This document shows, one piece after another, positions 1 through 56,909 of a stretch of DNA of 56,909 nucleotides. Within the stretch, counting starts at the first letter, position 1, and every line of letters begins with the position of its first letter. The translations under genes and the position numbers were made by a program. Source of the stretch: an uncultured Rhodospirillaceae bacterium (GTDB taxonomy: Bacteria > Pseudomonadota > Alphaproteobacteria > Rhodospirillales > Magnetospirillaceae); contig CAIUSV010000073.1 of NCBI GenBank assembly GCA_903901915.1, positions 1-56,909 on the forward strand, given 5' to 3'. The notes beneath the pieces were generated by a model. The model ran no database searches. It worked only from the letters and a program-made list of their open reading frames with translations, and was not told the DNA's origin.

Positions 1-2
1 GC

Positions 3-164
3 GACCTCGTCGAAGGCTCATGGCAGGAAGGCCGCCAGAAAGTCGGCGCCAAAATGCGCCTCTTCGAGCACATTCGCACCATCACCACCTACTTCGTCTT
101 CCCATCCTGGGGAAGCCTCTTGCGAACAATACGAACCGGAAGGCCGCCCCCGCAGCCACCTTGA
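3..164 (+). CDS. C-terminal fragment of an unidentified protein (gene starts before window)
   Basis: Frame 3 is open from the window edge to a TGA at 162-164. It would encode about 53 residues containing the stretch KMRLFEHIRTITTYFVFPSW followed by a basic, proline-rich end. The ordered aromatic and basic pattern is unlike random GC-rich frame noise. It faintly recalls transposase C-termini, but I do not recognise the family. It could also be a spurious open frame. Confidence 0.35.
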   Translation, partial: DLVEGSWQEGRQKVGAKMRLFEHIRTITTYFVFPSWGSLLRTIRTGRPPPQPP

Positions 165-540
165 GCCGCCCAACCCCACAGCTCACCGCCGTCCCGAAAC
201 CTCATACCCCCGCGCAAGCCCATACTGAGAACCGCTGGGGGACGGGAACAGTGTTTGATTTTCCGCCGTGAAAAAGGCATCCTGCGGAGCGCTGTCCAAG
301 GTCCGGGGAGAGGGGAGCTAGACTCGCCCAAGTCTTGGAAGGCTGACGTGGCCATGACGCAGGGTCACATCGCCCGTTTTGCTGCGACGCAGCAATGGGT
401 GGTGCGGGATCTGCCTTCCGGTGTTCTGCCCGGTTGGTGGGTTCTCCTGCGAATTTCAGGGCCGGGTTGTCTTTCGGGCCGGCGGCGTGCCACCTGTCGG
501 GTGGAAGTGTGCGGGAAACTCTGACCTTCAAGGCGGATCC
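165..540. other. Gene-poor stretch before the coiled-coil gene
   Basis: I see no convincing gene, RNA or repeat here. Open frames exist on both strands, but they give Pro/Arg/Ser-rich noise. The frame of the downstream gene stays open back to about 379, yet that extension lacks protein-like character and the better start is the ATG at 541. The promoter of the coiled-coil gene presumably lies in this stretch; I could not place a clear -35/-10 pair. Confidence 0.4.
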
Positions 541-3438
541 ATGGGCGAAACGACGATGACCAAGGGCGAGACCGAGGCGCAGGTGCCGGAGGTGGTGCCG
601 GTGTCGGGCGGCGAGTTGCGCGAACGCGAACAGTCGCCGCCGCCGCTTGCCGTGTTGCGTCAGGACCCGCCGGCCGATTTCCGGGCCCGCGCCGATGGCA
701 GCCGCAATGTCCAGATGTTGGGCAGCGCGGTTTCGGTTCTATGGGCCGGCTTGGCCATCTACTACGCTCACACCTCCATCGGCTGGGGCAATCTTCTGTT
801 CATGCAGCCGCAGGAAATCGGTGGCCTGGCCGGGGCGTTGGTCCTGCCGCTGGCGGTCCTGTGGCTGGTGATCGCCTACCTTGATCGCGGGCGCGAGTTG
901 CGGTCGGTGTCCTACGAGATACGGGAACAGTTGTCCCGCCTGACCTACCCGGCCGAGGGAGCGGAAGCCCGCGTCACGGTGATCGCCGATTCGCTCAAGG
1001 CCCAGGCACGAGACCTGTTGAACGCGTCCTCCGTGGCGTCCAGCAAGGGCGAGGCTATCCGCGACATGCTGGCGGCCCAGGTCGAGGCGATGACCAGCGT
1101 CGTCGGCCGCGTCAACAGTGAGGCCCAGTCGGCGGTCGATGCCTTGCGCAAGGAAGTGGAGGGGCTCACCCAGGCCGCCGACGCCGCCACGGCGCGGGCG
1201 CGGGAGGTCGAGCATCTGCTGCGCATCCAGACCCAGGACCTGTCCAACGTCACCGAGACCTCCGCCGGGCGTATCCGAGAGTTCGGCGATCTGCTGCGCG
1301 GTCAGATCGAATCCATCGACACCACCTCTGCCCGGGCCGCCTCGCGCGCCGACGGCGTCGCCGAGCAGGTCCGCACCCAGGCCGAGGCACTCGACCGCAC
1401 CTCCCAGGCGGCGGTTGCCCGCGCCGAGCAGGTGGTTGCCATGTTCGAGCGCCAGACCGCCCAACTGGGAAGTTCGGCCGAACAGGCCACCAACCGGACC
1501 GAGGTGGTGGCCGCCGCCCTGGCCGAGCGCGTCGATGCGCTGGAGAGCCTGTTCACCCGTCAGAACACCGATCTCGATCAGGCCGCCGAGCGTCTCGCCG
1601 AACAGACCGGCCGTATTTCGGCGTCGTTGCAGCAGCAGGCCACCGGCCTTGACCAGATCACCGACCGGGTGTTGTCGCGGGTCAAGATCGTCGAGGAGGC
1701 GCTGGGCGTCCAGTCGCGCGAGCTGGTTTCGGCCTCGGACCAGGCCATGGCCCGGTTCCGCGAGATCGACGACGTGCTGTCGCGTCACACCGACAACCTG
1801 CGGACCGCCGCCGACGATGCCGCCGGTCAGATGGGCGCGGTGGGCGAGGTGTTCGTCCAGCGGCGCGACGATGTCGATTCCGCGGTCGAGCGCGCCATGG
1901 CCCGCGTCCGCGAAGTCGCCGAGGGGTTCCAGTCGCAGACCCGTTCGCTGTCGGCCGCTTCCGACCAGATGACGGCGCGTGGCCGCGAGATCACCGAGAC
2001 GTTGCGGCTGCATATCGAGGATCTCAACAAGGGAGCCGAACGGGCCGCCGCCCAGGCCGAAGCCATTCGCCAATCGCTGCGCAAGCAGGCTGACGAACTG
2101 GCTGACGCCGCCAACGTGGTCTCAACCCAGTCCAAATTGTCGGAAGCCTCGCTCAATCAGCAGTCGCGTCATCTCATCGCCACCTCCGATCAGGTGATGG
2201 GCAAGGTCAAGACCATTTCCGACACCCTGCGCCAAAGCACCAACGATCTTATCGCCACCTCCAGCAGGGTCGGCGTCGAGCTTGAGGCGGTGGGCGAGGC
2301 GTTGCGCCAGCGGTCCACCGATCTTGGCACCGCCGCCACCCGGGCCATCGGCGAAACCGGCGGTGTCGCCGAAATCCTGGAGAAGCGTTCGGAGCAGCTG
2401 GGTGCGGTATCCGAACAACTGGGGTCGCGCGTGCGCGCCGCCACCGAGGTACTGCGCAAGCAGACCGAGCAGGTGGTGGCCTCGGCCGATCAGGCCGAGG
2501 CGTCGGTCACCGCCGTGGGCGAGGCGCTTCGTGTCCAATCACAGGCGCTGGCCCGCGTCGCCGACGATTCCACCGATGTCCTCAAGGCGTTCGGCCAGGC
2601 CATTCAGAAGAACGCGGTGGAACTGGGCGAGGCCGCGCAGCAGGTGTTCGCCCAGTCCCAGACCGCCGGTGACGGCTTGCGCAACATCAGCCGCGATTTC
2701 GAGGAGGCCTCCAACAAGACCGCCTCCCAGGTCACCGCCGCCGGCGACATGCTGCGCGCCGGTATCCGCGAACTCACCGCGTCGTCGGAGCGCATTACCG
2801 CCCAGGTCCGCGCCGCCGGCGACGGTCTGCGCCGTCATGCCACCGAGCTGCAGGACTCCACCGAGCGCACCACCGCCAAGCTGGAAGCCTCGTTCGAGAT
2901 GGTGCGCAGCAAGTCCAACGATCTCGGCATCACCGGTGACCGGTTGGCCCAGCAGGCGGAAAGCTTCGGCAACAGTTTCTCGCGTCAGGTCGAGGAATTG
3001 GTCAATGCCTCCAAGCTGGCCGAGATCCGTGGTCAGCAACTGGACGACAAGCGGTCGCAGGCGTCGGTCGAACACTTCCTGCAAAGCGCGGCATTCATCG
3101 TCGAGAAGTTGCAGTCGCTGTCGGTGGATATCGGGCGCATCTTCAACGCCAACATCGACGAGAAGGCGTGGCGCGACTTCCACGCCGGCGACCAGAGCAT
3201 ATTCGTGCGCAAGATTCTCAAGAATCTCGATAAGCACCAGATGGCTTCGATCAAGAACAAGTTCGAGGACGACGGCGACTTCCGCGAATACGTCACCCGC
3301 TATCTGGCGGAATTCGAGGCTCTGCTCAATCAGGCCCGCAACTCCGATCATATGGACGTGCTGACCGGTACCTTCACCTCGTCGGAGGTCGGCAAGCTTT
3401 ATCTGGTGCTGGCCCGTTCGTTGGGCCGCCTGGAGTAG
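541..3438 (+). CDS. Large membrane-anchored protein with ~24 tandem 25-residue coiled-coil repeats
   Basis: This is a 965-residue protein if started at the ATG at 541, which follows an AAGGCGG ribosome site. Two hydrophobic segments lie at about residues 62-76 and 93-115. From about residue 220 to 825 it is built of near-tandem 25-residue helical units (pattern LR.Q...L...S..A..R....A). This period suits a continuous coiled coil mixing heptads and an 11-residue step. The C-terminal ~110 residues are not repetitive (motifs FNANIDEKAWRDF and EVGKLYLVLARS) and look like a compact conserved domain. There are no chemoreceptor or kinase motifs. It could be an envelope-to-cytoplasm scaffold or polarity factor; function is unknown. 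It stands alone and ends at a strong terminator. Confidence 0.85.
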   Translation: MGETTMTKGETEAQVPEVVPVSGGELREREQSPPPLAVLRQDPPADFRARADGSRNVQMLGSAVSVLWAGLAIYYAHTSIGWGNLLFMQPQEIGGLAGALVLPLAVLWLVIAYLDRGRELRSVSYEIREQLSRLTYPAEGAEARVTVIADSLKAQARDLLNASSVASSKGEAIRDMLAAQVEAMTSVVGRVNSEAQSAVDALRKEVEGLTQAADAATARAREVEHLLRIQTQDLSNVTETSAGRIREFGDLLRGQIESIDTTSARAASRADGVAEQVRTQAEALDRTSQAAVARAEQVVAMFERQTAQLGSSAEQATNRTEVVAAALAERVDALESLFTRQNTDLDQAAERLAEQTGRISASLQQQATGLDQITDRVLSRVKIVEEALGVQSRELVSASDQAMARFREIDDVLSRHTDNLRTAADDAAGQMGAVGEVFVQRRDDVDSAVERAMARVREVAEGFQSQTRSLSAASDQMTARGREITETLRLHIEDLNKGAERAAAQAEAIRQSLRKQADELADAANVVSTQSKLSEASLNQQSRHLIATSDQVMGKVKTISDTLRQSTNDLIATSSRVGVELEAVGEALRQRSTDLGTAATRAIGETGGVAEILEKRSEQLGAVSEQLGSRVRAATEVLRKQTEQVVASADQAEASVTAVGEALRVQSQALARVADDSTDVLKAFGQAIQKNAVELGEAAQQVFAQSQTAGDGLRNISRDFEEASNKTASQVTAAGDMLRAGIRELTASSERITAQVRAAGDGLRRHATELQDSTERTTAKLEASFEMVRSKSNDLGITGDRLAQQAESFGNSFSRQVEELVNASKLAEIRGQQLDDKRSQASVEHFLQSAAFIVEKLQSLSVDIGRIFNANIDEKAWRDFHAGDQSIFVRKILKNLDKHQMASIKNKFEDDGDFREYVTRYLAEFEALLNQARNSDHMDVLTGTFTSSEVGKLYLVLARSLGRLE

Positions 3439-3466
3439 CTATCCTCTCCCCCCGGGGGGAAAGGGA

Positions 3467-3494
3467 AACGGCGCCGGAGTGATCCGGCGCCGTT
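3467..3494. terminator. Strong convergent hairpin terminator
   Basis: A perfect 12-bp stem (AACGGCGCCGGA, loop GTGA, TCCGGCGCCGTT) sits between the coiled-coil gene and the converging aldo/keto reductase stop codon at 3496. The flanks are A-rich on the left and T-containing on the right, so it can serve both directions. Confidence 0.8.
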
Positions 3495-3495
3495 C

Positions 3496-4467
3496 TTATT
3501 CGTGCCCGGCGACCGGGCGAGGCCGGTACGGCGCTTCCAGGGTCGCCACCTCGTCGTCCGACAGCATCAGTCCGAGGCCGGCGACGGCGTCGTCGAGATG
3601 ATGCGGCTTGGAGGCGCCGACGATGGTGGACGAGATTCCCGGCCGGCTGGCGACCCAGGCCAGCGCTACCTGCGCCGGCGGCACTCCCCGGGCGGCGGCA
3701 ACCTGTTCCACCGCATCGACGATGGCGTTTTCTTCGTTGTGGTGGTCGTACCATTTGTGCGCCGGCGCATCGGTGGCGGCCCTGAGGGTCCGGCTCTTGC
3801 GCGAGCCGGCCAGCAGGCCGCGCGCCAGTGGCGACCACGGCGTGACGCCTACGCCCATCTCGCGGCAAAGCGGCAGCATCTCGCGCTCTTCCTCGCGGTA
3901 GATCAGGTTGTAATGGTTCTGCATCGAGACGAATCGGGCGAGGCCGTGGCGTTCCTGGAGGTCGAGCATTCTCTGAAATTGCCAGGCGTACATCGAGGAC
4001 GCGCCGATGTAGCGCGCCTTGCCCGAGCGCACCACCGTATCCAATGCCTCGATGGTTTCCTCGATCGGAGTCTCGGGATCGAAGCGGTGGACGACGTAAA
4101 GATCGACGTGGTCGGTGCCCAAACGCCGCAGCGAGGCGTCGATGCTCGACAGGATATGCTTGCGCGACAGCCCCTGGTCGTTGGGCTTGGCGCTCATCGG
4201 ATGAAAGACCTTGGTGGCGATGACCACATCGTCGCGCGAGGCGAAGTCGATCAGGGCGCGGCCCAGGATGGCTTCGCTTTCCCCGGTGGAATACATGTCG
4301 GCGGTGTCGAAAAAGGTGATGCCCAGGTCCAGGGCCTTGCGGATGAAGGGGCGGCTGGCACCCTCGTCCAGTACCCATTCGCGCCATTCGGGGCGGCCAT
4401 AGGTCATGCAGCCGAGGCAGAGGCGCGAGACCTTCATGCCGGTGGAACCGAGACGTACATAGTCCAT
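3496..4467 (-). CDS. Aldo/keto reductase
   Basis: This 323-residue protein has the normal length for the family. It is a TIM-barrel NADPH-dependent oxidoreductase of the general stress/tas-like type. The catalytic tetrad is visible: Asp and Tyr in DTADMYSTGE, Lys in VIATKVFHP and His in LYVVHRFDP. The NADPH-binding end has GASKPHHLDDAV. It opens with MDYVRLGSTGMKVSRLCLGC. Its AAGGA ribosome site lies inside the end of the upstream merR gene, four bases away, so the two form one operon. The substrate is probably a reactive aldehyde or ketone whose presence the MerR protein senses; this is inferred from the pairing only. Confidence 0.92.
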   Translation of the reverse strand: MDYVRLGSTGMKVSRLCLGCMTYGRPEWREWVLDEGASRPFIRKALDLGITFFDTADMYSTGESEAILGRALIDFASRDDVVIATKVFHPMSAKPNDQGLSRKHILSSIDASLRRLGTDHVDLYVVHRFDPETPIEETIEALDTVVRSGKARYIGASSMYAWQFQRMLDLQERHGLARFVSMQNHYNLIYREEEREMLPLCREMGVGVTPWSPLARGLLAGSRKSRTLRAATDAPAHKWYDHHNEENAIVDAVEQVAAARGVPPAQVALAWVASRPGISSTIVGASKPHHLDDAVAGLGLMLSDDEVATLEAPYRPRPVAGHE

Positions 4468-4471
4468 GGAC

Positions 4472-4882
4472 TCAATCCTTCAAAGACAGAGGCAAGGGGG
4501 AGGCGCCGGACCGTGACGTCCGGCGGGCAGGGACGGCCGAACAGGCGTATCCGTCGATTTTGGCGTCGAGAATGAGAAGGCATGACCGCAGCTCGGCGAC
4601 GCGAGCCCGGACGCGATCGCGATGGTCTTCCAGCAGCCTGCGGCGCTCGGCCTCGGTATCTTGTCCCCGTGTCCGCAATTCGGCGTAGCGCAGCATGCCG
4701 CTGATCGGCATCCCGGTGGTCTTGAGGCGTCCGAGGAATTCGATCCAGCCGAGGATGGAGGCGTCATAGTCGCGTTGCCCCGACCGGTCGCGTGACGCAT
4801 GGGGAAGCAGGCCGATCCGTTCGTAGTACCGTAGCGTATGGGCCGTCAGTCCCGTACGCCGTGCCAACTCGCCGATCTTCAT
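4472..4882 (-). CDS. MerR-family transcriptional regulator
   Basis: This is a 136-residue regulator. Residues 1-70 carry the winged HTH of the family: MKIGELARRTGLTAHTLRYY, then the wing with RDYD and LKTTGMPI. A long dimerisation helix rich in Glu and Arg follows. The frame is open further upstream, but the ATG at 4880-4882 matches the family start exactly and has an AGAGG site. The C-terminus has only two cysteines (in RSCLLI and GYACSA) and no metal-binding loop, so it is closer to the aldehyde- or oxidant-sensing MerR branch than to metal sensors. It is first gene of an operon with the aldo/keto reductase, and its promoter has the 19-bp spacer diagnostic of MerR control. Confidence 0.93.
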   Translation of the reverse strand: MKIGELARRTGLTAHTLRYYERIGLLPHASRDRSGQRDYDASILGWIEFLGRLKTTGMPISGMLRYAELRTRGQDTEAERRRLLEDHRDRVRARVAELRSCLLILDAKIDGYACSAVPARRTSRSGASPLPLSLKD

Positions 4883-4912
4883 GAAAGCCTCTTTCCCGTC
4901 ACCACTTCGGCA

Positions 4913-4943
4913 AGCGTACGGGTTCGAGCGCACTCGAGGTCAA
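4913..4943 (-). promoter_or_regulatory. MerR-type promoter/operator with 19-bp spacer
   Basis: On the minus strand, TTGACC (4943-4938) and TACGCT (4918-4913) are separated by exactly 19 bp. Within the spacer, TCGAG and CTCGA flank TGCG as an inverted repeat. MerR-family activators act on such over-long spacers by twisting the DNA. The -35 box overlaps the stop codon of the upstream pdeM-like gene. Transcription would start near 4906, giving a short leader before the merR ATG. Confidence 0.8.
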
Positions 4944-5611
4944 GGGGTAAAATCGTCGTCGCCGAGGCGCATCCTGACGCCCGGCGATTTGGGCCGTGGT
5001 GTCGCCGGCTCGGGGCGCCGGGGAGACTCCGCTTCCAGCTTGGCCCGCGTCAGGGTGCGGATACGGCCACCGGCGGCGATCAGTACGGTGAAGGGGCGGC
5101 GGAACAGTGGCTTGAAGGGAGGGGACAGCACGTCGCTTCCTCGCCCCAGGCCGCCAAATCCGGGCAGCAGCACCCGCCGACCGTCGAAGGCATAGCAGGG
5201 CAGGGCCACCGGGCCGTCACGTCCCCCCAGCACCGCTTGCGGCGCTGGCCGAGCGGCAACCTCGCCGGGCGGTGCATCCGGGCTGGCGTCGAGGCGGAAT
5301 GTCAGTGGGCCGCAGACATGCTCGTCCGCCCGGACCCAGGTCCAGTCATGGGCGGCCACCAGTTCGGTCAGGGCGGCGGCGTCGCTTCGGGCCAGTCCGC
5401 CTTCGTCGAACAGCGCCGGCAGCACGGGACCCAGCCATATCACGGCGCGGGGACGTCGTCGGCGCAGCAGCGTCGCCAGCAGTTTGATCATCGCCGGGGC
5501 GGTGCGGGATCCGTTGGCAACCTGCGGCTCGGCGACCGCGACCAGATGTTGCCTCGGCCAGATCAGGGCGCCGGCCCCGTCGGGCAGCAGATGGGCTCCG
5601 TTGACCAGCAT
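4940..5611 (-). CDS. Degenerate PdeM-like metallophosphoesterase (probable pseudoenzyme)
   Basis: This 223-residue protein has the overall pattern of ligase-associated phosphoesterase PdeM. The N-terminal strand is MLVNGAHLLPDGAGALIWP and the late motif PCYAFDGRRVLLPGFGGL matches that family's C-terminal half. All metal-binding motifs appear altered. The expected D-x-H is AEPQ, the GD motif is LGPVLP, GNHD is ADEH, and GHxHP is ARPAP. The frame is intact and codon use is normal, so it seems maintained rather than decayed. The ATG at 5609-5611 is one base past the stop of the HIT gene, so the two are probably translationally coupled. I infer a non-catalytic binding role. Confidence 0.7.
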   Translation of the reverse strand: MLVNGAHLLPDGAGALIWPRQHLVAVAEPQVANGSRTAPAMIKLLATLLRRRRPRAVIWLGPVLPALFDEGGLARSDAAALTELVAAHDWTWVRADEHVCGPLTFRLDASPDAPPGEVAARPAPQAVLGGRDGPVALPCYAFDGRRVLLPGFGGLGRGSDVLSPPFKPLFRRPFTVLIAAGGRIRTLTRAKLEAESPRRPEPATPRPKSPGVRMRLGDDDFTP

Positions 5612-5612
5612 G

Positions 5613-6014
5613 TCAGGCCAAAGCTCCGCGCAATTCGGCCAACCGCCGTTCCAACTCCTCCGGTGGATAAGGGCGGGGCGGCGCCATGCCCCACACCGGC
5701 CGGGGCCATGCCGGGTCGGACTCGAAACGGGCGATGACGTGGACATGCAACTGGGGCACCATGTTGCCCAGCGCCGCAACGTTGATGCGGCGGGGTTGGA
5801 GCTGGGCGCGCAGGGCGGTCGATGCCCGCGCCACCTCGGCGATCAGGATCGCCTGGTCGGCGGGGGCGAGGTCGGTGATTTCGACGGTATCGGCGCGGCG
5901 TGGCACCAGGATCAGCCAGGGGTAGGCGCAGTCGTTCATCAGCAGCACCCGGCACAGAGGCCAGTCGGAGATGAAGGCGGTATCGCCGTCAAGCCTGGGG
6001 TGGAGAGCGAACAT
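5613..6014 (-). CDS. HIT-family nucleotide-binding protein
   Basis: This 133-residue protein is of the short HIT type, nucleotidyl hydrolases/transferases acting on substrates such as dinucleoside polyphosphates. The histidine motif is NMVPQLHVHVIARF, i.e. H-V-H-V-I, with the third histidine of the classic triad absent. As I recall, this subfamily, which continues with DPAWPRPVWG as here, normally shows that form. The Asn in RVLLMND and the early CAYPWLILVPRR segment fit the fold. It is the first gene of a two-gene unit with the PdeM-like protein. Confidence 0.88.
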   Translation of the reverse strand: MFALHPRLDGDTAFISDWPLCRVLLMNDCAYPWLILVPRRADTVEITDLAPADQAILIAEVARASTALRAQLQPRRINVAALGNMVPQLHVHVIARFESDPAWPRPVWGMAPPRPYPPEELERRLAELRGALA

Positions 6015-6091
6015 ATGCTATTACTCCCGATTGCGCCGGTCCCCGCATTCGCGGTATCACCGGAGCAGAACTTTTCCAAGGTGTCTGTTCG

Positions 6092-7261
6092 ATGCGTCGC
6101 AACCGCTCCAATCCGTTCGGTCGTCTGTTCTCGGCGGCGGCGGTTACGCTTCTGTGCACGGTGCTTGGCTTGGCCGTGGTCGAATACGCCTCCGGCTGGG
6201 CGCTGAAGCTGATCCGCGACAAACGGCCCGCTTTCTCGACGGCCTATTCCTCGGACGACTTCCGCAAGCTTTACGACACCGATGACCCCACGCGCTACCA
6301 GGAAATTTTGTCCGAGAGCTGGCGCCAGTCCGACACCATCTACAGCCCGTTCGTCGAGTATAGGATGGCGCCCTACCGGGGCAAACACTTCACCATCACC
6401 GAGGATGGCTATCGCGCCAATGGCGGCGAACCCCAGGATCTCAACGCTCCCGGTCGCAAGGTGTTTGTGTTCGGGGGCTCCACCGCCATGGGAATCGGTG
6501 TCGCCGATGACGAGACCATTGCCGCCTATGTGGCCAAGGCGCTGAAGGCGGCCGGTCGCGGCGATGTTCAGGTGTTCAATTTCGGGGTGGTGTCATATTT
6601 CTCGACCCAGGAACGCATTGCCCTGGAACGCCAGCTGACCGCCGGGGTCAAGCCCGATGTGGCGGTGTTTATCGACGGTATCAATGATTTCTACTACTGC
6701 ACCGTTCCGGACGTCAGCGCCTGGAACGAGCGGCTGATCCAGCTGACGCGGGCGCGGTCGCGCATGCCGCTGGCGCTGGAACTGTCGTACCGCTCCAACG
6801 TGGTGCAACTGGCCCGTCACCTGGGTGGCGACAAGTCGGTGTCGGTGCGCGAGTGGGGTAGTTTCTGCGAGACCGAGGCTGATGTGGACAAGGTGGTCCT
6901 GCGTCTCGACACCAACCGCCGCATGATCGACGCTACCGCCGAGCGAATGGGATTCAAGGCGCTGTTCGTGCAGCAACCGGTGCCCACCTACGCCTACGAC
7001 AACCGCAAGCGTCCCTTTCCGGTCAAGGAAGAGATGCTGGGCTATCACATGAATTCCGCCCGCGGCTATCCCAAGATGGCGCAATTGCGCGCCCAGGGGC
7101 AGTTGTGGGAGCACGGCCTGCTGTGGCTGGCCGAGCTGGAGCCGGCGGCCGAAGCCAATGCCTACATTGATACCATCCATTACTCGCCACGCTTCAACCA
7201 GGCCATCGGCGAACGCATCGCCCAGGCGATTCTCGACGGCGGCCTGCCGTCTTCGCCCTGA
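6092..7261 (+). CDS. Membrane-anchored SGNH/GDSL-like hydrolase
   Basis: This is a 389-residue protein. Residues about 11-35 form one hydrophobic anchor, so the rest is probably periplasmic. SGNH blocks can be read: VFGGSTAMGIGV (block I with nucleophile Ser in GGST), NFGVVSYFSTQE (block II), DGINDF (block III with Asn) and DTIHYSP near the C-terminus (Asp-x-x-His, block V). This variant resembles carbohydrate O-acyl esterases and acyltransferase-associated SGNH proteins. The substrate is unknown. It is divergent from the HIT gene, and is not obviously in an operon with the ligase 135 bp downstream. Confidence 0.78.
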   Translation: MRRNRSNPFGRLFSAAAVTLLCTVLGLAVVEYASGWALKLIRDKRPAFSTAYSSDDFRKLYDTDDPTRYQEILSESWRQSDTIYSPFVEYRMAPYRGKHFTITEDGYRANGGEPQDLNAPGRKVFVFGGSTAMGIGVADDETIAAYVAKALKAAGRGDVQVFNFGVVSYFSTQERIALERQLTAGVKPDVAVFIDGINDFYYCTVPDVSAWNERLIQLTRARSRMPLALELSYRSNVVQLARHLGGDKSVSVREWGSFCETEADVDKVVLRLDTNRRMIDATAERMGFKALFVQQPVPTYAYDNRKRPFPVKEEMLGYHMNSARGYPKMAQLRAQGQLWEHGLLWLAELEPAAEANAYIDTIHYSPRFNQAIGERIAQAILDGGLPSSP

Positions 7262-7396
7262 CGCATCGGTGCCTTGCGATTCCTTTTGTTGTGTGTGACG
7301 AACGGTGTGGACAGAATAGCGTCAACGGCGGGGTAGTGTTGTTCGGGCTGGACCGGGGCACGGATCATCGTCGATTGAATTGTTCTGGGAGGGCCC

Positions 7397-9121
7397 ATGG
7401 CTCCGGCGAGTTCGTCCGAGTTCAATTGGGGTGACGCGCTGGCCGAGCTGGGCGGGCCGTCGCCAGGGATGCTGAACATCGGCGTCGCCTGTGCCGATCG
7501 CCATGTCGCCGCCGGTGCCGGCGATCGGGTGGCGGTGCGGTGCCTCGGTCGTGGCCGCGAGCGCAGGGATATAACCTTTCGGCAATTGTCCGACCTGTCG
7601 GGTCGCGCCGCCGCCGTGCTGGCGGAGTTGGGCGTAAGGCCCGGCGATACCGTGGCGGTGTTGCTGGGGCGGGTTTCGGGGCTTTTTGCCACCGCGCTGG
7701 GGATCTGGAAGGCCGGGGGCATCTACTGCCCACTGTTCGCCGCCTTCGGTCCCGGCCCGATCCGCTCGCGCCTCGAGCTGGGACGGGCGCGGGTGCTGAT
7801 CACCTCGGATGAATTGTACGCCCGTAAGGTCGCCGGGGCACGGTCAAGCCTGCCCCAGCTGGAACATGTGTTGCTGCTGGGAGAGGATGGCGCGTGTGCC
7901 AAGGTCCATCCTGGCTGTTCCGATTTCGGCGCTCTGATGGCGGCCGCTCAGCCGGCTCCGTCGGTGTCGACCCGGCCCGACGATCCGGCTTTTCTTCATT
8001 TCACCAGCGGCACCACCGGCACTCCCAAGGGGGCCGTCCATTCCCATCGCGCCGCCCTGGCCCATCTGGCCACCGCCCGCAAGGTATTCGGCCTGACCGA
8101 GGCCGACGTGTTCTGGTGCACCGCCGAACCCGGCTGGGTGACCAGCACGGCCTACGGCGTCATCGCCCCGCTGGTCTGCGGCGCCACCGCGCTGATCGAC
8201 GAGGTCGATCTTGAGCCGCGCCGCTGGTACGGCATTCTGCACGACGAAAACGTCACCGCCTGGTACACCACTCCGACCGCCATCCGCACCATGATGCGGT
8301 TCGGTGCCGCACTGGCGCGGTCTTACCGGGCCAACTCGCTTCGCGTCGCCGCCAGTGTCGGCGAGCCGCTCAATTGCGAGGCGGTCCTGTGGGGCGAGAA
8401 GGCGTTGGGAGTTCCCTTCCTCGACACTTGGTGGCAGACCGAGACCGGCGCCATCGTCATCGCCAATGCCCCCGGCGATGGCCGTCGTCCCGGCAGCATG
8501 GGCCGACTTCTGCCGGGGGTCGAGGCGGCGGTGATGCGCTGCGACGGGTCGGAGGCAAAGCCGGTCGAGAGCGCCGATGTGGTGGGCGAACTGGCTATCC
8601 GGGCGGGCTGGCCGTCGATGTTCGCCGGCTATCTCGGCGACGGCAAGGATCCGTCGCCGTGTTTCCGCTATGGCTGGTACTTTACCGGCGATCTGGTGCG
8701 CCGCGACGACGATGGCTTCTTCTGGTTCGTCGGCCGGGTTGACGACATGATCAAGTGCGGTGCCCTTCAGATCGGTCCGTTCGAGGTCGAGGCGGTGCTG
8801 ATGGACCACCCCGCCGTCGCCGAGGTCGGTGTCGTCGGCAAGCCCGATCTGCTGTTGCGCGAGGTGCCGGTGGCGTTCGCGGCGCTCAATCCCGGGTTCG
8901 ATGCCGGCGACGCCCTGAAGACGGAACTGCTGTCCTTTGCCCGTCAGGAATTGGGGTCTACCATGGCCCCGCGCGAGATTCTGTTCGTCGCCGAGCTGCC
9001 CAAGACCACCACCGGCAAGATCATGCGCCGGGTGCTCAAGGCCAAGGCGGTGGGCGAGCCCGATGGCAGCGATGCACTGTCCGTTCAGCGGCCCTGTCCC
9101 GGCCGCTACGATGACGAGTAG
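7397..9121 (+). CDS. Acetyl-CoA-synthetase-like AMP-forming acyl-CoA ligase
   Basis: This 574-residue ANL-superfamily enzyme activates a short carboxylate as the acyl-AMP and transfers it to CoA. Motifs in order: FTSGTTGTPKG (P-loop-like A3), PGWVTSTAYG, DTWWQTETGA (A5), YFTGDLVRRDDDGF (A7), GRVDDMIKCG (A8 hinge) and PKTTTGKIMRR with the catalytic Lys (A10). The WWQTETG form is typical of acetyl-CoA synthetases. It is shorter than standard Acs (about 650) because the N-terminal extension is reduced. It resembles the single-copy AcsA-like enzymes of Gram-positives and some alphaproteobacteria. Acetate is the likeliest substrate; propionate or another short acid is possible. Confidence 0.88.
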   Translation: MAPASSSEFNWGDALAELGGPSPGMLNIGVACADRHVAAGAGDRVAVRCLGRGRERRDITFRQLSDLSGRAAAVLAELGVRPGDTVAVLLGRVSGLFATALGIWKAGGIYCPLFAAFGPGPIRSRLELGRARVLITSDELYARKVAGARSSLPQLEHVLLLGEDGACAKVHPGCSDFGALMAAAQPAPSVSTRPDDPAFLHFTSGTTGTPKGAVHSHRAALAHLATARKVFGLTEADVFWCTAEPGWVTSTAYGVIAPLVCGATALIDEVDLEPRRWYGILHDENVTAWYTTPTAIRTMMRFGAALARSYRANSLRVAASVGEPLNCEAVLWGEKALGVPFLDTWWQTETGAIVIANAPGDGRRPGSMGRLLPGVEAAVMRCDGSEAKPVESADVVGELAIRAGWPSMFAGYLGDGKDPSPCFRYGWYFTGDLVRRDDDGFFWFVGRVDDMIKCGALQIGPFEVEAVLMDHPAVAEVGVVGKPDLLLREVPVAFAALNPGFDAGDALKTELLSFARQELGSTMAPREILFVAELPKTTTGKIMRRVLKAKAVGEPDGSDALSVQRPCPGRYDDE

Positions 9122-9382
9122 CCGAATTTCTTGACATTGCACTGCGAAGGGCGCAAGGTCCGCCCGCCTGGACGATCCGCGTTCAGTCTGCTCGCGACAG
9201 CGCGCAAGGGTGGTGGCTGTACCGGTCCCTCCTGCGTCCCGAGCCTTCCATTCCCTGACCATAGCCCTTTGGCCGCGCGTCCATGGGGGTACCTCCCGGG
9301 CCACGCATGCCGCGCGGCCCTTGATGCCGTCCCTGCTGCTGATTGTGCGCGGGTGCGACGGCTTGTCTACGAAAGAGAGTTC

Positions 9383-10783
9383 ATGACCCTGTTTTCCGAT
9401 CTCGGCTTGGCCGAAACCCTGCTGAAGGCGCTGTCCGCCGAGGGCTATACCACCCCCACCCCGATCCAGGAGCAGTCCATTCCCCATCTGCTCGAAGGTC
9501 GCGACGTGCTCGGCCTCGCCCAGACCGGCACCGGCAAGACGGCGGCGTTCGCCCTGCCGCTGTTGCAACGGCTGGAGCAGAACAAGATCCATGCCAAGCC
9601 CAAGAGCTGCCGCGTCCTGGTCCTGACCCCTACCCGTGAATTGGCGGTGCAGGTCGGTCAGAGCTTCCGTACCTACGGCTGCCATCACCGGCTGCGCCAC
9701 GCCCTGGTGTTCGGTGGCGTCGGCATGGTGCCGCAGATCAAGACCATGGCCGGCGGCGTCGATATCCTGGTGGCGACCCCCGGTCGCCTGCTCGATCTGA
9801 TGAGCCAGGGCGCCATCCGCCTGGATTCGGTCGAGGCCCTGGTGCTGGACGAGGCCGACCGCATGCTCGACATGGGTTTCATCCTGCCGATCCGCAAGAT
9901 CGTGGCGGCGGTGCCGAAGTCGCGCCAGACCGTGCTGTTCTCGGCGACCATGCCCGACAGCATCGTCGGCTTGGCCAATAGCGTCCTGCACCAGCCGGTG
10001 CGGGTCGAGGTTACGCCGGTGTCGTCCACCGTCGATAAGATCGAGCAGAAGGTCATGTTCGTCGACCGCGAGAACAAGCGCACCCTGCTGACCGAGATTC
10101 TGGCCGGGGCATCGGTCGGTCGGGCGCTGGTGTTCACCCGCACCAAGCACGGCGCCAATCGCGTCGCCGAACTGTTGGAAAAGGCCGGCGTCACCGCCGA
10201 CGCCATTCACGGCAACAAGTCCCAGGGGGCGCGGCAGAAGGCGCTGGCCGACTTCAAGGACGGTCGCATCAAGGCGTTGGTTGCCACCGACATCGCCGCC
10301 CGTGGCATCGATGTCGACGGCATTACCCATGTGGTCAATTTCGAGCTGCCCAACGAGCCGGAAAGCTATGTCCACCGCATTGGCCGTACCGCGCGCGCTG
10401 GCGCCAGCGGCATCGCGCTCAGTCTGTGCGACGGCGACGAGGTCGCCTATCTGCGCGCGATCGAAAAGACCATCCGCCAGGCGGTTCCGGTGGATTACGA
10501 CCACGCCTACCACGCGCCGCATATCGCGTCGCGCGGGACCGCCGGCGGCCGGCCCGTCGGCAAGCCCCGGCCCCAGGGTTCTTCCCGTCCGCCCCAGGCG
10601 TCCCATGGTGCGCCGCGCGGCGGCCATTCGGCCTCGGGGCAACCGCAGTCGGCCCGGTCCGGCCATGGCGGTCATGCCAACGCCAACGCCAATGCGGGCG
10701 GCAGGGCGCAGCAACAACGCCCGGCCCAGAAAGCCGGCTTCCGGGGGATGCCCGGCGGCGCCGCCAAGGCGGCGCGGGGCTAA
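9383..10783 (+). CDS. DEAD-box RNA helicase (RhlE-like)
   Basis: This 466-residue helicase starts at the ATG at 9383 after GAAAGAGAG; the open frame runs back to 9131 without family similarity. Motifs: Q motif [20 protein letters not shown], Ia [27 protein letters not shown], and [12 protein letters not shown]. The last ~90 residues are Gly/Pro/Gln/His/Asn-rich and basic, as in RhlE-type RNA-binding tails. It unwinds structured RNA in ribosome assembly or mRNA decay. A 261-bp leader (9122-9382) carries a good TTGACA at 9132-9137 but no clear -10. Cold-inducible helicase genes often have such leaders. The stop overlaps the stop of the converging NUDIX gene by 3 nt. Confidence 0.93.
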
Positions 10784-11205
10784 GCCAGAACCATACGGGC
10801 GAGGCGGCCGACATTGCTGCTGCACGGCAGGCCGGGATCGTCGATCTCGGCCAGTCCGTACCAACCCACCTCGGCGGCATCGTCGCCCGCCACGGCTTCG
10901 CCGCTTCGCCAGTGGCACTGCACGACGTTGAGGACGAAGTGATAGCGGACCCTGCCTTCGGGGTCGCGGGTGATGACGTCGAACACGTCGATCACCCGTC
11001 CGGCGTCGGCGACCAGCCCGGTTTCCTCGCGGAGTTCACGTCGCGCCGCCTCGGCGGTTGTCTCGCCGATTTCGATCAGCCCGCCGGGAAACCCCCACTT
11101 TCCCTTGTCCGGCTCCTTGGCGCGCAGCACCATCAGCACGCGGCGGTCGCGGACCACCAGGGCGAGGACGCCGGGAAGGGGATGGGCGGGGTATTGTCTA
11201 GGCAT
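10780..11205 (-). CDS. NUDIX hydrolase
   Basis: This 141-residue protein has a complete Nudix box, GGLIEIGETTAEAARRELRE continued by ETGL, with the metal-binding glutamates in place. It hydrolyses nucleoside diphosphates linked to another group; KWGFPGGLIE recalls ADP-ribose pyrophosphatase/MutT types. The ATG at 11203-11205 overlaps the end of the upstream diguanylate cyclase gene by 8 nt, so the two are likely co-transcribed. Its TAG stop shares bases with the TAA of the converging helicase gene. Confidence 0.93.
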   Translation of the reverse strand: MPRQYPAHPLPGVLALVVRDRRVLMVLRAKEPDKGKWGFPGGLIEIGETTAEAARRELREETGLVADAGRVIDVFDVITRDPEGRVRYHFVLNVVQCHWRSGEAVAGDDAAEVGWYGLAEIDDPGLPCSSNVGRLARMVLA

Positions 11206-12379
11206 GTGGCGCCACGGTGATACCCGGAGCGCCGTCGGCGACCACGCGGTTGCGGCCCATGGATTTGGCGGCATAGAGATTCTCGTCGGCCAGGGACAGG
11301 GCCTGCTCGAGGGAGACGTCACCGCCGAGAGTCGCGATGCCGAAGCTCGCGGTGATAGAGATCCCGACGTCCTTGTGGTGGATGATCTGGGCGGAAATGG
11401 CGTGGCGAATCCGTTCGGCCACCGAGGTGGTGTTCTCCGGCGTCGAGCCCGGCAGCGCCATGGCGAATTCCTCGCCACCCATCCGGCCACAGATATCGAC
11501 GTCACGCAAATGCGAGCGCAGGATTCCGCTTATCGCCTTCAGCACCGCGTCGCCGGCGGCGTGGCCATGGGTGTCGTTGACCCGCTTGAAGAAATCCACA
11601 TCCATCATCATCATCGCCATCGGCTGCCCGGCGCGCAGGCACAGGCGGCGGCACTTCTCGGCATGTTTGAGGAAGGCGGCGCGGGAGGCCAGGCCGGTCA
11701 ACTCGTCCTCGGTCGCCAAGCGCAGCATCGTCCGGTCGCTGTCTTCCTTGACCAGCAACAAGAAGCCGAAACCGTCCGAGATGGAAAAGACATAGGCGAC
11801 GATGAACAGCGCCTGATTGAGCACGCTTGTGCTGGCGGGACTCCAATCGGTACTGGTCAGCGCCACAATCGCCCGTGTGGCCGAAGTTCCTGAAATCAAG
11901 GCATTGCTGAGCACCAGAACCAGTTGCACCATCGAACGCGAACGCCTGGCCTTTGCCATGGCAAGGGCGTTAAGGCCGGTCAGCACGGCGATGGCGGCGG
12001 AAAAGACCGTCGCCATATGCTTGGCTTCGAGGCCGTGCGCCAACAGGGCGACCGCGAGATTGTAGAGCGCCAGCAGACCGACCAGTATGCCGAACGCCGC
12101 GCGCCGTTTATCGCGAAGCCCGGCATAGCCCAGAAATGCCGTCAGTTCAAAAAAGCAGCCGATCAGGACGATGGAATTGGCGCCATAGCCGAAGGGGAAG
12201 GGGATCTGCGCCTTGAGGACGATGCCGGCAATGCCGATCCCCTTGAGGATTTGTCCGATCGACCAGGTGCGGACGATCGAGCGCTCCGGACTCGCCGAAA
12301 CGTAAGCCATCATCATCAGGCCAAACAGCAGGTTGCTTATGCTCAGCGCGATCCACAGGGTCTTGGTGTCGAATGGCAC
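11198..12379 (-). CDS. Membrane-bound diguanylate cyclase (GGDEF domain)
   Basis: This is a 393-residue protein started at a GTG (12377-12379) behind AAAAGGAC. The open frame continues upstream to an ATG at 12457, but that extension is Arg-rich and less likely. Six to seven hydrophobic segments fill residues 5-215 (e.g. LWIALSISNLLFGLMM). The GGDEF domain follows: TEDELTGLASRAAFL, MMDVDFFKRVNDTHGH, then GGEEF near residue 300. An RDVD lies exactly five residues before GGEEF, the place of the inhibitory I-site, so product feedback is expected. It makes cyclic di-GMP in response to an unknown membrane signal. Confidence 0.92.
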   Translation of the reverse strand: MPFDTKTLWIALSISNLLFGLMMMAYVSASPERSIVRTWSIGQILKGIGIAGIVLKAQIPFPFGYGANSIVLIGCFFELTAFLGYAGLRDKRRAAFGILVGLLALYNLAVALLAHGLEAKHMATVFSAAIAVLTGLNALAMAKARRSRSMVQLVLVLSNALISGTSATRAIVALTSTDWSPASTSVLNQALFIVAYVFSISDGFGFLLLVKEDSDRTMLRLATEDELTGLASRAAFLKHAEKCRRLCLRAGQPMAMMMMDVDFFKRVNDTHGHAAGDAVLKAISGILRSHLRDVDICGRMGGEEFAMALPGSTPENTTSVAERIRHAISAQIIHHKDVGISITASFGIATLGGDVSLEQALSLADENLYAAKSMGRNRVVADGAPGITVAPHA

Positions 12380-12538
12380 CCGAATGTCCTTTTCAACGCG
12401 GCCGGCTCGCCTTCGGGCGATGACCGTTCGGCCTATCCCATGGCCAAACCATGTCATTGCTTGTCGGGGGGCGGGCCGGGTCTTAAGCTGCCCCCAAGGT
12501 GGTGGTGCCCGTGGGCGCTCTTGATTGGGAGGGTAGTC

Positions 12539-14008
12539 ATTTCGGCGACCGGCCGCAATGAGCTGACCGACCGGCTCGTCGTTTCCGGCGGGGCGGTGGG
12601 GGCGTCGCTGGCATTCGTGGCGGCGGCGTTGACGGGCGGTGGCGTCTGGATTGCCGACGGTGCTGCCGGAACGCTGTCGCTGCTGGTGGCCGGATCGACG
12701 CTGGGCGGCCTCGTCGCCGGCATGATGCTGGGGGGGCGGATCGGCCGTCGGCTGTCCCGCCTTGCCGTCGCCGCCCAGTCGCGCACCGGTTTTCACGATG
12801 CCGCCGCCGCCTTCCGATTGGAGGGTGAGGATGCGGCTGGGCGGCTGGGCCGGTCCGTTGCCGAGCTGCTTGACCACCTTGGCGCCGGATATGACGAGAT
12901 GGAGCGGCACAGCAGGGATCTGGTCAACAATGCCGAGCGGGTGGCGCAATTGGGCAGCGCCTGCCGCGATCTGATCGCCGATCGGTCGGAATGGTCGGAG
13001 GGTTTTCACGCCATTCTCGGTCTGACACCCGGACAGTGTCAGCCGTCGCCGGAAGTGTTTCTCGACTGCGTCCATCCCGCCGATCGTGATAAGGTGTGGG
13101 AGCTTTGGTCGATGGTGCTGGCGGGAGGAGCCGCCAAGGGCACGGACTTTCGCGTCGTTCGTCCGGATGGCGAGATCCGTACGCTTTATGGTCGGTCCGA
13201 GGTGGTGCGCGCCTCCTCCGGACAGCCGATCCGAATCAACTCAACCATTCAGGACATCGGCGAACGAAAACGCCTGGAAGACGAACTGGACGGGTTGATC
13301 CGCGAGTTGTGGCGTTCCAACGAGGAGTTGGAGCAGTTCGCCTATGTCGCCTCTCACGACCTGCGCCAGCCGCTTCGGGTGGTCGGCAGCTACGTGTCGC
13401 TGATGGAGGAGGACCTGCAAGGGCATTTGACGGGCGAGACCGAGGAGTACATGGCCTTCGTCCGCGATGGAGTGCGCCGGATGGATCGGCTGATCACCGA
13501 CCTGCTGACCTATTCCCGGGTGGGGCGGACATCCGCCGATCGGCCGGTTTCCATCGCCGATTCACTGGGGGCAGCCATGGCCGATCTGCAATTCGAGATC
13601 GAGGATGCCGGGGCGGTGATCCGGATCTTGGACCCGCTCCCCACGGTGATGGGGGATGAATCGGAGATGGAGCGGCTGTTCCAGAACCTGTTGGGCAACG
13701 CCATCAAGTATCGCCGCCCGGACCGGTCGCCGGATATCCGCGTCGCCTGTGCCGACCTGGGGGGGGCGTGGGGCATTTCGGTCGCGGATAACGGCATCGG
13801 CATCCCCCCCGAGCATGCTGAACGGGTGTTCGGCATTTTCCAGCGCCTGCATGCCCGCGACGAGTTCGAGGGCACCGGGGTCGGGTTGGCCATCGTCAAG
13901 AAAATCGTCGAACGTCACGGCGGCTCCATCCGGGTTCAACCCGCCGAGGGCGGCGCCGTCCTGGCGCTGACTTGGCCGAAGATGAGGCCTGTGGTCGAGG
14001 AGAACTAG
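12539..14008 (+). CDS. PAS-containing sensor histidine kinase (phytochrome-like core)
   Basis: This is about 489 residues. Two hydrophobic segments span roughly residues 17-62. A PAS fold follows (GFHAILGLTPGQCQPS to STIQDIGERKRLEDEL). The phosphoacceptor H273 lies in FAYVASHDLRQPLR, and HATPase boxes follow: NLLGNAIKYRR, VADNGIGIPPEH, GTGVGLAIVKKIV. No ATG or GTG stands at the right place. The best initiation signal is GGGAGGG at 12527-12533, five bases before an ATT at 12539; a TTG at 12521 is the alternative. This kinase type usually signals to small stand-alone receivers, and one follows directly. Confidence 0.88.
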   Translation: MSATGRNELTDRLVVSGGAVGASLAFVAAALTGGGVWIADGAAGTLSLLVAGSTLGGLVAGMMLGGRIGRRLSRLAVAAQSRTGFHDAAAAFRLEGEDAAGRLGRSVAELLDHLGAGYDEMERHSRDLVNNAERVAQLGSACRDLIADRSEWSEGFHAILGLTPGQCQPSPEVFLDCVHPADRDKVWELWSMVLAGGAAKGTDFRVVRPDGEIRTLYGRSEVVRASSGQPIRINSTIQDIGERKRLEDELDGLIRELWRSNEELEQFAYVASHDLRQPLRVVGSYVSLMEEDLQGHLTGETEEYMAFVRDGVRRMDRLITDLLTYSRVGRTSADRPVSIADSLGAAMADLQFEIEDAGAVIRILDPLPTVMGDESEMERLFQNLLGNAIKYRRPDRSPDIRVACADLGGAWGISVADNGIGIPPEHAERVFGIFQRLHARDEFEGTGVGLAIVKKIVERHGGSIRVQPAEGGAVLALTWPKMRPVVEEN

Positions 14009-14076
14009 CCCCTTGCCGGATTCGCGATTTTGCGACAGGGTGCGGCTGGGGCTGAACCTGCACGGTCGAGGCCGCT

Positions 14077-14511
14077 TTGAGCGACAAGGACAGTCACGAC
14101 GTTCTGCTGGTCGAGGACGACCCCGGCGACGCGGGGTTGGTGCGAATCGCCATGCGCCGGTCACGACATGCCACCCGATTGCATCACGTCAAGGACGGTG
14201 TCGAGGCGATGGCCTTTCTTCGGCGGGGCGCCGGCCATGCCCAAGCGCCGCGTCCCGATCTCGTCCTGCTCGACCTCAATCTGCCCGGATGCAGCGGTCA
14301 CGAAGTCCTGGAGGAAATCCGCGCCGATTCGCTGTTGCGCTGTATCCCGGTGGTGATTCTGTCCACCTCGGGGGCGGAGCGCGACATCAAGAAGGCGTAT
14401 ACCCTGGGGGCAAGCGGATACGTGTCGAAGCCCATGGACGTGGACGCCTTCACCCGCGCCATCCACTCCATCGAGGATTTCTGGTTTGGCACCGCCCGGC
14501 TGCCGGGATGA
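14077..14511 (+). CDS. Stand-alone response regulator receiver (Rcp1-like)
   Basis: This is a 144-residue single receiver domain without an output domain. Conserved residues are visible: the acidic pair in LLVEDDPGDAGLV, phosphoacceptor Asp in LVLLDLNLPGCSG, Ser in VVILSTSG and Lys in GYVSKPMDVD. This is the Rcp1 type that serves kinases like its upstream neighbour. It starts at TTG (14077) after a GAGG site. Its stop lies one base before the ATG of the next gene, so it is likely the shuttle between the two kinases of this operon. Confidence 0.92.
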   Translation: MSDKDSHDVLLVEDDPGDAGLVRIAMRRSRHATRLHHVKDGVEAMAFLRRGAGHAQAPRPDLVLLDLNLPGCSGHEVLEEIRADSLLRCIPVVILSTSGAERDIKKAYTLGASGYVSKPMDVDAFTRAIHSIEDFWFGTARLPG

Positions 14512-14512
14512 T

Positions 14513-16435
14513 ATGAATCCGTCCGTCCGGGTCCTGTTGCTGGAGGATGACCCCGCCGATGCCCGGCTGGTGGGGCAGATGCTGCGCCGGGTGAAGACCA
14601 CGCCGTTCCACGTCACCGTGGTATCGCGCCTGTCGGAGGCGGTGGCCAGGCTGGCCGAGGATGCCGCCAGTTTCGACGTGGTGCTGGCCGATCTCGGTGT
14701 TCCCGATTCCACCGGCATCGCCACCCTGAACGGCCTGACCGCAGCGGCGCCGCGGCTGCCGGTGGTGGTGCTGACCGGCAATGACGACGATGCGGTGGCG
14801 CTGGAAGCGCTCAAGCGTGGCGCCCAGGACTATCTGGTCAAGGGAATCGGCGACGCCTTCATTCTGTCGCGGGTGGTGCGCTACGCCATCGAGCGCAAAC
14901 TGGCCGAGGAGGCGCTGCGCGAGGCGCGCGATACCGCCGAGAAGGCGGCACGGGCCAAGACCGTCTTTCTTGCCATGATGGGGCATGAAATCCGCACGCC
15001 GCTCAACGGTGTGCTCGGCATGGCGAGGCTGCTGTTGGAAACGCCGCTGGACGGCAGCCAGCGGTCGTATGCCCGGACCCTGGTGTCATCGGGGGAATTG
15101 CTGCTGGGGCTGGTCAACGATGTCTTGGACTTCGCCCGCCTGGACGCCGACGGCCTGACCCTGGAACACGAGCCGTTCAATATTCCGGAAACGGTGGAGG
15201 AGGTGCGGATGCTGCTGGCGTCGCGCGCCGCCGAAAAGGGGTTGGCGTTGACATGCCGGTTCTTTCCCGGCCTTGGGAGCGACGTGGTCGGCGATCGCAT
15301 GCGGCTACGCCAGATCCTCTACAATCTGGTGGGAAACGCCATCAAGTTCACCGATACCGGCAGCGTCACCATCATCGTCGAACCGCGTCCGGACGCGGGC
15401 GAGTGTCAGACGCTTCGCTTTTCCGTCATCGACAGCGGCATCGGCATCTCGACCGAGGTCGGACGCAATCTGTTCACCGAATTCTGGCAGGGCGAAAGTG
15501 GCGCCGCCCGCCGCTTCGCCGGTGCCGGACTCGGGCTGGCCATCTGCAAACGCCTGGCTACGTTGATGGGCGGAGACATCGACTACCGCAGCGCGCCCGG
15601 CCAAGGCAGCGTTTTTCATGTCGATCTGCCGTTGGCGACCCTCGACCCCGGACCCGCTTCCGCCGATGGCGCGTCACCGCCGGCCACCCGGTCCCGCCGG
15701 GTGCTGCTGGTGGACGACAACGAAGTCAACCGCGAGGTCGCCGCCGGCTTGCTGGAACGCCGAGGCCACACCGTGGTGTGCGCCAATGACGGCTTCGAGG
15801 GGGTGGCGGCGGCCCGGTCGGGAGGGTTCGATCTGGTGCTGCTGGATATGCGCATGCCGGGCATGGATGGTATCGAGACCGCCCAGGCCATTGGCGCCCT
15901 GCCGGGCGATCCCGGCCGGGTTCCCATGTATCTCGTGACCGCCAACCCGGTGCATGAGGATGAACGGCGCTGGCGCGAGGCGGGAATCCGGGGCTGTATC
16001 GCCAAGCCGTTCCGCGTGAAAGACATCGGTAGGCTGATGGCGGAAATCGACGGCCGGGATCGTTCGGCCGCTCCCGTGGCCGAGCCGGAGCCCCAGTTCC
16101 CTGTCCTGGATCTTTCCGGGCTGATGGCGGATATGCGTGATCTCGGTCGCGATCGCATGGCCGGGCTGGTCGATCTGTTCCGGCGTTCCTCCTCGGTTGA
16201 TCTTCAGGCTATTCGGACCCACGCCGGAGGTGGTGCGTGCGAGCAACTGGCTCAGGTGTCCCATCGCATGGCCAGTGCCGCCGCCAGCCTGCATCTGAAG
16301 CGGCTTACCGCTGCTTGCCGCGCGGTCGAGGATGCCGCCCGCCGTGGCGACGCCGCGACCGCGACGGCCCGGGCGGTGGAACTCGACGGATTGTGGGACG
16401 CTTCGCTTACCGCCCTGATCCAGGCCCTTGGGTAG
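14513..16435 (+). CDS. Hybrid histidine kinase REC-HisKA-HATPase-REC-HPt
   Basis: This is a 640-residue soluble phosphorelay protein. The N-terminal receiver begins LLLEDDPADARLV and has VVLADLGVPD. HisKA carries H158 in MMGHEIRTPLNG; the HATPase has NLVGNAIKFTDTG, DSGIGIS and GAGLGLAICKRL. The second receiver has D445 in LVLLDMRMPGMDG and the HPt histidine is H584 in QVSHRMASAAASL. The C-terminal half resembles TorS/ArcB-type kinases, but there is no membrane sensor; a receiver takes its place. Input may therefore come from the preceding kinase and Rcp1-like receiver. Output is probably the convergent TorR-like regulator whose stop lies three bases away. Confidence 0.93.
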   Translation: MNPSVRVLLLEDDPADARLVGQMLRRVKTTPFHVTVVSRLSEAVARLAEDAASFDVVLADLGVPDSTGIATLNGLTAAAPRLPVVVLTGNDDDAVALEALKRGAQDYLVKGIGDAFILSRVVRYAIERKLAEEALREARDTAEKAARAKTVFLAMMGHEIRTPLNGVLGMARLLLETPLDGSQRSYARTLVSSGELLLGLVNDVLDFARLDADGLTLEHEPFNIPETVEEVRMLLASRAAEKGLALTCRFFPGLGSDVVGDRMRLRQILYNLVGNAIKFTDTGSVTIIVEPRPDAGECQTLRFSVIDSGIGISTEVGRNLFTEFWQGESGAARRFAGAGLGLAICKRLATLMGGDIDYRSAPGQGSVFHVDLPLATLDPGPASADGASPPATRSRRVLLVDDNEVNREVAAGLLERRGHTVVCANDGFEGVAAARSGGFDLVLLDMRMPGMDGIETAQAIGALPGDPGRVPMYLVTANPVHEDERRWREAGIRGCIAKPFRVKDIGRLMAEIDGRDRSAAPVAEPEPQFPVLDLSGLMADMRDLGRDRMAGLVDLFRRSSSVDLQAIRTHAGGGACEQLAQVSHRMASAAASLHLKRLTAACRAVEDAARRGDAATATARAVELDGLWDASLTALIQALG

Positions 16436-16438
16436 GGC

Positions 16439-17143
16439 TCAGCCCGCCACCAGCCGGTAGCCGACCCCGTGGACGGTCAGGATGACGGACGGATGGCGCG
16501 AGTCGGCTTCAATCTTGCGCCGCAGGCGGCCGACCAGGACGTCGATGGTGCGGTCGATCACCGCCTCGCCATCGTGCTGGGTCATGTCGAGCAGTTGATC
16601 CCGCGTCAACGCCCGGCCGGCGTTGCGGGCAAGGGCGGCCAGGACATCGAACTCGCCCCGGGTCAGCCGCACCACCTTGCCGTCGGGGGAAAACAGCTGG
16701 CGGGCGTCGCAGTCGAGGCGCCAGCCGGCAAAAGAGTGAACCCCCGACGCCGACCGCTCGGCCGCCATGGTGGGGGCTACCCGGCGTTGCAGATTGCGCA
16801 CCCGGACCGCCAGCTCACGCGGATTGAACGGCTTGGTGATGTAATCGTCGGCGCCGATCTCCAATCCGACGATCCGGTCGGTCTCGTCCTGGCGGGCGGT
16901 GACCAGGATGATGCCGACCGAGGACTTGGCGCGCAGCTCGCGAGCCAGGATCAGGCCGCTTTCGTCGGGGAGGTTGATGTCGAGCAGCACCACGTCGGGT
17001 ACGGCCCGTGCCACGGCGGCCTTCATGTCCTTGGCGTCCGCCGCTTCGCTGACCTGGAAGCCTTCCGCCGTCAGGTAGGCGGCGAGCTTTGAGCGCGTTA
17101 CCGGTTCATCTTCGACAATCAGGACGTGAGCTTTCGTCGACAC
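16439..17143 (-). CDS. OmpR/TorR-like response regulator
   Basis: This 234-residue protein has a receiver plus winged helix. The receiver has VEDEPVTRSKLAAYL, VVLLDINLPDESGL, ILVTAR and DDYITKPFNPREL. The DNA-binding half has VVRLTRGEFDVLAALARN and RTIDVLVGRLRRKIE. The receiver follows E. coli TorR closely in pattern (EDEPVT, LLDINLPDE.GL, VGIILVT.R, DRIVGLE.GADDY.TKP). By family knowledge it would control anaerobic respiration of TMAO/DMSO-like acceptors; no such reductase lies in the window. It converges on the hybrid kinase and diverges from another kinase at 17330. Confidence 0.92.
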   Translation of the reverse strand: MSTKAHVLIVEDEPVTRSKLAAYLTAEGFQVSEAADAKDMKAAVARAVPDVVLLDINLPDESGLILARELRAKSSVGIILVTARQDETDRIVGLEIGADDYITKPFNPRELAVRVRNLQRRVAPTMAAERSASGVHSFAGWRLDCDARQLFSPDGKVVRLTRGEFDVLAALARNAGRALTRDQLLDMTQHDGEAVIDRTIDVLVGRLRRKIEADSRHPSVILTVHGVGYRLVAG

Positions 17144-17329
17144 ACCGTTCTCCGGCCGACCGATACCGTTTCATTCATGAGGTGTTTACAGGGTATTGGT
17201 CGACGATTCAATCACCGCCGTAATTCTGTTTTGATAATGCCGGTATAAGGCGATTCATGGTGGACCGGCTCGATTGGAAATGCCGGTTCGGGGACTTGGA
17301 GTCGTCCGTTGCGCAGGCCGGTGGCTTTC

Positions 17330-18355
17330 ATGGAACGCTTTGACGACGGCAGCATGACGCTGCCGATTGCGGTGTTCGGTGTGCTGCTTGTGGTGGTGAT
17401 GTGGGCGGGGGTGTGGTGGAACGTCGGCGCGGCGCATGGGCTGCTGCCGCTGTCGGTGCTGCCATGGGGTGATGTCCTTGGACTGGCCGTGGCGGTGGTG
17501 CTGCCGACCGTTGGCGTCCTCGGGGCCGCGGCACTGCTGCTTCAGGCGTTGCGTTGTCAGCGTCGGGTCGTCGACGATCTGCGTCTCAAGGAAATCGAGC
17601 TCGACGAGAATCGCGCTCGGCTGCGTCGCTACGTCGCCGATTTTGAACGTATCGCCGATATTGCCGACCATGACTTGCAGGAGCCGCTGCGACGCGTGGT
17701 GGCCTATTCCCAGTTGCTGGCCGAACACGGCGGCGGCAGCGCCGATGACGAGGTTAAATCCTACGTTTCGCATCTGGTGGACGGGGCATGGCGGATGAAG
17801 GCGATGGTCGGCGGTCTGCGTGCCTTCGTGGCTGTCGACAGTCTGCCGGTGGGATTTGAAAAGACCTCGGCAACCGCGGCACTGACGATCGCCCGCAAGC
17901 GGGTCGGCGAGGCGCTGACCTCGGCCGGGGTGGCTCTGGTGGTCGATCCCCTGCCCGAGGTGGCGGCCGATCAGGCGTCGCTGGTGGAGATCTTCGCGCA
18001 GCTTATCGACAATGGTGTGCGTTACCGGGCGCAATCCCGCCGGCCGGTCATTCACGTCTCGGCCAGCCGAGAGAACGGCATGGTGGCATTCCGCGTGTCC
18101 GATAACGGCGTCGGTATCGAGGCCGCCGGGGTGGCGCGCATGTTCGAGATTTTTCATCGCCCCCAGGGGGCGGAGACGCGGCAAGGCATCGGCATGGGCT
18201 TGGCGGTGGTCCGCCGTCTGGTCGAACGCCTTGGCGGGTCGGTCTGGGTTGAATCCGAGAAGGGCAACGGCAGCACCTTTGGATTTACCCTTCCGGCCGA
18301 ACCGGCGGCCGAAATGATCGCTTCGCACTCGGAACAGGAGGCGCAAGCCGCCTGA
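17330..18355 (+). CDS. Sensor histidine kinase with two membrane segments
   Basis: This is a 341-residue protein started at the ATG at 17330 (GGTGG site); a TTG at 17309 is also in frame. Two hydrophobic segments lie at about residues 10-30 and 45-72. A coiled linker follows, then HisKA with the phosphoacceptor in ADHDLQEPLRRV, then an HATPase core: LIDNGVRYR, VSDNGVGIEAAGV and GIGMGLAVVRRLV. There is no separate sensor domain beyond the short membrane part. It is of the same DLQEPLR class as the kinase at 12539 and has no adjacent dedicated regulator except the divergent TorR-like gene. Confidence 0.9.
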   Translation: MERFDDGSMTLPIAVFGVLLVVVMWAGVWWNVGAAHGLLPLSVLPWGDVLGLAVAVVLPTVGVLGAAALLLQALRCQRRVVDDLRLKEIELDENRARLRRYVADFERIADIADHDLQEPLRRVVAYSQLLAEHGGGSADDEVKSYVSHLVDGAWRMKAMVGGLRAFVAVDSLPVGFEKTSATAALTIARKRVGEALTSAGVALVVDPLPEVAADQASLVEIFAQLIDNGVRYRAQSRRPVIHVSASRENGMVAFRVSDNGVGIEAAGVARMFEIFHRPQGAETRQGIGMGLAVVRRLVERLGGSVWVESEKGNGSTFGFTLPAEPAAEMIASHSEQEAQAA

Positions 18356-18375
18356 TCCCGGTGGCACGGTCCATT

Positions 18376-18572
18376 CGCGGCAATCCCCGAACCCCACTGC
18401 CGCGGGTGGAATCGACGAGAGGGGGGATGCCCCCAACTTCCCCTCTCTCGACGCCACCCGTGCGAAGTCTACGGTGTTCCTCCGCGGTCATCCCCGAACC
18501 CCAGTACCGCGGAGGGGCTTGGAGAGGGAGCGGCCCCCAAGCGCTCCCTCTCCTCTTTATCCTCTCCGCGGC
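18376..18572. repeat. Two tandem copies of a double-hairpin intergenic element
   Basis: Copy 1 is about 18376-18463 and copy 2 about 18478-18572. Each begins with a hairpin whose loop contains ATCCCCGAACCCCA. The stem is CGCGGCA/TGCCGCG in copy 1 and CCTCCGCGGT/ACCGCGGAGG in copy 2, so a C-G pair is replaced by T-A with pairing kept. A second, longer hairpin follows in each copy: GACGAGAGGGG with CCCCTCTCTCGAC in copy 1, and GAGAGGGAGCG with CGCTCCCTCTC in copy 2. It lies between two converging genes. It may be a REP/BIME-like dispersed element or a structured 3' end. Confidence 0.75.
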
Positions 18573-18582
18573 GGCAGGCCGT

Positions 18583-19158
18583 TTACTGGGGGGGGACGGG
18601 GATGATCAGGGCCGCCGCCTTTTCCAACGCAACCTTCAGATGGCCTAGCGTGACCACCAGATCCTTGCGGGCTTGCGCCTGGATATTGGGCGGGTCCTTG
18701 GCGTCGGGTATGAGGGTCAGGGCCTCCAGGGCATGGCGGGCGGCCAGTCTGGCCGGTGGATTGCCGCCGTCCTTGGCCAAGGTGTCGAGGGCGGCGATTT
18801 CGTCGCGCGGGTGTTTCTGGAAGGGATGGCGCAGGTAATATTCGACATTCATTCCGTCGGCGTGGAAATGGGCGAACAGCCCCGCGTCCTGGGAGGACAA
18901 CTCGTTGAGCAGAATCATGGTGAACCAGCCCAGGGTGAATTCCGACAGGTTGGCGCCGCGCTGGGTCTTCTGGATGAAGGTGTCGATCTTGTCGACATCG
19001 GCCATGATGTCTTGCTGAAACTCGATCCGTTCGTTGCTGATTTCCTCGGGCGTTGCGGTGGCGGATGGCGGTTGTTGCGGGCCGCAGGCGGCGATTCCGA
19101 CGACGATGGCCAGGGACGCGAGGGCGGACGACAGCCGTTGGGCGAGGCGGCCGATCAT
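18583..19158 (-). CDS. Putative lipoprotein, unknown function
   Basis: This is a 191-residue protein with a lipoprotein signal: a basic start MIGRLAQRL, a hydrophobic core, then IAAC as a plausible lipobox cysteine at about residue 26. The mature part is mostly helical, contains HADGMNVEYYLRHPFQKHPR, and has no motif I recognise. Its ATG overlaps the TGA of the upstream DUF2794 gene as ATGA, so the two are translationally coupled. It ends next to the duplicated hairpin element. Confidence 0.75.
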   Translation of the reverse strand: MIGRLAQRLSSALASLAIVVGIAACGPQQPPSATATPEEISNERIEFQQDIMADVDKIDTFIQKTQRGANLSEFTLGWFTMILLNELSSQDAGLFAHFHADGMNVEYYLRHPFQKHPRDEIAALDTLAKDGGNPPARLAARHALEALTLIPDAKDPPNIQAQARKDLVVTLGHLKVALEKAAALIIPVPPQ

Positions 19159-19490
19159 GACGGCGCCAGTCGGGGCTTGCGTTCCAGTGTCGCCAGAATG
19201 TCGGTCAGGCTGGCGGAGCGGGCCAACTCGCGGCCACCGGCGGTGACCGTCCAGCCGTCGTCGTATCGTCCGCTCGCCGATTTGGTGATGGTGAAGACCG
19301 GTCGTTCCTGGGTGTGACGGAAGATCGAGAATACCGCCCGGTCCGGTTCCAGGTCGATGGCGTAGTCGCGCCACTCGCCGCCGGCGACGCGGGCGGCGTA
19401 GAGCGTCAGCAACTGGGTCAGTTCGTGCCGCTCGAAATGAATCAGCCCGGTCCTGGCGCGGCGTGCCGCCATGCGAATCAGTGTAGCCAT
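19155..19490 (-). CDS. DUF2794 family protein
   Basis: This 111-residue protein matches my recollection of DUF2794, a small conserved alphaproteobacterial family of unknown function. The pattern is LIHFERHELTQLLTLYAARV, then GEWRDYAIDLEPDRAVFSIF and the late TITKSASGRYDDGW. It has no signal peptide or catalytic motif. The ATG at 19488-19490 is preferred over the in-frame TTG four codons upstream. It is the first gene of a pair with the lipoprotein. Confidence 0.8.
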   Translation of the reverse strand: MATLIRMAARRARTGLIHFERHELTQLLTLYAARVAGGEWRDYAIDLEPDRAVFSIFRHTQERPVFTITKSASGRYDDGWTVTAGGRELARSASLTDILATLERKPRLAPS

Positions 19491-19536
19491 CCCCGTTCCC
19501 AAAGGCGGATGAAGCGGTTGACTTCAGTGTATATGG

Positions 19537-19914
19537 TCAGCGAATCGGCGTCGAGGCCGGTACGAAGCCGATTAGGCGATCGTTACCTTCGTTATACGGC
19601 TGGGCATAGCAACTGGGCCGGGCGAGGGTGCTGTAGCAGTATACCTGCTGCGGCGGCGCCGGCTTGCCCGGCCAGTCCATGCAATAGGCATCGCCCCGTT
19701 CCGCCCGCGGACTGGAGCAGTCCTTGCCGGTGATCCAGCCGATGATATGGTCGCCGGCGGTCTTGTGGGTGTTGATCAGGCTGAACGCTTCCAGATGCGC
19801 GAACGTGTAGGTGTTCGGCAGCGGCTTGGGCGCGTCGGCGATTCCCGTCGGCGTGAGGTACATACAACCGCCGAGAAGCAGAAAACCCGCCAGGGAGGCG
19901 AAGCGCCAGATCAT
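19537..19914 (-). CDS. Small Cys-rich lipoprotein
   Basis: This is a 125-residue protein. The signal MIWRFASLAGFLLLGGC ends in a clear lipobox (LGGC). The mature part has five further cysteines, including KDCSSP, AYCMDWP, VYCYSTLARPSCYAQP and then GNDRLIGF. The repeated C-Y-x-T-L-A-R-P-x-C-Y pattern recurs, as I recall, in a conserved alphaproteobacterial lipoprotein family of unknown role. It is transcribed away from the cobalamin-riboswitch locus. Confidence 0.78.
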   Translation of the reverse strand: MIWRFASLAGFLLLGGCMYLTPTGIADAPKPLPNTYTFAHLEAFSLINTHKTAGDHIIGWITGKDCSSPRAERGDAYCMDWPGKPAPPQQVYCYSTLARPSCYAQPYNEGNDRLIGFVPASTPIR

Positions 19915-20007
19915 TTCTATGATCCTAAAAGGATATTTCACCACAGTGTGGGGCCGTGCGGGGACGGAATCAATGGGCAGATTCTGCCCAGGGCTTTGCC
20001 CCAAGTG

Positions 20008-20036
20008 TTGACGGCCGCCGTGTCGTGCCGTACACC
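20008..20036 (+). promoter_or_regulatory. Sigma70-type promoter of the riboswitch-peptide operon
   Basis: TTGACG (20008-20013) and TACACC (20031-20036) are separated by 17 bp. This would start transcription near 20043, at the 5' edge of the riboswitch. The -35 is strong and the -10 is weak. The placement relative to the aptamer supports the call. Confidence 0.6.
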
Positions 20037-20037
20037 C

Positions 20038-20212
20038 TGAGGTGTCCATCATCCCGGAACACGGTGAAATTCCGTGGCGGTCCCGCCGCTGTAATCGGGG
20101 ACATGGGATCACTTGGACCTTGGGGCCGGTTGCGCCCTTGGGTCCAGCCACTGGCGGTTCGCCGTCGGGAAGGCGTGATCTCGTGGTTGATCCGAAAGCC
20201 AGAAGACCTGGT
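20038..20212 (+). promoter_or_regulatory. Cobalamin (B12) riboswitch
   Basis: Hallmarks occur in the right order: the GGTG start of the pairing region, CGGAACACGGTGAAATTCCG, then GGCGGTCCCGCCGCTGTAA followed by TCGGGGA, and the B12 box AAGCCAGAAGACCTG at 20196-20210. A variable hairpin (TTGGACC with GGGTCCA) fills the peripheral region. It binds adenosylcobalamin or a related corrinoid and usually lowers expression of downstream genes. The expression platform lies between 20213 and the cbpA ATG at 20312; I cannot tell whether control is by termination or by hiding the ribosome site (GGAG before the ATG). Confidence 0.93.
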
Positions 20213-20311
20213 GGACTTGGTTGAACGAGGGGCGGAATCCGATGGCAAAGGGTTTCGGCGGGGGCGCCTGTGCGTCCTGGCCGATGCCCCGGGCACATTG
20301 GAGAAAAGCCC

Positions 20312-20446
20312 ATGACCAGGACCGAGGACGTCACCACTCTTTCCGCAAAGACCCGCCCGGCGGTGATCGCAACCCGCAAGAGCTGCGATGCCGAGGGCAC
20401 CGGGCTGTCGCATTACGTCCTGATGGACAGGCTGGTGAAGCGGTGA
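20312..20446 (+). CDS. cbpA: Short precursor peptide, CbpA-like (44 residues)
   Basis: The ATG at 20312 follows TTGGAG and opens a 44-residue peptide. It ends with the segment RKSCDAEGTGLSHYVLMDR, preceded by a Thr/Lys-rich start. One Cys, one His and one Tyr fall in the conserved-looking half and are candidate modification sites. Its stop overlaps the GTG start of the radical SAM gene by 4 nt, the usual arrangement of precursor and maturase. I recall the named pair CbpA/CbpB for exactly such peptides beside cobalamin riboswitches; the symbol rests on that recollection. No double-glycine leader or exporter gene is evident. Confidence 0.75.
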   Translation: MTRTEDVTTLSAKTRPAVIATRKSCDAEGTGLSHYVLMDRLVKR

Positions 20447-21840
20447 GCGGAGCCGCCATGCCGGCATCGTGGACGGACCTCTTCGGAGGCCGTCTGCCGG
20501 ACGGGCTGGAGCGGTTCGACATCGGTCATGCCGACTATTGCGCCTTGATCGATGCCGACACCGCCTTTTGGGCGTTGGTGCGTCATGACGAGATCGGGCG
20601 GGTGGTGGCCGATGGCAGCCTGGAAGCGGAATGGCGCGCCAAAGCCGGCGATTTCGCCCGCGAGATGGAGATGCTGCGTTTCCACCTCAAGCCGTCGGCG
20701 GTTTATTTCAATCCGACCGAACGCTGCAATCTGGACTGCTCGTATTGCTACATTCCCCAGGACATGCGCCGGGCCGGAGAGCACATGAGCCGGGAAAGGC
20801 TGCATGACGCCATGGTGCGGTTGGAAGAGTATTTCGCCCGCACCGTGCCGGAAGGTCGGCGACCGCAGATCATCTTTCACGGCGCCGAGCCCATGCTCAA
20901 CCGCGACGCCATGTTCACCGCCATCGACGATTTCGGCGACCGCTTCCGTTTCGGGGTACAGACCAACGCCACCCTGCTGGACGACGAGGCCATCGCCTTT
21001 CTGACCCGGCGAGGCTGCGGCATCGGCCTGTCGTTGGACGCGCCGCTGCCCGAGGTGGCCGACCGCTCGCGCAAGCGCTGGAACGGCGATGGCGTGTTCC
21101 GCTCGACGGTAGAGGCCATCGAGCGGCTGCGGGGCTATGCCGGTTTCAACGTCATCTGTACCATGAACCGGGAAAACCTGGGACATCTGGTGCCCATGGT
21201 CGAATTCCTCCATGCCCGCGAGGTGCCGGCCTGCATGCTTAACGTGGTCCGCTGCACCCAACCGGGGGGGCGTGCCGCCTGGGCCGACGACGAGGCGGTA
21301 TCCGCCGCCTATCTGGCGGCGCTGGACCGCAGCCACGAATTATTCATGCAGAGCGGCCGCAAGCTGGTGGTGGCCAATTTCGCCAACATCCTGATCTCGA
21401 TTCTGGCGCCGACGGCGCGGCGGCTGATGTGCGACATTTCGCCCTGCGGTGGCGGCCGCAGCTTTTTCGCCCTGGCGCCCGACGGGTCGCTGTTTCCATG
21501 CAGCGAATTCATCGGTCTGCCCGCTTTCGCCGGTGGCAATCTGTTCACCGACCGAATCGAGGACGTGCTGAACAGTCCGGCCTTCCGGCAGGTGACCGGG
21601 CGCAAGGTCGAAGATATCGCCGCCTGTGCCGCCTGCCCGGTCAGGCATTTCTGCGGCTCACCCTGTCCGGCCGAGGCGCATGAAGCCAACGGCGGCATGG
21701 ACCGGATCGGCGCCTATTGCGGCTTCTATCTGGAACAGGCGCGCTACGCCTTCCGTCTCATCGCCGACGGCATCGCCGACGACTATCTGTGGGACGGTTG
21801 GGACGAGGGGGCCGAAACGACCTTCGCCTTCGGTTGCTGA
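20443..21840 (+). CDS. cbpB: Peptide-modifying radical SAM/SPASM enzyme, CbpB-like
   Basis: This is a 465-residue protein from a GTG at 20443; an ATG at 20458 with GGAG upstream is an alternative start. The radical SAM cluster site is C95-x3-C99-x2-C102 in TERCNLDCSYCY. The barrel continues with IIFHGAEPMLN and TNATLLDDEAI. The C-terminal SPASM region has DISPCGGG, LFPCSEF, CAACPVRHFCGSPCP and GAYCGFY, enough cysteines for auxiliary 4Fe-4S clusters. Such enzymes cross-link or epimerise residues of small peptides; here the partner is the overlapping 44-residue peptide. Control by B12 is unusual for a non-B12-binding radical SAM enzyme: I see no cobalamin-binding domain. Confidence 0.88.
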   Translation: MSGAAMPASWTDLFGGRLPDGLERFDIGHADYCALIDADTAFWALVRHDEIGRVVADGSLEAEWRAKAGDFAREMEMLRFHLKPSAVYFNPTERCNLDCSYCYIPQDMRRAGEHMSRERLHDAMVRLEEYFARTVPEGRRPQIIFHGAEPMLNRDAMFTAIDDFGDRFRFGVQTNATLLDDEAIAFLTRRGCGIGLSLDAPLPEVADRSRKRWNGDGVFRSTVEAIERLRGYAGFNVICTMNRENLGHLVPMVEFLHAREVPACMLNVVRCTQPGGRAAWADDEAVSAAYLAALDRSHELFMQSGRKLVVANFANILISILAPTARRLMCDISPCGGGRSFFALAPDGSLFPCSEFIGLPAFAGGNLFTDRIEDVLNSPAFRQVTGRKVEDIAACAACPVRHFCGSPCPAEAHEANGGMDRIGAYCGFYLEQARYAFRLIADGIADDYLWDGWDEGAETTFAFGC

Positions 21841-21847
21841 CGAGTCC

Positions 21848-22285
21848 TTATTCGCACCAGATCCCGTTGCCGACGGTACGGCAACCGCCCGGCAGCGGGG
21901 TCGGACCCGAACTGCTCCAGATGGAGGAGGACGGGGCGGTATAGGTAGAGGTCGGCGCCGGTGCCACGTAGTCGGGCCGCGACCGGTAGGTGGCGGGGGC
22001 CGGGCCGGTGGCGTAGACCACCGGTGGGCTGGCCATCCGGTAGGCCGGACCGGCCGAGGCCGCATCCATGCGGTCGAGGCTGGAGCCGACGCTGTTGCCG
22101 ATCATCGCTCCCAGCAGGGCGCCGCCGGCGGTGGCGGCGAGATTGCCACTGCCCCGGCCGAACTGGGCTCCGGCGAGGCCACCGCCGATGCCGCCCAGGC
22201 CGGTGCCGAGCGTCTGTTTGCTGGGGCCGTCGGCGCAAGCCACCAGGACGAACGCGGCGACGGCGAGGGTGAACACGCGGTTCAT
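21848..22285 (-). CDS. Glycine-zipper lipoprotein (17-kDa antigen-like)
   Basis: This is a 145-residue protein. The lipoprotein signal ends in VLVAC. A glycine-zipper stretch (LGTGLGGIGGGLAGAQFG and later GGALLGAMIGNSVGSSLD) is the pattern of the Rickettsia 17-kDa surface-antigen/2TM glycine-zipper family. A Pro/Ser/Thr-rich tail ends in CRTVGNGIWCE. It is likely an outer-membrane-associated lipoprotein. It follows the LpoB-led gene set on the same strand, separated by a 24-nt palindrome. Confidence 0.85.
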   Translation of the reverse strand: MNRVFTLAVAAFVLVACADGPSKQTLGTGLGGIGGGLAGAQFGRGSGNLAATAGGALLGAMIGNSVGSSLDRMDAASAGPAYRMASPPVVYATGPAPATYRSRPDYVAPAPTSTYTAPSSSIWSSSGPTPLPGGCRTVGNGIWCE

Positions 22286-22316
22286 GACGGCCTCCAACTT
22301 AATGCCCACCTTCCGT

Positions 22317-22340
22317 CCCCCCATGCCCGGGCACGGGGGG
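22317..22340. repeat. 24-nt perfect-centre palindrome between envelope genes
   Basis: CCCCCCATGCCC is directly followed by GGGCACGGGGGG, self-complementary over 12 bp per arm with one A/C position that becomes G-U in minus-strand RNA. It lies in the 65-bp gap on the minus strand between the 22351 gene and the glycine-zipper gene. It could attenuate transcription of the last gene or be a protein-binding palindrome. No T-run follows. Confidence 0.55.
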
Positions 22341-22350
22341 AAAGGCGGAG

Positions 22351-23283
22351 CTAATGCCACTGGGACATCAGGCCCTTCATCACATTATAGGCCAGATTCT
22401 GCGAGATCAGGCGCAATTTCGGTGGCCGGCGCCGCTGCTCGAAGCCCCTGTTGGTGGCGCGGGTTCCGCTATCGGCGCTTTCCGGGCCGAAGCTGTCGTC
22501 GTCGGGGTCGGGCAGATCGAAACCGCGCGAGGTGGCGACGGCCTCGTTGCGCCTCTGCCACTCGCGCATGCTGCGGCTGCTGACATACGAGACGATGCGG
22601 CCGGTCTTGACGTCGAGAATGCGGGCGCGCAGCTCGTAGCCGGTGGTGGCCTGGGACGAGGGTGTCACCAGCACCTCGACCAGAAGATCGGCCATGCCCT
22701 GCAAGGCCCGGGTCTCGACGGTCAGGTCATCGGCGCTGCGCAGATCGGCGCCGGTGATGCGGATGATGGCGGACCGGTCGATCACCGTGGCGCCGGCCTG
22801 GAGGAAGGGGCCAAGGAAGCCGTCCTGGAATTCCCATTCCCAGGTTTCGTTCGGCTGGGCGCGGCGCCGGTCGTCGGCGTTGCGGCGCTGGACCTCGACG
22901 GTGTTCTGGGTGGTGTTGGACTGCTGAAGGTTGATGTCGCCGCTGACCGATCCGTCGCTCCGGGTGGTGCTGACGATGCGGGTGTCGCTGTACCACTGGT
23001 TCAGGGTGTCGGTCAGTTGCCGGTTCCAGAAGAACGCCAGCCGCGGCTTGCCGTTGCGCTGGTAGGCGCCGGAGAACTGGCCGACGGTTTCTTCCTGGTT
23101 CCTGAACTGGTCCTCGCGCTGGACCCGCTCGAAGGCCGAGTCGTCGTTCTGCGGGTCCCGCGGTGGCGGCGCGACCCTCTCCGGCGGCTGGTAGGGCGGC
23201 ACGGGCGCCCCGACCGACTGGGCGAATGCCGCCGCCGGCAACAGCAGGGCGGCGGCGACGAGGGAGGCGAGCGGCCTGCTCAT
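22351..23283 (-). CDS. Exported protein of the LpoB operon, unknown function
   Basis: This is a 310-residue protein with a cleavable signal peptide (ASLVAAALLLPAAAFAQ). The region after the signal is Pro-rich. The middle holds the repeated-looking NLQQSNTTQNTVEVQRRN, and the later part (MADLLVEVLVTPSSQATTGYEL then ILDVKTGRIVSYVSS) resembles the CsgG/LpoB-type fold, in which paralogues report conversion of a stimulus on the periplasmic face. Its ATG overlaps the previous stop as ATGA. It is probably periplasmic and part of the same envelope complex. Confidence 0.7.
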   Translation of the reverse strand: MSRPLASLVAAALLLPAAAFAQSVGAPVPPYQPPERVAPPPRDPQNDDSAFERVQREDQFRNQEETVGQFSGAYQRNGKPRLAFFWNRQLTDTLNQWYSDTRIVSTTRSDGSVSGDINLQQSNTTQNTVEVQRRNADDRRRAQPNETWEWEFQDGFLGPFLQAGATVIDRSAIIRITGADLRSADDLTVETRALQGMADLLVEVLVTPSSQATTGYELRARILDVKTGRIVSYVSSRSMREWQRRNEAVATSRGFDLPDPDDDSFGPESADSGTRATNRGFEQRRRPPKLRLISQNLAYNVMKGLMSQWH

Positions 23284-23756
23284 CGCGTTTCCCTCATCTC
23301 GACCATGTAGTAGTCCACCGTCCTGGTGCCGATGGACGACTCACGGTAGGTGTTGGAGGAACGCGGCGGCAGGTTGAACCGCTTCCAGGCACTGACCGGC
23401 TCCGAAGCGACCTGGGCGGCATCGTAGAACTGGGTGCGCGCCTCGGCGTTCAGTGGGTAATCGGTGCAGTTGATTACCTGGGCGATGACCTCGACGGTGC
23501 CGGTGGGGGTGCGCCGGGCGTTGGCGGTGCGCACGAACACCTTGTTCATGATGGCGAAGTCGGTGATGTTCACCGAATTCAGCGGCATTTCGATCAGCGG
23601 TGACGGCTGGCCCGGCAACATGGCCGGCATCGCCACCAACTGACGCTGGGCGGCGATACCGGCCATGTTGCACATGGGGGCCGGCTCCTGGACGCAACCA
23701 TTCAGAAGCAGCAGGCAGCCGGTGGTCGCTGCCACGGCCGAAAGGACGGATTTCAT
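23280..23756 (-). CDS. YcfL-like (DUF1425) lipoprotein
   Basis: This is a 158-residue protein with a lipoprotein signal ending LLLLNGC. The mature domain has INCTDYPLNAEARTQFYDAA and ESSIGTRTVDYYMVEMRE, the pattern of YcfL, the small lipoprotein beside lpoB in enterobacteria. It starts at the ATG at 23754-23756, five bases after the COG3014-type gene, and overlaps the next gene by 4 nt. Its place next to lpoB supports the assignment. Confidence 0.75.
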   Translation of the reverse strand: MKSVLSAVAATTGCLLLLNGCVQEPAPMCNMAGIAAQRQLVAMPAMLPGQPSPLIEMPLNSVNITDFAIMNKVFVRTANARRTPTGTVEVIAQVINCTDYPLNAEARTQFYDAAQVASEPVSAWKRFNLPPRSSNTYRESSIGTRTVDYYMVEMRETR

Positions 23757-23761
23757 CGCAA

Positions 23762-25231
23762 TCACTCCTTCTTCTCTCCGTTCGGGCTCGATACCGCGGT
23801 GACGGGAATGCCGGCCGGCGGCGCGGCCGACGGCAGGATCACCGGGCGGGCCATCTGCTCGGGGGGGGCGCTGTAGGGCGCACGCGGATTGGGCGGTACC
23901 GCCGGGGCGCCATGCACCCAGGCCAGGCCACAACGGCCGGCGCGCTTGATCGCCACTTCGCTGGTCCGCACGGTGGTGCCGTCGGGGGCCAGGAACTCGA
24001 CCAGCACGGTATTGACCCCGTCGTTCAGGGTCAAAGGCAATCCGTATACCCGATCGGGCAGGTTGTCCCAGTAGCGGGTATCGGCATCGGGCTCGGCCGC
24101 TTCGGCGGCGGCCTTGGCCATCAATCCCACCAACAGCAGGGCGGCACCGGCGGCGCCGGCATTCTGCTGTATCGCCGAATTGCCGGACGTCATGGCGATC
24201 ATGGCGGCGGCCCCGGCCCCGGCCAGGGCGACGTTGCCGACGGTATTGGCGCCGGATTTGAACTGGGCCTTGCCGTTGAGCACCGAGTCGAATTCGCGGC
24301 CGCCGCGGGTGACGGCCTGATGGAAGATGTCCTCGACCAGCGGTGCGTCCATGGTGCGAGGTACCTGGGTCGGAGCGATCGCCGCCGGGGGCGGCGCACC
24401 CTTCTTGGCATTCTTGACCGGAGGCGCCGGAGGCGCCGGGATCAGATCGACCCAACTGACCCGGGCGGTCTCGGTCGGGCTGGCCCGCAGCAGCTTGAGA
24501 TAGCGGGGCTTGGCGCTGTTGGCGTCGCCGGCGCTGAACTTGACCGGGGCGGTACCCGCCTCGACCAGCACCAAGACGTTGTCTTTGTCGCCGGGCAGCG
24601 GGGTGTCCTTGTTGACGTCGCGGAATTCCTTGAAATCCTCCGCCGCCAGCGATGGATTGCCGGCGCAGCGGGCCGACCAGCCCTGCAGGTAGGGCATCAG
24701 GCTGAAATCGGCGCGGTTCTGCTCTTCCTCGGCGAAGGCGTCCTGTAGCATGCCGCCCTTGAAGCTGGCGCGGGCGTTTTCATAGTCACCGGCGCCCATG
24801 TAGAGCAAACCGCGATAGTAATAGGCCATGACCCGCTCGTAGGGCTCGCCCTTGAAGTCCTTGACCGCTTCCTTGACGAACAGCTGCCGCGCGGCCTTGG
24901 CGTTTTCGTTGTTGGCATAGACGGCCTCGATGCCTTGCAGAGCGTCGTCGAACAGCCGGGTGGACAGTTCGGTCTGGCCCAGCGAGTAGGCGGCCAGCCC
25001 CAACCGCATGTCGTTAAGCACGCGGTTGCGCTGGCCCTGGGTCAGGGAGACGTAGAAATGGCGGTGAAGCTCGCCCGGCTTGTCGGCCAGATAGTCCCGG
25101 ACCACCTCGGGCTTGACAGTCTGTTCCTGTTCGCGCGCGGTGACGCAGCCGGACAACAGGGCACCGCCCATGGTCGCCGCAACCAGACATTTGACCGGTA
25201 CGCCGGCCCTCTTTGCTCTACCCATGCCCAT
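23762..25231 (-). CDS. COG3014-like TPR lipoprotein
   Basis: This is a 489-residue lipoprotein. The signal ends GGALLSGC, and the start ATG at 25229-25231 follows a G-rich ribosome site. Residues about 60-200 form TPR-like helices (LAAYSLGQTELSTRLFDDAL, AYYYRGLLYMGAGDYENARA). A hydrophobic Ala/Gly-rich stretch (GNVALAGAGAAAMIAM and AGAAGAALLLVGLMAKAAAE) lies near residues 320-360. A beta-rich domain follows, with GLPLTLNDGVNTVLVEFLAP and IKRAGRCGLAWVHG. This is the family usually encoded with LpoB and YcfL in gammaproteobacteria. Its exact role in the complex is unknown. Confidence 0.78.
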   Translation of the reverse strand: MGMGRAKRAGVPVKCLVAATMGGALLSGCVTAREQEQTVKPEVVRDYLADKPGELHRHFYVSLTQGQRNRVLNDMRLGLAAYSLGQTELSTRLFDDALQGIEAVYANNENAKAARQLFVKEAVKDFKGEPYERVMAYYYRGLLYMGAGDYENARASFKGGMLQDAFAEEEQNRADFSLMPYLQGWSARCAGNPSLAAEDFKEFRDVNKDTPLPGDKDNVLVLVEAGTAPVKFSAGDANSAKPRYLKLLRASPTETARVSWVDLIPAPPAPPVKNAKKGAPPPAAIAPTQVPRTMDAPLVEDIFHQAVTRGGREFDSVLNGKAQFKSGANTVGNVALAGAGAAAMIAMTSGNSAIQQNAGAAGAALLLVGLMAKAAAEAAEPDADTRYWDNLPDRVYGLPLTLNDGVNTVLVEFLAPDGTTVRTSEVAIKRAGRCGLAWVHGAPAVPPNPRAPYSAPPEQMARPVILPSAAPPAGIPVTAVSSPNGEKKE

Positions 25232-25274
25232 TTCCCCCCTGGTTCGCCATTATGTTCCGGCGATGAATGTTGCG

Positions 25275-25904
25275 TCAGCGGTAGATGATGTCGTCCTGAG
25301 CCGATTTGGCGAATTCGTAGATGCCGCTCCAGATGATCTCGGCGGTTTCCAGATCGACCATCTCGAAGACGATCTGGTTGTAGCGCTGGATCATCCCGGT
25401 ACGGGGGTCGCGTGAATCCAGCGAGGTGATGCGGCCGCCCAGGCGGTAGTCGCCACCCTTCTGCGCCTTGGCGCCGGGAACGGTGGCCTTGTCCACCACA
25501 CCTTGGCGCTTCAGTTCGCGTTCCTTGGCGACCATGTCGGCGTAGTGACGGCCGACGAACTGCATGCGGCCCTGGGCCGAGCGGTTGAGGCTGACCCGCA
25601 GGCGGTCGGTGATGCTGTTCTTGTTCAGCCGCGACGAGCTTTCGTTCTGGAAATACTCGGAGTCGATGATGATGTGCGGCGGCGTGGCTGCACTGGCCAG
25701 ACGGGGCTCGGTGAGCATGTCGCGCATCATCTGATCGGTCATGCTGATGATGTCCTGGCTTTCAATGCCGACACCGCGCACCGGTCCCGACGAGCCGGGG
25801 TCGACATAGGTGGTCGGGGTACCCGCGGTATTATCCACCGTCTGACAGGCCGTCAGCGCCAGACCGGCGGCAAAAACAGTGGACATCTTGAACAGGCGAC
25901 GCAT
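25275..25904 (-). CDS. lpoB: LpoB-type penicillin-binding-protein activator
   Basis: This 209-residue lipoprotein (lipobox LALTAC) is the first gene of the envelope operon. After a short linker comes the conserved core: GIESQDIISMTDQMMRDML, PHIIIDSEYFQNESSSRLNK then NSITDRLRVSLNRSAQGRM, and FVGRHYADMV. These match the LpoB family. In E. coli LpoB sits in the outer membrane and activates the peptidoglycan synthase PBP1b. The long disordered N-terminal arm of E. coli LpoB is short here. AT-rich DNA at 25985-26020 upstream probably holds the operon promoter. Confidence 0.9.
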   Translation of the reverse strand: MRRLFKMSTVFAAGLALTACQTVDNTAGTPTTYVDPGSSGPVRGVGIESQDIISMTDQMMRDMLTEPRLASAATPPHIIIDSEYFQNESSSRLNKNSITDRLRVSLNRSAQGRMQFVGRHYADMVAKERELKRQGVVDKATVPGAKAQKGGDYRLGGRITSLDSRDPRTGMIQRYNQIVFEMVDLETAEIIWSGIYEFAKSAQDDIIYR

Positions 25905-26076
25905 CGGTCATTCCTCCGGATTGAACGGCTATGTGTCGGGCGAACCTGGAGATCGCGGATGAGACCACGCCCACCTTCCCCCCGATATATGGCGATAATA
26001 TGGTATTTATCGCGGTGTTGCACTCAGGTCTTTGCCCGGCAAACACGACCGCGTCGGATGATCGGGACGAACCCGT

Positions 26077-26982
26077 TCAGCGCGAGGTGTAGGTCGACGT
26101 GATCTTACGACCGGCGGTCGACAGGACCTCGATCTCGCCGAAGCTGAGCTGGCTTGGCGTGTTCTTCAGCTTTCGGACGGTTCCAAGGAAGCCGTCAATC
26201 CCTTCGGTGGTGTGGCCCAAGGTGTTGCGGACCCGGAAGGACAGTTCCTCGGTGACGGAATCCAACTTGATCAGGCTGCGGAAGTTGGTTTCGGCGTTGG
26301 CCCGGCCTTCGGTGAACGTGGTGGTCAGTGCCTTGCATTCCCAGTCGATGGTCGCGGCCAGTCGTTTGATGCGTTCCACGCCAAGGGCGGCCAGCGCCTC
26401 GCGCTTGAGCGCCTCGTAACGGTCGGCGGAAAAGCCCATCCCCTTCGCCTGCGCCGGATTGGGAACCTGGAATTGGGTTGCCGAGGTGGTGCCGGGCCGG
26501 GGCGCGCCCCGGCGATCGGGACCGATGTAGTCGTGGGTAACGACGAAAGGCTTGCGGCGATCGACCAGGGCGCGCAGTCGCGCCATCAATTGGTCGGGGG
26601 CAAAGGGAATCAGCAGCAGGTCGTCGGGGCCGCAGTCCATGGCCGACCGCACCGCCGGCTCTTCACGCGACGACAGCAGCATCACCGTCAGCACGAAGGG
26701 ATCGCGCCCAAGCTTACCGTTGCGCACCTCGCGCAGCAGATAGGTGGAGTCGTTGGCCTCGATCTCGTGGTTGAGGATCAAGATGTCGTGGTCGCCTTCC
26801 TCGCACGCCTTGTGTGCCGCCACGAAGGTGTTGGCCTCGATGATGGCGCGGATGCCGACGTTGTTCAGCGCGAGGCGGATCCCTTGGCGGATGATGCCGC
26901 TGGGTTCGCAGACCAGCGCCTTGGCGCGCGACAGGTCGACATTGGCCGCTGCGGAAATGGGTCTGGAGGCGGAAAGGGCCAT
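26077..26982 (-). CDS. Atypical response-regulator protein with degenerate receiver
   Basis: This is a 301-residue protein. Residues 20-145 have the receiver fold pattern but key residues are changed. The acidic pair reads LVCEPSG, the phosphoacceptor site reads ILILNHEIE (Asn-His instead of Asp), and the Lys motif reads LLIPFAPDQ. It is therefore unlikely to be phosphorylated normally. A linker with YIGPDRRGAPR follows; I recall this motif from other Rhodospirillales receiver proteins. The C-terminal ~130 residues are helical (ERIKRLAATIDWECKALTTT) and of unknown function. It is monocistronic. Phosphorylation-independent signalling is inferred. Confidence 0.8.
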   Translation of the reverse strand: MALSASRPISAAANVDLSRAKALVCEPSGIIRQGIRLALNNVGIRAIIEANTFVAAHKACEEGDHDILILNHEIEANDSTYLLREVRNGKLGRDPFVLTVMLLSSREEPAVRSAMDCGPDDLLLIPFAPDQLMARLRALVDRRKPFVVTHDYIGPDRRGAPRPGTTSATQFQVPNPAQAKGMGFSADRYEALKREALAALGVERIKRLAATIDWECKALTTTFTEGRANAETNFRSLIKLDSVTEELSFRVRNTLGHTTEGIDGFLGTVRKLKNTPSQLSFGEIEVLSTAGRKITSTYTSR

Positions 26983-27195
26983 GACTGTCCGGACTGGGAT
27001 TTCTTTCGATCGACATCGGAGTTCCCGCCGCAGGGAACTTTAACCGATGACAAATTTCAGCAGCGCAGTTTGGAGCAAACCGGCGAGGCGATGCAACACT
27101 AATATGATGACGATTTCTTGTGCCGCAGGGATGTCCCGGCACGAGGGGTGCGTTTACAAAGCATTGTTAATGTTTAATTTCACAGTAATTATGAG

Positions 27196-29004
27196 CTATC
27201 GCTTGTCTTCATATAATCCCTCTAATGATACCGCAAAACTCTCTCGTATCTTGTGCCGTCTGATCTTAAGGGTAGGCGTGAGCGTGCCGTTTTCTACCGA
27301 AAATTCTTCCGCGGTGAGCAGGAAGCGGCGGATTTTCTCGACGGGAGACAGTTGAGCGTTCACACGATCGATCACCCGGGCCATCTCGCGGCGAAAGTCG
27401 GGGTCGTGGATCAGGCTGGCCGGCGATGGGTCCCGCCCTTGGGCGCGTGCCCAGCCTTCGGCCCAATCCCGGTCGGGCACCACCAGCGCCACCAGATGCG
27501 GCCGACGGTCGCCGTGGACCATGGCCTGGGCGATTTCGGGTTGCAATGTCAGGAAGCTTTCGATCCGCTGCGGTGCGACGTTGTCGCCGCCGGAATTGAC
27601 GATGATATCGCGCTTGCGGTCGGTGATGCGGACGTAGCCGTCGGGATCGACGACCCCGATATCGCCGGTGCGCAGCCAGCCGTCGGCGTCGATGGCGGCG
27701 GCGGTGGTTTCGGGATCGCGCCAATAGCCCTGCATCACCAGTTCGCCCCGGACCTGGATCTCGCCGTCGTCGGCGATCCGGATTTCAACGTCGTCGATAA
27801 CCGGCCCAACGGTATCGATACGGATGCGACCGGGGCGGTTGACGCTGATCACCGGCGCCGACTCGGTCTGACCGTAGCCTTGAAGGACACGCACGCCAAG
27901 GGCGAGAAAGAAGGTTCCGACCTCGGGCGACAACGGCGCCCCGCCCGATACGAACGCCTTGAGCCGGCCACCGAAACGGGCGCGTACCTTGTCGCGAACC
28001 AGCCGTTCGAGTACCAGATCGGCCAGCGAGTCCAGCGGTCCCAGCCGGCCGCCACGTTCAATTCGCCGGGTTCCCAGATCCAGGGCGGCCAGAAACAGGT
28101 AACGCCGTAGCCGACCGACCCGCGCCAGTCCCTTCAGGATGCGGGCGCGCATGCTCTCGTACAGGCGGGGAACCGCCGTCATGATGGTTGGGTGGATTTC
28201 GGCCATGTTGGCGGCCAGTTGCTCGACGCTTTCGGCGTAATAGATCTGGGCGGCGATGGCGATGGGGAAGTACAGGCCGGCGGTGTGTTCGTAGGCATGC
28301 GACAGCGGCAGGAACGACAGGAAGACATTGTCGCCGAGGCCCAGTTCCTTCAGGACTTCCATGGCGCCCCGGCAATTGTGCAAGATGGCGCCGTGCGACT
28401 GCATCACCCCCTTGGGAACGCCGCCGGTACCCGAAGTATAGATCAGGCAGGCGGTGTCGGCGCGCCGCAGTCCGGCGATCCGCCGCCGGATGGCGTCGTC
28501 GCCGCCGTTCCGCCGGCCCATGGCCATGACCGCGTCCCACGACTGCAATTCGACGCCGGGCGACTGCGACAGCGGTGGCGGCTCCATCGCGATCACCGTC
28601 GGAGCCCGGTCGGCGCGGCTGGCGGCGGCCAGTACCCGTTCCGCCAGTTGCCGGGTCGAAACGATGACCAGCCGGGCGCCGGAATTATCCAGGATATGCA
28701 GATGGTCGGCCACCGTGTTGGTGGTGTAGGCGGGAACGCTGATGGCGCCGGCGGCCATGATCGCCAGATCGGCGATGGCCCATTCCGCCCGGTTCTCGGC
28801 AACCAGCGCCACCCGGTCACCCGGCTCCAACCCCAACGCCTCCAGGCCGGCGGCCAGGGCCAGGACCGAACTGGCGACGGCTTGCCAGGACATGGAGCGC
28901 CAGGCGCCGCCGCTTTTTCCCCACAGAAAGGGCTGGTCGGCCATCCGGTCGGCCTGGTCCATGAACATGGCCGGCAGGCTGGTCGAGGCGCGAACATCCA
29001 ACAT
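27196..29004 (-). CDS. Long-chain acyl-CoA synthetase (FadD15/FAA1-type)
   Basis: This 602-residue AMP-forming ligase starts at the ATG at 29002-29004 (MLDVRAST). Motifs: LIYTSGTGGVPKGVMQSHG, FLPLSHAYEHT, GYGQTESAPV, RTGDIGVVDPDGYVRITDRK and RDIIVNSGGDNVAPQRIE. It activates medium- to long-chain fatty acids to acyl-CoA for degradation or lipid synthesis. The TSGTGGVPKG form (GGV for TGx) is a slight variation. The final ~40 codons are richer in A and T than the rest. It is divergent from the peptidase gene with a 69-bp shared promoter region. Confidence 0.92.
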   Translation of the reverse strand: MLDVRASTSLPAMFMDQADRMADQPFLWGKSGGAWRSMSWQAVASSVLALAAGLEALGLEPGDRVALVAENRAEWAIADLAIMAAGAISVPAYTTNTVADHLHILDNSGARLVIVSTRQLAERVLAAASRADRAPTVIAMEPPPLSQSPGVELQSWDAVMAMGRRNGGDDAIRRRIAGLRRADTACLIYTSGTGGVPKGVMQSHGAILHNCRGAMEVLKELGLGDNVFLSFLPLSHAYEHTAGLYFPIAIAAQIYYAESVEQLAANMAEIHPTIMTAVPRLYESMRARILKGLARVGRLRRYLFLAALDLGTRRIERGGRLGPLDSLADLVLERLVRDKVRARFGGRLKAFVSGGAPLSPEVGTFFLALGVRVLQGYGQTESAPVISVNRPGRIRIDTVGPVIDDVEIRIADDGEIQVRGELVMQGYWRDPETTAAAIDADGWLRTGDIGVVDPDGYVRITDRKRDIIVNSGGDNVAPQRIESFLTLQPEIAQAMVHGDRRPHLVALVVPDRDWAEGWARAQGRDPSPASLIHDPDFRREMARVIDRVNAQLSPVEKIRRFLLTAEEFSVENGTLTPTLKIRRHKIRESFAVSLEGLYEDKR

Positions 29005-29073
29005 CTGTCGTTCTCCCTGGTGGCGACGCCAAGTGATACCTATATTCGCCTGTCGAACAAGAGGAGTCCGCGC

Positions 29074-30858
29074 ATGAACCACCACGTCGCCCCCGATCTC
29101 GGAGCCCTGCCGGAATGGGACCTGTCGGATCTCTATCCATCACCGGACTCCCCCAAGCTGGAAGCCGATCTGGTCGCCGTCGACGAGGCTTCCCAGGCCT
29201 TCGAGCGCGCCTATGCCGGCAAGCTGGCGACGATTTCCGGTGCCGATTTCGGACGGGCCATCGCCGAGTACGAGGCCATCAGCGAGACCGTCTGCCGGAT
29301 ACTGGCCTTCGCCCAGTTGCGCTATTCCGGCGACGTTTCCGACCCCGAGCGTGGCCGCTTCTACCAGGGCATGCAAGAGCGGATCACGGATATCTCGACC
29401 CATACCCTGTTCTTTACCCTGGAAATCAACCGCCTCGGCGACGAGCGGCTGACCGAGTTGCTTCAGGCCCCCGAGGCGGCGCGCTATACCCCCTGGCTGC
29501 GCGACCTGCGCGTCTTCCGGCCGCACCAGTTGTCGGACGAGTTGGAAAAGCTGCTGCATGATCTGCATGTGGTGGGGACGGCGGCCTGGAACCGGCTGTT
29601 CGACGAGACCATGGCGCGGCTGCGCTTTCCGGTGGACGACCGGCAACTGACCTCGGCCGAGGCGCTGAACCTGATGACCGACAAGGACGGCGCCAAGCGC
29701 AAGGGCGCCGCCCAGTCGGTGGGCAAGGTGCTTGGCGACAACGTGGCGCTGTTCGCGCTGATCACCAACACCTTGGCCAAGGAAAAGGAGATCGACGACA
29801 AGTGGCGCAACTATCCCCGGCCGCAATCCTTCCGCAACCTGTCCAATCAGGTCGAGGATCAGGTGGTGGATGCCCTGGTGGCGGCGGTCAAGGGTGCTTT
29901 CGAGCCATTGTCGCACCGTTATTACGCGCTCAAGGCCAAGTGGTTCGGCGTCGATCAGCTCGATTACTGGGACCGCAACGCGCCGTTGCCCGATGACAGC
30001 GACCGCAAATATACCTGGGAGCAGGCGCGCGACACCGTGCTTGGCGCCTATCGGGCGTTCTCTCCCGAAATGGCGGGGATCGGTGGCCGCTTTTTCGAGG
30101 CCAACTGGATCGATGCGCCGGTGCGTCCCGGCAAGTCTCCGGGCGCCTTCGCCCATCCCACCGTGCCGTCGGTGCATCCCTATCTGCTGGTCAACTTCAT
30201 GGGCAAGACCCGCGATGTGATGACTCTGGCCCACGAACTGGGGCACGGCGTGCATCAGGTGCTGGCGGCGGGGCAGGGGGCATTGATGTCCGACACGCCG
30301 CTGACCCTGGCCGAGACCGCTTCGGTGTTCGGCGAGATGCTGACCTTCCGCGCCATGGTCGAGGCGGAAACCTCGCCCGCCCGGCGGCGGATCATGCTGG
30401 CGTCCAAGGTCGAGGACATGCTGAACACGGTGGTGCGTCAGGTGGCGTTCTACGAATTCGAGTCGCTGGTGCATGACGAACGTCACCGGGGCGAACTGTC
30501 GCCCGACCGCATCGGCGAGTTGTGGATGAAGGTACAGGCCGACAGCCTGGGGCCGGCACTGCGCTTCCACGACGAATACCGCCACTTCTGGGCCTACATT
30601 CCCCATTTCGTCCACTCGCCGTTCTACGTCTACGCCTATGCCTTCGGCGATTGTCTGGTGAACTCGCTGTATTCGGTCTACGCCAAGGGGGCGGTGCCCG
30701 ATTTCCCCACCCGATACCTGGACATGCTGCGGGCCGGTGGCACCTTGCGGCACAAGGAACTGCTGGCGCCGTTCGGCCTCGACGCCGGCGATCCGGCGTT
30801 CTGGCGCCAGGGCCTGGACGTGGTGATCGGCTTCATCGACGAGCTTGAGAAGATGTAG
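29074..30858 (+). CDS. M3-family oligoendopeptidase (PepF-like)
   Basis: This is a 594-residue cytoplasmic zinc metallopeptidase. The zinc site is H387-E-L-G-H391 in TLAHELGHGVHQVLA, with the third ligand Glu in TPLTLAETASVFGEML. The start ATG at 29074 has GAGGAG upstream; the frame runs much further back without protein character. The family cleaves short peptides for turnover. The length and the order YLLVNFMGKTRDVMTLAHEL fit the PepF/M3B clade. It is followed 47 bp later by the FAH-family gene, possibly in the same transcript. Confidence 0.94.
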   Translation: MNHHVAPDLGALPEWDLSDLYPSPDSPKLEADLVAVDEASQAFERAYAGKLATISGADFGRAIAEYEAISETVCRILAFAQLRYSGDVSDPERGRFYQGMQERITDISTHTLFFTLEINRLGDERLTELLQAPEAARYTPWLRDLRVFRPHQLSDELEKLLHDLHVVGTAAWNRLFDETMARLRFPVDDRQLTSAEALNLMTDKDGAKRKGAAQSVGKVLGDNVALFALITNTLAKEKEIDDKWRNYPRPQSFRNLSNQVEDQVVDALVAAVKGAFEPLSHRYYALKAKWFGVDQLDYWDRNAPLPDDSDRKYTWEQARDTVLGAYRAFSPEMAGIGGRFFEANWIDAPVRPGKSPGAFAHPTVPSVHPYLLVNFMGKTRDVMTLAHELGHGVHQVLAAGQGALMSDTPLTLAETASVFGEMLTFRAMVEAETSPARRRIMLASKVEDMLNTVVRQVAFYEFESLVHDERHRGELSPDRIGELWMKVQADSLGPALRFHDEYRHFWAYIPHFVHSPFYVYAYAFGDCLVNSLYSVYAKGAVPDFPTRYLDMLRAGGTLRHKELLAPFGLDAGDPAFWRQGLDVVIGFIDELEKM

Positions 30859-30905
30859 TTATCCTGCGATATTTTGGTCCTACCACTTCGCCGGGAGAAC
30901 CTGCC

Positions 30906-31931
30906 ATGGATGAGTCGCGTCGCCAGTTCATCGCCATCGGAGCCACCGCCGCCATGGGGGCGTTGCTCCCCAGGGCCGCCGGGGCGGCGGGGCCGATTCC
31001 CAATGCCGCCGCCGGGTCGCTGCGGCTGGTCACCTATTCGGCGGGTGGGGTGGCGCCACGTATCGGTGCGGTCAAGCCGTCGGGTCGCATCGTCGATCTG
31101 GGGGCCGCCGCCAAGGCCAAGGGGGTGCATCTGGCGTTCGATCCCGCCCGCATGGTTTCGCTGATCGCCGCCGGCGAGGTGGCGGTGGCGCAGGCGCGCA
31201 AGCTGATGCTGGAGGGGCCGGACGATGGCCCCTCGGTGGCCGACGTGCGGCTGCTGGCCCCCATTCCCGACCCGGTTCGCAACGTCTACGCCGTCGGTTG
31301 GAACTATCTGGAGCATTTCAAGGAAGGCGAGGCCATGCGCCTTAAGACCGCCGAGCTGCCCGAGCATCCGGTGTTCTTCACCAAGGGCGTCGGCACCGTC
31401 AACGGTCCCTATGACCCCATTCCCTACGACGCCTCGGTCTCGACCGCCATCGACTGGGAGTGTGAACTGGCGGTGATCATCGGCAAGCGGGGCAAGAACA
31501 TCGCCGAGGCCGACGCCATGGGCCATGTGTTCGGCTATTGCGTCATCAACGACACCACGGCGCGGGACCTGCAGCAGAAGAAGCATGGCGGCCAGTGGTT
31601 CAAGGGCAAGAGCCTGGATGGTCACGGTCCGATGGGGCCGTGGATTGTCGCCGCCGCCGATGTCGATTATCGTAATCTCCACCTGATCACCCGGGTCAAC
31701 GGCGTGGTCAAGCAGGATGCCAGCACCGAGCAGATGTACTTCAAGGTGCCGCGCATCATCGCCGAACTGTCGGCGGGGCTGACTCTGGAACCGGGCGACA
31801 TCATCGCCACCGGCACGCCTCCCGGGGTCGGCTATGCCCGTAAGCCGCCCGAGGTGCTCAAGCCCGGCGATGTGATGGAAAGCGAGATCGTCGAGATCGG
31901 CCTTATCCGCAACACCATCGGCGGGACATAG
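30906..31931 (+). CDS. Fumarylacetoacetate-hydrolase-family protein with Tat signal
   Basis: This is a 341-residue protein. The N-terminus SRRQFIAIGATAAMGALL followed by RAAGAA is a textbook twin-arginine export signal. The FAH domain follows: YAVGWNYLEHFKEG, FFTKGVGTVNGPYD, IDWECELAVIIGKRGKNI (metal-binding E-x-E), GHVFGYCVINDTTARDLQ, WFKGKSLDGHGPMGPWIV and TGTPPGVGYA. The family includes acylpyruvases and hydratases of aromatic degradation, normally cytoplasmic. Export of a folded metal enzyme to the periplasm is unusual. It ends at a strong terminator. Confidence 0.9.
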   Translation: MDESRRQFIAIGATAAMGALLPRAAGAAGPIPNAAAGSLRLVTYSAGGVAPRIGAVKPSGRIVDLGAAAKAKGVHLAFDPARMVSLIAAGEVAVAQARKLMLEGPDDGPSVADVRLLAPIPDPVRNVYAVGWNYLEHFKEGEAMRLKTAELPEHPVFFTKGVGTVNGPYDPIPYDASVSTAIDWECELAVIIGKRGKNIAEADAMGHVFGYCVINDTTARDLQQKKHGGQWFKGKSLDGHGPMGPWIVAAADVDYRNLHLITRVNGVVKQDASTEQMYFKVPRIIAELSAGLTLEPGDIIATGTPPGVGYARKPPEVLKPGDVMESEIVEIGLIRNTIGGT

Positions 31932-31960
31932 CAGGGTATCGGGGGCGTCGCCGCAAAAAG

Positions 31961-31985
31961 AAAAAGGGGCCGGAGGCCCCTTTTT
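31961..31985. terminator. Bidirectional rho-independent terminator
   Basis: AAAAAGGGGCC, loop GGA, GGCCCCTTTTT: a stable stem with A-run and T-run, placed between the FAH gene and the converging small lipoprotein gene. It can serve both. Confidence 0.92.
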
Positions 31986-32005
31986 CCATCGCCGTGCCCG
32001 ATCGG

Positions 32006-32218
32006 CTACTTCTTGGCGGCAGGCTTGTTCCAGGCGCAGTTTTCCTTCTTGGCGCGAGGCTCACCCAGCTGACCCTTGGCGTCGGCCTCCTGATAGAAGG
32101 CTACCGAGCCGTCAGGCATGCACACCGGGTCGAGGAAGCCGCCGAACGGCTCGAACCGGCCCGGGCCGCAGCCGGTCAGCAGCAGGGCGGTGCCCGCGAC
32201 GAGTAGGATCTTCTTCAT
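32006..32218 (-). CDS. Small lipoprotein, 70 residues
   Basis: MKKILLVAGTALLLTGC is a clear lipoprotein signal with lipobox LTGC. The mature part has only about 54 residues (GRFEPFGGFLDPVCMPDGSV, two further cysteines, Lys-rich end). No family is recognised. The start ATG is at 32216-32218 with GGGAGA a few bases upstream. It converges on the FAH gene and is divergent from the cyclase-domain gene. Confidence 0.8.
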   Translation of the reverse strand: MKKILLVAGTALLLTGCGPGRFEPFGGFLDPVCMPDGSVAFYQEADAKGQLGEPRAKKENCAWNKPAAKK

Positions 32219-32351
32219 AGTACGTCTCCCAAGGTGAAAAACTACCTCGCACCATACCCCCGACAGCGAGATCAGTCCACCCGGTGGTAACGCCCTTTTC
32301 CAGGCGGCCTTTCCGGAACCCGTCCGCTCGTGGTAAACAGGACATCGACCC

Positions 32352-35192
32352 GTGGGAGAGGCTTTTCGGACTTTGGCGGATACGACACCGATCAGTGCAG
32401 GGATGACGCCGTCGCGGCCCCAGTCCGAATGGGAGCGCATCGCCCGCGAGTTGCTTGACGAGGGGCAGAACTTCCTGGCGCATGACACCGCGCGCGAGGG
32501 GTTGAGGCAATACCCCGACAGTTTCAAGCTGGCCATTTTCGGCGCCGTCGCCCTGTCGCAGACCGGGGCGCTGGACGAGGCCCGCAAGGTCCTGCAGCCA
32601 TTCGTCGATGTCATCCTGATCGACGAGGGGCCGTTTCACCGCCTTCAGACCAGCCTTAGGAATGCCGTCGCCGTTCTTGACGACAAGCCGGGCAAGGAAA
32701 CCCTGGCGATCATGGCCGAGCTGGCCGAAGCCATGGAGCTGGTTCGCGGCAAGAAGCTGGTCGCCACCGCCGATGCCGAAACCTATACCTCGCTGGCCGG
32801 GGTGTTCCGCGAGGGCTGGCTGGCATCGGGGGCGCGGCACGATCTGGAGCATTGCCGCGAGCTTTACCTGCGCGCCTTCCACACCAGCCATGCTCCGCGT
32901 GATGGTGTCGATGCCGCCGTCGCCTCGTGGCTGCTGGACGATCATGAGACGGCGCGCGAGCTGGCCGCCAGCGTCCGCGATCGGGTGACCGCAGTCGAGA
33001 CCGAACTTTCGCTCTCTCCGGAAAGGCGTTTCCAACTGCTGGCTACCGTCGCCGAAGCGCATCTGTTGCTGGGAGAGACCCAGGAGGCCATCGCCTCGTT
33101 CGCCTGGGCCAGCACGCTGGAGGGGGTGCATTACAGCCACGCCGTCGCCGCCCTCAAGCAATTGGCCCTGTTGCAGGATGGCGGCCTCACCGTTCCCGAG
33201 GCGGTGTTCGACATCATCAAGGCGCCGACCGTGGTGGTGTTCACCGGCCATCCCCTGGACCGCGCCGGCGAGGGGCCGCATTTCCCGCCCGAGCTGGAAA
33301 GCGCCGTCCGTGCCGAGATCGCCCGTTCGCTGGACGAATTGGGGGCGCAGGTCGGCTATTCCATGGCGGCGTGCGGGTCCGAGCTGCTGTTCATCGAGGC
33401 CATGCTGGAGCGCGGCGCCGAGGTCAACGTGGTGATGCCCTACGCCATCGACGACTTCATCGTCGAGAACGTCCGCTATGGCGGGTCGCGCTGGGAGATG
33501 CGCTTTCGTAACGCGCTGAAACTGGCCAGTACCGTGACCTACGCCACCGAGGAACGCTTTCTCGGCCACGACATGCTCTATCGGTTCGCCAATCAGTGCC
33601 TGCACGGCATGGCGACACTGCGGGCGACCTTCCTGCGCACCGCGCCCTATCTGCTGGCGGTTTGGGACATGATGCCCGGTTCGCTGGTCGGCGGCGCCGC
33701 CGATTTCATTGACCAGTGGGAAGACATCGCCCGATTGCGGATCGTCGATCTGGACGGATTGCTGCAACTGCGCCCCGATCTGGCGGGGGATGCCATGCCC
33801 TCCATGCCCGATCTCGATGCCGAGGCCGACGAGGAGCAGGGCGAGGGCCGCGTCATCCGCTCGATGATGTTTTGCGACATCGCCGGTTATTCCAAGCTGA
33901 AGGAAGAACACACCCCGGTGTTCCTCGACTTCCTGCGCATCATCAGCGAGGGCATGGCTCGGCTGGAGACCCAGCCCATCGCCATCAACACCTGGGGCGA
34001 CGCCATCTTTGCGGTGATGGACAAGGCCACCCCCATGGCCGAATACGCCCAGACGCTTCAGGAGATGGTGCAGCGGGCCGACGACGAACTCAGGGATCGC
34101 CTGCCGCATCCGCTTTCCTTGCGGATATCGCTGCACGCCGGGCCGGTGTTTCAGGCCACCGATCCCATCTGCGGCCGCCAGAACTTCTATGGCAGCCACA
34201 TCAATCGCGCCGCCCGGCTGGAGCCGGTGACCGTCATCGGTCACGTCTACGCCACCCAGCAGTTCGTTGCCGTGCTGACCGCCGAGCAAAGCGCGTTGCA
34301 TTCCGAAGCCCAGAACCGCGGCGAGGATTTCGTCGAACGCTTTGCTTGCGAATATGTCGGCGTGTTGTCGCTGGCCAAGGATTTCGGCAAGCAGGCGGTC
34401 TATCACCTGCGTCGCCGCGTGGCGCCGGATCTGGGGGGCATGATCGAAGCGGAAGTCGATGCCGAGCCGCAAGCCGTGGTGCCGCCCGTCGCCGGCTTCT
34501 CGGACGCCGACATGGAAGCCATGTTGGCGGAAGTGGTCGAGGCCACCGCCGGCCTCGAAGACTCCGATGAGGTCGAGGATCTGCCACCGTTGCCGCCGCT
34601 GGTGTTCGGGACGGTGATGTCGGATGACGATATCTCCGCCTTGTTGGAAGAGACCGAGGACGACGAACCACCTCTTTCCGCGAACGATTTCAGCGCCCCC
34701 GTCTCGGATGCCGACATGCAGGCCATGCTGGCCGAGGCGATGGAGGTGGCGGATGGTGCGCCGGAGGACGCCGAGTCCGAGCTTGAACCCGAACCAGAAC
34801 CCGAACCAGAACCCGAGGCCCCGTCCGTGAATTCCCCGCCGCTGCTTGGCTTGGGGGCTGTCATGTCCGACGACGATATCGCCGCCTTGCTGGAGGAAAG
34901 CGATACGGTTGACGACGACGAGGGTGAGGATGGGGGCGGCGCGACGGTCGAGCTGTCGTTCGACGGGGTGATATCGGACGAGGACCTGGCCCGTCTGGCT
35001 GCCGAGGCTGAGCCGGTTCCCGATGAACCCGATCCGATCGCCGACGATCCCGAACTGGCCGAAGTCGCCGCCGCCGTCGAGGCCGCCATGGCCAAGCTGG
35101 ACCGGGAAGAGGCGGAGAAGGCGGCGCCCCCTCGTCTGGCGCCAATCACCGGCCGGGTCGAGATCAGTCTGGCGCCGCCCAGGCCCAAGTGA
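32352..35192 (+). CDS. Class III nucleotide-cyclase-domain protein with acidic repeated-motif tail
   Basis: This is a 946-residue protein from a GTG at 32352 behind AGGA; an ATG at 32403 is possible. Residues 20-290 look like TPR helices. Residues about 295-480 carry a domain with VVVFTGHPLDRAGEG and ALKLASTVTYATEERFLGHD. A class III cyclase homology domain spans about 500-690 (SMMFCDIAGYSKLKEE, INTWGDAIFAV, SLRISLHAGPVFQ, GSHINRAARLEPV). Only the first metal Asp (FCDIAGYS) and the WGD Asp are obvious, so activity is uncertain. The tail (~710-946) is acidic with five copies of a SDxD(M/I)xALLEE-like motif plus a Pro-Glu run. Confidence 0.85.
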   Translation: MGEAFRTLADTTPISAGMTPSRPQSEWERIARELLDEGQNFLAHDTAREGLRQYPDSFKLAIFGAVALSQTGALDEARKVLQPFVDVILIDEGPFHRLQTSLRNAVAVLDDKPGKETLAIMAELAEAMELVRGKKLVATADAETYTSLAGVFREGWLASGARHDLEHCRELYLRAFHTSHAPRDGVDAAVASWLLDDHETARELAASVRDRVTAVETELSLSPERRFQLLATVAEAHLLLGETQEAIASFAWASTLEGVHYSHAVAALKQLALLQDGGLTVPEAVFDIIKAPTVVVFTGHPLDRAGEGPHFPPELESAVRAEIARSLDELGAQVGYSMAACGSELLFIEAMLERGAEVNVVMPYAIDDFIVENVRYGGSRWEMRFRNALKLASTVTYATEERFLGHDMLYRFANQCLHGMATLRATFLRTAPYLLAVWDMMPGSLVGGAADFIDQWEDIARLRIVDLDGLLQLRPDLAGDAMPSMPDLDAEADEEQGEGRVIRSMMFCDIAGYSKLKEEHTPVFLDFLRIISEGMARLETQPIAINTWGDAIFAVMDKATPMAEYAQTLQEMVQRADDELRDRLPHPLSLRISLHAGPVFQATDPICGRQNFYGSHINRAARLEPVTVIGHVYATQQFVAVLTAEQSALHSEAQNRGEDFVERFACEYVGVLSLAKDFGKQAVYHLRRRVAPDLGGMIEAEVDAEPQAVVPPVAGFSDADMEAMLAEVVEATAGLEDSDEVEDLPPLPPLVFGTVMSDDDISALLEETEDDEPPLSANDFSAPVSDADMQAMLAEAMEVADGAPEDAESELEPEPEPEPEPEAPSVNSPPLLGLGAVMSDDDIAALLEESDTVDDDEGEDGGGATVELSFDGVISDEDLARLAAEAEPVPDEPDPIADDPELAEVAAAVEAAMAKLDREEAEKAAPPRLAPITGRVEISLAPPRPK

Positions 35193-35199
35193 GCGCGGC

Positions 35200-35610
35200 C
35201 TAATCCTCGGCAGGCACCGTCTGCTTGTTGCCCTGGTCGTCCACCGCCACATAGGTGAACGTCGCACTGGTGACCTTGACCAGGGTGTCGCTGCCACCGT
35301 GGCGACGCACCCAGGCTTCGACCCGGATGGCGATGGAGGTGCGGCCGACCCGGGCGATATCGGTATAGCAACTGACCTCGTCGCCGACAAAGACCGGCTG
35401 GTGGAATTCCATGCCTTCCACCGCCACGGTGGGGCAGTGACCCTTGGCGCGGCGGTAGGCGTGGGTGCCGCCGGCAAGATCCATCTGGCTCATCAGCCAC
35501 CCGCCGAAGATGCGGCCGAACGGATTGGTATCGGCCGGCATGGCGATCGCCCGTGTCGATAGACGACCGCGCGGTGCGCTGCTGATCTCGATGCTTTCGG
35601 CCATTTCCAT
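35200..35610 (-). CDS. Acyl-CoA thioesterase, YciA-type hotdog
   Basis: This 136-residue protein is normal for YciA. The family pattern is present: RAIAMPADTNPFGRIFGGWL then MSQMDLAGG (active-site Asn and Asp region), VEGMEFHQPVFVGDEVSCYT and FTYVAVDDQGN. It hydrolyses short- to medium-chain acyl-CoA esters. The first ATG (35608-35610) follows GGAG. It is divergent from parE; the stop is close to the converging cyclase-domain gene. Confidence 0.92.
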   Translation of the reverse strand: MEMAESIEISSAPRGRLSTRAIAMPADTNPFGRIFGGWLMSQMDLAGGTHAYRRAKGHCPTVAVEGMEFHQPVFVGDEVSCYTDIARVGRTSIAIRVEAWVRRHGGSDTLVKVTSATFTYVAVDDQGNKQTVPAED

Positions 35611-35663
35611 TTCTCCGCCTTACAATATGTTGTGGTTAACTGTCGCGACGCTACAGCATGAGC

Positions 35664-35691
35664 TTGCGCCCGGCCACCGCCTTTCTATAAT
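35664..35691 (+). promoter_or_regulatory. parE promoter with consensus -10, probably leaderless
   Basis: TTGCGC (35664-35669), a 16-bp spacer and a perfect TATAAT (35686-35691) end seven bases before the parE ATG at 35699. Initiation at the usual distance falls on or next to the A of the start codon, so the mRNA would have no leader. No ribosome site is visible before the ATG. Confidence 0.7.
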
Positions 35692-35698
35692 GCCTGCC

Positions 35699-37690
35699 AT
35701 GTCAGACCTGTTCCAGCAGCTTGCCCCCAAGGGCACCGACTATTCCGCCAAGGATATCGAGGTTCTTGAAGGCCTTGAACCCGTTCGCCGTCGCCCCGGC
35801 ATGTATATCGGCGGTACCGATGACCGCGCCTTGCACCATCTGGTTGCCGAGGTTCTCGATAACGCCATGGACGAGGCCGTGGCCGGTCATGCCAGTTGGA
35901 TCGAACTGGAACTGGCGGTCGATGGTGTCTGCATGGTGCGTGACAACGGTCGTGGCATTCCCGTTGATCCCCACCCCAAGTTTCCCGACAAAAGCGCGCT
36001 GGAGGTCATTCTTACCACGCTGCACTCCGGCGGCAAGTTCGGCGGCGACGCCTACAAGGTGTCGGGCGGCCTGCATGGCGTCGGTGTGTCCGTGGTCAAT
36101 GCCCTTTCCGACCGGCTGGTGGTCGAGGTGGCGCGCGAGCGTACGCTTTACAGCCAAAGCTTTTCTCGCGGGGTGGCGTTGGGACCGTTGGAAAAGGTCG
36201 GTCCGGTGCACAACCGTCGTGGCACCACCGTCAGCTTCCATCCCGATCCGCAGATTTTTGGCGAGCGCGCCCATCTGCGTCCCGGGCCGCTTTATCGCAT
36301 GGCCCGCTCCAAGGCTTACCTGTTCCGGGGGGTTCAGATCCGCTGGAAGTGCGATCCGCTGCTGATCAAGGACGGCGACGAGATCCCGCACGAGGACACG
36401 CTGCACTTTCCTGGCGGTCTTTGCGACTTCCTCCGGGCGGTGCTGAAGGATCGGCCGCTGTTGACTCGCGACGTGTTCAATGGCACCGCGCCGCTGGCCG
36501 ACGACATGGGGCAGGTCGAATGGGCGGTGGCATGGCCCGACGACACCGAGGATGGCTTCGTCAACACCTACTGCAATACCGTGCCCACACCCGAAGGCGG
36601 CACCCACGAGGCCGGCTTCAGGAACGCGCTGACCCGCGGCCTGCGCGCCTATGGCGAGATGGCCGGCAACAAGAAGGCCGCGGGGATCACCGCCGAGGAT
36701 GTGATGGGCGGCGCCTGCGTCATGGTCAGCCTGTTCATCCGCGACCCGCAGTTCCAGGGCCAGACCAAGGAGAGGCTTGCCTCTCCCGAGGCCACGCGGC
36801 TGGTGGAGAACGCGGTCAAGGATCACTTCGACCACTGGTTGACCGGCGACAAGAATTCCGCCAACGCCCTGCTTGCCAGCCTGATCGAACGCGCCGAGGA
36901 TCGCCAGCGTCGCCGTCAGGCCAAGGAGATGGGGCGCAAGACCCCGACCAAGCGTCTGCGCCTGCCGGGCAAGCTGGCCGACTGCTCGCGCTCGGTCAAC
37001 GTCGGGACCGAGCTGTTCCTGGTCGAGGGCGATTCCGCCGGTGGCTCGGCCAAATCCGGTCGCAACCGCGAGACCCAGGCCATCCTGCCGCTTCGGGGCA
37101 AGATCCTCAACGTCGCCTCGGCCTCCACCGACAAGTTGCGCCAAAACCAGGAACTGAAGGACCTGATGGAGGCGCTGGGCTGCGGCATGCGCGAGCAGTA
37201 CGACGACGACAAGTTGCGCTATGAAAAGATCATCATCATGACCGACGCCGATGTGGACGGTGCCCACATCGCCTCGTTGTTGATGACGTTCTTTTATCAG
37301 GAAATGCCCGAGCTGATCCAAAAGGGGCATCTTTATCTGGCGCTGCCGCCGCTGTATCGGCTGTCCCATGGTCAGACCGTGGCCTATGGGCGTGACGACG
37401 CTCATAAGGAAGAGCTGTTGAAGACCCTGTTCGCCGGTAAGAAGAACGTCGAGATCAGCCGGTTCAAGGGCCTGGGCGAGATGCCGCCCAGCCAGCTCAA
37501 GGAAACCACCATGGACCCCGCCCGGCGCACCTTGCTGCGTGTCACCATTCCCGCCGGTCGCACCGAGGAGGAGCACGAGGAGGCCAAGGAGGTCGCCCGG
37601 CTGGTCGAAAGCCTGATGGGCAGGAAGCCGGAACTCCGCTTTCAGTTCATCCAGGAGCGGGCCCGCTTCGCCACGGATCTCGACGTTTAG
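35699..37690 (+). CDS. parE: DNA topoisomerase IV subunit B
   Basis: This 663-residue type IIA topoisomerase ATPase subunit decatenates chromosomes with ParC. GHKL motifs: EVLDNAMDEAVAGHA, VRDNGRGIPVDPHP and GGLHGVGVSVVNALSD. The TOPRIM domain has LVEGDSAGGSAKSGRN, ILPLRGKILNV and MTDADVDGAHIASLLMTFFY. The C-terminus LSHGQTVAYGRDD with SRFKGLGEMPPSQL matches. The opening KDIEVLEGLEPVRRRPGMYI and the length without the large GyrB insertion favour ParE over GyrB. No parC lies in the window. Confidence 0.95.
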   Translation: MSDLFQQLAPKGTDYSAKDIEVLEGLEPVRRRPGMYIGGTDDRALHHLVAEVLDNAMDEAVAGHASWIELELAVDGVCMVRDNGRGIPVDPHPKFPDKSALEVILTTLHSGGKFGGDAYKVSGGLHGVGVSVVNALSDRLVVEVARERTLYSQSFSRGVALGPLEKVGPVHNRRGTTVSFHPDPQIFGERAHLRPGPLYRMARSKAYLFRGVQIRWKCDPLLIKDGDEIPHEDTLHFPGGLCDFLRAVLKDRPLLTRDVFNGTAPLADDMGQVEWAVAWPDDTEDGFVNTYCNTVPTPEGGTHEAGFRNALTRGLRAYGEMAGNKKAAGITAEDVMGGACVMVSLFIRDPQFQGQTKERLASPEATRLVENAVKDHFDHWLTGDKNSANALLASLIERAEDRQRRRQAKEMGRKTPTKRLRLPGKLADCSRSVNVGTELFLVEGDSAGGSAKSGRNRETQAILPLRGKILNVASASTDKLRQNQELKDLMEALGCGMREQYDDDKLRYEKIIIMTDADVDGAHIASLLMTFFYQEMPELIQKGHLYLALPPLYRLSHGQTVAYGRDDAHKEELLKTLFAGKKNVEISRFKGLGEMPPSQLKETTMDPARRTLLRVTIPAGRTEEEHEEAKEVARLVESLMGRKPELRFQFIQERARFATDLDV

Positions 37691-38253
37691 GATGTAGGTT
37701 TGCCCATAAGCTGAGAATGGCTATTCCGGCTTCACCCGGGCCGTCTTCTCTCGAGATGAGACCGCCCTACGTGCGTCAGACTGAATCCCATTTGTGATCG
37801 ACATGTGCTGAAATCCGACCGCACCCGTTATCGGCAATGACGGCATTGGGCCGGGAGCGGACGGTCTACTTTCCGGTATCGAACGGGCAAAGCGGACACT
37901 GCCAGTGGGGGCGACTTCGGCAGCAACTGACCCCGAGCGGTCATTCCGTGATGCAGGAGGAGGCGGCCAATCTCCATTGCACTCGGGGGGGGGACAGAAC
38001 TGCCTACCTGGGTGCCGAAAAATAGGCCCGCATCGGTGAAGGTTGGCAGTTGTCGGAGCACCTTCGCATAGAGGCAGGCCGCGGCGGCGACATCTTGTTC
38101 ATTCCCCCTCAGTCGATCCAGGGCCTTCCGCTGTTCCGGTGTGAAGGTCTTCGAGATGTGTGCGGACGCCGTCGCGTACTCCCCCCAGGTGTGCCAGGAT
38201 TTGTATGGTACGGCCGCGCCAAATCGTCCGATAAAACGATTGAAACACCACTC
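37691..38253. other. 563-bp gap with decayed coding-like sequence
   Basis: There is no intact gene here. On the minus strand a frame open from about 38253 to 37828 reads KSWHTWGEYATASAHISKTF, then QRKALDRLRGNEQDV and CLYAKVLRQLPTFTDAG. This looks like genuine protein but has no start codon until late and degenerates after about 37990. It lies in frame directly after the TAA of the membrane protein at 38254. The part near 37830-37960 (e.g. GCAAAGCGGACACTGCC and TGACCCCGAGCGGTCATT) recalls dispersed intergenic repeats seen in alphaproteobacteria. I read it as a gene remnant plus repeat debris. Confidence 0.5.
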
Positions 38254-38796
38254 TTAATAAAGAAGGCGGAATGATACCAGGACTAGCGCCCCGGTTATAA
38301 TGCCGACTGGAATGAGCGCTTTCTTGCTTGTTTCACGTCGGAGCAAGAATCCCATGAAGATCATGCTGCCGCCGGCCAGCAAAACGGTAATCCCAATGGC
38401 GGCGAAAATGCCGAGGACAAATCCAGAATAGTAGCCAGCTTTTGAGCTATCGGAGTACCCGAGCGGGAAAATTGCCAGCATTAAAATAACGGCGCCAGCC
38501 CCCAGCACTTGAAGCAGTTTTCCGGCAGCTATTCGGACGTTATCTCCCCGCTCAAGCCAGCGACCGGCCTGCACAATCGACAAACCAAACAGGATCCATA
38601 CGATACCACTAAACACGAATGGCGTTGGGAGATAGATGCCCGGTGAAACGCTGAGGTTCAGGAAGACTTTAAACGCAGAGAACACCAATTTGATCGCCAC
38701 GACCAACCAGCCGACATAGCGGACATAGCGACCAAAAATTACATTTTTGACAGAGCCTGATTTCGGAACATTCACAGAATGGCTCTGTTCGCTCAT
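38254..38796 (-). CDS. Small integral membrane protein, unknown function
   Basis: This is a 180-residue protein from the ATG at 38794-38796 (MSEQSHSVNVPK); an upstream ATG at 38850 is in frame. About five hydrophobic segments are visible, including YVGWLVVAIKLVFSAF, FVFSGIVWILFGLSIV, AGAVILMLAIFPLGY and GVITGALVLVSF-like stretches at the end. The gene is visibly richer in A and T than its neighbours, which suggests recent acquisition together with the decayed patch beside it. No family is recognised. Confidence 0.7.
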   Translation of the reverse strand: MSEQSHSVNVPKSGSVKNVIFGRYVRYVGWLVVAIKLVFSAFKVFLNLSVSPGIYLPTPFVFSGIVWILFGLSIVQAGRWLERGDNVRIAAGKLLQVLGAGAVILMLAIFPLGYSDSSKAGYYSGFVLGIFAAIGITVLLAGGSMIFMGFLLRRETSKKALIPVGIITGALVLVSFRLLY

Positions 38797-38970
38797 CACG
38801 CCGCCCCGATAGAACTGCCCCAAACGATGGCCGTATAAACTAATTGACATGGACGGGCAAGCATGCGGCCAATAATGGCTGGAATTGGCACATCAGCGAC
38901 ATCCCTGACGGTCATCCCAATGGCAGCTTTCGAGCGGTGCGCTCAAGCTATTGGGCGATCGATTCCGGCG

Positions 38971-39360
38971 CTATCGGTGCTTGGAGAACAGGTCCAGGGT
39001 CTTGCAGATCAGCCCGCCGATGGGGCGCGGCCGGGGGCCGACGAGGCTGTGACCGAGATAGTCGGCCACCGCCTTGGCCGGATCGGCTTCGGAGGTCAGG
39101 CCGACATCGACGCCGCGCGCCCTCATGCGGGCCAGAAAGCCGTCGCCGGCCGACTGGGCGATCAATGCTTCGATGCCGTCCAGCGGGTGTGTCGCCTTGC
39201 CGTCGTGATGGTGGAAGACGATGTCGGCGGTCAGTTCGATTGGTGAGGGCGGCGCAAGCGCGCCCGATGCCGGGACGTCGTAAAGCAGCCAGCGACGGGC
39301 GCGGCCGGCATGCCCCGAGACCCTGGCGTAATCGGCGGTGACGGCGACGGCGATCTTCAT
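38971..39360 (-). CDS. NifX/NafY-type FeMo-cofactor-binding-domain protein
   Basis: This is a 129-residue protein of the dinitrogenase iron-molybdenum cofactor biosynthesis fold (NifX, NifB C-terminus, NafY). It opens MKIAVAVTADYARVSGHAGR with the expected VSGHAGRA loop. The later part has GVDVGLTSEADPAKAVADYL. Family members bind Fe-S or FeMo precursors, but many lie outside nif regions. No nif genes are visible here, so its partner is unknown. It is divergent from the LuxR-type regulator. Confidence 0.82.
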   Translation of the reverse strand: MKIAVAVTADYARVSGHAGRARRWLLYDVPASGALAPPSPIELTADIVFHHHDGKATHPLDGIEALIAQSAGDGFLARMRARGVDVGLTSEADPAKAVADYLGHSLVGPRPRPIGGLICKTLDLFSKHR

Positions 39361-39406
39361 ATGCAACCGGTCCGGAATCTGTGCCTGTGTGAAGCATATC
39401 ATAGAC

Positions 39407-39425
39407 GACCGGCCTTTGGCCGGTC
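39407..39425. promoter_or_regulatory. Perfect inverted repeat between divergent genes
   Basis: GACCGGCC, TTT, GGCCGGTC: an 8-bp perfect dyad in the gap between the NifX-like gene (start 39360) and the LuxR-type regulator (start 39523). It could be an operator or a small hairpin. Only its symmetry and position support it. Confidence 0.4.
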
Positions 39426-39522
39426 ACTACTCAGCATCAGGGGGTAAATTTACTAAAATTGCTGGTGGCTTGATGTGGCGGCCTAACTGGGCGATGATCC
39501 ACCCGTGTCGAGGAGGATGGTT

Positions 39523-40155
39523 GTGACGGTACGCATTTTGATCGCGGAAGATCAGCAACTGGTTCGCCAAGGCCTGGTCGCTCTGCTTGCCGTCGATGAC
39601 GTCACCGTCGTCGCCGAGGCCGAGGACGGCAAGGGGGCGGTCGAGATGGCGCGGGCGTTCATGCCCGACGTGGTGTTGATGGACCTGTCCATGCCCGAGT
39701 TGGACGGTGTCGAAGCGACGCGCAGGATCAAGACCGTGGCGCCGCAGATCAAGGTGCTGGTGCTGACCGTCGCCAACTGCGAACGCCGGGTGGCCGAGGC
39801 GCTGGCCGCCGGCGCCGACGGCTATGCGCTGAAAAAGTTGGGGCATGGCGAACTGATGGCGGCGATCAATGCGGTGTGCGCCGGCAAGACCTATCTTGGG
39901 CCCGGCCTGTCCGAACAGTTGGTCAAGGAATATCTCGAAGGGAACGACGCCATGGGCGGCGGTTCTCTTACCGGGCGCGAACGCGAGGTTCTGCGCCTGA
40001 TCGCCCAGGGACTGAAGAATCGCGAGATCGCCGATGAACTCGGCATCGCCATCAAGACGGTGGAGACCCATCGCACCAAGATCATGCAGAAACTGGACCT
40101 GCACAACTCGGCCGAACTGGCCGCCTACGCCATCCGGCGCGGCCTGATCGAATAA
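39523..40155 (+). CDS. NarL/FixJ-family response regulator
   Basis: This is a 210-residue protein from GTG 39523, six bases after GAGGAGG; an ATG at 39517 is too close to that site. The receiver has AEDQQLVRQGLVALL, VVLMDLSMPELDGVE (phospho-Asp), LVLTVANC and YALKKLGHGEL. The C-terminal LuxR HTH is LTGREREVLRLIAQGLKNRE then KTVETHRTKIMQKL. No kinase is adjacent. The partner may be one of the kinases elsewhere in the genome. Confidence 0.93.
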   Translation: MTVRILIAEDQQLVRQGLVALLAVDDVTVVAEAEDGKGAVEMARAFMPDVVLMDLSMPELDGVEATRRIKTVAPQIKVLVLTVANCERRVAEALAAGADGYALKKLGHGELMAAINAVCAGKTYLGPGLSEQLVKEYLEGNDAMGGGSLTGREREVLRLIAQGLKNREIADELGIAIKTVETHRTKIMQKLDLHNSAELAAYAIRRGLIE

Positions 40156-40172
40156 GGTGCCGTTTCCGCGCC

Positions 40173-40700
40173 TCAGGTCTGGAAAAAAGTCGCCCAGCGG
40201 ACGACGAGGGCGCGGACGCGGTCGCGGAGGCGACCGATGACCCGGCGGGCCAGACGCCATGGTCCCCAATTCTCCAGCTTGGCGTGCGCCCATGCCTTGG
40301 CCCGGGCCAGGAGATCGTGCAGACGGACGAACCACGCCACCGTCATCAGCGCCGGCTTGCACAGGGTATAAAGGCGGGCGAACAGCGCGGTGGCGGTAAG
40401 CTTGGCCGCCACCAGCACCAGCAGGCCCAACGCGACGTGACCGTTGGCGATGGCCCATAGGGCGGCAAGCTTGAACGGGAACAGCACCACCCCCGGCACC
40501 ACGAACACCACCGTCGCCCACCCCGGCGACAGGGCGGCGATGCGGGCTTCGACGGCGGCGATCGGCGGCCAGCGGCCGATGCGGGCCATCAGCGCCTTCA
40601 GGCCGCGCCACACATATTCCTCGACCAGCATCAGCGCTACCGCCGGTGGCACCAGCAGGGCGGACAGAATGGAGCGGCGGGGCTTCGTCGGTACGGTCAT
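40173..40700 (-). CDS. Putative membrane protein, unknown function
   Basis: This is a 175-residue protein with two to three hydrophobic segments (LLVPPAVALMLVEEYVW, WATVVFVVPGVVLFPFKLAA, VALGLLVLVAAKLTATALFA) and a very basic Trp-rich C-terminus. The late pattern LYTLCKPALMTVAWFVR looks conserved, but I cannot name a family. It is divergent from the small membrane protein at 40777. Confidence 0.75.
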   Translation of the reverse strand: MTVPTKPRRSILSALLVPPAVALMLVEEYVWRGLKALMARIGRWPPIAAVEARIAALSPGWATVVFVVPGVVLFPFKLAALWAIANGHVALGLLVLVAAKLTATALFARLYTLCKPALMTVAWFVRLHDLLARAKAWAHAKLENWGPWRLARRVIGRLRDRVRALVVRWATFFQT

Positions 40701-40776
40701 GGTCTCACATCAAGATATCATGCAATCCTATGCGCATCCTGCTAGGCTGCGCCATCACTCATTATCGAGGTTCGGA

Positions 40777-41154
40777 ATGCGCCTTCCCCGGTCGCCGCTT
40801 GCCGTATTCGCCACCCTGTGCGCGCTGTTCCTGCCGGCGGGTGCCGGATTGACCGCGCCGGTCTGGCTGATGGTGATGGGAGCCAGGCTGGACCGGGCCG
40901 CCGAGATCGGCTCGCGCATCGTCGGCGTCACCGTCCTGGCCTGCGTGGCGCTGGTGGGGGCCTACTGGGTATTCCTGCGGCCGCGCGTCGAAGCGTCGCG
41001 GCTGGCCGCCGCCGGCGTTGTTCACGGAGCGGAGGACAACACCGTGCGCGACCGGGTGATTCATGCGGTGGTCTGGGCCTTGTTCGTGGTGCCGTTCGTG
41101 CTGATCATCGTCGGCTTCATTGTCGGTCAGGTGGACAAGATCGCGATCGACTGA
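40777..41154 (+). CDS. Small membrane protein, unknown function
   Basis: This is a 125-residue protein with three hydrophobic segments: LAVFATLCALFLPAGAGL, IVGVTVLACVALVGAYWVF and VVWALFVVPFVLIIVGFIVG. The ATG at 40777 follows CGAGG. No family is recognised. Its 3' end overlaps the converging short ORF at 41117-41305 by 38 nt. Confidence 0.75.
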   Translation: MRLPRSPLAVFATLCALFLPAGAGLTAPVWLMVMGARLDRAAEIGSRIVGVTVLACVALVGAYWVFLRPRVEASRLAAAGVVHGAEDNTVRDRVIHAVVWALFVVPFVLIIVGFIVGQVDKIAID

Positions 41155-41305
41155 CTCTCGGCTTGGCCGGGGGGCGTTTGGTTCCGCAATCCAGGCATTG
41201 ACCGTTTCGGGCCCGCCGGCAGCGATCCTTGACCGGGCAATTTTCCGGCGGTTCGGATCGGGTGGGGCGGGGCGGCCGTTCGGGGGGGCGAGTTGCCGTC
41301 TTCAT
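41117..41305 (-). CDS. Candidate small Cys-rich protein coupled to tlyA
   Basis: This is a 62-residue frame whose ATG overlaps the TGA of tlyA (ATGA). It is Arg/Pro-rich and has four cysteines in CPVKDRCRRARNGQCLDCG, i.e. C-x5-C-x7-C-x2-C, a possible zinc-binding knuckle. The rest looks disordered. The coupling favours real translation, but its high Arg/Pro content is also what chance frames give in this genome. Confidence 0.45.
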   Translation of the reverse strand: MKTATRPPERPPRPTRSEPPENCPVKDRCRRARNGQCLDCGTKRPPAKPRVSRSRSCPPDRQ

Positions 41306-42045
41306 GCGGGTTTGCGCCCGACGATAAGAAATTCCTTGTTGCCCTCCGGGCCGAGGATGGGGCTTTCGGTCAGTCCCTCCACCCGCCATCCGGGCATTGC
41401 CGCCAGCCACGCCCGGATGCGCTCGCAGACCTCGGCGTGCAATTCGGGTTCGCGCACCACTCCGCCCTTGCCGACGCGGCCCTTGCCGACCTCGAACTGA
41501 GGCTTGATCAGCGCCGCCAGCACCGCGCCGGGCCGGGTCAGCGCCATTGCCGCCGGCAAGACCGTCTCCAGGCCGATGAAGCTGGCGTCGCACACCACCA
41601 TGTCCACCGGTTCGGGGATGATGTCCGCGGTGAGGAAGCGGGCGTTGGTGCGTTCCAGCACCACGACGCGGGGGTCGTTGCGCAGCTTCCACGCCAATTG
41701 GCCGTGGCCGACATCGACGGCGTAGACCCGCGCGGCGCCGTGAGCCAGCAGCACATCGGTGAAACCGCCGGTGGAGGCCCCGACATCGATCGCCACCCGG
41801 CCGGCGGGGTCGATGGCGAACCGCTCCAGCGCCTTGGCCAGCTTGAGACCGCCGCGCGACACCCATGGGTGGTCCTGGCCGCGCAGTTCCAAACGGCTGT
41901 CCTCGGGGATCGCGGTGCCGGGCTTGTCGATACGCCGTTCGCCGGAAAAGACCAGTCCGGCCATCACCAACGCCTGGGCGCGCGAACGGCTTTCAACCAG
42001 TCCCCGGTCGAGCAGGAGTTGATCCACCCGTTTTCGCGCCGCCAT
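41302..42045 (-). CDS. tlyA: TlyA-family rRNA 2'-O-methyltransferase
   Basis: This 247-residue protein has an N-terminal S4 RNA-binding domain (KRVDQLLLDRGLVESRSRAQ). The FtsJ/RrmJ-like methyltransferase follows: GGLKLAKALERF, AIDVGASTGGFTDVLL (SAM motif I), VYAVDVGHGQLAWKL, DMVVCDASFIGLETVLP and LIKPQFEVGKGRVGKGGVVR. TlyA proteins methylate 2'-OH groups in 16S and 23S rRNA; some were called haemolysins. In alphaproteobacteria it commonly lies near dxs and xseB, as here, though divergently oriented. Confidence 0.94.
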   Translation of the reverse strand: MAARKRVDQLLLDRGLVESRSRAQALVMAGLVFSGERRIDKPGTAIPEDSRLELRGQDHPWVSRGGLKLAKALERFAIDPAGRVAIDVGASTGGFTDVLLAHGAARVYAVDVGHGQLAWKLRNDPRVVVLERTNARFLTADIIPEPVDMVVCDASFIGLETVLPAAMALTRPGAVLAALIKPQFEVGKGRVGKGGVVREPELHAEVCERIRAWLAAMPGWRVEGLTESPILGPEGNKEFLIVGRKPA

Positions 42046-42140
42046 CGGTTATCGCCCTATGCAAAATCTTTCATGGAAATTGCTCCAGGCTTCCCCGACA
42101 ATAAACAAAATTCATACGAACACGGGACGTCCGGGGAAGA

Positions 42141-43073
42141 ATGACTACATTGCTGTATACGCATCCCGTCTGCCTCCAGCATGACACGGGCGATTATCAT
42201 CCTGAGTGCGCCGACCGCATCAAGGCCGTGCTCGCCGTCCTGGAAGCCGAGGAATTCATGATGCTGCTGCGCGACGAAGCGCCGCACGCCACCATGGAAC
42301 AGCTGATGCGGGCGCATCCGCTCAGCCATATCGATTATGTCCTCGATTCGGTGCCCAACAGCGACGGCCACCACCACCTCGATCCCGACACGGTGCTGTC
42401 GCGCTATTCCGGCGAGGCGGCGTTGCGTGCCGCCGGCGCGGTGGTGGCGGCGGTGGACGCGGTGGCGGCCAAGCAGGCGCGCAATTGCTTTTGCGCCGTG
42501 CGCCCTCCCGGCCATCATGCCGAGCGCGAGACCGCGATGGGGTTCTGCTTCTTCAACAACGCCGCCGTCGGCGCCCTGCATGCCCGATATGCCCACGGCT
42601 TCCAGCGAGTGGCGGTGGTGGATTTCGACGTCCACCACGGTAACGGGACCCAGCATATCCTGTGGGACGAGGAGGGCACGTTCTATGCCTCCACCCATCA
42701 GGAGCACTCTTATCCCAATACCGGCACGACCGACGAGACCGGCGGCAAGGGCATCATGGTCAACGTGCCGCTGCCGCCCGGGACCGGCACCGACGACTTC
42801 CGTATGGCGTTCGGCGATATCATCGTTCCCCGTTTGCGCGATTTCCGTCCCGATTTCGTGATCATTTCCGCCGGATTCGACGCTCATGCCGCCGATCCGC
42901 TGGCCCATCTTCGGCTGACTACCGCCGATTTCGGCTGGGCCACCCGGCAGATTCTTCAGGTGGCGGAAGATTTCGCCGGCAGCCGGGTGGTATCGGTTTT
43001 GGAGGGGGGCTACGACCTACGGGCGCTGGCGGCCAGTGTCCGCGAGCATGTTCGCGCCCTCATGGGGGTATGA
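42141..43073 (+). CDS. Histone-deacetylase-family amidohydrolase
   Basis: This 310-residue zinc amidohydrolase of the HDAC/AcuC/acetylpolyamine amidohydrolase family has RPPGHHAERETAMGFCFFNN, VAVVDFDVHHGNGTQ (zinc Asp-x-His), ISAGFDAHAADPLA (zinc Asp) and VSVLEGGYDL. Substrates in bacteria are usually acetylated small molecules or lysines. The ATG at 42141 follows GGGGAAG. It precedes xseB-ispA-dxs, an arrangement common in alphaproteobacteria. Confidence 0.94.
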   Translation: MTTLLYTHPVCLQHDTGDYHPECADRIKAVLAVLEAEEFMMLLRDEAPHATMEQLMRAHPLSHIDYVLDSVPNSDGHHHLDPDTVLSRYSGEAALRAAGAVVAAVDAVAAKQARNCFCAVRPPGHHAERETAMGFCFFNNAAVGALHARYAHGFQRVAVVDFDVHHGNGTQHILWDEEGTFYASTHQEHSYPNTGTTDETGGKGIMVNVPLPPGTGTDDFRMAFGDIIVPRLRDFRPDFVIISAGFDAHAADPLAHLRLTTADFGWATRQILQVAEDFAGSRVVSVLEGGYDLRALAASVREHVRALMGV

Positions 43074-43181
43074 AAGCTGGCGGTCGGGGTGTGAAGGCTT
43101 GCCTTCGTCGTAACGCCCCCGTAAACTTCCGCGCTTCGTCGGCACCCGACAGCACGACATTGGTATTGTGACCCAGGACCC

Positions 43182-43427
43182 ATGGCAGACCTGCCGCCAG
43201 ATATCGCCGCCCTCAGCTTCGAGGACGCCCTTGCCGAGTTGGATCGCATCGTGCGGCAGCTCGAGGACGGGCGGGGCAAGCTGGATGACGCGATTGTCGC
43301 CTACGAGCGGGGCGCGCAGCTCAAGACGCATTGCGCGGCCAAGCTGGACGAGGCTCGCGCCAAGGTGGACCGCATCGTTTTGGGCCCCGACGGAACGGTG
43401 GCGGTGGAAGCCGCCGATACTGTGTGA
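43182..43427 (+). CDS. xseB: Exodeoxyribonuclease VII small subunit
   Basis: This 81-residue protein is normal for XseB. The pattern SFEDALAELDRIVRQLEDGR then LDDAIVAYERGAQLKTHCAAKL is the two-helix family signature. It joins XseA to degrade single-stranded DNA. No xseA lies in the window. It is separated from ispA by 23 bp, as in many proteobacteria. Confidence 0.95.
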   Translation: MADLPPDIAALSFEDALAELDRIVRQLEDGRGKLDDAIVAYERGAQLKTHCAAKLDEARAKVDRIVLGPDGTVAVEAADTV

Positions 43428-43450
43428 CCTTCAGGACTGAGTGATATCCT

Positions 43451-44356
43451 TTGACCAAGTCTCCACTTTCCTCCCGCCTCGCCGACGCCCTTTCCGTCAC
43501 CAGCCAGGCAGTGAATACCGAACTGGACCGGCTGCTGCCGGTCTCCGACGGTCCCGACGCTCGTGTTCACGAGGCCATGCGCTATGCCACCCTTGATGGC
43601 GGCAAGCGGTTGCGTCCCTTCCTGGTGATGCAGTCGGCCAGTCTGTTCAACGTCTCGGAGAGTGCGGCGCTGCGGGTCGCCTGTGCCATCGAGATGGTGC
43701 ACTGCTACTCGCTGGTTCACGACGATCTGCCCTGCATGGATGACGACGACCTGCGGCGGGGGCGGCCGACCTGTCACCGGGCGTTCGACGAGTCTACCGC
43801 CCTGCTGGCCGGCGATGCGTTGCTGACCAAGGCGTTCGAGGTTCTGGCCAATCCGGCCACCCACTCCGACCCCACGGTGCGGTGCGATCTGGTGGCCGAG
43901 TTGGCCCATGCCTCGGGCGGCCAGGGTATGGTCGGCGGCCAGATGATCGACCTACAGGCCGAAAACCTGGATCTGGATGTGGCCGGTATCACCCGGCTCC
44001 AGCAGATGAAGACCGGCCGGCTGTTCTCGTTCTCGTGCGAGGCCGGCGCGGTGATGGGCAAGGCCCACGGCGAACTGCATCTGGCCCTGCGCAACTACGC
44101 CCATGATCTCGGCCTGGCATTCCAGATCGCCGACGACATCCTGGACGTGGAGGGTGACGCGGTCGAGGTCGGCAAGAAGGTGGGCAAGGATGCCGATGCC
44201 GGCAAGGCGACCTTCGTGTCGCTGCTGGGGTTGGAGCGCGCCCGTTCCCAGGCGGCACTATTGGCCGAGCAGGCCTGCCGCCACCTGGATCCATTTGGCG
44301 AGAAGGGTGACCTGATGCGCGACGTTGCCCGTTATGTCGTCCAGCGTCGTTCATGA
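43451..44356 (+). CDS. ispA: Farnesyl diphosphate synthase (short-chain polyprenyl synthase)
   Basis: This 301-residue protein carries both Asp-rich motifs: LVHDDLPCMDDDDLRRG (DDxxD) and AFQIADDILDVEGD. GGKRLRPFLVMQSASL binds the isopentenyl substrate. It condenses DMAPP/GPP with IPP to FPP for quinone, carotenoid and bactoprenol synthesis. It begins at TTG 43451, with AGGA about 14 bases upstream; no ATG is near. It lies directly before dxs, which supplies the same pathway. Confidence 0.94.
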   Translation: MTKSPLSSRLADALSVTSQAVNTELDRLLPVSDGPDARVHEAMRYATLDGGKRLRPFLVMQSASLFNVSESAALRVACAIEMVHCYSLVHDDLPCMDDDDLRRGRPTCHRAFDESTALLAGDALLTKAFEVLANPATHSDPTVRCDLVAELAHASGGQGMVGGQMIDLQAENLDLDVAGITRLQQMKTGRLFSFSCEAGAVMGKAHGELHLALRNYAHDLGLAFQIADDILDVEGDAVEVGKKVGKDADAGKATFVSLLGLERARSQAALLAEQACRHLDPFGEKGDLMRDVARYVVQRRS

Positions 44357-44370
44357 GGGGCTGACAGATC

Positions 44371-46305
44371 ATGACCCGTACCCCCTCCGGCAAGCCGAAA
44401 TCCCCGTTGCTCGATCGCGTTTCCGGTCCGCAGGATTTCCGTGACTTTTCCACCGAGGAATTGGAACAGCTTTCCGACGAAGTCCGCCAGGAGATGATCC
44501 AGTCGGTGGCGTTCACCGGCGGCCATCTCGGTGCCGGCCTTGGCGTCGTCGAACTGACGGTGGCGTTGCACGCCGTGTTCGATACTCCGCGTGACAAGCT
44601 GATCTGGGATGTCGGCCATCAGGCCTATCCCCACAAGATCCTGACCGGGCGGCGAGACCGCATGCGCACCCTGCGCCAAGGCGGTGGTCTATCCGGCTTT
44701 ACCCGCCGCTCGGAAAGCGAATACGACCCGTTCGGCGCCGGTCACAGCTCGACCTCCATTTCGGCTGGGTTGGGCATGGCGGTGGGCCGTGATCTCAAAG
44801 GCGAGAATTTTGACGTCATCGCCGTTATCGGTGACGGTGCCATGAGCGCCGGCCAGGCTTACGAGGCGTTGAACAATGCCGGCGCCATCGGCTCGCGCAT
44901 GATCGTTGTCCTCAACGACAACGACATGTCCATCGCGCCGCCGGTCGGTGCCATGAGTGCCTATCTGTCGCGGCTGCTGTCGTCGCCGTCCTACCACTCC
45001 ATCCGCCATCTCGCCAAGGATCTGGCGCACCTGCTGCCGCCGCCACTGGAGCGAGCCGCCAAGCGCGCCGAGGAATACGCTCGCGGCATGGTATCGGGCG
45101 GCGGTACGCTGTTCGAGGAGATGGGCTTTTATTACGTCGGTCCCATCGACGGCCATAATTTCGAGCATCTGCTGCCGGTGCTGAAGAACGTCCGCGATTC
45201 TGACGATCCCAACGCGGTGCTGATCCATGTGGTGACCAAGAAGGGCCGGGGCTACCCGCCGGCCGAGGCCGCCGCCGACAAGTATCACGGCGTCGGCCGT
45301 TTCGACGTCGTCACCGGCCAGCTCGACAAGCCCAAGGCCAACGCCCCGGCCTATACCGCGGTGTTCGGCAAGGCGTTGTTGGCCGAGGCCGAGCACGACG
45401 ACCGCGTCGTCGCGGTGACCGCCGCCATGCCGGCCGGCACCGGCTTGGACAAGTTCGGTTCGCGCTTTCCCGCCCGCTGCTTCGATGTCGGCATCGCCGA
45501 GCAGCACGCGGTGACCTTTGCCGCCGGGTTGGCCTGCGAGGGCTTCAAGCCGTTCTGTGCCATCTATTCCACCTTCCTGCAACGGGCCTACGATCAGGTT
45601 CAGCATGATGTGGTGCTGCAACGTCTGCCGGTACGTCTGGCCATCGACCGGGCCGGATTGGTGGGCGCCGACGGCGCCACCCACGCCGGGTCCTATGACA
45701 TGGCCTTTCTTGGCTGCCTGCCCGATATCGTCATCATGTGCCCGGCGGACGAAGCCGAACTGATGCATATGGTGGCGACGGCCGCCGACATCGACGACCG
45801 GCCGTCGGCATTCCGCTATCCGCGCGGCGAGGGGGTCGGTGTCGAACTGCCCGACCGTGGCAGCGTTCTGTCCATCGGCAAGGCCCGGATTCTGCGCGAG
45901 GGGAACCGGGTGGCGATCCTGTCGCTGGGGACCCGGTTGGCCGAATCGCTCAAGGCCGCCGATGAATTGGCTGCCCGCAATCTGGCGCCGACGGTGGTCG
46001 ATGCCCGTTTCATGAAACCGCTGGACGAAGACCTGATCCTGCGCCTGGCCCGCGAGCATGAGGTGCTGATCACCGTCGAGGAAGGCTCGGTGGGCGGCTT
46101 CGGCAGCCATGTACTGCACCTGCTCGCCAGCCGCGGCGCGCTCGACCGTGGCCTCAAGGTCCGGCCGCTGGCTCTGCCCGATTACTTCGTCGAGCACGAT
46201 ACTCCCGGCATCCAATACGAGAAGATCGGCCTGAACGCTTCGGGTATCGTTGCCTCGGTATTGGCCGCCATCGGTGAAACCCGGTCGGCCCACGCCCTCG
46301 CCTGA
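44371..46305 (+). CDS. dxs: 1-deoxy-D-xylulose-5-phosphate synthase
   Basis: This 644-residue thiamine-diphosphate enzyme catalyses the first step of the MEP isoprenoid pathway (pyruvate plus glyceraldehyde-3-phosphate). Motifs: [58 protein letters not shown] (ThDP motif GDG), [17 protein letters not shown] (catalytic Glu), [18 protein letters not shown], and a C-terminal transketolase domain with [13 protein letters not shown]. It starts at ATG 44371, 14 bp after ispA, so it shares that operon. Confidence 0.96.
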
Positions 46306-46340
46306 GCAGGTATCCGCGCGTCATCTGGAGAGCGGTCGGC

Positions 46341-46643
46341 ATGGAACTTGAGAAGCTCAAGGAGAGCGCCCTTCGGGCAAGCGCCCTTCTCAAGGCGATG
46401 AGCAATGAGCATCGGCTGATGATTCTGTGCCAATTGCTGCCCGGCGAGAAGTCGGTGGGGGAATTGGAACGGATCATCGGTCTCAGCCAGTCGGCGTTGT
46501 CGCAGCATCTGGCCCGATTGCGTCGCGATAATCTTGTCCGCACCCGGCGTCAGGCGCAGACGATTTATTATTCGCTGGCCGGGGCCGAAGCGGCGGCGGT
46601 GATCAGTACCCTGTACGGGCTGTATTGCGCCACCAAGACCTGA
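46341..46643 (+). CDS. ArsR-family regulator, BigR/SqrR-like persulfide sensor type
   Basis: This is a 100-residue winged-helix repressor. The HTH is GEKSVGELERIIGLSQSALS then QHLARLRRDNLV and the wing is TRRQAQTIYYSLA. Two cysteines are placed as in BigR/SqrR/YgaV: C30 in RLMILCQLL and C96 in LYGLYCATKT. Those proteins form a tetrasulfide or disulfide link and release DNA in response to sulfide or persulfide. The converging MBL-fold gene might relate to the same response, but its His pattern is not that of a persulfide dioxygenase I can confirm. Confidence 0.88.
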   Translation: MELEKLKESALRASALLKAMSNEHRLMILCQLLPGEKSVGELERIIGLSQSALSQHLARLRRDNLVRTRRQAQTIYYSLAGAEAAAVISTLYGLYCATKT

Positions 46644-46655
46644 ACTCCGTGATCG

Positions 46656-47723
46656 TCACCTCCGGCGGAACTGCCACACTCCGTCGTCTCCGGCTTCGCG
46701 CGTCACCGTGCCCCGGTGCATCAGGTGATGCAGGTGGGCCAGAGTTTCCGCCGTGGCGAAACCCATCTGATGGGCATCCAATTCGCGCTTGAACAGGACC
46801 CGCAACACCTGGATTGCCGTCACCGGCTGGTCGCAGGCCGCCAGGGTGCGTTCCAGCCGTTCGATGTGATGGGCCTGCAATTCGGCCACGCGGGTGTGCA
46901 GACCACGGAACGGCAGGCCATGTGACGGCAGCACCAGGGTATCTTCGGGCAGTTCGTTCAGTCTGGTCAGCGCGTCGAGGAACAGGGACAGCGGCTCGGA
47001 CTCCGGCTGCTGCGGCCATACACCGACGATGGGTGAAATCCGGGGCAGGATCTGATCGCCGGATATCAGCACCCCGGCTTCGGCGCAATACAGGCAGGCG
47101 TGCTCGGGGGAATGGCCTCCACCCTCGATCACCCGCCATTGGCGGCCGGCGATGGTCAGGTTGTCACCATGGCGGATACCGACCACGCGGACCGGCATTT
47201 GCTCGATGCGGACGCGGTAGGTGTTGCCGCGGCTCCGCACCCCCTCCAACTGCGCGGCATCAAAGCCGATGCGGCGGTAGTGGCGGACCTGATTGGCGTT
47301 GAATTCCTCACTTTCCTCCAGCCACAGCATGCGGCCGAACAACCATTCGCGCAGGGTGGCGGTCAGTTCGATATCGAGGCGCTGACACAGCCAGCCCGCC
47401 AGGCCCATGTGGTCAGGGTGGAAATGGGTGGCGACGAGCCGCGATGGCGTCGACCCGGCCAAAGGCCCGGCCAGCAGGGTCTGCCACAGTGCCTTGGTCT
47501 CGTCGCTGCCCAGGCCGCTGTCCACCAGTGCCAGCCCGCCATTGTCGTCATCCAGCGCCCACAGGTTGATGTGGTCCAACGCGAAAGGCAGTGGCATGCG
47601 AATCCAGCGAATGCCAGGTGCCACAACCGTCACCTGGGCGGACGCCGGCGGCTGGTCGAACGGATGAATCAGGGGGGGCAGGCTCACGGGGCGTGACTCC
47701 GATAATTCGGTAAGTCTTTGCAT
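46656..47723 (-). CDS. MBL-fold metallohydrolase
   Basis: This is a 355-residue protein from the ATG at 47721-47723 (GGAG site). The metallo-beta-lactamase motif is ATHFHPDHMGLAGWL. Further metal ligands lie in EGGGHSPEHACLY, LISGDQILPRISPIVG and LPSHGLPFRGL. The C-terminal helical domain (ELQAHHIERLERTLAACDQP, MGFATAETLAHLHHL) is the winged-helix cap of the LACTB2/glyoxalase II-like group with hydroxyacyl-thioester or ribonuclease relatives. The Tn7-like element begins only 36 bp upstream of its start, so its native promoter has probably been displaced. Confidence 0.9.
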   Translation of the reverse strand: MQRLTELSESRPVSLPPLIHPFDQPPASAQVTVVAPGIRWIRMPLPFALDHINLWALDDDNGGLALVDSGLGSDETKALWQTLLAGPLAGSTPSRLVATHFHPDHMGLAGWLCQRLDIELTATLREWLFGRMLWLEESEEFNANQVRHYRRIGFDAAQLEGVRSRGNTYRVRIEQMPVRVVGIRHGDNLTIAGRQWRVIEGGGHSPEHACLYCAEAGVLISGDQILPRISPIVGVWPQQPESEPLSLFLDALTRLNELPEDTLVLPSHGLPFRGLHTRVAELQAHHIERLERTLAACDQPVTAIQVLRVLFKRELDAHQMGFATAETLAHLHHLMHRGTVTREAGDDGVWQFRRR

Positions 47724-47758
47724 ATTTGGCTCCGGGCGGCAAGATTCAACCGGCCTGC

Positions 47759-47829
47759 TGTCGGTTCGGGCTATAGATGGCGGTGACGGATTATAGATGG
47801 CGGCAGCCGCATTCTTGATGGCGGTGAAT
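47759..47829. repeat. Left end of Tn7-like transposon: TGT terminus and three TnsB-type repeats
   Basis: TGTCGGTTCGGG at 47759 is followed by three direct repeats: CTATAGATGGCGGTGACG (47771), TTATAGATGGCGGCAGCC (47791) and TTCTTGATGGCGGTGAAT (47812). The shared GATGGCGG recurs at 47776, 47796 and 47817, about two helix turns apart. Tn7-like ends begin with 5'-TGT and carry arrays of 20-22-bp TnsB sites. The 5 bp before it, CCTGC, would be one copy of the target duplication. The other end is not in the window. Confidence 0.7.
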
Positions 47830-47941
47830 TTCTCCACACCATTGATTCGGAACGATTCCGGCGAAATCCCATTTTGGGCGCATTGAAGTCGGTTTCGGCG
47901 CGCCCATGTGACTCCTCGATCAGACATCCGAGGAATTTTCC

Positions 47942-48949
47942 ATGAACGCCGGACGGCCCACTCCACTGTGGCCGGGGCGGCCTCGGCCGTTGCCGGGAGA
48001 AACCTTCTCGTCGTGGTTCTCCAGGACCGCCTGGAGCAACGGCCTGACGCCGGCCGAACTATACGGCGTGGCCACCAGCGGCGCCCAGATCCACAGCCGC
48101 GACCTGGACCGTCTGGCCGAGCGCAGCCTGCTGATCCGGCTGTCGGCGGCCACTGGCATCTCTGCCGACATTCTGGCTGATGCCATGGTCACCCGTTGGG
48201 CGGGGCACCTCTACGATGCCGAGGAGCGGCACATCCGCCTGCCCTGGCTGCCCTCGGTGGGAACCGAGCGGACCCGCCCCAGCTTCGGCCAGCAATTCTG
48301 CCCGCTGTGCCTGGCGGAAGACCCGGTCCCGTATTTCCGCCTCGGCTGGCGCCTCTACTTCGTCACCGCCTGCCGCCGGCACCGGGTCCATCTCTGCGAC
48401 CGTTGCCCCGGCTGCGGTGAACCAATCCAGCCGCTGAAGACGATCCGCACCAGGACCGACCTGGAATGCCACAAATGCGGTAGCAAACTGATGGCAGCCC
48501 CCGCCGCTCCGGCCGAAGACTTCTTCACCCAGGCCCGGCTGCTCACCGCTACCGGACAGGATGAGATAGATCTGCCCGGCTATGGCCCGATCCGCCAGCC
48601 CTTGTTCTTCGAATTGGTCCTGAGGCTGCTGCGACTGGTGGCGGGAGGTTCCTTCGCCCGAGCCTTAAGAGCCCAACTGGCAGAGAGTGCGGATGATTTG
48701 TCGCAGTTCGCGGATATTCCCATCCGGGCCGATCCCTACCAGTTCGAACCACGGCAGCGGCACCTGCTGATCGCCCTGGCGGCCCGGATGCTCGACGACT
48801 GGCCCCTCCGCTTCCATGCGACCTGCAAGGCAGCAGACGTGTCGCGCTGGCAGTTGGAACGTACCAGCCGCAGCCCGATGACGCTTCTCAAGAAAGATTG
48901 TCACGACGGCAAACATCAACCAAACATTGCCATGATTTCGCCTAATTGA
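47942..48949 (+). CDS. tniQ: TniQ family transposition target-selection protein
   Basis: This is a 335-residue protein. The TniQ opening PRPLPGETFSSWFSRTAWSN is followed by zinc-binding motifs: FCPLCLAEDPVPYFRLGWRL, ACRRHRVHLCDRCPGCGEPI and ECHKCG. TniQ/TnsD proteins bind the target site and recruit the TnsC/TniB ATPase. The ATG at 47942 has GAGGA upstream. The C-terminal ~100 residues, which usually carry the specific DNA-binding HTH, are short, so the target code is unknown. It comes first in the operon, ahead of tnsA. Confidence 0.92.
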   Translation: MNAGRPTPLWPGRPRPLPGETFSSWFSRTAWSNGLTPAELYGVATSGAQIHSRDLDRLAERSLLIRLSAATGISADILADAMVTRWAGHLYDAEERHIRLPWLPSVGTERTRPSFGQQFCPLCLAEDPVPYFRLGWRLYFVTACRRHRVHLCDRCPGCGEPIQPLKTIRTRTDLECHKCGSKLMAAPAAPAEDFFTQARLLTATGQDEIDLPGYGPIRQPLFFELVLRLLRLVAGGSFARALRAQLAESADDLSQFADIPIRADPYQFEPRQRHLLIALAARMLDDWPLRFHATCKAADVSRWQLERTSRSPMTLLKKDCHDGKHQPNIAMISPN

Positions 48950-48988
48950 CGATCAAGGCTTGGTTTCCCGATTATTTTGGGAGGCAAG

Positions 48989-49615
48989 ATGCCGGTTCGG
49001 TCGATCCCCAGAAGCCACCGCAGCGTCACCGGGCGGCAGCCCGTGGACGGACAGAAGAGCGTCGCGGTCGAGTCCTCGCTGGAGCGGGACTTCGTCCTGC
49101 TTTGCCGCTTCGAGCCGGATTTCGCCGGCATCGAGGAGCAGCCGGTGATGATCCCAGTCCCCGGCGGACGCCGTTACATCCCCGACTTCCTGGTCACTTG
49201 GCGAGAGCCCAGGCCGCCCGATCTGGTCGAGGTGAAATATCAGGCTGACCTCGCCGCCCAGACAGACATCCTGCGGCCCAAATTCGCGGCGGCAGAAGCC
49301 TACGGCCGTGATCGCGGCTGGCAGTTCCGGGTGGCCACCGACAAGGACATCCGAACGCCGCGCCTCGCCAACGCGACCTTTCTCCTGCCCTTCCGCTTCC
49401 GTCCTGCCGATCCCGGCCGTGCCCTCCGCCTGACCCGCGCCCTCCAGGCATTGGGCTCGGCCACGCCGGAGCAAGTGCTGGCCGCGGCCTTCCCCGAAGC
49501 GGAGGGGCGGCTCCAGGCCCTGCCGGTGCTGTGGCACCTGATTGCCACCTTCCGGGTGCAGACGAATCTGGATGAGGAATTGACCATGACCTCCACGCTC
49601 TCCCAGGAAGGATGA
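48989..49615 (+). CDS. tnsA: TnsA-like endonuclease subunit
   Basis: This 208-residue protein starts at the ATG at 48989 behind GGGAGG. The N-terminal nuclease core is visible: Glu in VESSLERDFVLLCRFEP, Asp in RRYIPDFLVTW and E-V-K in DLVEVKYQADL. This is the restriction-like E...D...ExK site that cuts the 5' ends of the transposon. The C-terminal half (LRLTRALQALGSATPEQVLA) probably contacts the TnsC-type ATPase. It is shorter than Tn7 TnsA (about 273). Its stop lies 4 bp before tnsB. Confidence 0.9.
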   Translation: MPVRSIPRSHRSVTGRQPVDGQKSVAVESSLERDFVLLCRFEPDFAGIEEQPVMIPVPGGRRYIPDFLVTWREPRPPDLVEVKYQADLAAQTDILRPKFAAAEAYGRDRGWQFRVATDKDIRTPRLANATFLLPFRFRPADPGRALRLTRALQALGSATPEQVLAAAFPEAEGRLQALPVLWHLIATFRVQTNLDEELTMTSTLSQEG

Positions 49616-49619
49616 CCCC

Positions 49620-51497
49620 ATGGGCAAGCTGAGTTTCCGACCAAAATCCACGGTATTGGTCCACGGCAAGCCCTGGCGGGTGGTACGCACCGTCAGCCCC
49701 ACCGAAGTGCTGCTGGAGGAGGCAGGCACCCACCGCAAAGAAGTATTCGACATCGCCGACCTGAAGGCGGACGCCAATCCGGGTGAAGCCCCACCCCCGG
49801 CTATCGACAGCCTGGACGAGGACGATCTGGCCGAGGCCAGGCGGCGCCTTGAGATCATCAAGCCGTTGCTGTCCATCGGCCGGGGCCGGACCAAGGCCAT
49901 CGATACAGCCGCCGCCGAATACGGCCTCGGCCGGCGGACCATCGAACGCTGGCTGCACAATTACGAAGCCAGGGAATTGCTCTCCGATCTGGCGCCACAG
50001 CGCCGCAAGCGGCCCATGCCGACCCGCCTGCATGCCGAGGTGGAGGCCCTCGTCGCCAAGGTCATCGAGGACTTCTATCTGACCAAGCAGAACCTCAGTC
50101 CGCGCAAAGCTTACGAGACGCTGAAACGCCTGTGTGCCGGCATCCGCCGGAAGCGGCCGCACGAGGAAACCTTCCGTCGCCGCCTGGATGCCGTTCCAGA
50201 GGAACTGAAGCTCCGGCGCCGCAAAGGCCGCAAGGCGGCACGCGACCGCTTCGCCGAAGTAAAAGGGGCCTTTCCCGGCGCCGACTTTCCCCTGGCCGTC
50301 GTGCAGATCGATCACACCAGACTGGACATCGATTTGGTCGATGACGACACCCGTCAGCCCATCGGTCGCCCGAACCTGACCCTGGCCATCGACGTCTACA
50401 GCCGCATGGTGACCGGCTTCTATCTCTCCCTTGATCCGCCCAACGCATTCTCAGTGGGCATGTGCATCGCCCACTCGGCATTGGACAAGGACGCCCATCT
50501 CGACCGCCTGGGCATCAAGGGCCGCTGGCCTGTCTGGGGCCTGCCCCGCCGCATTCATGCTGACAATGGTAAGGAATTCCACAGTAAGACCCTGGACAAG
50601 GTCTGCCAGCAATACGGCATCGCCATCACCTGGCGACCGGTGAAGGTGCCCAACTACGGCGGCCACATCGAACGCTTCCTCGGCACCACCGCCCGCGAGC
50701 TGCACGCCATTCCCGGCACCACCTTCGCCAACACCCGCGACCGGGGCGAATATAACTCGGCCAAGCAGGCCGTCATCACCCTGGACGCCCTGGAGCGCTG
50801 GCTCACCCAGTTCTTCGTCGGCGTCTACCATCAGCGCGTCCACAGCGGTATCGGCTGCCCGCCGGAGGAACAATGGCGGCGCGGCATCATGGGCCACGGC
50901 CGCCATAAGGGCACCGGCCTCCATGATCCCATCCCCGATCCCCGCCGCTTCTGGCGCGACCTGCTGCCCTACACCGAGCGTCTGGTCCGCCGCGAAGGCA
51001 TCGTCTGGGACAAGATCAGCTACTTTTCCGATGCGCTGCGCCCCTGGATCAACGCCCGCAAGGGCGGCCGGGCGCAGAAATTCATCGTGCGGCGCAACCC
51101 CCGCGACATCAGCCGCCTGTACTTCCTGGACCCGGAAATCGGCGACTACCTGGAGATCCCCTATCGCGACCTGGCCAAGCCGTCCATTTCCATCTGGGAA
51201 TACCGCGAGGCCGAACGCTTCCTGCGCGACCAGGGCCGGGCCGCCGAGAACGAGGACGTGATCTTCGCCGCCCGCGAAGACATGGCCCGCATTGTCGCCG
51301 AGGCCAAGACCGAGACCCGCAAGGCGCGGCGTACCCGCCAGCGCCGCAAGCCCAACGCCCAGGTGACGGAACCGGGCACGGCCCCCGTAGCCGCCGCCCC
51401 ATCGGGCCGGCTGTCCCTGGTGGTGGACAACACCGGCAGGCAGGCCGACGAGTTCGACATTCCCGACGACATCGCCATCACGTTCGAGGAGCTGTGA
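49620..51497 (+). CDS. tnsB: TnsB/TniA-like DDE transposase
   Basis: This is a 625-residue Mu/retroviral-type integrase. An N-terminal HTH region has GRGRTKAIDTAAAEYGLGRR then TIERWLHNYEA. The catalytic triad is D231 (VVQIDHTRLD), D315 (IHADNGKEFHS) and E351 (NYGGHIERFLG), a DD35E spacing. A beta-barrel and a basic tail (RKARRTRQRRKP) follow. It binds the end repeats and joins the 3' ends to target DNA. The acidic extreme C-terminus DEFDIPDDIAITFEEL probably docks on the TniB ATPase. Confidence 0.95.
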   Translation: MGKLSFRPKSTVLVHGKPWRVVRTVSPTEVLLEEAGTHRKEVFDIADLKADANPGEAPPPAIDSLDEDDLAEARRRLEIIKPLLSIGRGRTKAIDTAAAEYGLGRRTIERWLHNYEARELLSDLAPQRRKRPMPTRLHAEVEALVAKVIEDFYLTKQNLSPRKAYETLKRLCAGIRRKRPHEETFRRRLDAVPEELKLRRRKGRKAARDRFAEVKGAFPGADFPLAVVQIDHTRLDIDLVDDDTRQPIGRPNLTLAIDVYSRMVTGFYLSLDPPNAFSVGMCIAHSALDKDAHLDRLGIKGRWPVWGLPRRIHADNGKEFHSKTLDKVCQQYGIAITWRPVKVPNYGGHIERFLGTTARELHAIPGTTFANTRDRGEYNSAKQAVITLDALERWLTQFFVGVYHQRVHSGIGCPPEEQWRRGIMGHGRHKGTGLHDPIPDPRRFWRDLLPYTERLVRREGIVWDKISYFSDALRPWINARKGGRAQKFIVRRNPRDISRLYFLDPEIGDYLEIPYRDLAKPSISIWEYREAERFLRDQGRAAENEDVIFAAREDMARIVAEAKTETRKARRTRQRRKPNAQVTEPGTAPVAAAPSGRLSLVVDNTGRQADEFDIPDDIAITFEEL

Positions 51498-51498
51498 G

Positions 51499-52392
51499 AT
51501 GCAGTTCGACCTCTTCGCCCGCGCCGCCAACACCCTGCCTGTTCCGGCTGCCAAGACCGACCTGGAGGAACGGCTCTCCTACGTGCGGCGCACCGGCTGG
51601 GTGCCCTATCGCGTCGGGCTCAAGGCCCTGACCTTGCTGGGCCAGATGATCGAGGCGCCCAACAGCCACCGGCCGCCGTGCCTACTGATTCACGGCGACA
51701 CCAACAACGGCAAGACCACCATCGCCCTGAAGTTCGCCAAGGACCGCAACGGCAGCGCCATGGCCAGCAGCGAGCACACGACGAAGCCAGTGCTGCTCGT
51801 CCAGAATCCTCCCTTCGCCGATCTTGGCGCCTTCCTCGGCCTGGCGCTACGCGCCCTCGACGCCCCGACCCCACGCAATGCGCGGACGGAAAGGCGCCTG
51901 GACCAGTTGCTGACGGTCATGCGGACCGCCGATGTACGCATGCTGGTGATCGACGAGATCCACAACATCCTGACCAGCAAGGTGGATCAGCGCGCCCTCT
52001 ACCTGAACGGCCTGAAGTTCCTCAGCAACGAGCTCCAGATCCCCGTGGTCCTGATCGGTACCATCGAGGCCATGCGGGCGCTGCAATCGGACCAGCAGTT
52101 GGGCAACAGGTTTGAGCCGCACCACATCCCCCGCTGGCCCAACGACGAGAACTATGCCCGCTTCCTGGCCGGCATGTGCTCGGCCATGCGCCTGGGCGAA
52201 GGCGGCAACTGGCGGTCCAAACCCCTGGTCACCCGCTTCCACGCCATGAGCGAGGGCCTAACCGGCGAGACCTGGAAGCTGATGTGCCGGGCCGCCGAAA
52301 CGGCGATCAAGACCCAGAGGGAGAAAATCGACGAGGATACGCTGGATGCGACGCCATGGACGAGGCCGAGCGAACGGCGAAGAGGTGGGTAA
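51499..52392 (+). CDS. tniB: TniB/TnsC-like AAA+ ATPase
   Basis: This is a 297-residue AAA+ regulator. Walker A is LLIHGDTNNGKTTIALKFAK (about residues 62-80), Walker B is MLVIDEIHNIL, and sensor-1 region is PVVLIGTIEAMRAL. It forms ATP-dependent filaments or rings on DNA, links TniQ-marked targets with TnsB and confers target immunity. The ATG is one base after the tnsB stop. It is much shorter than Tn7 TnsC (about 555) and fits TniB. It is the last transposition gene before the cargo. Confidence 0.94.
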   Translation: MQFDLFARAANTLPVPAAKTDLEERLSYVRRTGWVPYRVGLKALTLLGQMIEAPNSHRPPCLLIHGDTNNGKTTIALKFAKDRNGSAMASSEHTTKPVLLVQNPPFADLGAFLGLALRALDAPTPRNARTERRLDQLLTVMRTADVRMLVIDEIHNILTSKVDQRALYLNGLKFLSNELQIPVVLIGTIEAMRALQSDQQLGNRFEPHHIPRWPNDENYARFLAGMCSAMRLGEGGNWRSKPLVTRFHAMSEGLTGETWKLMCRAAETAIKTQREKIDEDTLDATPWTRPSERRRGG

Positions 52393-52547
52393 GAGAGCTG
52401 ATCAGATTTCCTTTACCCCGAAGCACCCGGAATGTGGAGTACTTTCACCTGCATCTAATCTTTCAGCGAACCGGACCTTTCAGCGCAGACCAGAGCCGCC
52501 GGCTCCGCCATAAGGATCCCATGCACGCTGCCAGTTTCCCTTGATGC

Positions 52548-52575
52548 TTGTGGACCGCAAAGCGCCTGCTATACT
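52548..52575 (+). promoter_or_regulatory. Promoter of the dam-herA-nurA operon
   Basis: TTGTGG (52548-52553), a 16-bp spacer and TATACT (52570-52575). Initiation near 52582 would give a leader of about 32 nt to the GTG at 52614 with its GGGAG site. This makes the cargo operon independent of the transposition genes. Confidence 0.6.
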
Positions 52576-52613
52576 GCGGAAACCCATATAGAAAGTCTGC
52601 TGGGAGACGTACG

Positions 52614-53408
52614 GTGATACCGTTTCTAAAATGGCCCGGCGGAAAGCGTTGGCTTGTTCAAAAATATCCAAAAATATTTCCTCGACAAATAAAACGATAT
52701 TTCGAGCCGTTTGTAGGTGGAGGGGCTGTATATTTTCACCTTGAGCCGAGGCGCGCGCTTATTGGCGACATAAATACAGATGTTATTATTTTCTATAGGG
52801 GAATTCAGAAAAGCCACAATAGATTTGGAGAGCTTATGAATGAACACCAAAAGCGGCATTCAGGTGAATATTACTATAAAATAAGAGCAACCATCCCAGA
52901 TGATGAAGTGGAGAAGGCAGCGCGGGTGCTGTATTTGAATCGCGTCTGTTTCAATGGCATCTACCGCGTAAACAGGCGCGGGGAATTTAACGTCCCAGTG
53001 GGAACCAAAACTCGTGTTGTACTCCCAACAGATGACTTCCCTGCCGCATCACGGCTTCTTGGCAAGGCGGAGATAGTACAGGGAGGATTTTCAACAGTAA
53101 TAAGGAACGCTGGAGATGGTGACTTTGTATTCTCCGATCCGCCATACACAGTTCGCCACAATAACAATGGCTTTATAAAATACAATGAAATATTGTTTTC
53201 GTGGCTTGATCAAGTAAGCCTTGCGGACGAGCTGATCGGAGCCAAAGAGCGGGGAGCTAGAATTCTTTGCACCAACGCCAACCACGCTAGCGTTCGAGAG
53301 CTATATGAAGGCAAAGGATTTAAGTTATCAGTTGTATCGCGATATAGTAGTATATCTGCATCCGCCGCGAAGCGGGGGTACTACGAAGAGCTACTTATCC
53401 AGGGATAA
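52614..53408 (+). CDS. DNA adenine N6-methyltransferase, Dam/D12 class
   Basis: This is a 264-residue protein from GTG 52614 (GGGAG, 9 bp), consistent with the promoter just upstream. It opens IPFLKWPGGKRWLVQKYPKI and has the SAM motif FEPFVGGGAVYFHL and the catalytic motif FVFSDPPYTVRHN. NRVCFNGIYRVNRRGEFNVP is the DNA-contact signature of Dam/DpnM-type enzymes. It probably methylates adenine in a short palindrome; GATC is common in the class but not proven here. The gene is clearly AT-richer than the transposition genes. Its TAA overlaps the herA ATG (TAATG), so it is coupled to the ATPase. Confidence 0.93.
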   Translation: MIPFLKWPGGKRWLVQKYPKIFPRQIKRYFEPFVGGGAVYFHLEPRRALIGDINTDVIIFYRGIQKSHNRFGELMNEHQKRHSGEYYYKIRATIPDDEVEKAARVLYLNRVCFNGIYRVNRRGEFNVPVGTKTRVVLPTDDFPAASRLLGKAEIVQGGFSTVIRNAGDGDFVFSDPPYTVRHNNNGFIKYNEILFSWLDQVSLADELIGAKERGARILCTNANHASVRELYEGKGFKLSVVSRYSSISASAAKRGYYEELLIQG

Positions 53409-55420
53409 TGGCTAAAGAGGGGACGATGCAACAAGTCAATTCCTTCATCGCGAATACGCGGTTTCTGCATAATCCGCTGGCTGTACTGAATACATTTCTA
53501 GCCAATGAAAAGCGTATGGAGGCTGCCGGGCAGGTAGATAACATGCGTTTTGTTGGATATGTTCTGGAACTTGGATACGATACGGCAACAATTATTACCT
53601 CAGATCCATTTAAGAAGGCCGTGGGAGGCATTCCACGCGGTTCATTTCTGATTATGGCACCTGAGACCATTGATGATCTCCCGCCGCATTTTACCCTGCT
53701 TCGCGTAACAGAAACGGCGCCTACGCCGCTGTCCAGCCAAGTTCAGCAGACCTATTTCGAACTTCATAAAAAATCGATGCCAGAACTCGACATATGGACG
53801 CAGAGCGAGCTCCAGTGGGGAGCGCTGAGGTGTACGGTCCTCGGCATGTTCTACCCATCGCCAGACGATACTAGCAAGGTGGACTTTGCCGGCGACGTGA
53901 ACTCGATCCTCAGCGCACATCGATACAAGGTGTTTGCACCGGATGCGGATCTTCTCAATGTGATCGTCAACGGTATAGTGAAGCCGCAAGATCGATTCGG
54001 GTTGGGCGTGCTGCGCCTGACGGAGTGTCGTCTTCAGAGGCTGTTGGGAACGACGGCCAGCGTCTCAGCCGCCGATATACCGGTTATCATTTCAATGTCG
54101 GACTTCAAGGCGGCGCGAACGGCGATGTTCGGCAAGACTCGGCTTGGTAAGTCGAATGTCGTCAAATTGATCGCACAAGGCATGCTGGAGGCGACGGCGG
54201 CGGACAGTTCGGTCGGCCAGCTCATCTTCGATATTAACGGCGAATATGCGAACGATAACCCGCAGGACGGAAATCGCTCGATCCGCAGCGCCTATGAAGA
54301 TCGATGCCGGGTATATGCCCTCACCGAACGCCCAGGCACGCCCTCTCACCCGCTTCGGCTGAACTTCTATGAGCAGCCAGATAGCTGCCTGCCGGTGCTC
54401 GCCTCTTTCCTAGAGGCGGATGCCCGCAACTCGGACTACATCCGGAGCTTCACCTCTGTCGAAATGCCAGCCATGGGTGATATCAGCGGCATGGCGCCAG
54501 GCGATAAAACTCGGGCCGTGCGCAAGATCCAGATGTATTGGGCGATTCTGGAAGAGGCTGGGTTCCGGGCCGACGAAACGCGCCTGCGGGGCCTTAAGCT
54601 CCGTGCCGGGCGCAATACTCACGATTTTGACCCGGGGTTTTCACAGGACCTCCGGGACGCCGTCTATGCCAACAATGCACCGCAATCCCCGATATCCCTG
54701 CATGGCCTTGCCGTGGAACTCAAGAAGGTCGCGGAGTTCATGGCAGCGAATAAGGATTCACCGCTTCTGGTAACTGGCAGCGGCAATCCCCTCTTTGACG
54801 CCAATGACCGTGCGCTCCTTCGGTTCCTGGTCCCTAGCGGCAGCAGCAGTTCTGGGCCGATCGTGTTGCGTCGGTACATCGGCTACCATTCCCCGGCAGC
54901 CGGAGACTTCATCTCCCAGATCCTGGAGCATCTTGAGCATGGATTGACGGTAATCCTCGATCTCGGAAATGCGACCGACCAGATCCGGCGCTACTTCGCT
55001 GATATGCTGTCCCGTGAAGTGTTCGCGCACCAAGAGCAAAAGTTCGTGTCCAACACCTTGGGGGCGCACTACGTCCAACTATACTTTGAGGAAGCGCACA
55101 ACCTGTTCCCGGTAAACGACAAAGAACTGACCGGTGTGTACGCGAGATTCGCAAAGGAAGGCGCCAAGTTTCACATTGGCATGGTGTATTCGACCCAATC
55201 TCCGTCAACGATAAACAAAGAGCTTTTGACTCAGACAGAGAATTTTTTCGTGGGGCATTTGTCTTCTATCGAGGAGACCAAGGCGCTATCGCGCCTTCAG
55301 GTTCAGTTCGCGGGCGTGGAAGACGAAATACTAAGGGCGAAGACGCCCGGTTATATGCGCATCATCACGCAGTCACACCGATTCGTGGTGCCGGTATACG
55401 CCCGTAAGTTTGAAGTCTGA
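53408..55420 (+). CDS. HerA-type hexameric DNA-translocating ATPase
   Basis: This 670-residue protein is of the HerA/FtsK P-loop superfamily. An N-terminal HAS-like beta domain (FVGYVLELGYDTATIITSDP) is followed by Walker A MFGKTRLGKSNVVK at about 240-250, DINGEYAND, Walker B VQLYFEEAHNLFPV at about 555-570 and the arginine/Gln motif GMVYSTQSPSTINKELL. HerA forms hexameric rings that pump duplex DNA into a NurA nuclease. ATG 53408 is coupled to dam; ATG 53426 behind AGGGGAC is an alternative start. Confidence 0.9.
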   Translation: MAKEGTMQQVNSFIANTRFLHNPLAVLNTFLANEKRMEAAGQVDNMRFVGYVLELGYDTATIITSDPFKKAVGGIPRGSFLIMAPETIDDLPPHFTLLRVTETAPTPLSSQVQQTYFELHKKSMPELDIWTQSELQWGALRCTVLGMFYPSPDDTSKVDFAGDVNSILSAHRYKVFAPDADLLNVIVNGIVKPQDRFGLGVLRLTECRLQRLLGTTASVSAADIPVIISMSDFKAARTAMFGKTRLGKSNVVKLIAQGMLEATAADSSVGQLIFDINGEYANDNPQDGNRSIRSAYEDRCRVYALTERPGTPSHPLRLNFYEQPDSCLPVLASFLEADARNSDYIRSFTSVEMPAMGDISGMAPGDKTRAVRKIQMYWAILEEAGFRADETRLRGLKLRAGRNTHDFDPGFSQDLRDAVYANNAPQSPISLHGLAVELKKVAEFMAANKDSPLLVTGSGNPLFDANDRALLRFLVPSGSSSSGPIVLRRYIGYHSPAAGDFISQILEHLEHGLTVILDLGNATDQIRRYFADMLSREVFAHQEQKFVSNTLGAHYVQLYFEEAHNLFPVNDKELTGVYARFAKEGAKFHIGMVYSTQSPSTINKELLTQTENFFVGHLSSIEETKALSRLQVQFAGVEDEILRAKTPGYMRIITQSHRFVVPVYARKFEV

Positions 55421-55431
55421 GGAAGAGCGTC

Positions 55432-56772
55432 ATGCCGTATCAGGAAGGATCGCGTCTTGGTCGGGAAACCGCTTCAAAGCTTGGCCACCTACAGGTCCTC
55501 AAGAGCGATTTTGTGCGCTCGCTGATCCAACGGTTCGAGTATCCGCCAGCCGATGACAGTGACGCAGTCACGCCCTGGGTTTCATTTGACCCGGCCAAGG
55601 CACGGCCGCTGCCCACGGTCATTGCAGTCGATGGATCATTGCAAACCATAATGTCAGATGATCTTCCGCGGCGGGAACTGTCCTTCGTGAAGACGGCGCT
55701 GCTGCGAATGGACGAGCACCGCATTGCCCGAATCGACCGGGACATGCCACACCCGATCCACATGCGAGATCTGGCGAAAGATTCCGCAATTTACCACTCC
55801 ACAGTGTTCCCGCTGAAAAACGTCTTCGTGCCAGACCAGACCAACTACGATCTGGTTCGGCATATCATTCGCGATTCAATGAAGATGGATCTCGATGGGC
55901 AAGTCTATGAAACGCTCAAGTGGCTTGCCTACCAGAAATGGGATGGCACAAACCAACGATCACCGGAATTTGAGTGCCCGCACTGCAAGGACAAGGAAAG
56001 CAAACAATCTCTGCCGTACGACGCGGATGAGACCCGCTGTACTGTCTGTGGGCAGGTGATGTATCTCACCGACATGGTCGGCTTTCATCTGGAGATGTCA
56101 GAAGATAGCGCCCCGGTCAGTCTCGCCAGCGCCTACATGCTCATTCATGAAACTCTCCTCCTGCTCCTTCCCGTTCGATTGGCCTGGGAACAGGGGTGGA
56201 TTCATGAGCTATCGAACAATTACCTCCTGATCAAGGATGGGCCATTGATGCTACGCGGCCAGTACGTGAAGCTGATAGATGGCATTCGGAATCTACTGGC
56301 ATGGGCGGCAAAAGCTGGACATCCGATCCATCTGATGGGCCAGGAGAAGACGGGACTTTTTGTTGACCACCTTGGCACCATCGCTCGATTCGCCTCGCCA
56401 CAGCACCGTGGAGAGTCACCATCCTATGCCATTCTCTCTCACGAGTTCATTCGGCAGCATATCCAACGGGCTCCTGATATGCGGGAACTCTATGGGCACA
56501 GAACGAATTATGGGGAGAAAGTGTTCCTGAAATTGGACCCCCACCACGCAACGGTCATTAACGTACCGACGGGCCAGTATCTGAACGCTGCTGATCGGCC
56601 TCATGATGCGGCCGACCTGATCGGCCTGGATCGGATCCTCGCCACGTTGCCAGCTTTCATCAGCCATCGCTTCGAAGGCGGCTTGATCCCAATTGAGTTG
56701 GCCAATGGAGTTGCGTCCCTATCCAGCTACCCGTCTGCCGAGGTGCTAAAGATGTTCGCGCGCCTACGCTAG
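55432..56772 (+). CDS. NurA-domain nuclease with inserted zinc motif
   Basis: This is a 446-residue protein. The two NurA hallmarks are present: D67 in TVIAVDGSLQTIM and D269 in NYLLIKDGPLMLRGQY. Both bind Mn in this RNase H-like nuclease family. A probable zinc knuckle is inserted between them, C182-P-H-C185 and C203-T-V-C206. The later part has SHEFIRQHI and VFLKLDPHH-type strands. NurA is a dimer fed DNA by the HerA ring. The ATG follows GGAAGAG, 11 bp after herA. The TAG stop lies at the edge of an IS630-type element, so the original C-terminus may have been changed. Confidence 0.87.
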   Translation: MPYQEGSRLGRETASKLGHLQVLKSDFVRSLIQRFEYPPADDSDAVTPWVSFDPAKARPLPTVIAVDGSLQTIMSDDLPRRELSFVKTALLRMDEHRIARIDRDMPHPIHMRDLAKDSAIYHSTVFPLKNVFVPDQTNYDLVRHIIRDSMKMDLDGQVYETLKWLAYQKWDGTNQRSPEFECPHCKDKESKQSLPYDADETRCTVCGQVMYLTDMVGFHLEMSEDSAPVSLASAYMLIHETLLLLLPVRLAWEQGWIHELSNNYLLIKDGPLMLRGQYVKLIDGIRNLLAWAAKAGHPIHLMGQEKTGLFVDHLGTIARFASPQHRGESPSYAILSHEFIRQHIQRAPDMRELYGHRTNYGEKVFLKLDPHHATVINVPTGQYLNAADRPHDAADLIGLDRILATLPAFISHRFEGGLIPIELANGVASLSSYPSAEVLKMFARLR

Positions 56773-56909
56773 AGTCTGTCTGACTTAGGCTGAAGCGTAT
56801 CCGGCATGTCTCAGGTATGCGGCACACTCTTGATGTGAGAACGCCTCCAGGAGCTTACCGACCCTTCTCCATGTGGTTTCGATGGTTCGCTCCTCGGCTT
56901 TTCGGACGA
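56770..56909 (-). mobile_element. IS630-family insertion sequence, right part only
   Basis: The sequence after the nurA TAG begins GAGTCTGTCTGACTTAGG, a plausible terminal repeat, and carries the 3' end of an IS630-type transposase on the minus strand. IS630 elements insert at TA. The TA at 56770-56771 is the first two bases of the nurA stop. The rest of the element is outside the window. Confidence 0.65.
56785..56909 (-). CDS. IS630-family transposase, C-terminal fragment
   Basis: Read on the minus strand from the window edge to the TAA at 56787-56785, the frame gives VRKAEERTIETTWRRVGKLL then FSHQECAAYLRHAGYASA. The pattern AERT.E..W..VG.LL..F...EC..YL..AGY is the usual end of IS630-type DDE transposases. 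The catalytic part lies outside the window. Confidence 0.8.
   Translation of the reverse strand, partial: VRKAEERTIETTWRRVGKLLEAFSHQECAAYLRHAGYASA

Follow-up and report, generated by a model that had tools for sequence, protein, structure and literature searches.

Three genes oriented in the same direction lie at the right end of the window, by which we mean the whole 56,909-nucleotide stretch analysed, itself one complete contig of a 4.1-Mb genome in 93 contigs. Based on open reading frames and Pfam assignments, they encode, in order, a DNA adenine methylase (Dam), a HerA-family translocase, and a nuclease with a NurA-type fold. A preliminary description had placed these genes here, coupled the first two through a TAATG overlap, and noted an 11-bp gap before the third. 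All of this was confirmed, with the overlap at positions 53406–53410 and the gap at 55421–55431. The promoter of their own that it gave them was not borne out: a scan of positions 52380–56909 with the sigma-70 consensus only returned three promoter-like sites, compared with 3.4 in shuffled sequences, and none lay upstream of the Dam gene. G+C content was 45% in the Dam gene, 55% in the HerA and nuclease genes, and 65% across window bases 1–46000. The contig ends 137 bp past the nuclease gene, and sequence further downstream is outside view. Reverse-strand translation of this last piece (56773–56909) gave the 3' end of a transposase-like frame that, from its peptide, we take to belong to the IS630 family.

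The first gene (52614–53408, forward strand) encodes a D12-class N6-adenine DNA methyltransferase of 264 aa. The longest open reading frame begins at a TTG at 52548, but the GTG at 52614 is probably the actual start, because most homologues align from codon 20–26. The protein matched PF02086 (E = 1.7e-42), TIGR00571 (218.5 bits, cut-off 114.85), and the PADLOC model MTase_II (1.7e-86). Its best match in the PDB was DpnM (2dpm, 3e-50), followed by a DNA adenine methylase (4gol/2g1p, 1.2e-28), and DPPY was present at residues 175–178 in all 69 aligned rows. Positions 114, 117, 118, and 128 are presumably those that touch the recognition site in E. coli Dam; they read NYRP in 44 of the 69 rows, NFRP in one (L018), and KWRG in 24. 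In the PDB alignments, the equivalent residues are NYRP in DpnM and NCRP in 4gol, both of which we take to be GATC enzymes. On this basis, the predicted motif of the window Dam is GATC. A genome scan found this gene to be the sole D12 methylase in the host, along with two DUF87 genes elsewhere in the genome.

The second gene (53408–55420, forward strand) encodes a TdpA/HerA-family DNA translocase of 670 aa, which might instead start at the ATG at codon 7, and matched PF01935 (E = 5.4e-11). When searched against the PDB, a profile of seven homologues placed TdpA first (3.8e-38) and a HerA protein next (9.3e-19), and a profile of 40 homologues gave the same order (TdpA 8wet, 3.5e-39; HerA protein, 3.2e-17). 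The window protein was also nearer to TdpA than to HerA 4d2i in the profile search. With the AlphaFold2 model (pLDDT 84.4), the six top Foldseek matches were all TdpA chains (1.6e-30 to 6.6e-29), and antiphage HerA complexes came after them (1.5e-20).

The third gene (55432–56772, forward strand) encodes a protein of 446 aa that had been named NurA. This name holds for the predicted fold, which is that of TdpB and NurA, and for a cyanobacterial relative (L008) that scored above the PF09376 cut-off, but the Pfam NurA model did not match the window protein itself at E 0.1. Its AlphaFold2 model, made from 55 sequences (pLDDT 90.5), matched one TdpB and five NurA-type chains, and nothing else, among PDB structures at E ≤ 0.001. 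The top Foldseek match was TdpB (8wfd_G, 2.8e-9, TM 0.51/0.62), ahead of Thermococcus NurA (1.8e-6), Deinococcus NurA, a Thermotoga RNase-H-like nuclease, and another NurA structure. Against the NurA chains, TM-scores were modest (0.31–0.33 by query length). Sequence profiles of the nuclease reached only zinc-finger-type or chance matches in the PDB, and not TdpB. As judged from the alignment, D67, E240, and D269 are conserved residues of a catalytic type: D67 and D269 were kept in all 83 rows and E240 in 81, the other two being canonical NurA rows with a gap. Between D67 and E240 lies a zinc-ribbon-like insertion with four cysteines (C182, C185, C203, and C206). C203 was present in 78 of the 83 rows, including four scored as having no adjacent methylase, and the insertion was gapped in the remaining five (three Tdp-type and two canonical).

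Tdp is an antiphage system that depends on phosphorothioate, which blocks its restriction of phage. Among solved structures, its translocase TdpA and its nuclease TdpB are the nearest to the two window effectors, with the link to TdpB made through the fold of the predicted model. Archaeal HerA–NurA, offered earlier as the reference for the pair, shares related folds, but TdpA and TdpB are the nearer solved relatives. Searching 50 Meiothermus-family genomes with the HerA alignment gave matches in 10, which yielded Thermus-type loci. At one of these (L179), the translocase and nuclease matched solved TdpA and TdpB from end to end, and a gene with a PAPS-reductase domain (PF01507), DndC-like in PADLOC at 5e-48, adjoins tdpB-tdpA. 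A second locus (L177) likewise has a PAPS-reductase/DndC-like gene beside the translocase–nuclease pair. We take the DndC-like gene at the Thermus tdp locus to be TdpC.

The window locus resembles Tdp (PDB 8wet, 8wfd, 8y1k) in having a translocase and a nuclease most similar to TdpA and TdpB, in nucleases of both kinds starting with MPY, and in a modification-type gene adjoining the effectors. The translocase is TdpA-type by its best PDB profile match and its six top Foldseek matches, and the nuclease is TdpB-type by fold only (8wfd_G, 2.8e-9). The two differ in the modification gene, which is a D12 methylase in the window and PAPS-reductase/DndC-like in Tdp, and in gene order, which is Dam–translocase–nuclease in the window and DndC-like–nuclease–translocase in Thermus. 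In addition, the four-cysteine insertion of the window nuclease is gapped in all three TdpB-type rows. No DndC/PAPS-reductase gene was found beside the window pair, whose visible neighbours, up to the contig end, are Dam and Tn7-like genes. Dam fills the place of the DndC-like gene beside the translocase–nuclease pair.

To describe the distribution of the triad, we searched 84,980 species for HerA relatives, using two peptide patterns taken from the HerA alignment. This gave 359 relatives, of which the best 80 were retained, and the counts therefore describe close relatives and not distant ones. Among these best 80, tblastn with the window proteins placed a Dam match ahead of HerA, on its strand, at 77 loci, and a NurA match after it at 76. 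Contig ends account for six of the seven missing partners, as two contigs begin inside HerA (L081 and L086) and four end at HerA (L047, L058, L060, and L065). At the seventh (L089), tblastn did not find Dam although about 4 kb upstream was visible. Matches to Dam and HerA were at most 160 bp apart in 76 of 77 loci, the exception being L036 with two genes between, and matches to HerA and NurA were at most 110 bp apart in 75 of 76. The proposal that the three genes are conserved together outside archaea was therefore upheld. Linkage of Dam to HerA is more than chance, since PF02086 was detected in only 4 of 14 control genomes, B. subtilis being among those without it, compared with 77 of 80 close HerA loci. 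Distance matrices agreed between Dam and HerA (r = 0.75), Dam and NurA (0.73), and HerA and NurA (0.91), while r reached at most 0.17 in 1000 permutations. These matrices covered 69 rows (the window and 68 of 84 loci, excluding L036, L098, and any locus where the three open reading frames were not all complete and unbroken), and agreement of this kind can arise from linkage alone.

The triad is both widespread and rare. Organisms named in the HerA tree belong to at least 16 bacterial and three archaeal phyla, with many of the sequences being contigs of metagenome-assembled genomes. Homologues from free-living hosts include those of Paenibacillus tuaregi (L015) and Amphritea pacifica (L025). 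L089, the one Heimdallarchaeote among the tree rows, lacks Dam, but L087 from the same group has it. HerA rows were nearly identical across Deinococcota (L055) and Chloroflexota (L053 and L056), which suggests horizontal transfer. The HerA family was found in 4 of 289 genomes of the class, including the window's own, and in 1 of 398 genomes of the phylum, which was the window's own. Among 72,556 plasmids, five had a family match at E 1e-20, as did two among 50,697 phage records.

This distribution bears on whether the triad could be a DNA-repair unit, in which HerA–NurA would resect ends and Dam would mark the parental strand. HerA–NurA has been linked to archaeal end resection, a direct role that a 2026 study disputes (PMC12977600). 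Canonical HerA–NurA of archaea and of Thermaceae/Deinococcus is indeed alike in combining a translocase and a nuclease of related folds, but the Thermaceae proteins are shorter (about 300 and 578 aa) and canonical proteins matched the window proteins more weakly. A six-frame scan with D12 and PF01555-type HMMs found a methylase in none of 20 Thermaceae NurA regions (from 22 listed NurA places), 16 of which hold both canonical genes. The PF01555-type HMM was made from four sequences, and the methylase HMMs detected 10 of 10 positive-control loci, training loci included. The window family, with Dam at 77 of 80 loci, does not fit a stand-alone HerA–NurA pair free of a modification gene. Together with the patchy spread, the near-identical copies in different phyla, and a translocase nearer to TdpA than to canonical HerA, this makes repair the least probable of the alternatives we considered.

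Several lines of evidence place the triad in mobile DNA. In the window, it follows Tn7-like transposition genes for TniQ, TnsA, TnsB, and TnsC (47942–52392, forward strand; Pfam TniQ, Tn7_TnsA-like_N, Mu-transpos_C, and TniB). Before these genes, at 47772–47824 on the forward strand, are three 12-bp repeats about 20 bp apart, TATAGATGGCGG occurring twice exactly and once with two mismatches, which are candidate TnsB sites of one transposon end. The exact double TATAGATGGCGG site occurs once in the genome. A second transposon end was not found in the genome, and the contig stops after the triad. Two Azospirillum plasmid stretches have identical Tn7-like gene order with no triad found, which fits the triad as cargo, and it is probably cargo of the Tn7-like transposon. 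The four window Tns proteins had no tblastn match at E 1e-5 in the 84 loci. Other Tn7-like carriage among relatives may nonetheless occur, given two TnsA-like Pfam matches near the loci.

Phage carriage was seen in three IMG/VR viral contigs that hold the whole triad among phage genes: between a CI-like repressor and an integrase (L095), between terminase and portal genes (L096), and between replication and head genes (L097). These were matched by the HerA alignment, but the window nuclease alone had no match among viral contigs. The cultured Vibrio phage PQ189371 encodes an integrase, a HerA (31% identical), a NurA (25%), a D12 methylase, and an excisionase, with the methylase on the other strand and only faintly like the window Dam.

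A mobile translocase–nuclease pair with a methylase could instead serve DNA donation, with HerA exporting chromosomal fragments and NurA trimming them, a role suggested for the TdtA operon in Thermus transjugation. In ICEth1 of T. thermophilus HB27, the genes for TdtA, a NurA-like protein, a PF01555-type methylase, and a type IIG restriction enzyme are reported to be co-transcribed (PMC5365140). Donation is abolished without tdtA and falls by 4–5 orders of magnitude when the nurA-like gene is lost. This operon, as portrayed in PMC5365140 and PMC7767461, is like the window triad in joining a NurA-like protein, a HerA/FtsK translocase, and a methylase, the likeness of TdtA to the window translocase being one of description. 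It differs in its PF01555 methylase, its extra type IIG enzyme, and its demonstrated donation role. PF01555 is absent from the window triad, where the methylase is D12. Losing the methylase of the TdtA operon had only minor effects on transfer (PMC7767461), whereas Dam is kept at 77 of 80 loci. A search for a fourth partner among neighbour families, which was a general survey and not specific to type IIG enzymes, found none, the commonest family occurring at 7 of the 83 loci. The position between a phage repressor and an integrase also suits defence better than donation, and we regard donation as very unlikely. The same survey separates the triad from type II restriction-modification. The window is like those systems in having its own D12 methylase, related to DpnM, but unlike them in having a HerA-family ATPase and a NurA-fold nuclease, and no cognate sequence-specific endonuclease was seen in the triad or as a neighbour family in more than 7 of the 83 loci.

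We also looked for the defence-island context that had been proposed. Neighbours were drawn from 42 loci whose flanks were complete, and PADLOC was run on 101 of the 158 near proteins and 91 of the 148 far ones; near and far neighbours showed no contrast. Among the 25 commonest families listed, type II/III methylases led the near models (4/101), and the far models were mad3 (4/91) and methylases (2/91). Pfam on near neighbours gave PF01555 (4/101), Tn7_TnsA-like_N (2/101), and rve (2/101). Enrichment in defence islands was set aside as support.

More distant relatives differ in their modification gene. HerA–NurA occurred with a D12 methylase placed after NurA at L012, with PF01555 methylases at L009, L010, L013, and L014, and with no neighbouring methylase at L008 and L011. 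At L098, a D12 methylase lies on the opposite strand, some 2 kb downstream, and this locus was scored as having no adjacent methylase in the HerA tree and the nuclease residue counts. Two cyanobacterial plasmid relatives and L089 have no adjacent methylase, so one in cis is not required. On the HerA tree, rows with Dam first grouped with L089 in a single block, separate from the PF01555, Tdp-type, and canonical rows, although branches were very long and deep joins are unsure. Modification type was clustered on this tree, with six changes compared with a mean of 13.9 in shuffles, and none of 200 shuffles was as low. The tree excluded L054, L067, L081, L086, L087, and L088, as well as short rows, and L185 and L009 were also absent from it.

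The near-constant modification gene also helps to weigh an abortive or infection-sensing role, in which HerA–NurA would be held inactive, with Dam as regulator, until infection freed it to destroy all DNA. HerA complexes, including SIR2-HerA, are titled antiphage in the PDB, and DndB/DpdB-like genes were found inside or beside two loci (L036 and L054). By their PDB titles, SIR2-HerA (Nezha) and DUF4297-HerA resemble the window in pairing a HerA-family ATPase with a partner effector, but that partner is SIR2 or DUF4297 and not a NurA/TdpB fold. To our knowledge, neither complex has a core methylase. A linked modification gene that is nearly always present suggests self-protection, and TdpA and TdpB adjoin a different modification gene, so we consider an abortive role unlikely.

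Our favoured reading is that the triad forms a Tdp-like restriction system coupled to m6A, a putative three-gene antiviral defence, and we give it a probability of about 0.72. A translocating defence resembling restriction-modification was the reading first proposed for these genes. It remains the best one, because the triad is real, is conserved together beyond archaea, and sits in prophage-like and mobile DNA; that it degrades unmarked DNA is something we infer. Restriction is supported most strongly by the finding that different modification genes accompany a common translocase–nuclease chassis, combined with phage carriage. Weighing against it are the relatives that have no methylase next to the pair, the flat comparison of near and far neighbours, and the TdtA operon with its donation role and nearly dispensable methylase. 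Under this restriction model, Dam would methylate host DNA, probably at GATC, and the TdpA/HerA ring would dock with the NurA/TdpB nuclease. The ring could load onto DNA ends or incoming linear DNA and feed duplex to the nuclease. Methylated self DNA would halt or disengage the machine, with m6A as the putative discriminator, and unmethylated phage or plasmid DNA would be translocated and degraded. The four-cysteine insertion could be the m6A reader, a role proposed on the basis of its presence in the methylase-type clade and its gaps in TdpB-type and canonical rows.

Self DNA may be recognised through marks that serve as brakes, and not through unmarked sites that serve as triggers: the pump would run on DNA of any kind until methylated GATC stops it. 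Chi stops RecBCD, which serves as a model for this reading. We hold it only tentatively and would sooner expect it to fail than to hold. If it is true, a GATC-free phage would be fully sensitive, whereas classical restriction would let such a phage escape.

Tdp itself is a known machine, and the window locus would be a D12-m6A counterpart of it. An open-access literature search found no description of a Dam–HerA–NurA system, which may have been named elsewhere. HerA/FtsK 'capture' systems and DndFGH, as presented in PMC10853773 and PMC12839542, share HerA/FtsK translocases with nucleases and modification themes; the word NurA is absent from their main texts, and a stand-alone Dam–HerA–NurA operon was not found described there. 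The main text of PMC8649781, on Tn7 cargo, lacks the words HerA, NurA, Dam, and methyltransferase, and that of PMC12707154 lacks Tdp, HerA, and NurA.

If the restriction reading is right, HerA–NurA machines would be a general restriction platform with an interchangeable self-mark (phosphorothioate, D12 m6A, or PF01555 methylation). The triad would be a compact addition to known defences, phage-borne and widely shared, and through it one could cleanly study how a single small mark is read by a translocating nuclease. The NYRP/KWRG split in Dam follows the HerA tree and offers ready-made tests by partner swap: all 24 KWRG rows fell inside a single HerA branch with full support, whose 28 rows include four from outside the 69-row Dam set.

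At the related locus L018 (2766-3662), the Dam protein is only 31-35% identical to the window Dam and carries NFRP at the specificity-type positions, yet the accompanying HerA was placed with the NYRP branch of the HerA tree. Because the translocase and the methylase disagree in this way, a methylase exchange inside the Dam-HerA-NurA system is likely at this locus.

More distant relatives were found with another methylase type or with none adjoining. In a Thermaceae genome (L184, G659:C20), a PF01555 methylase adjoins a HerA-like gene, and this locus is possibly an operon of the TdtA type. A PF01555 methylase and NurA also flank a HerA-type gene on a Deferribacter megaplasmid (L009:4129-7927), where the HerA-type gene is split by an IS200/IS605-TnpB element. 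On two cyanobacterial plasmids (L008 and L011), HerA-NurA had no adjoining methylase and was preceded by an XRE/HTH-type regulator.

The most frequent neighbor within 5 kb of the triad was a type III-like methylase family, present at seven of 83 loci (L023, L032, L049, L050, L059, L083, and L096). DndB- or DpdB-like proteins were encoded within or directly adjoining the triads at L036 (7002-8183) and L054 (12966-14237), hinting at ties to other DNA modification systems. A Vibrio phage record (L185, PQ189371.1, 32637-41077) contains HerA, NurA, and a D12 methylase flanked by an integrase and an excisionase, and this phage may offer a model for experiments.

Within the window, a Tn7-like module (47772-52392) comprises TniQ-TnsA-TnsB-TnsC and three candidate TnsB sites 5' of these genes. 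In a plasmid search, the top matches of its TnsB were from Azospirillum brasilense, at 53-54% identity. Across the window (1-56909), GATC occurs 392 times, compared with 188 expected from base composition alone.
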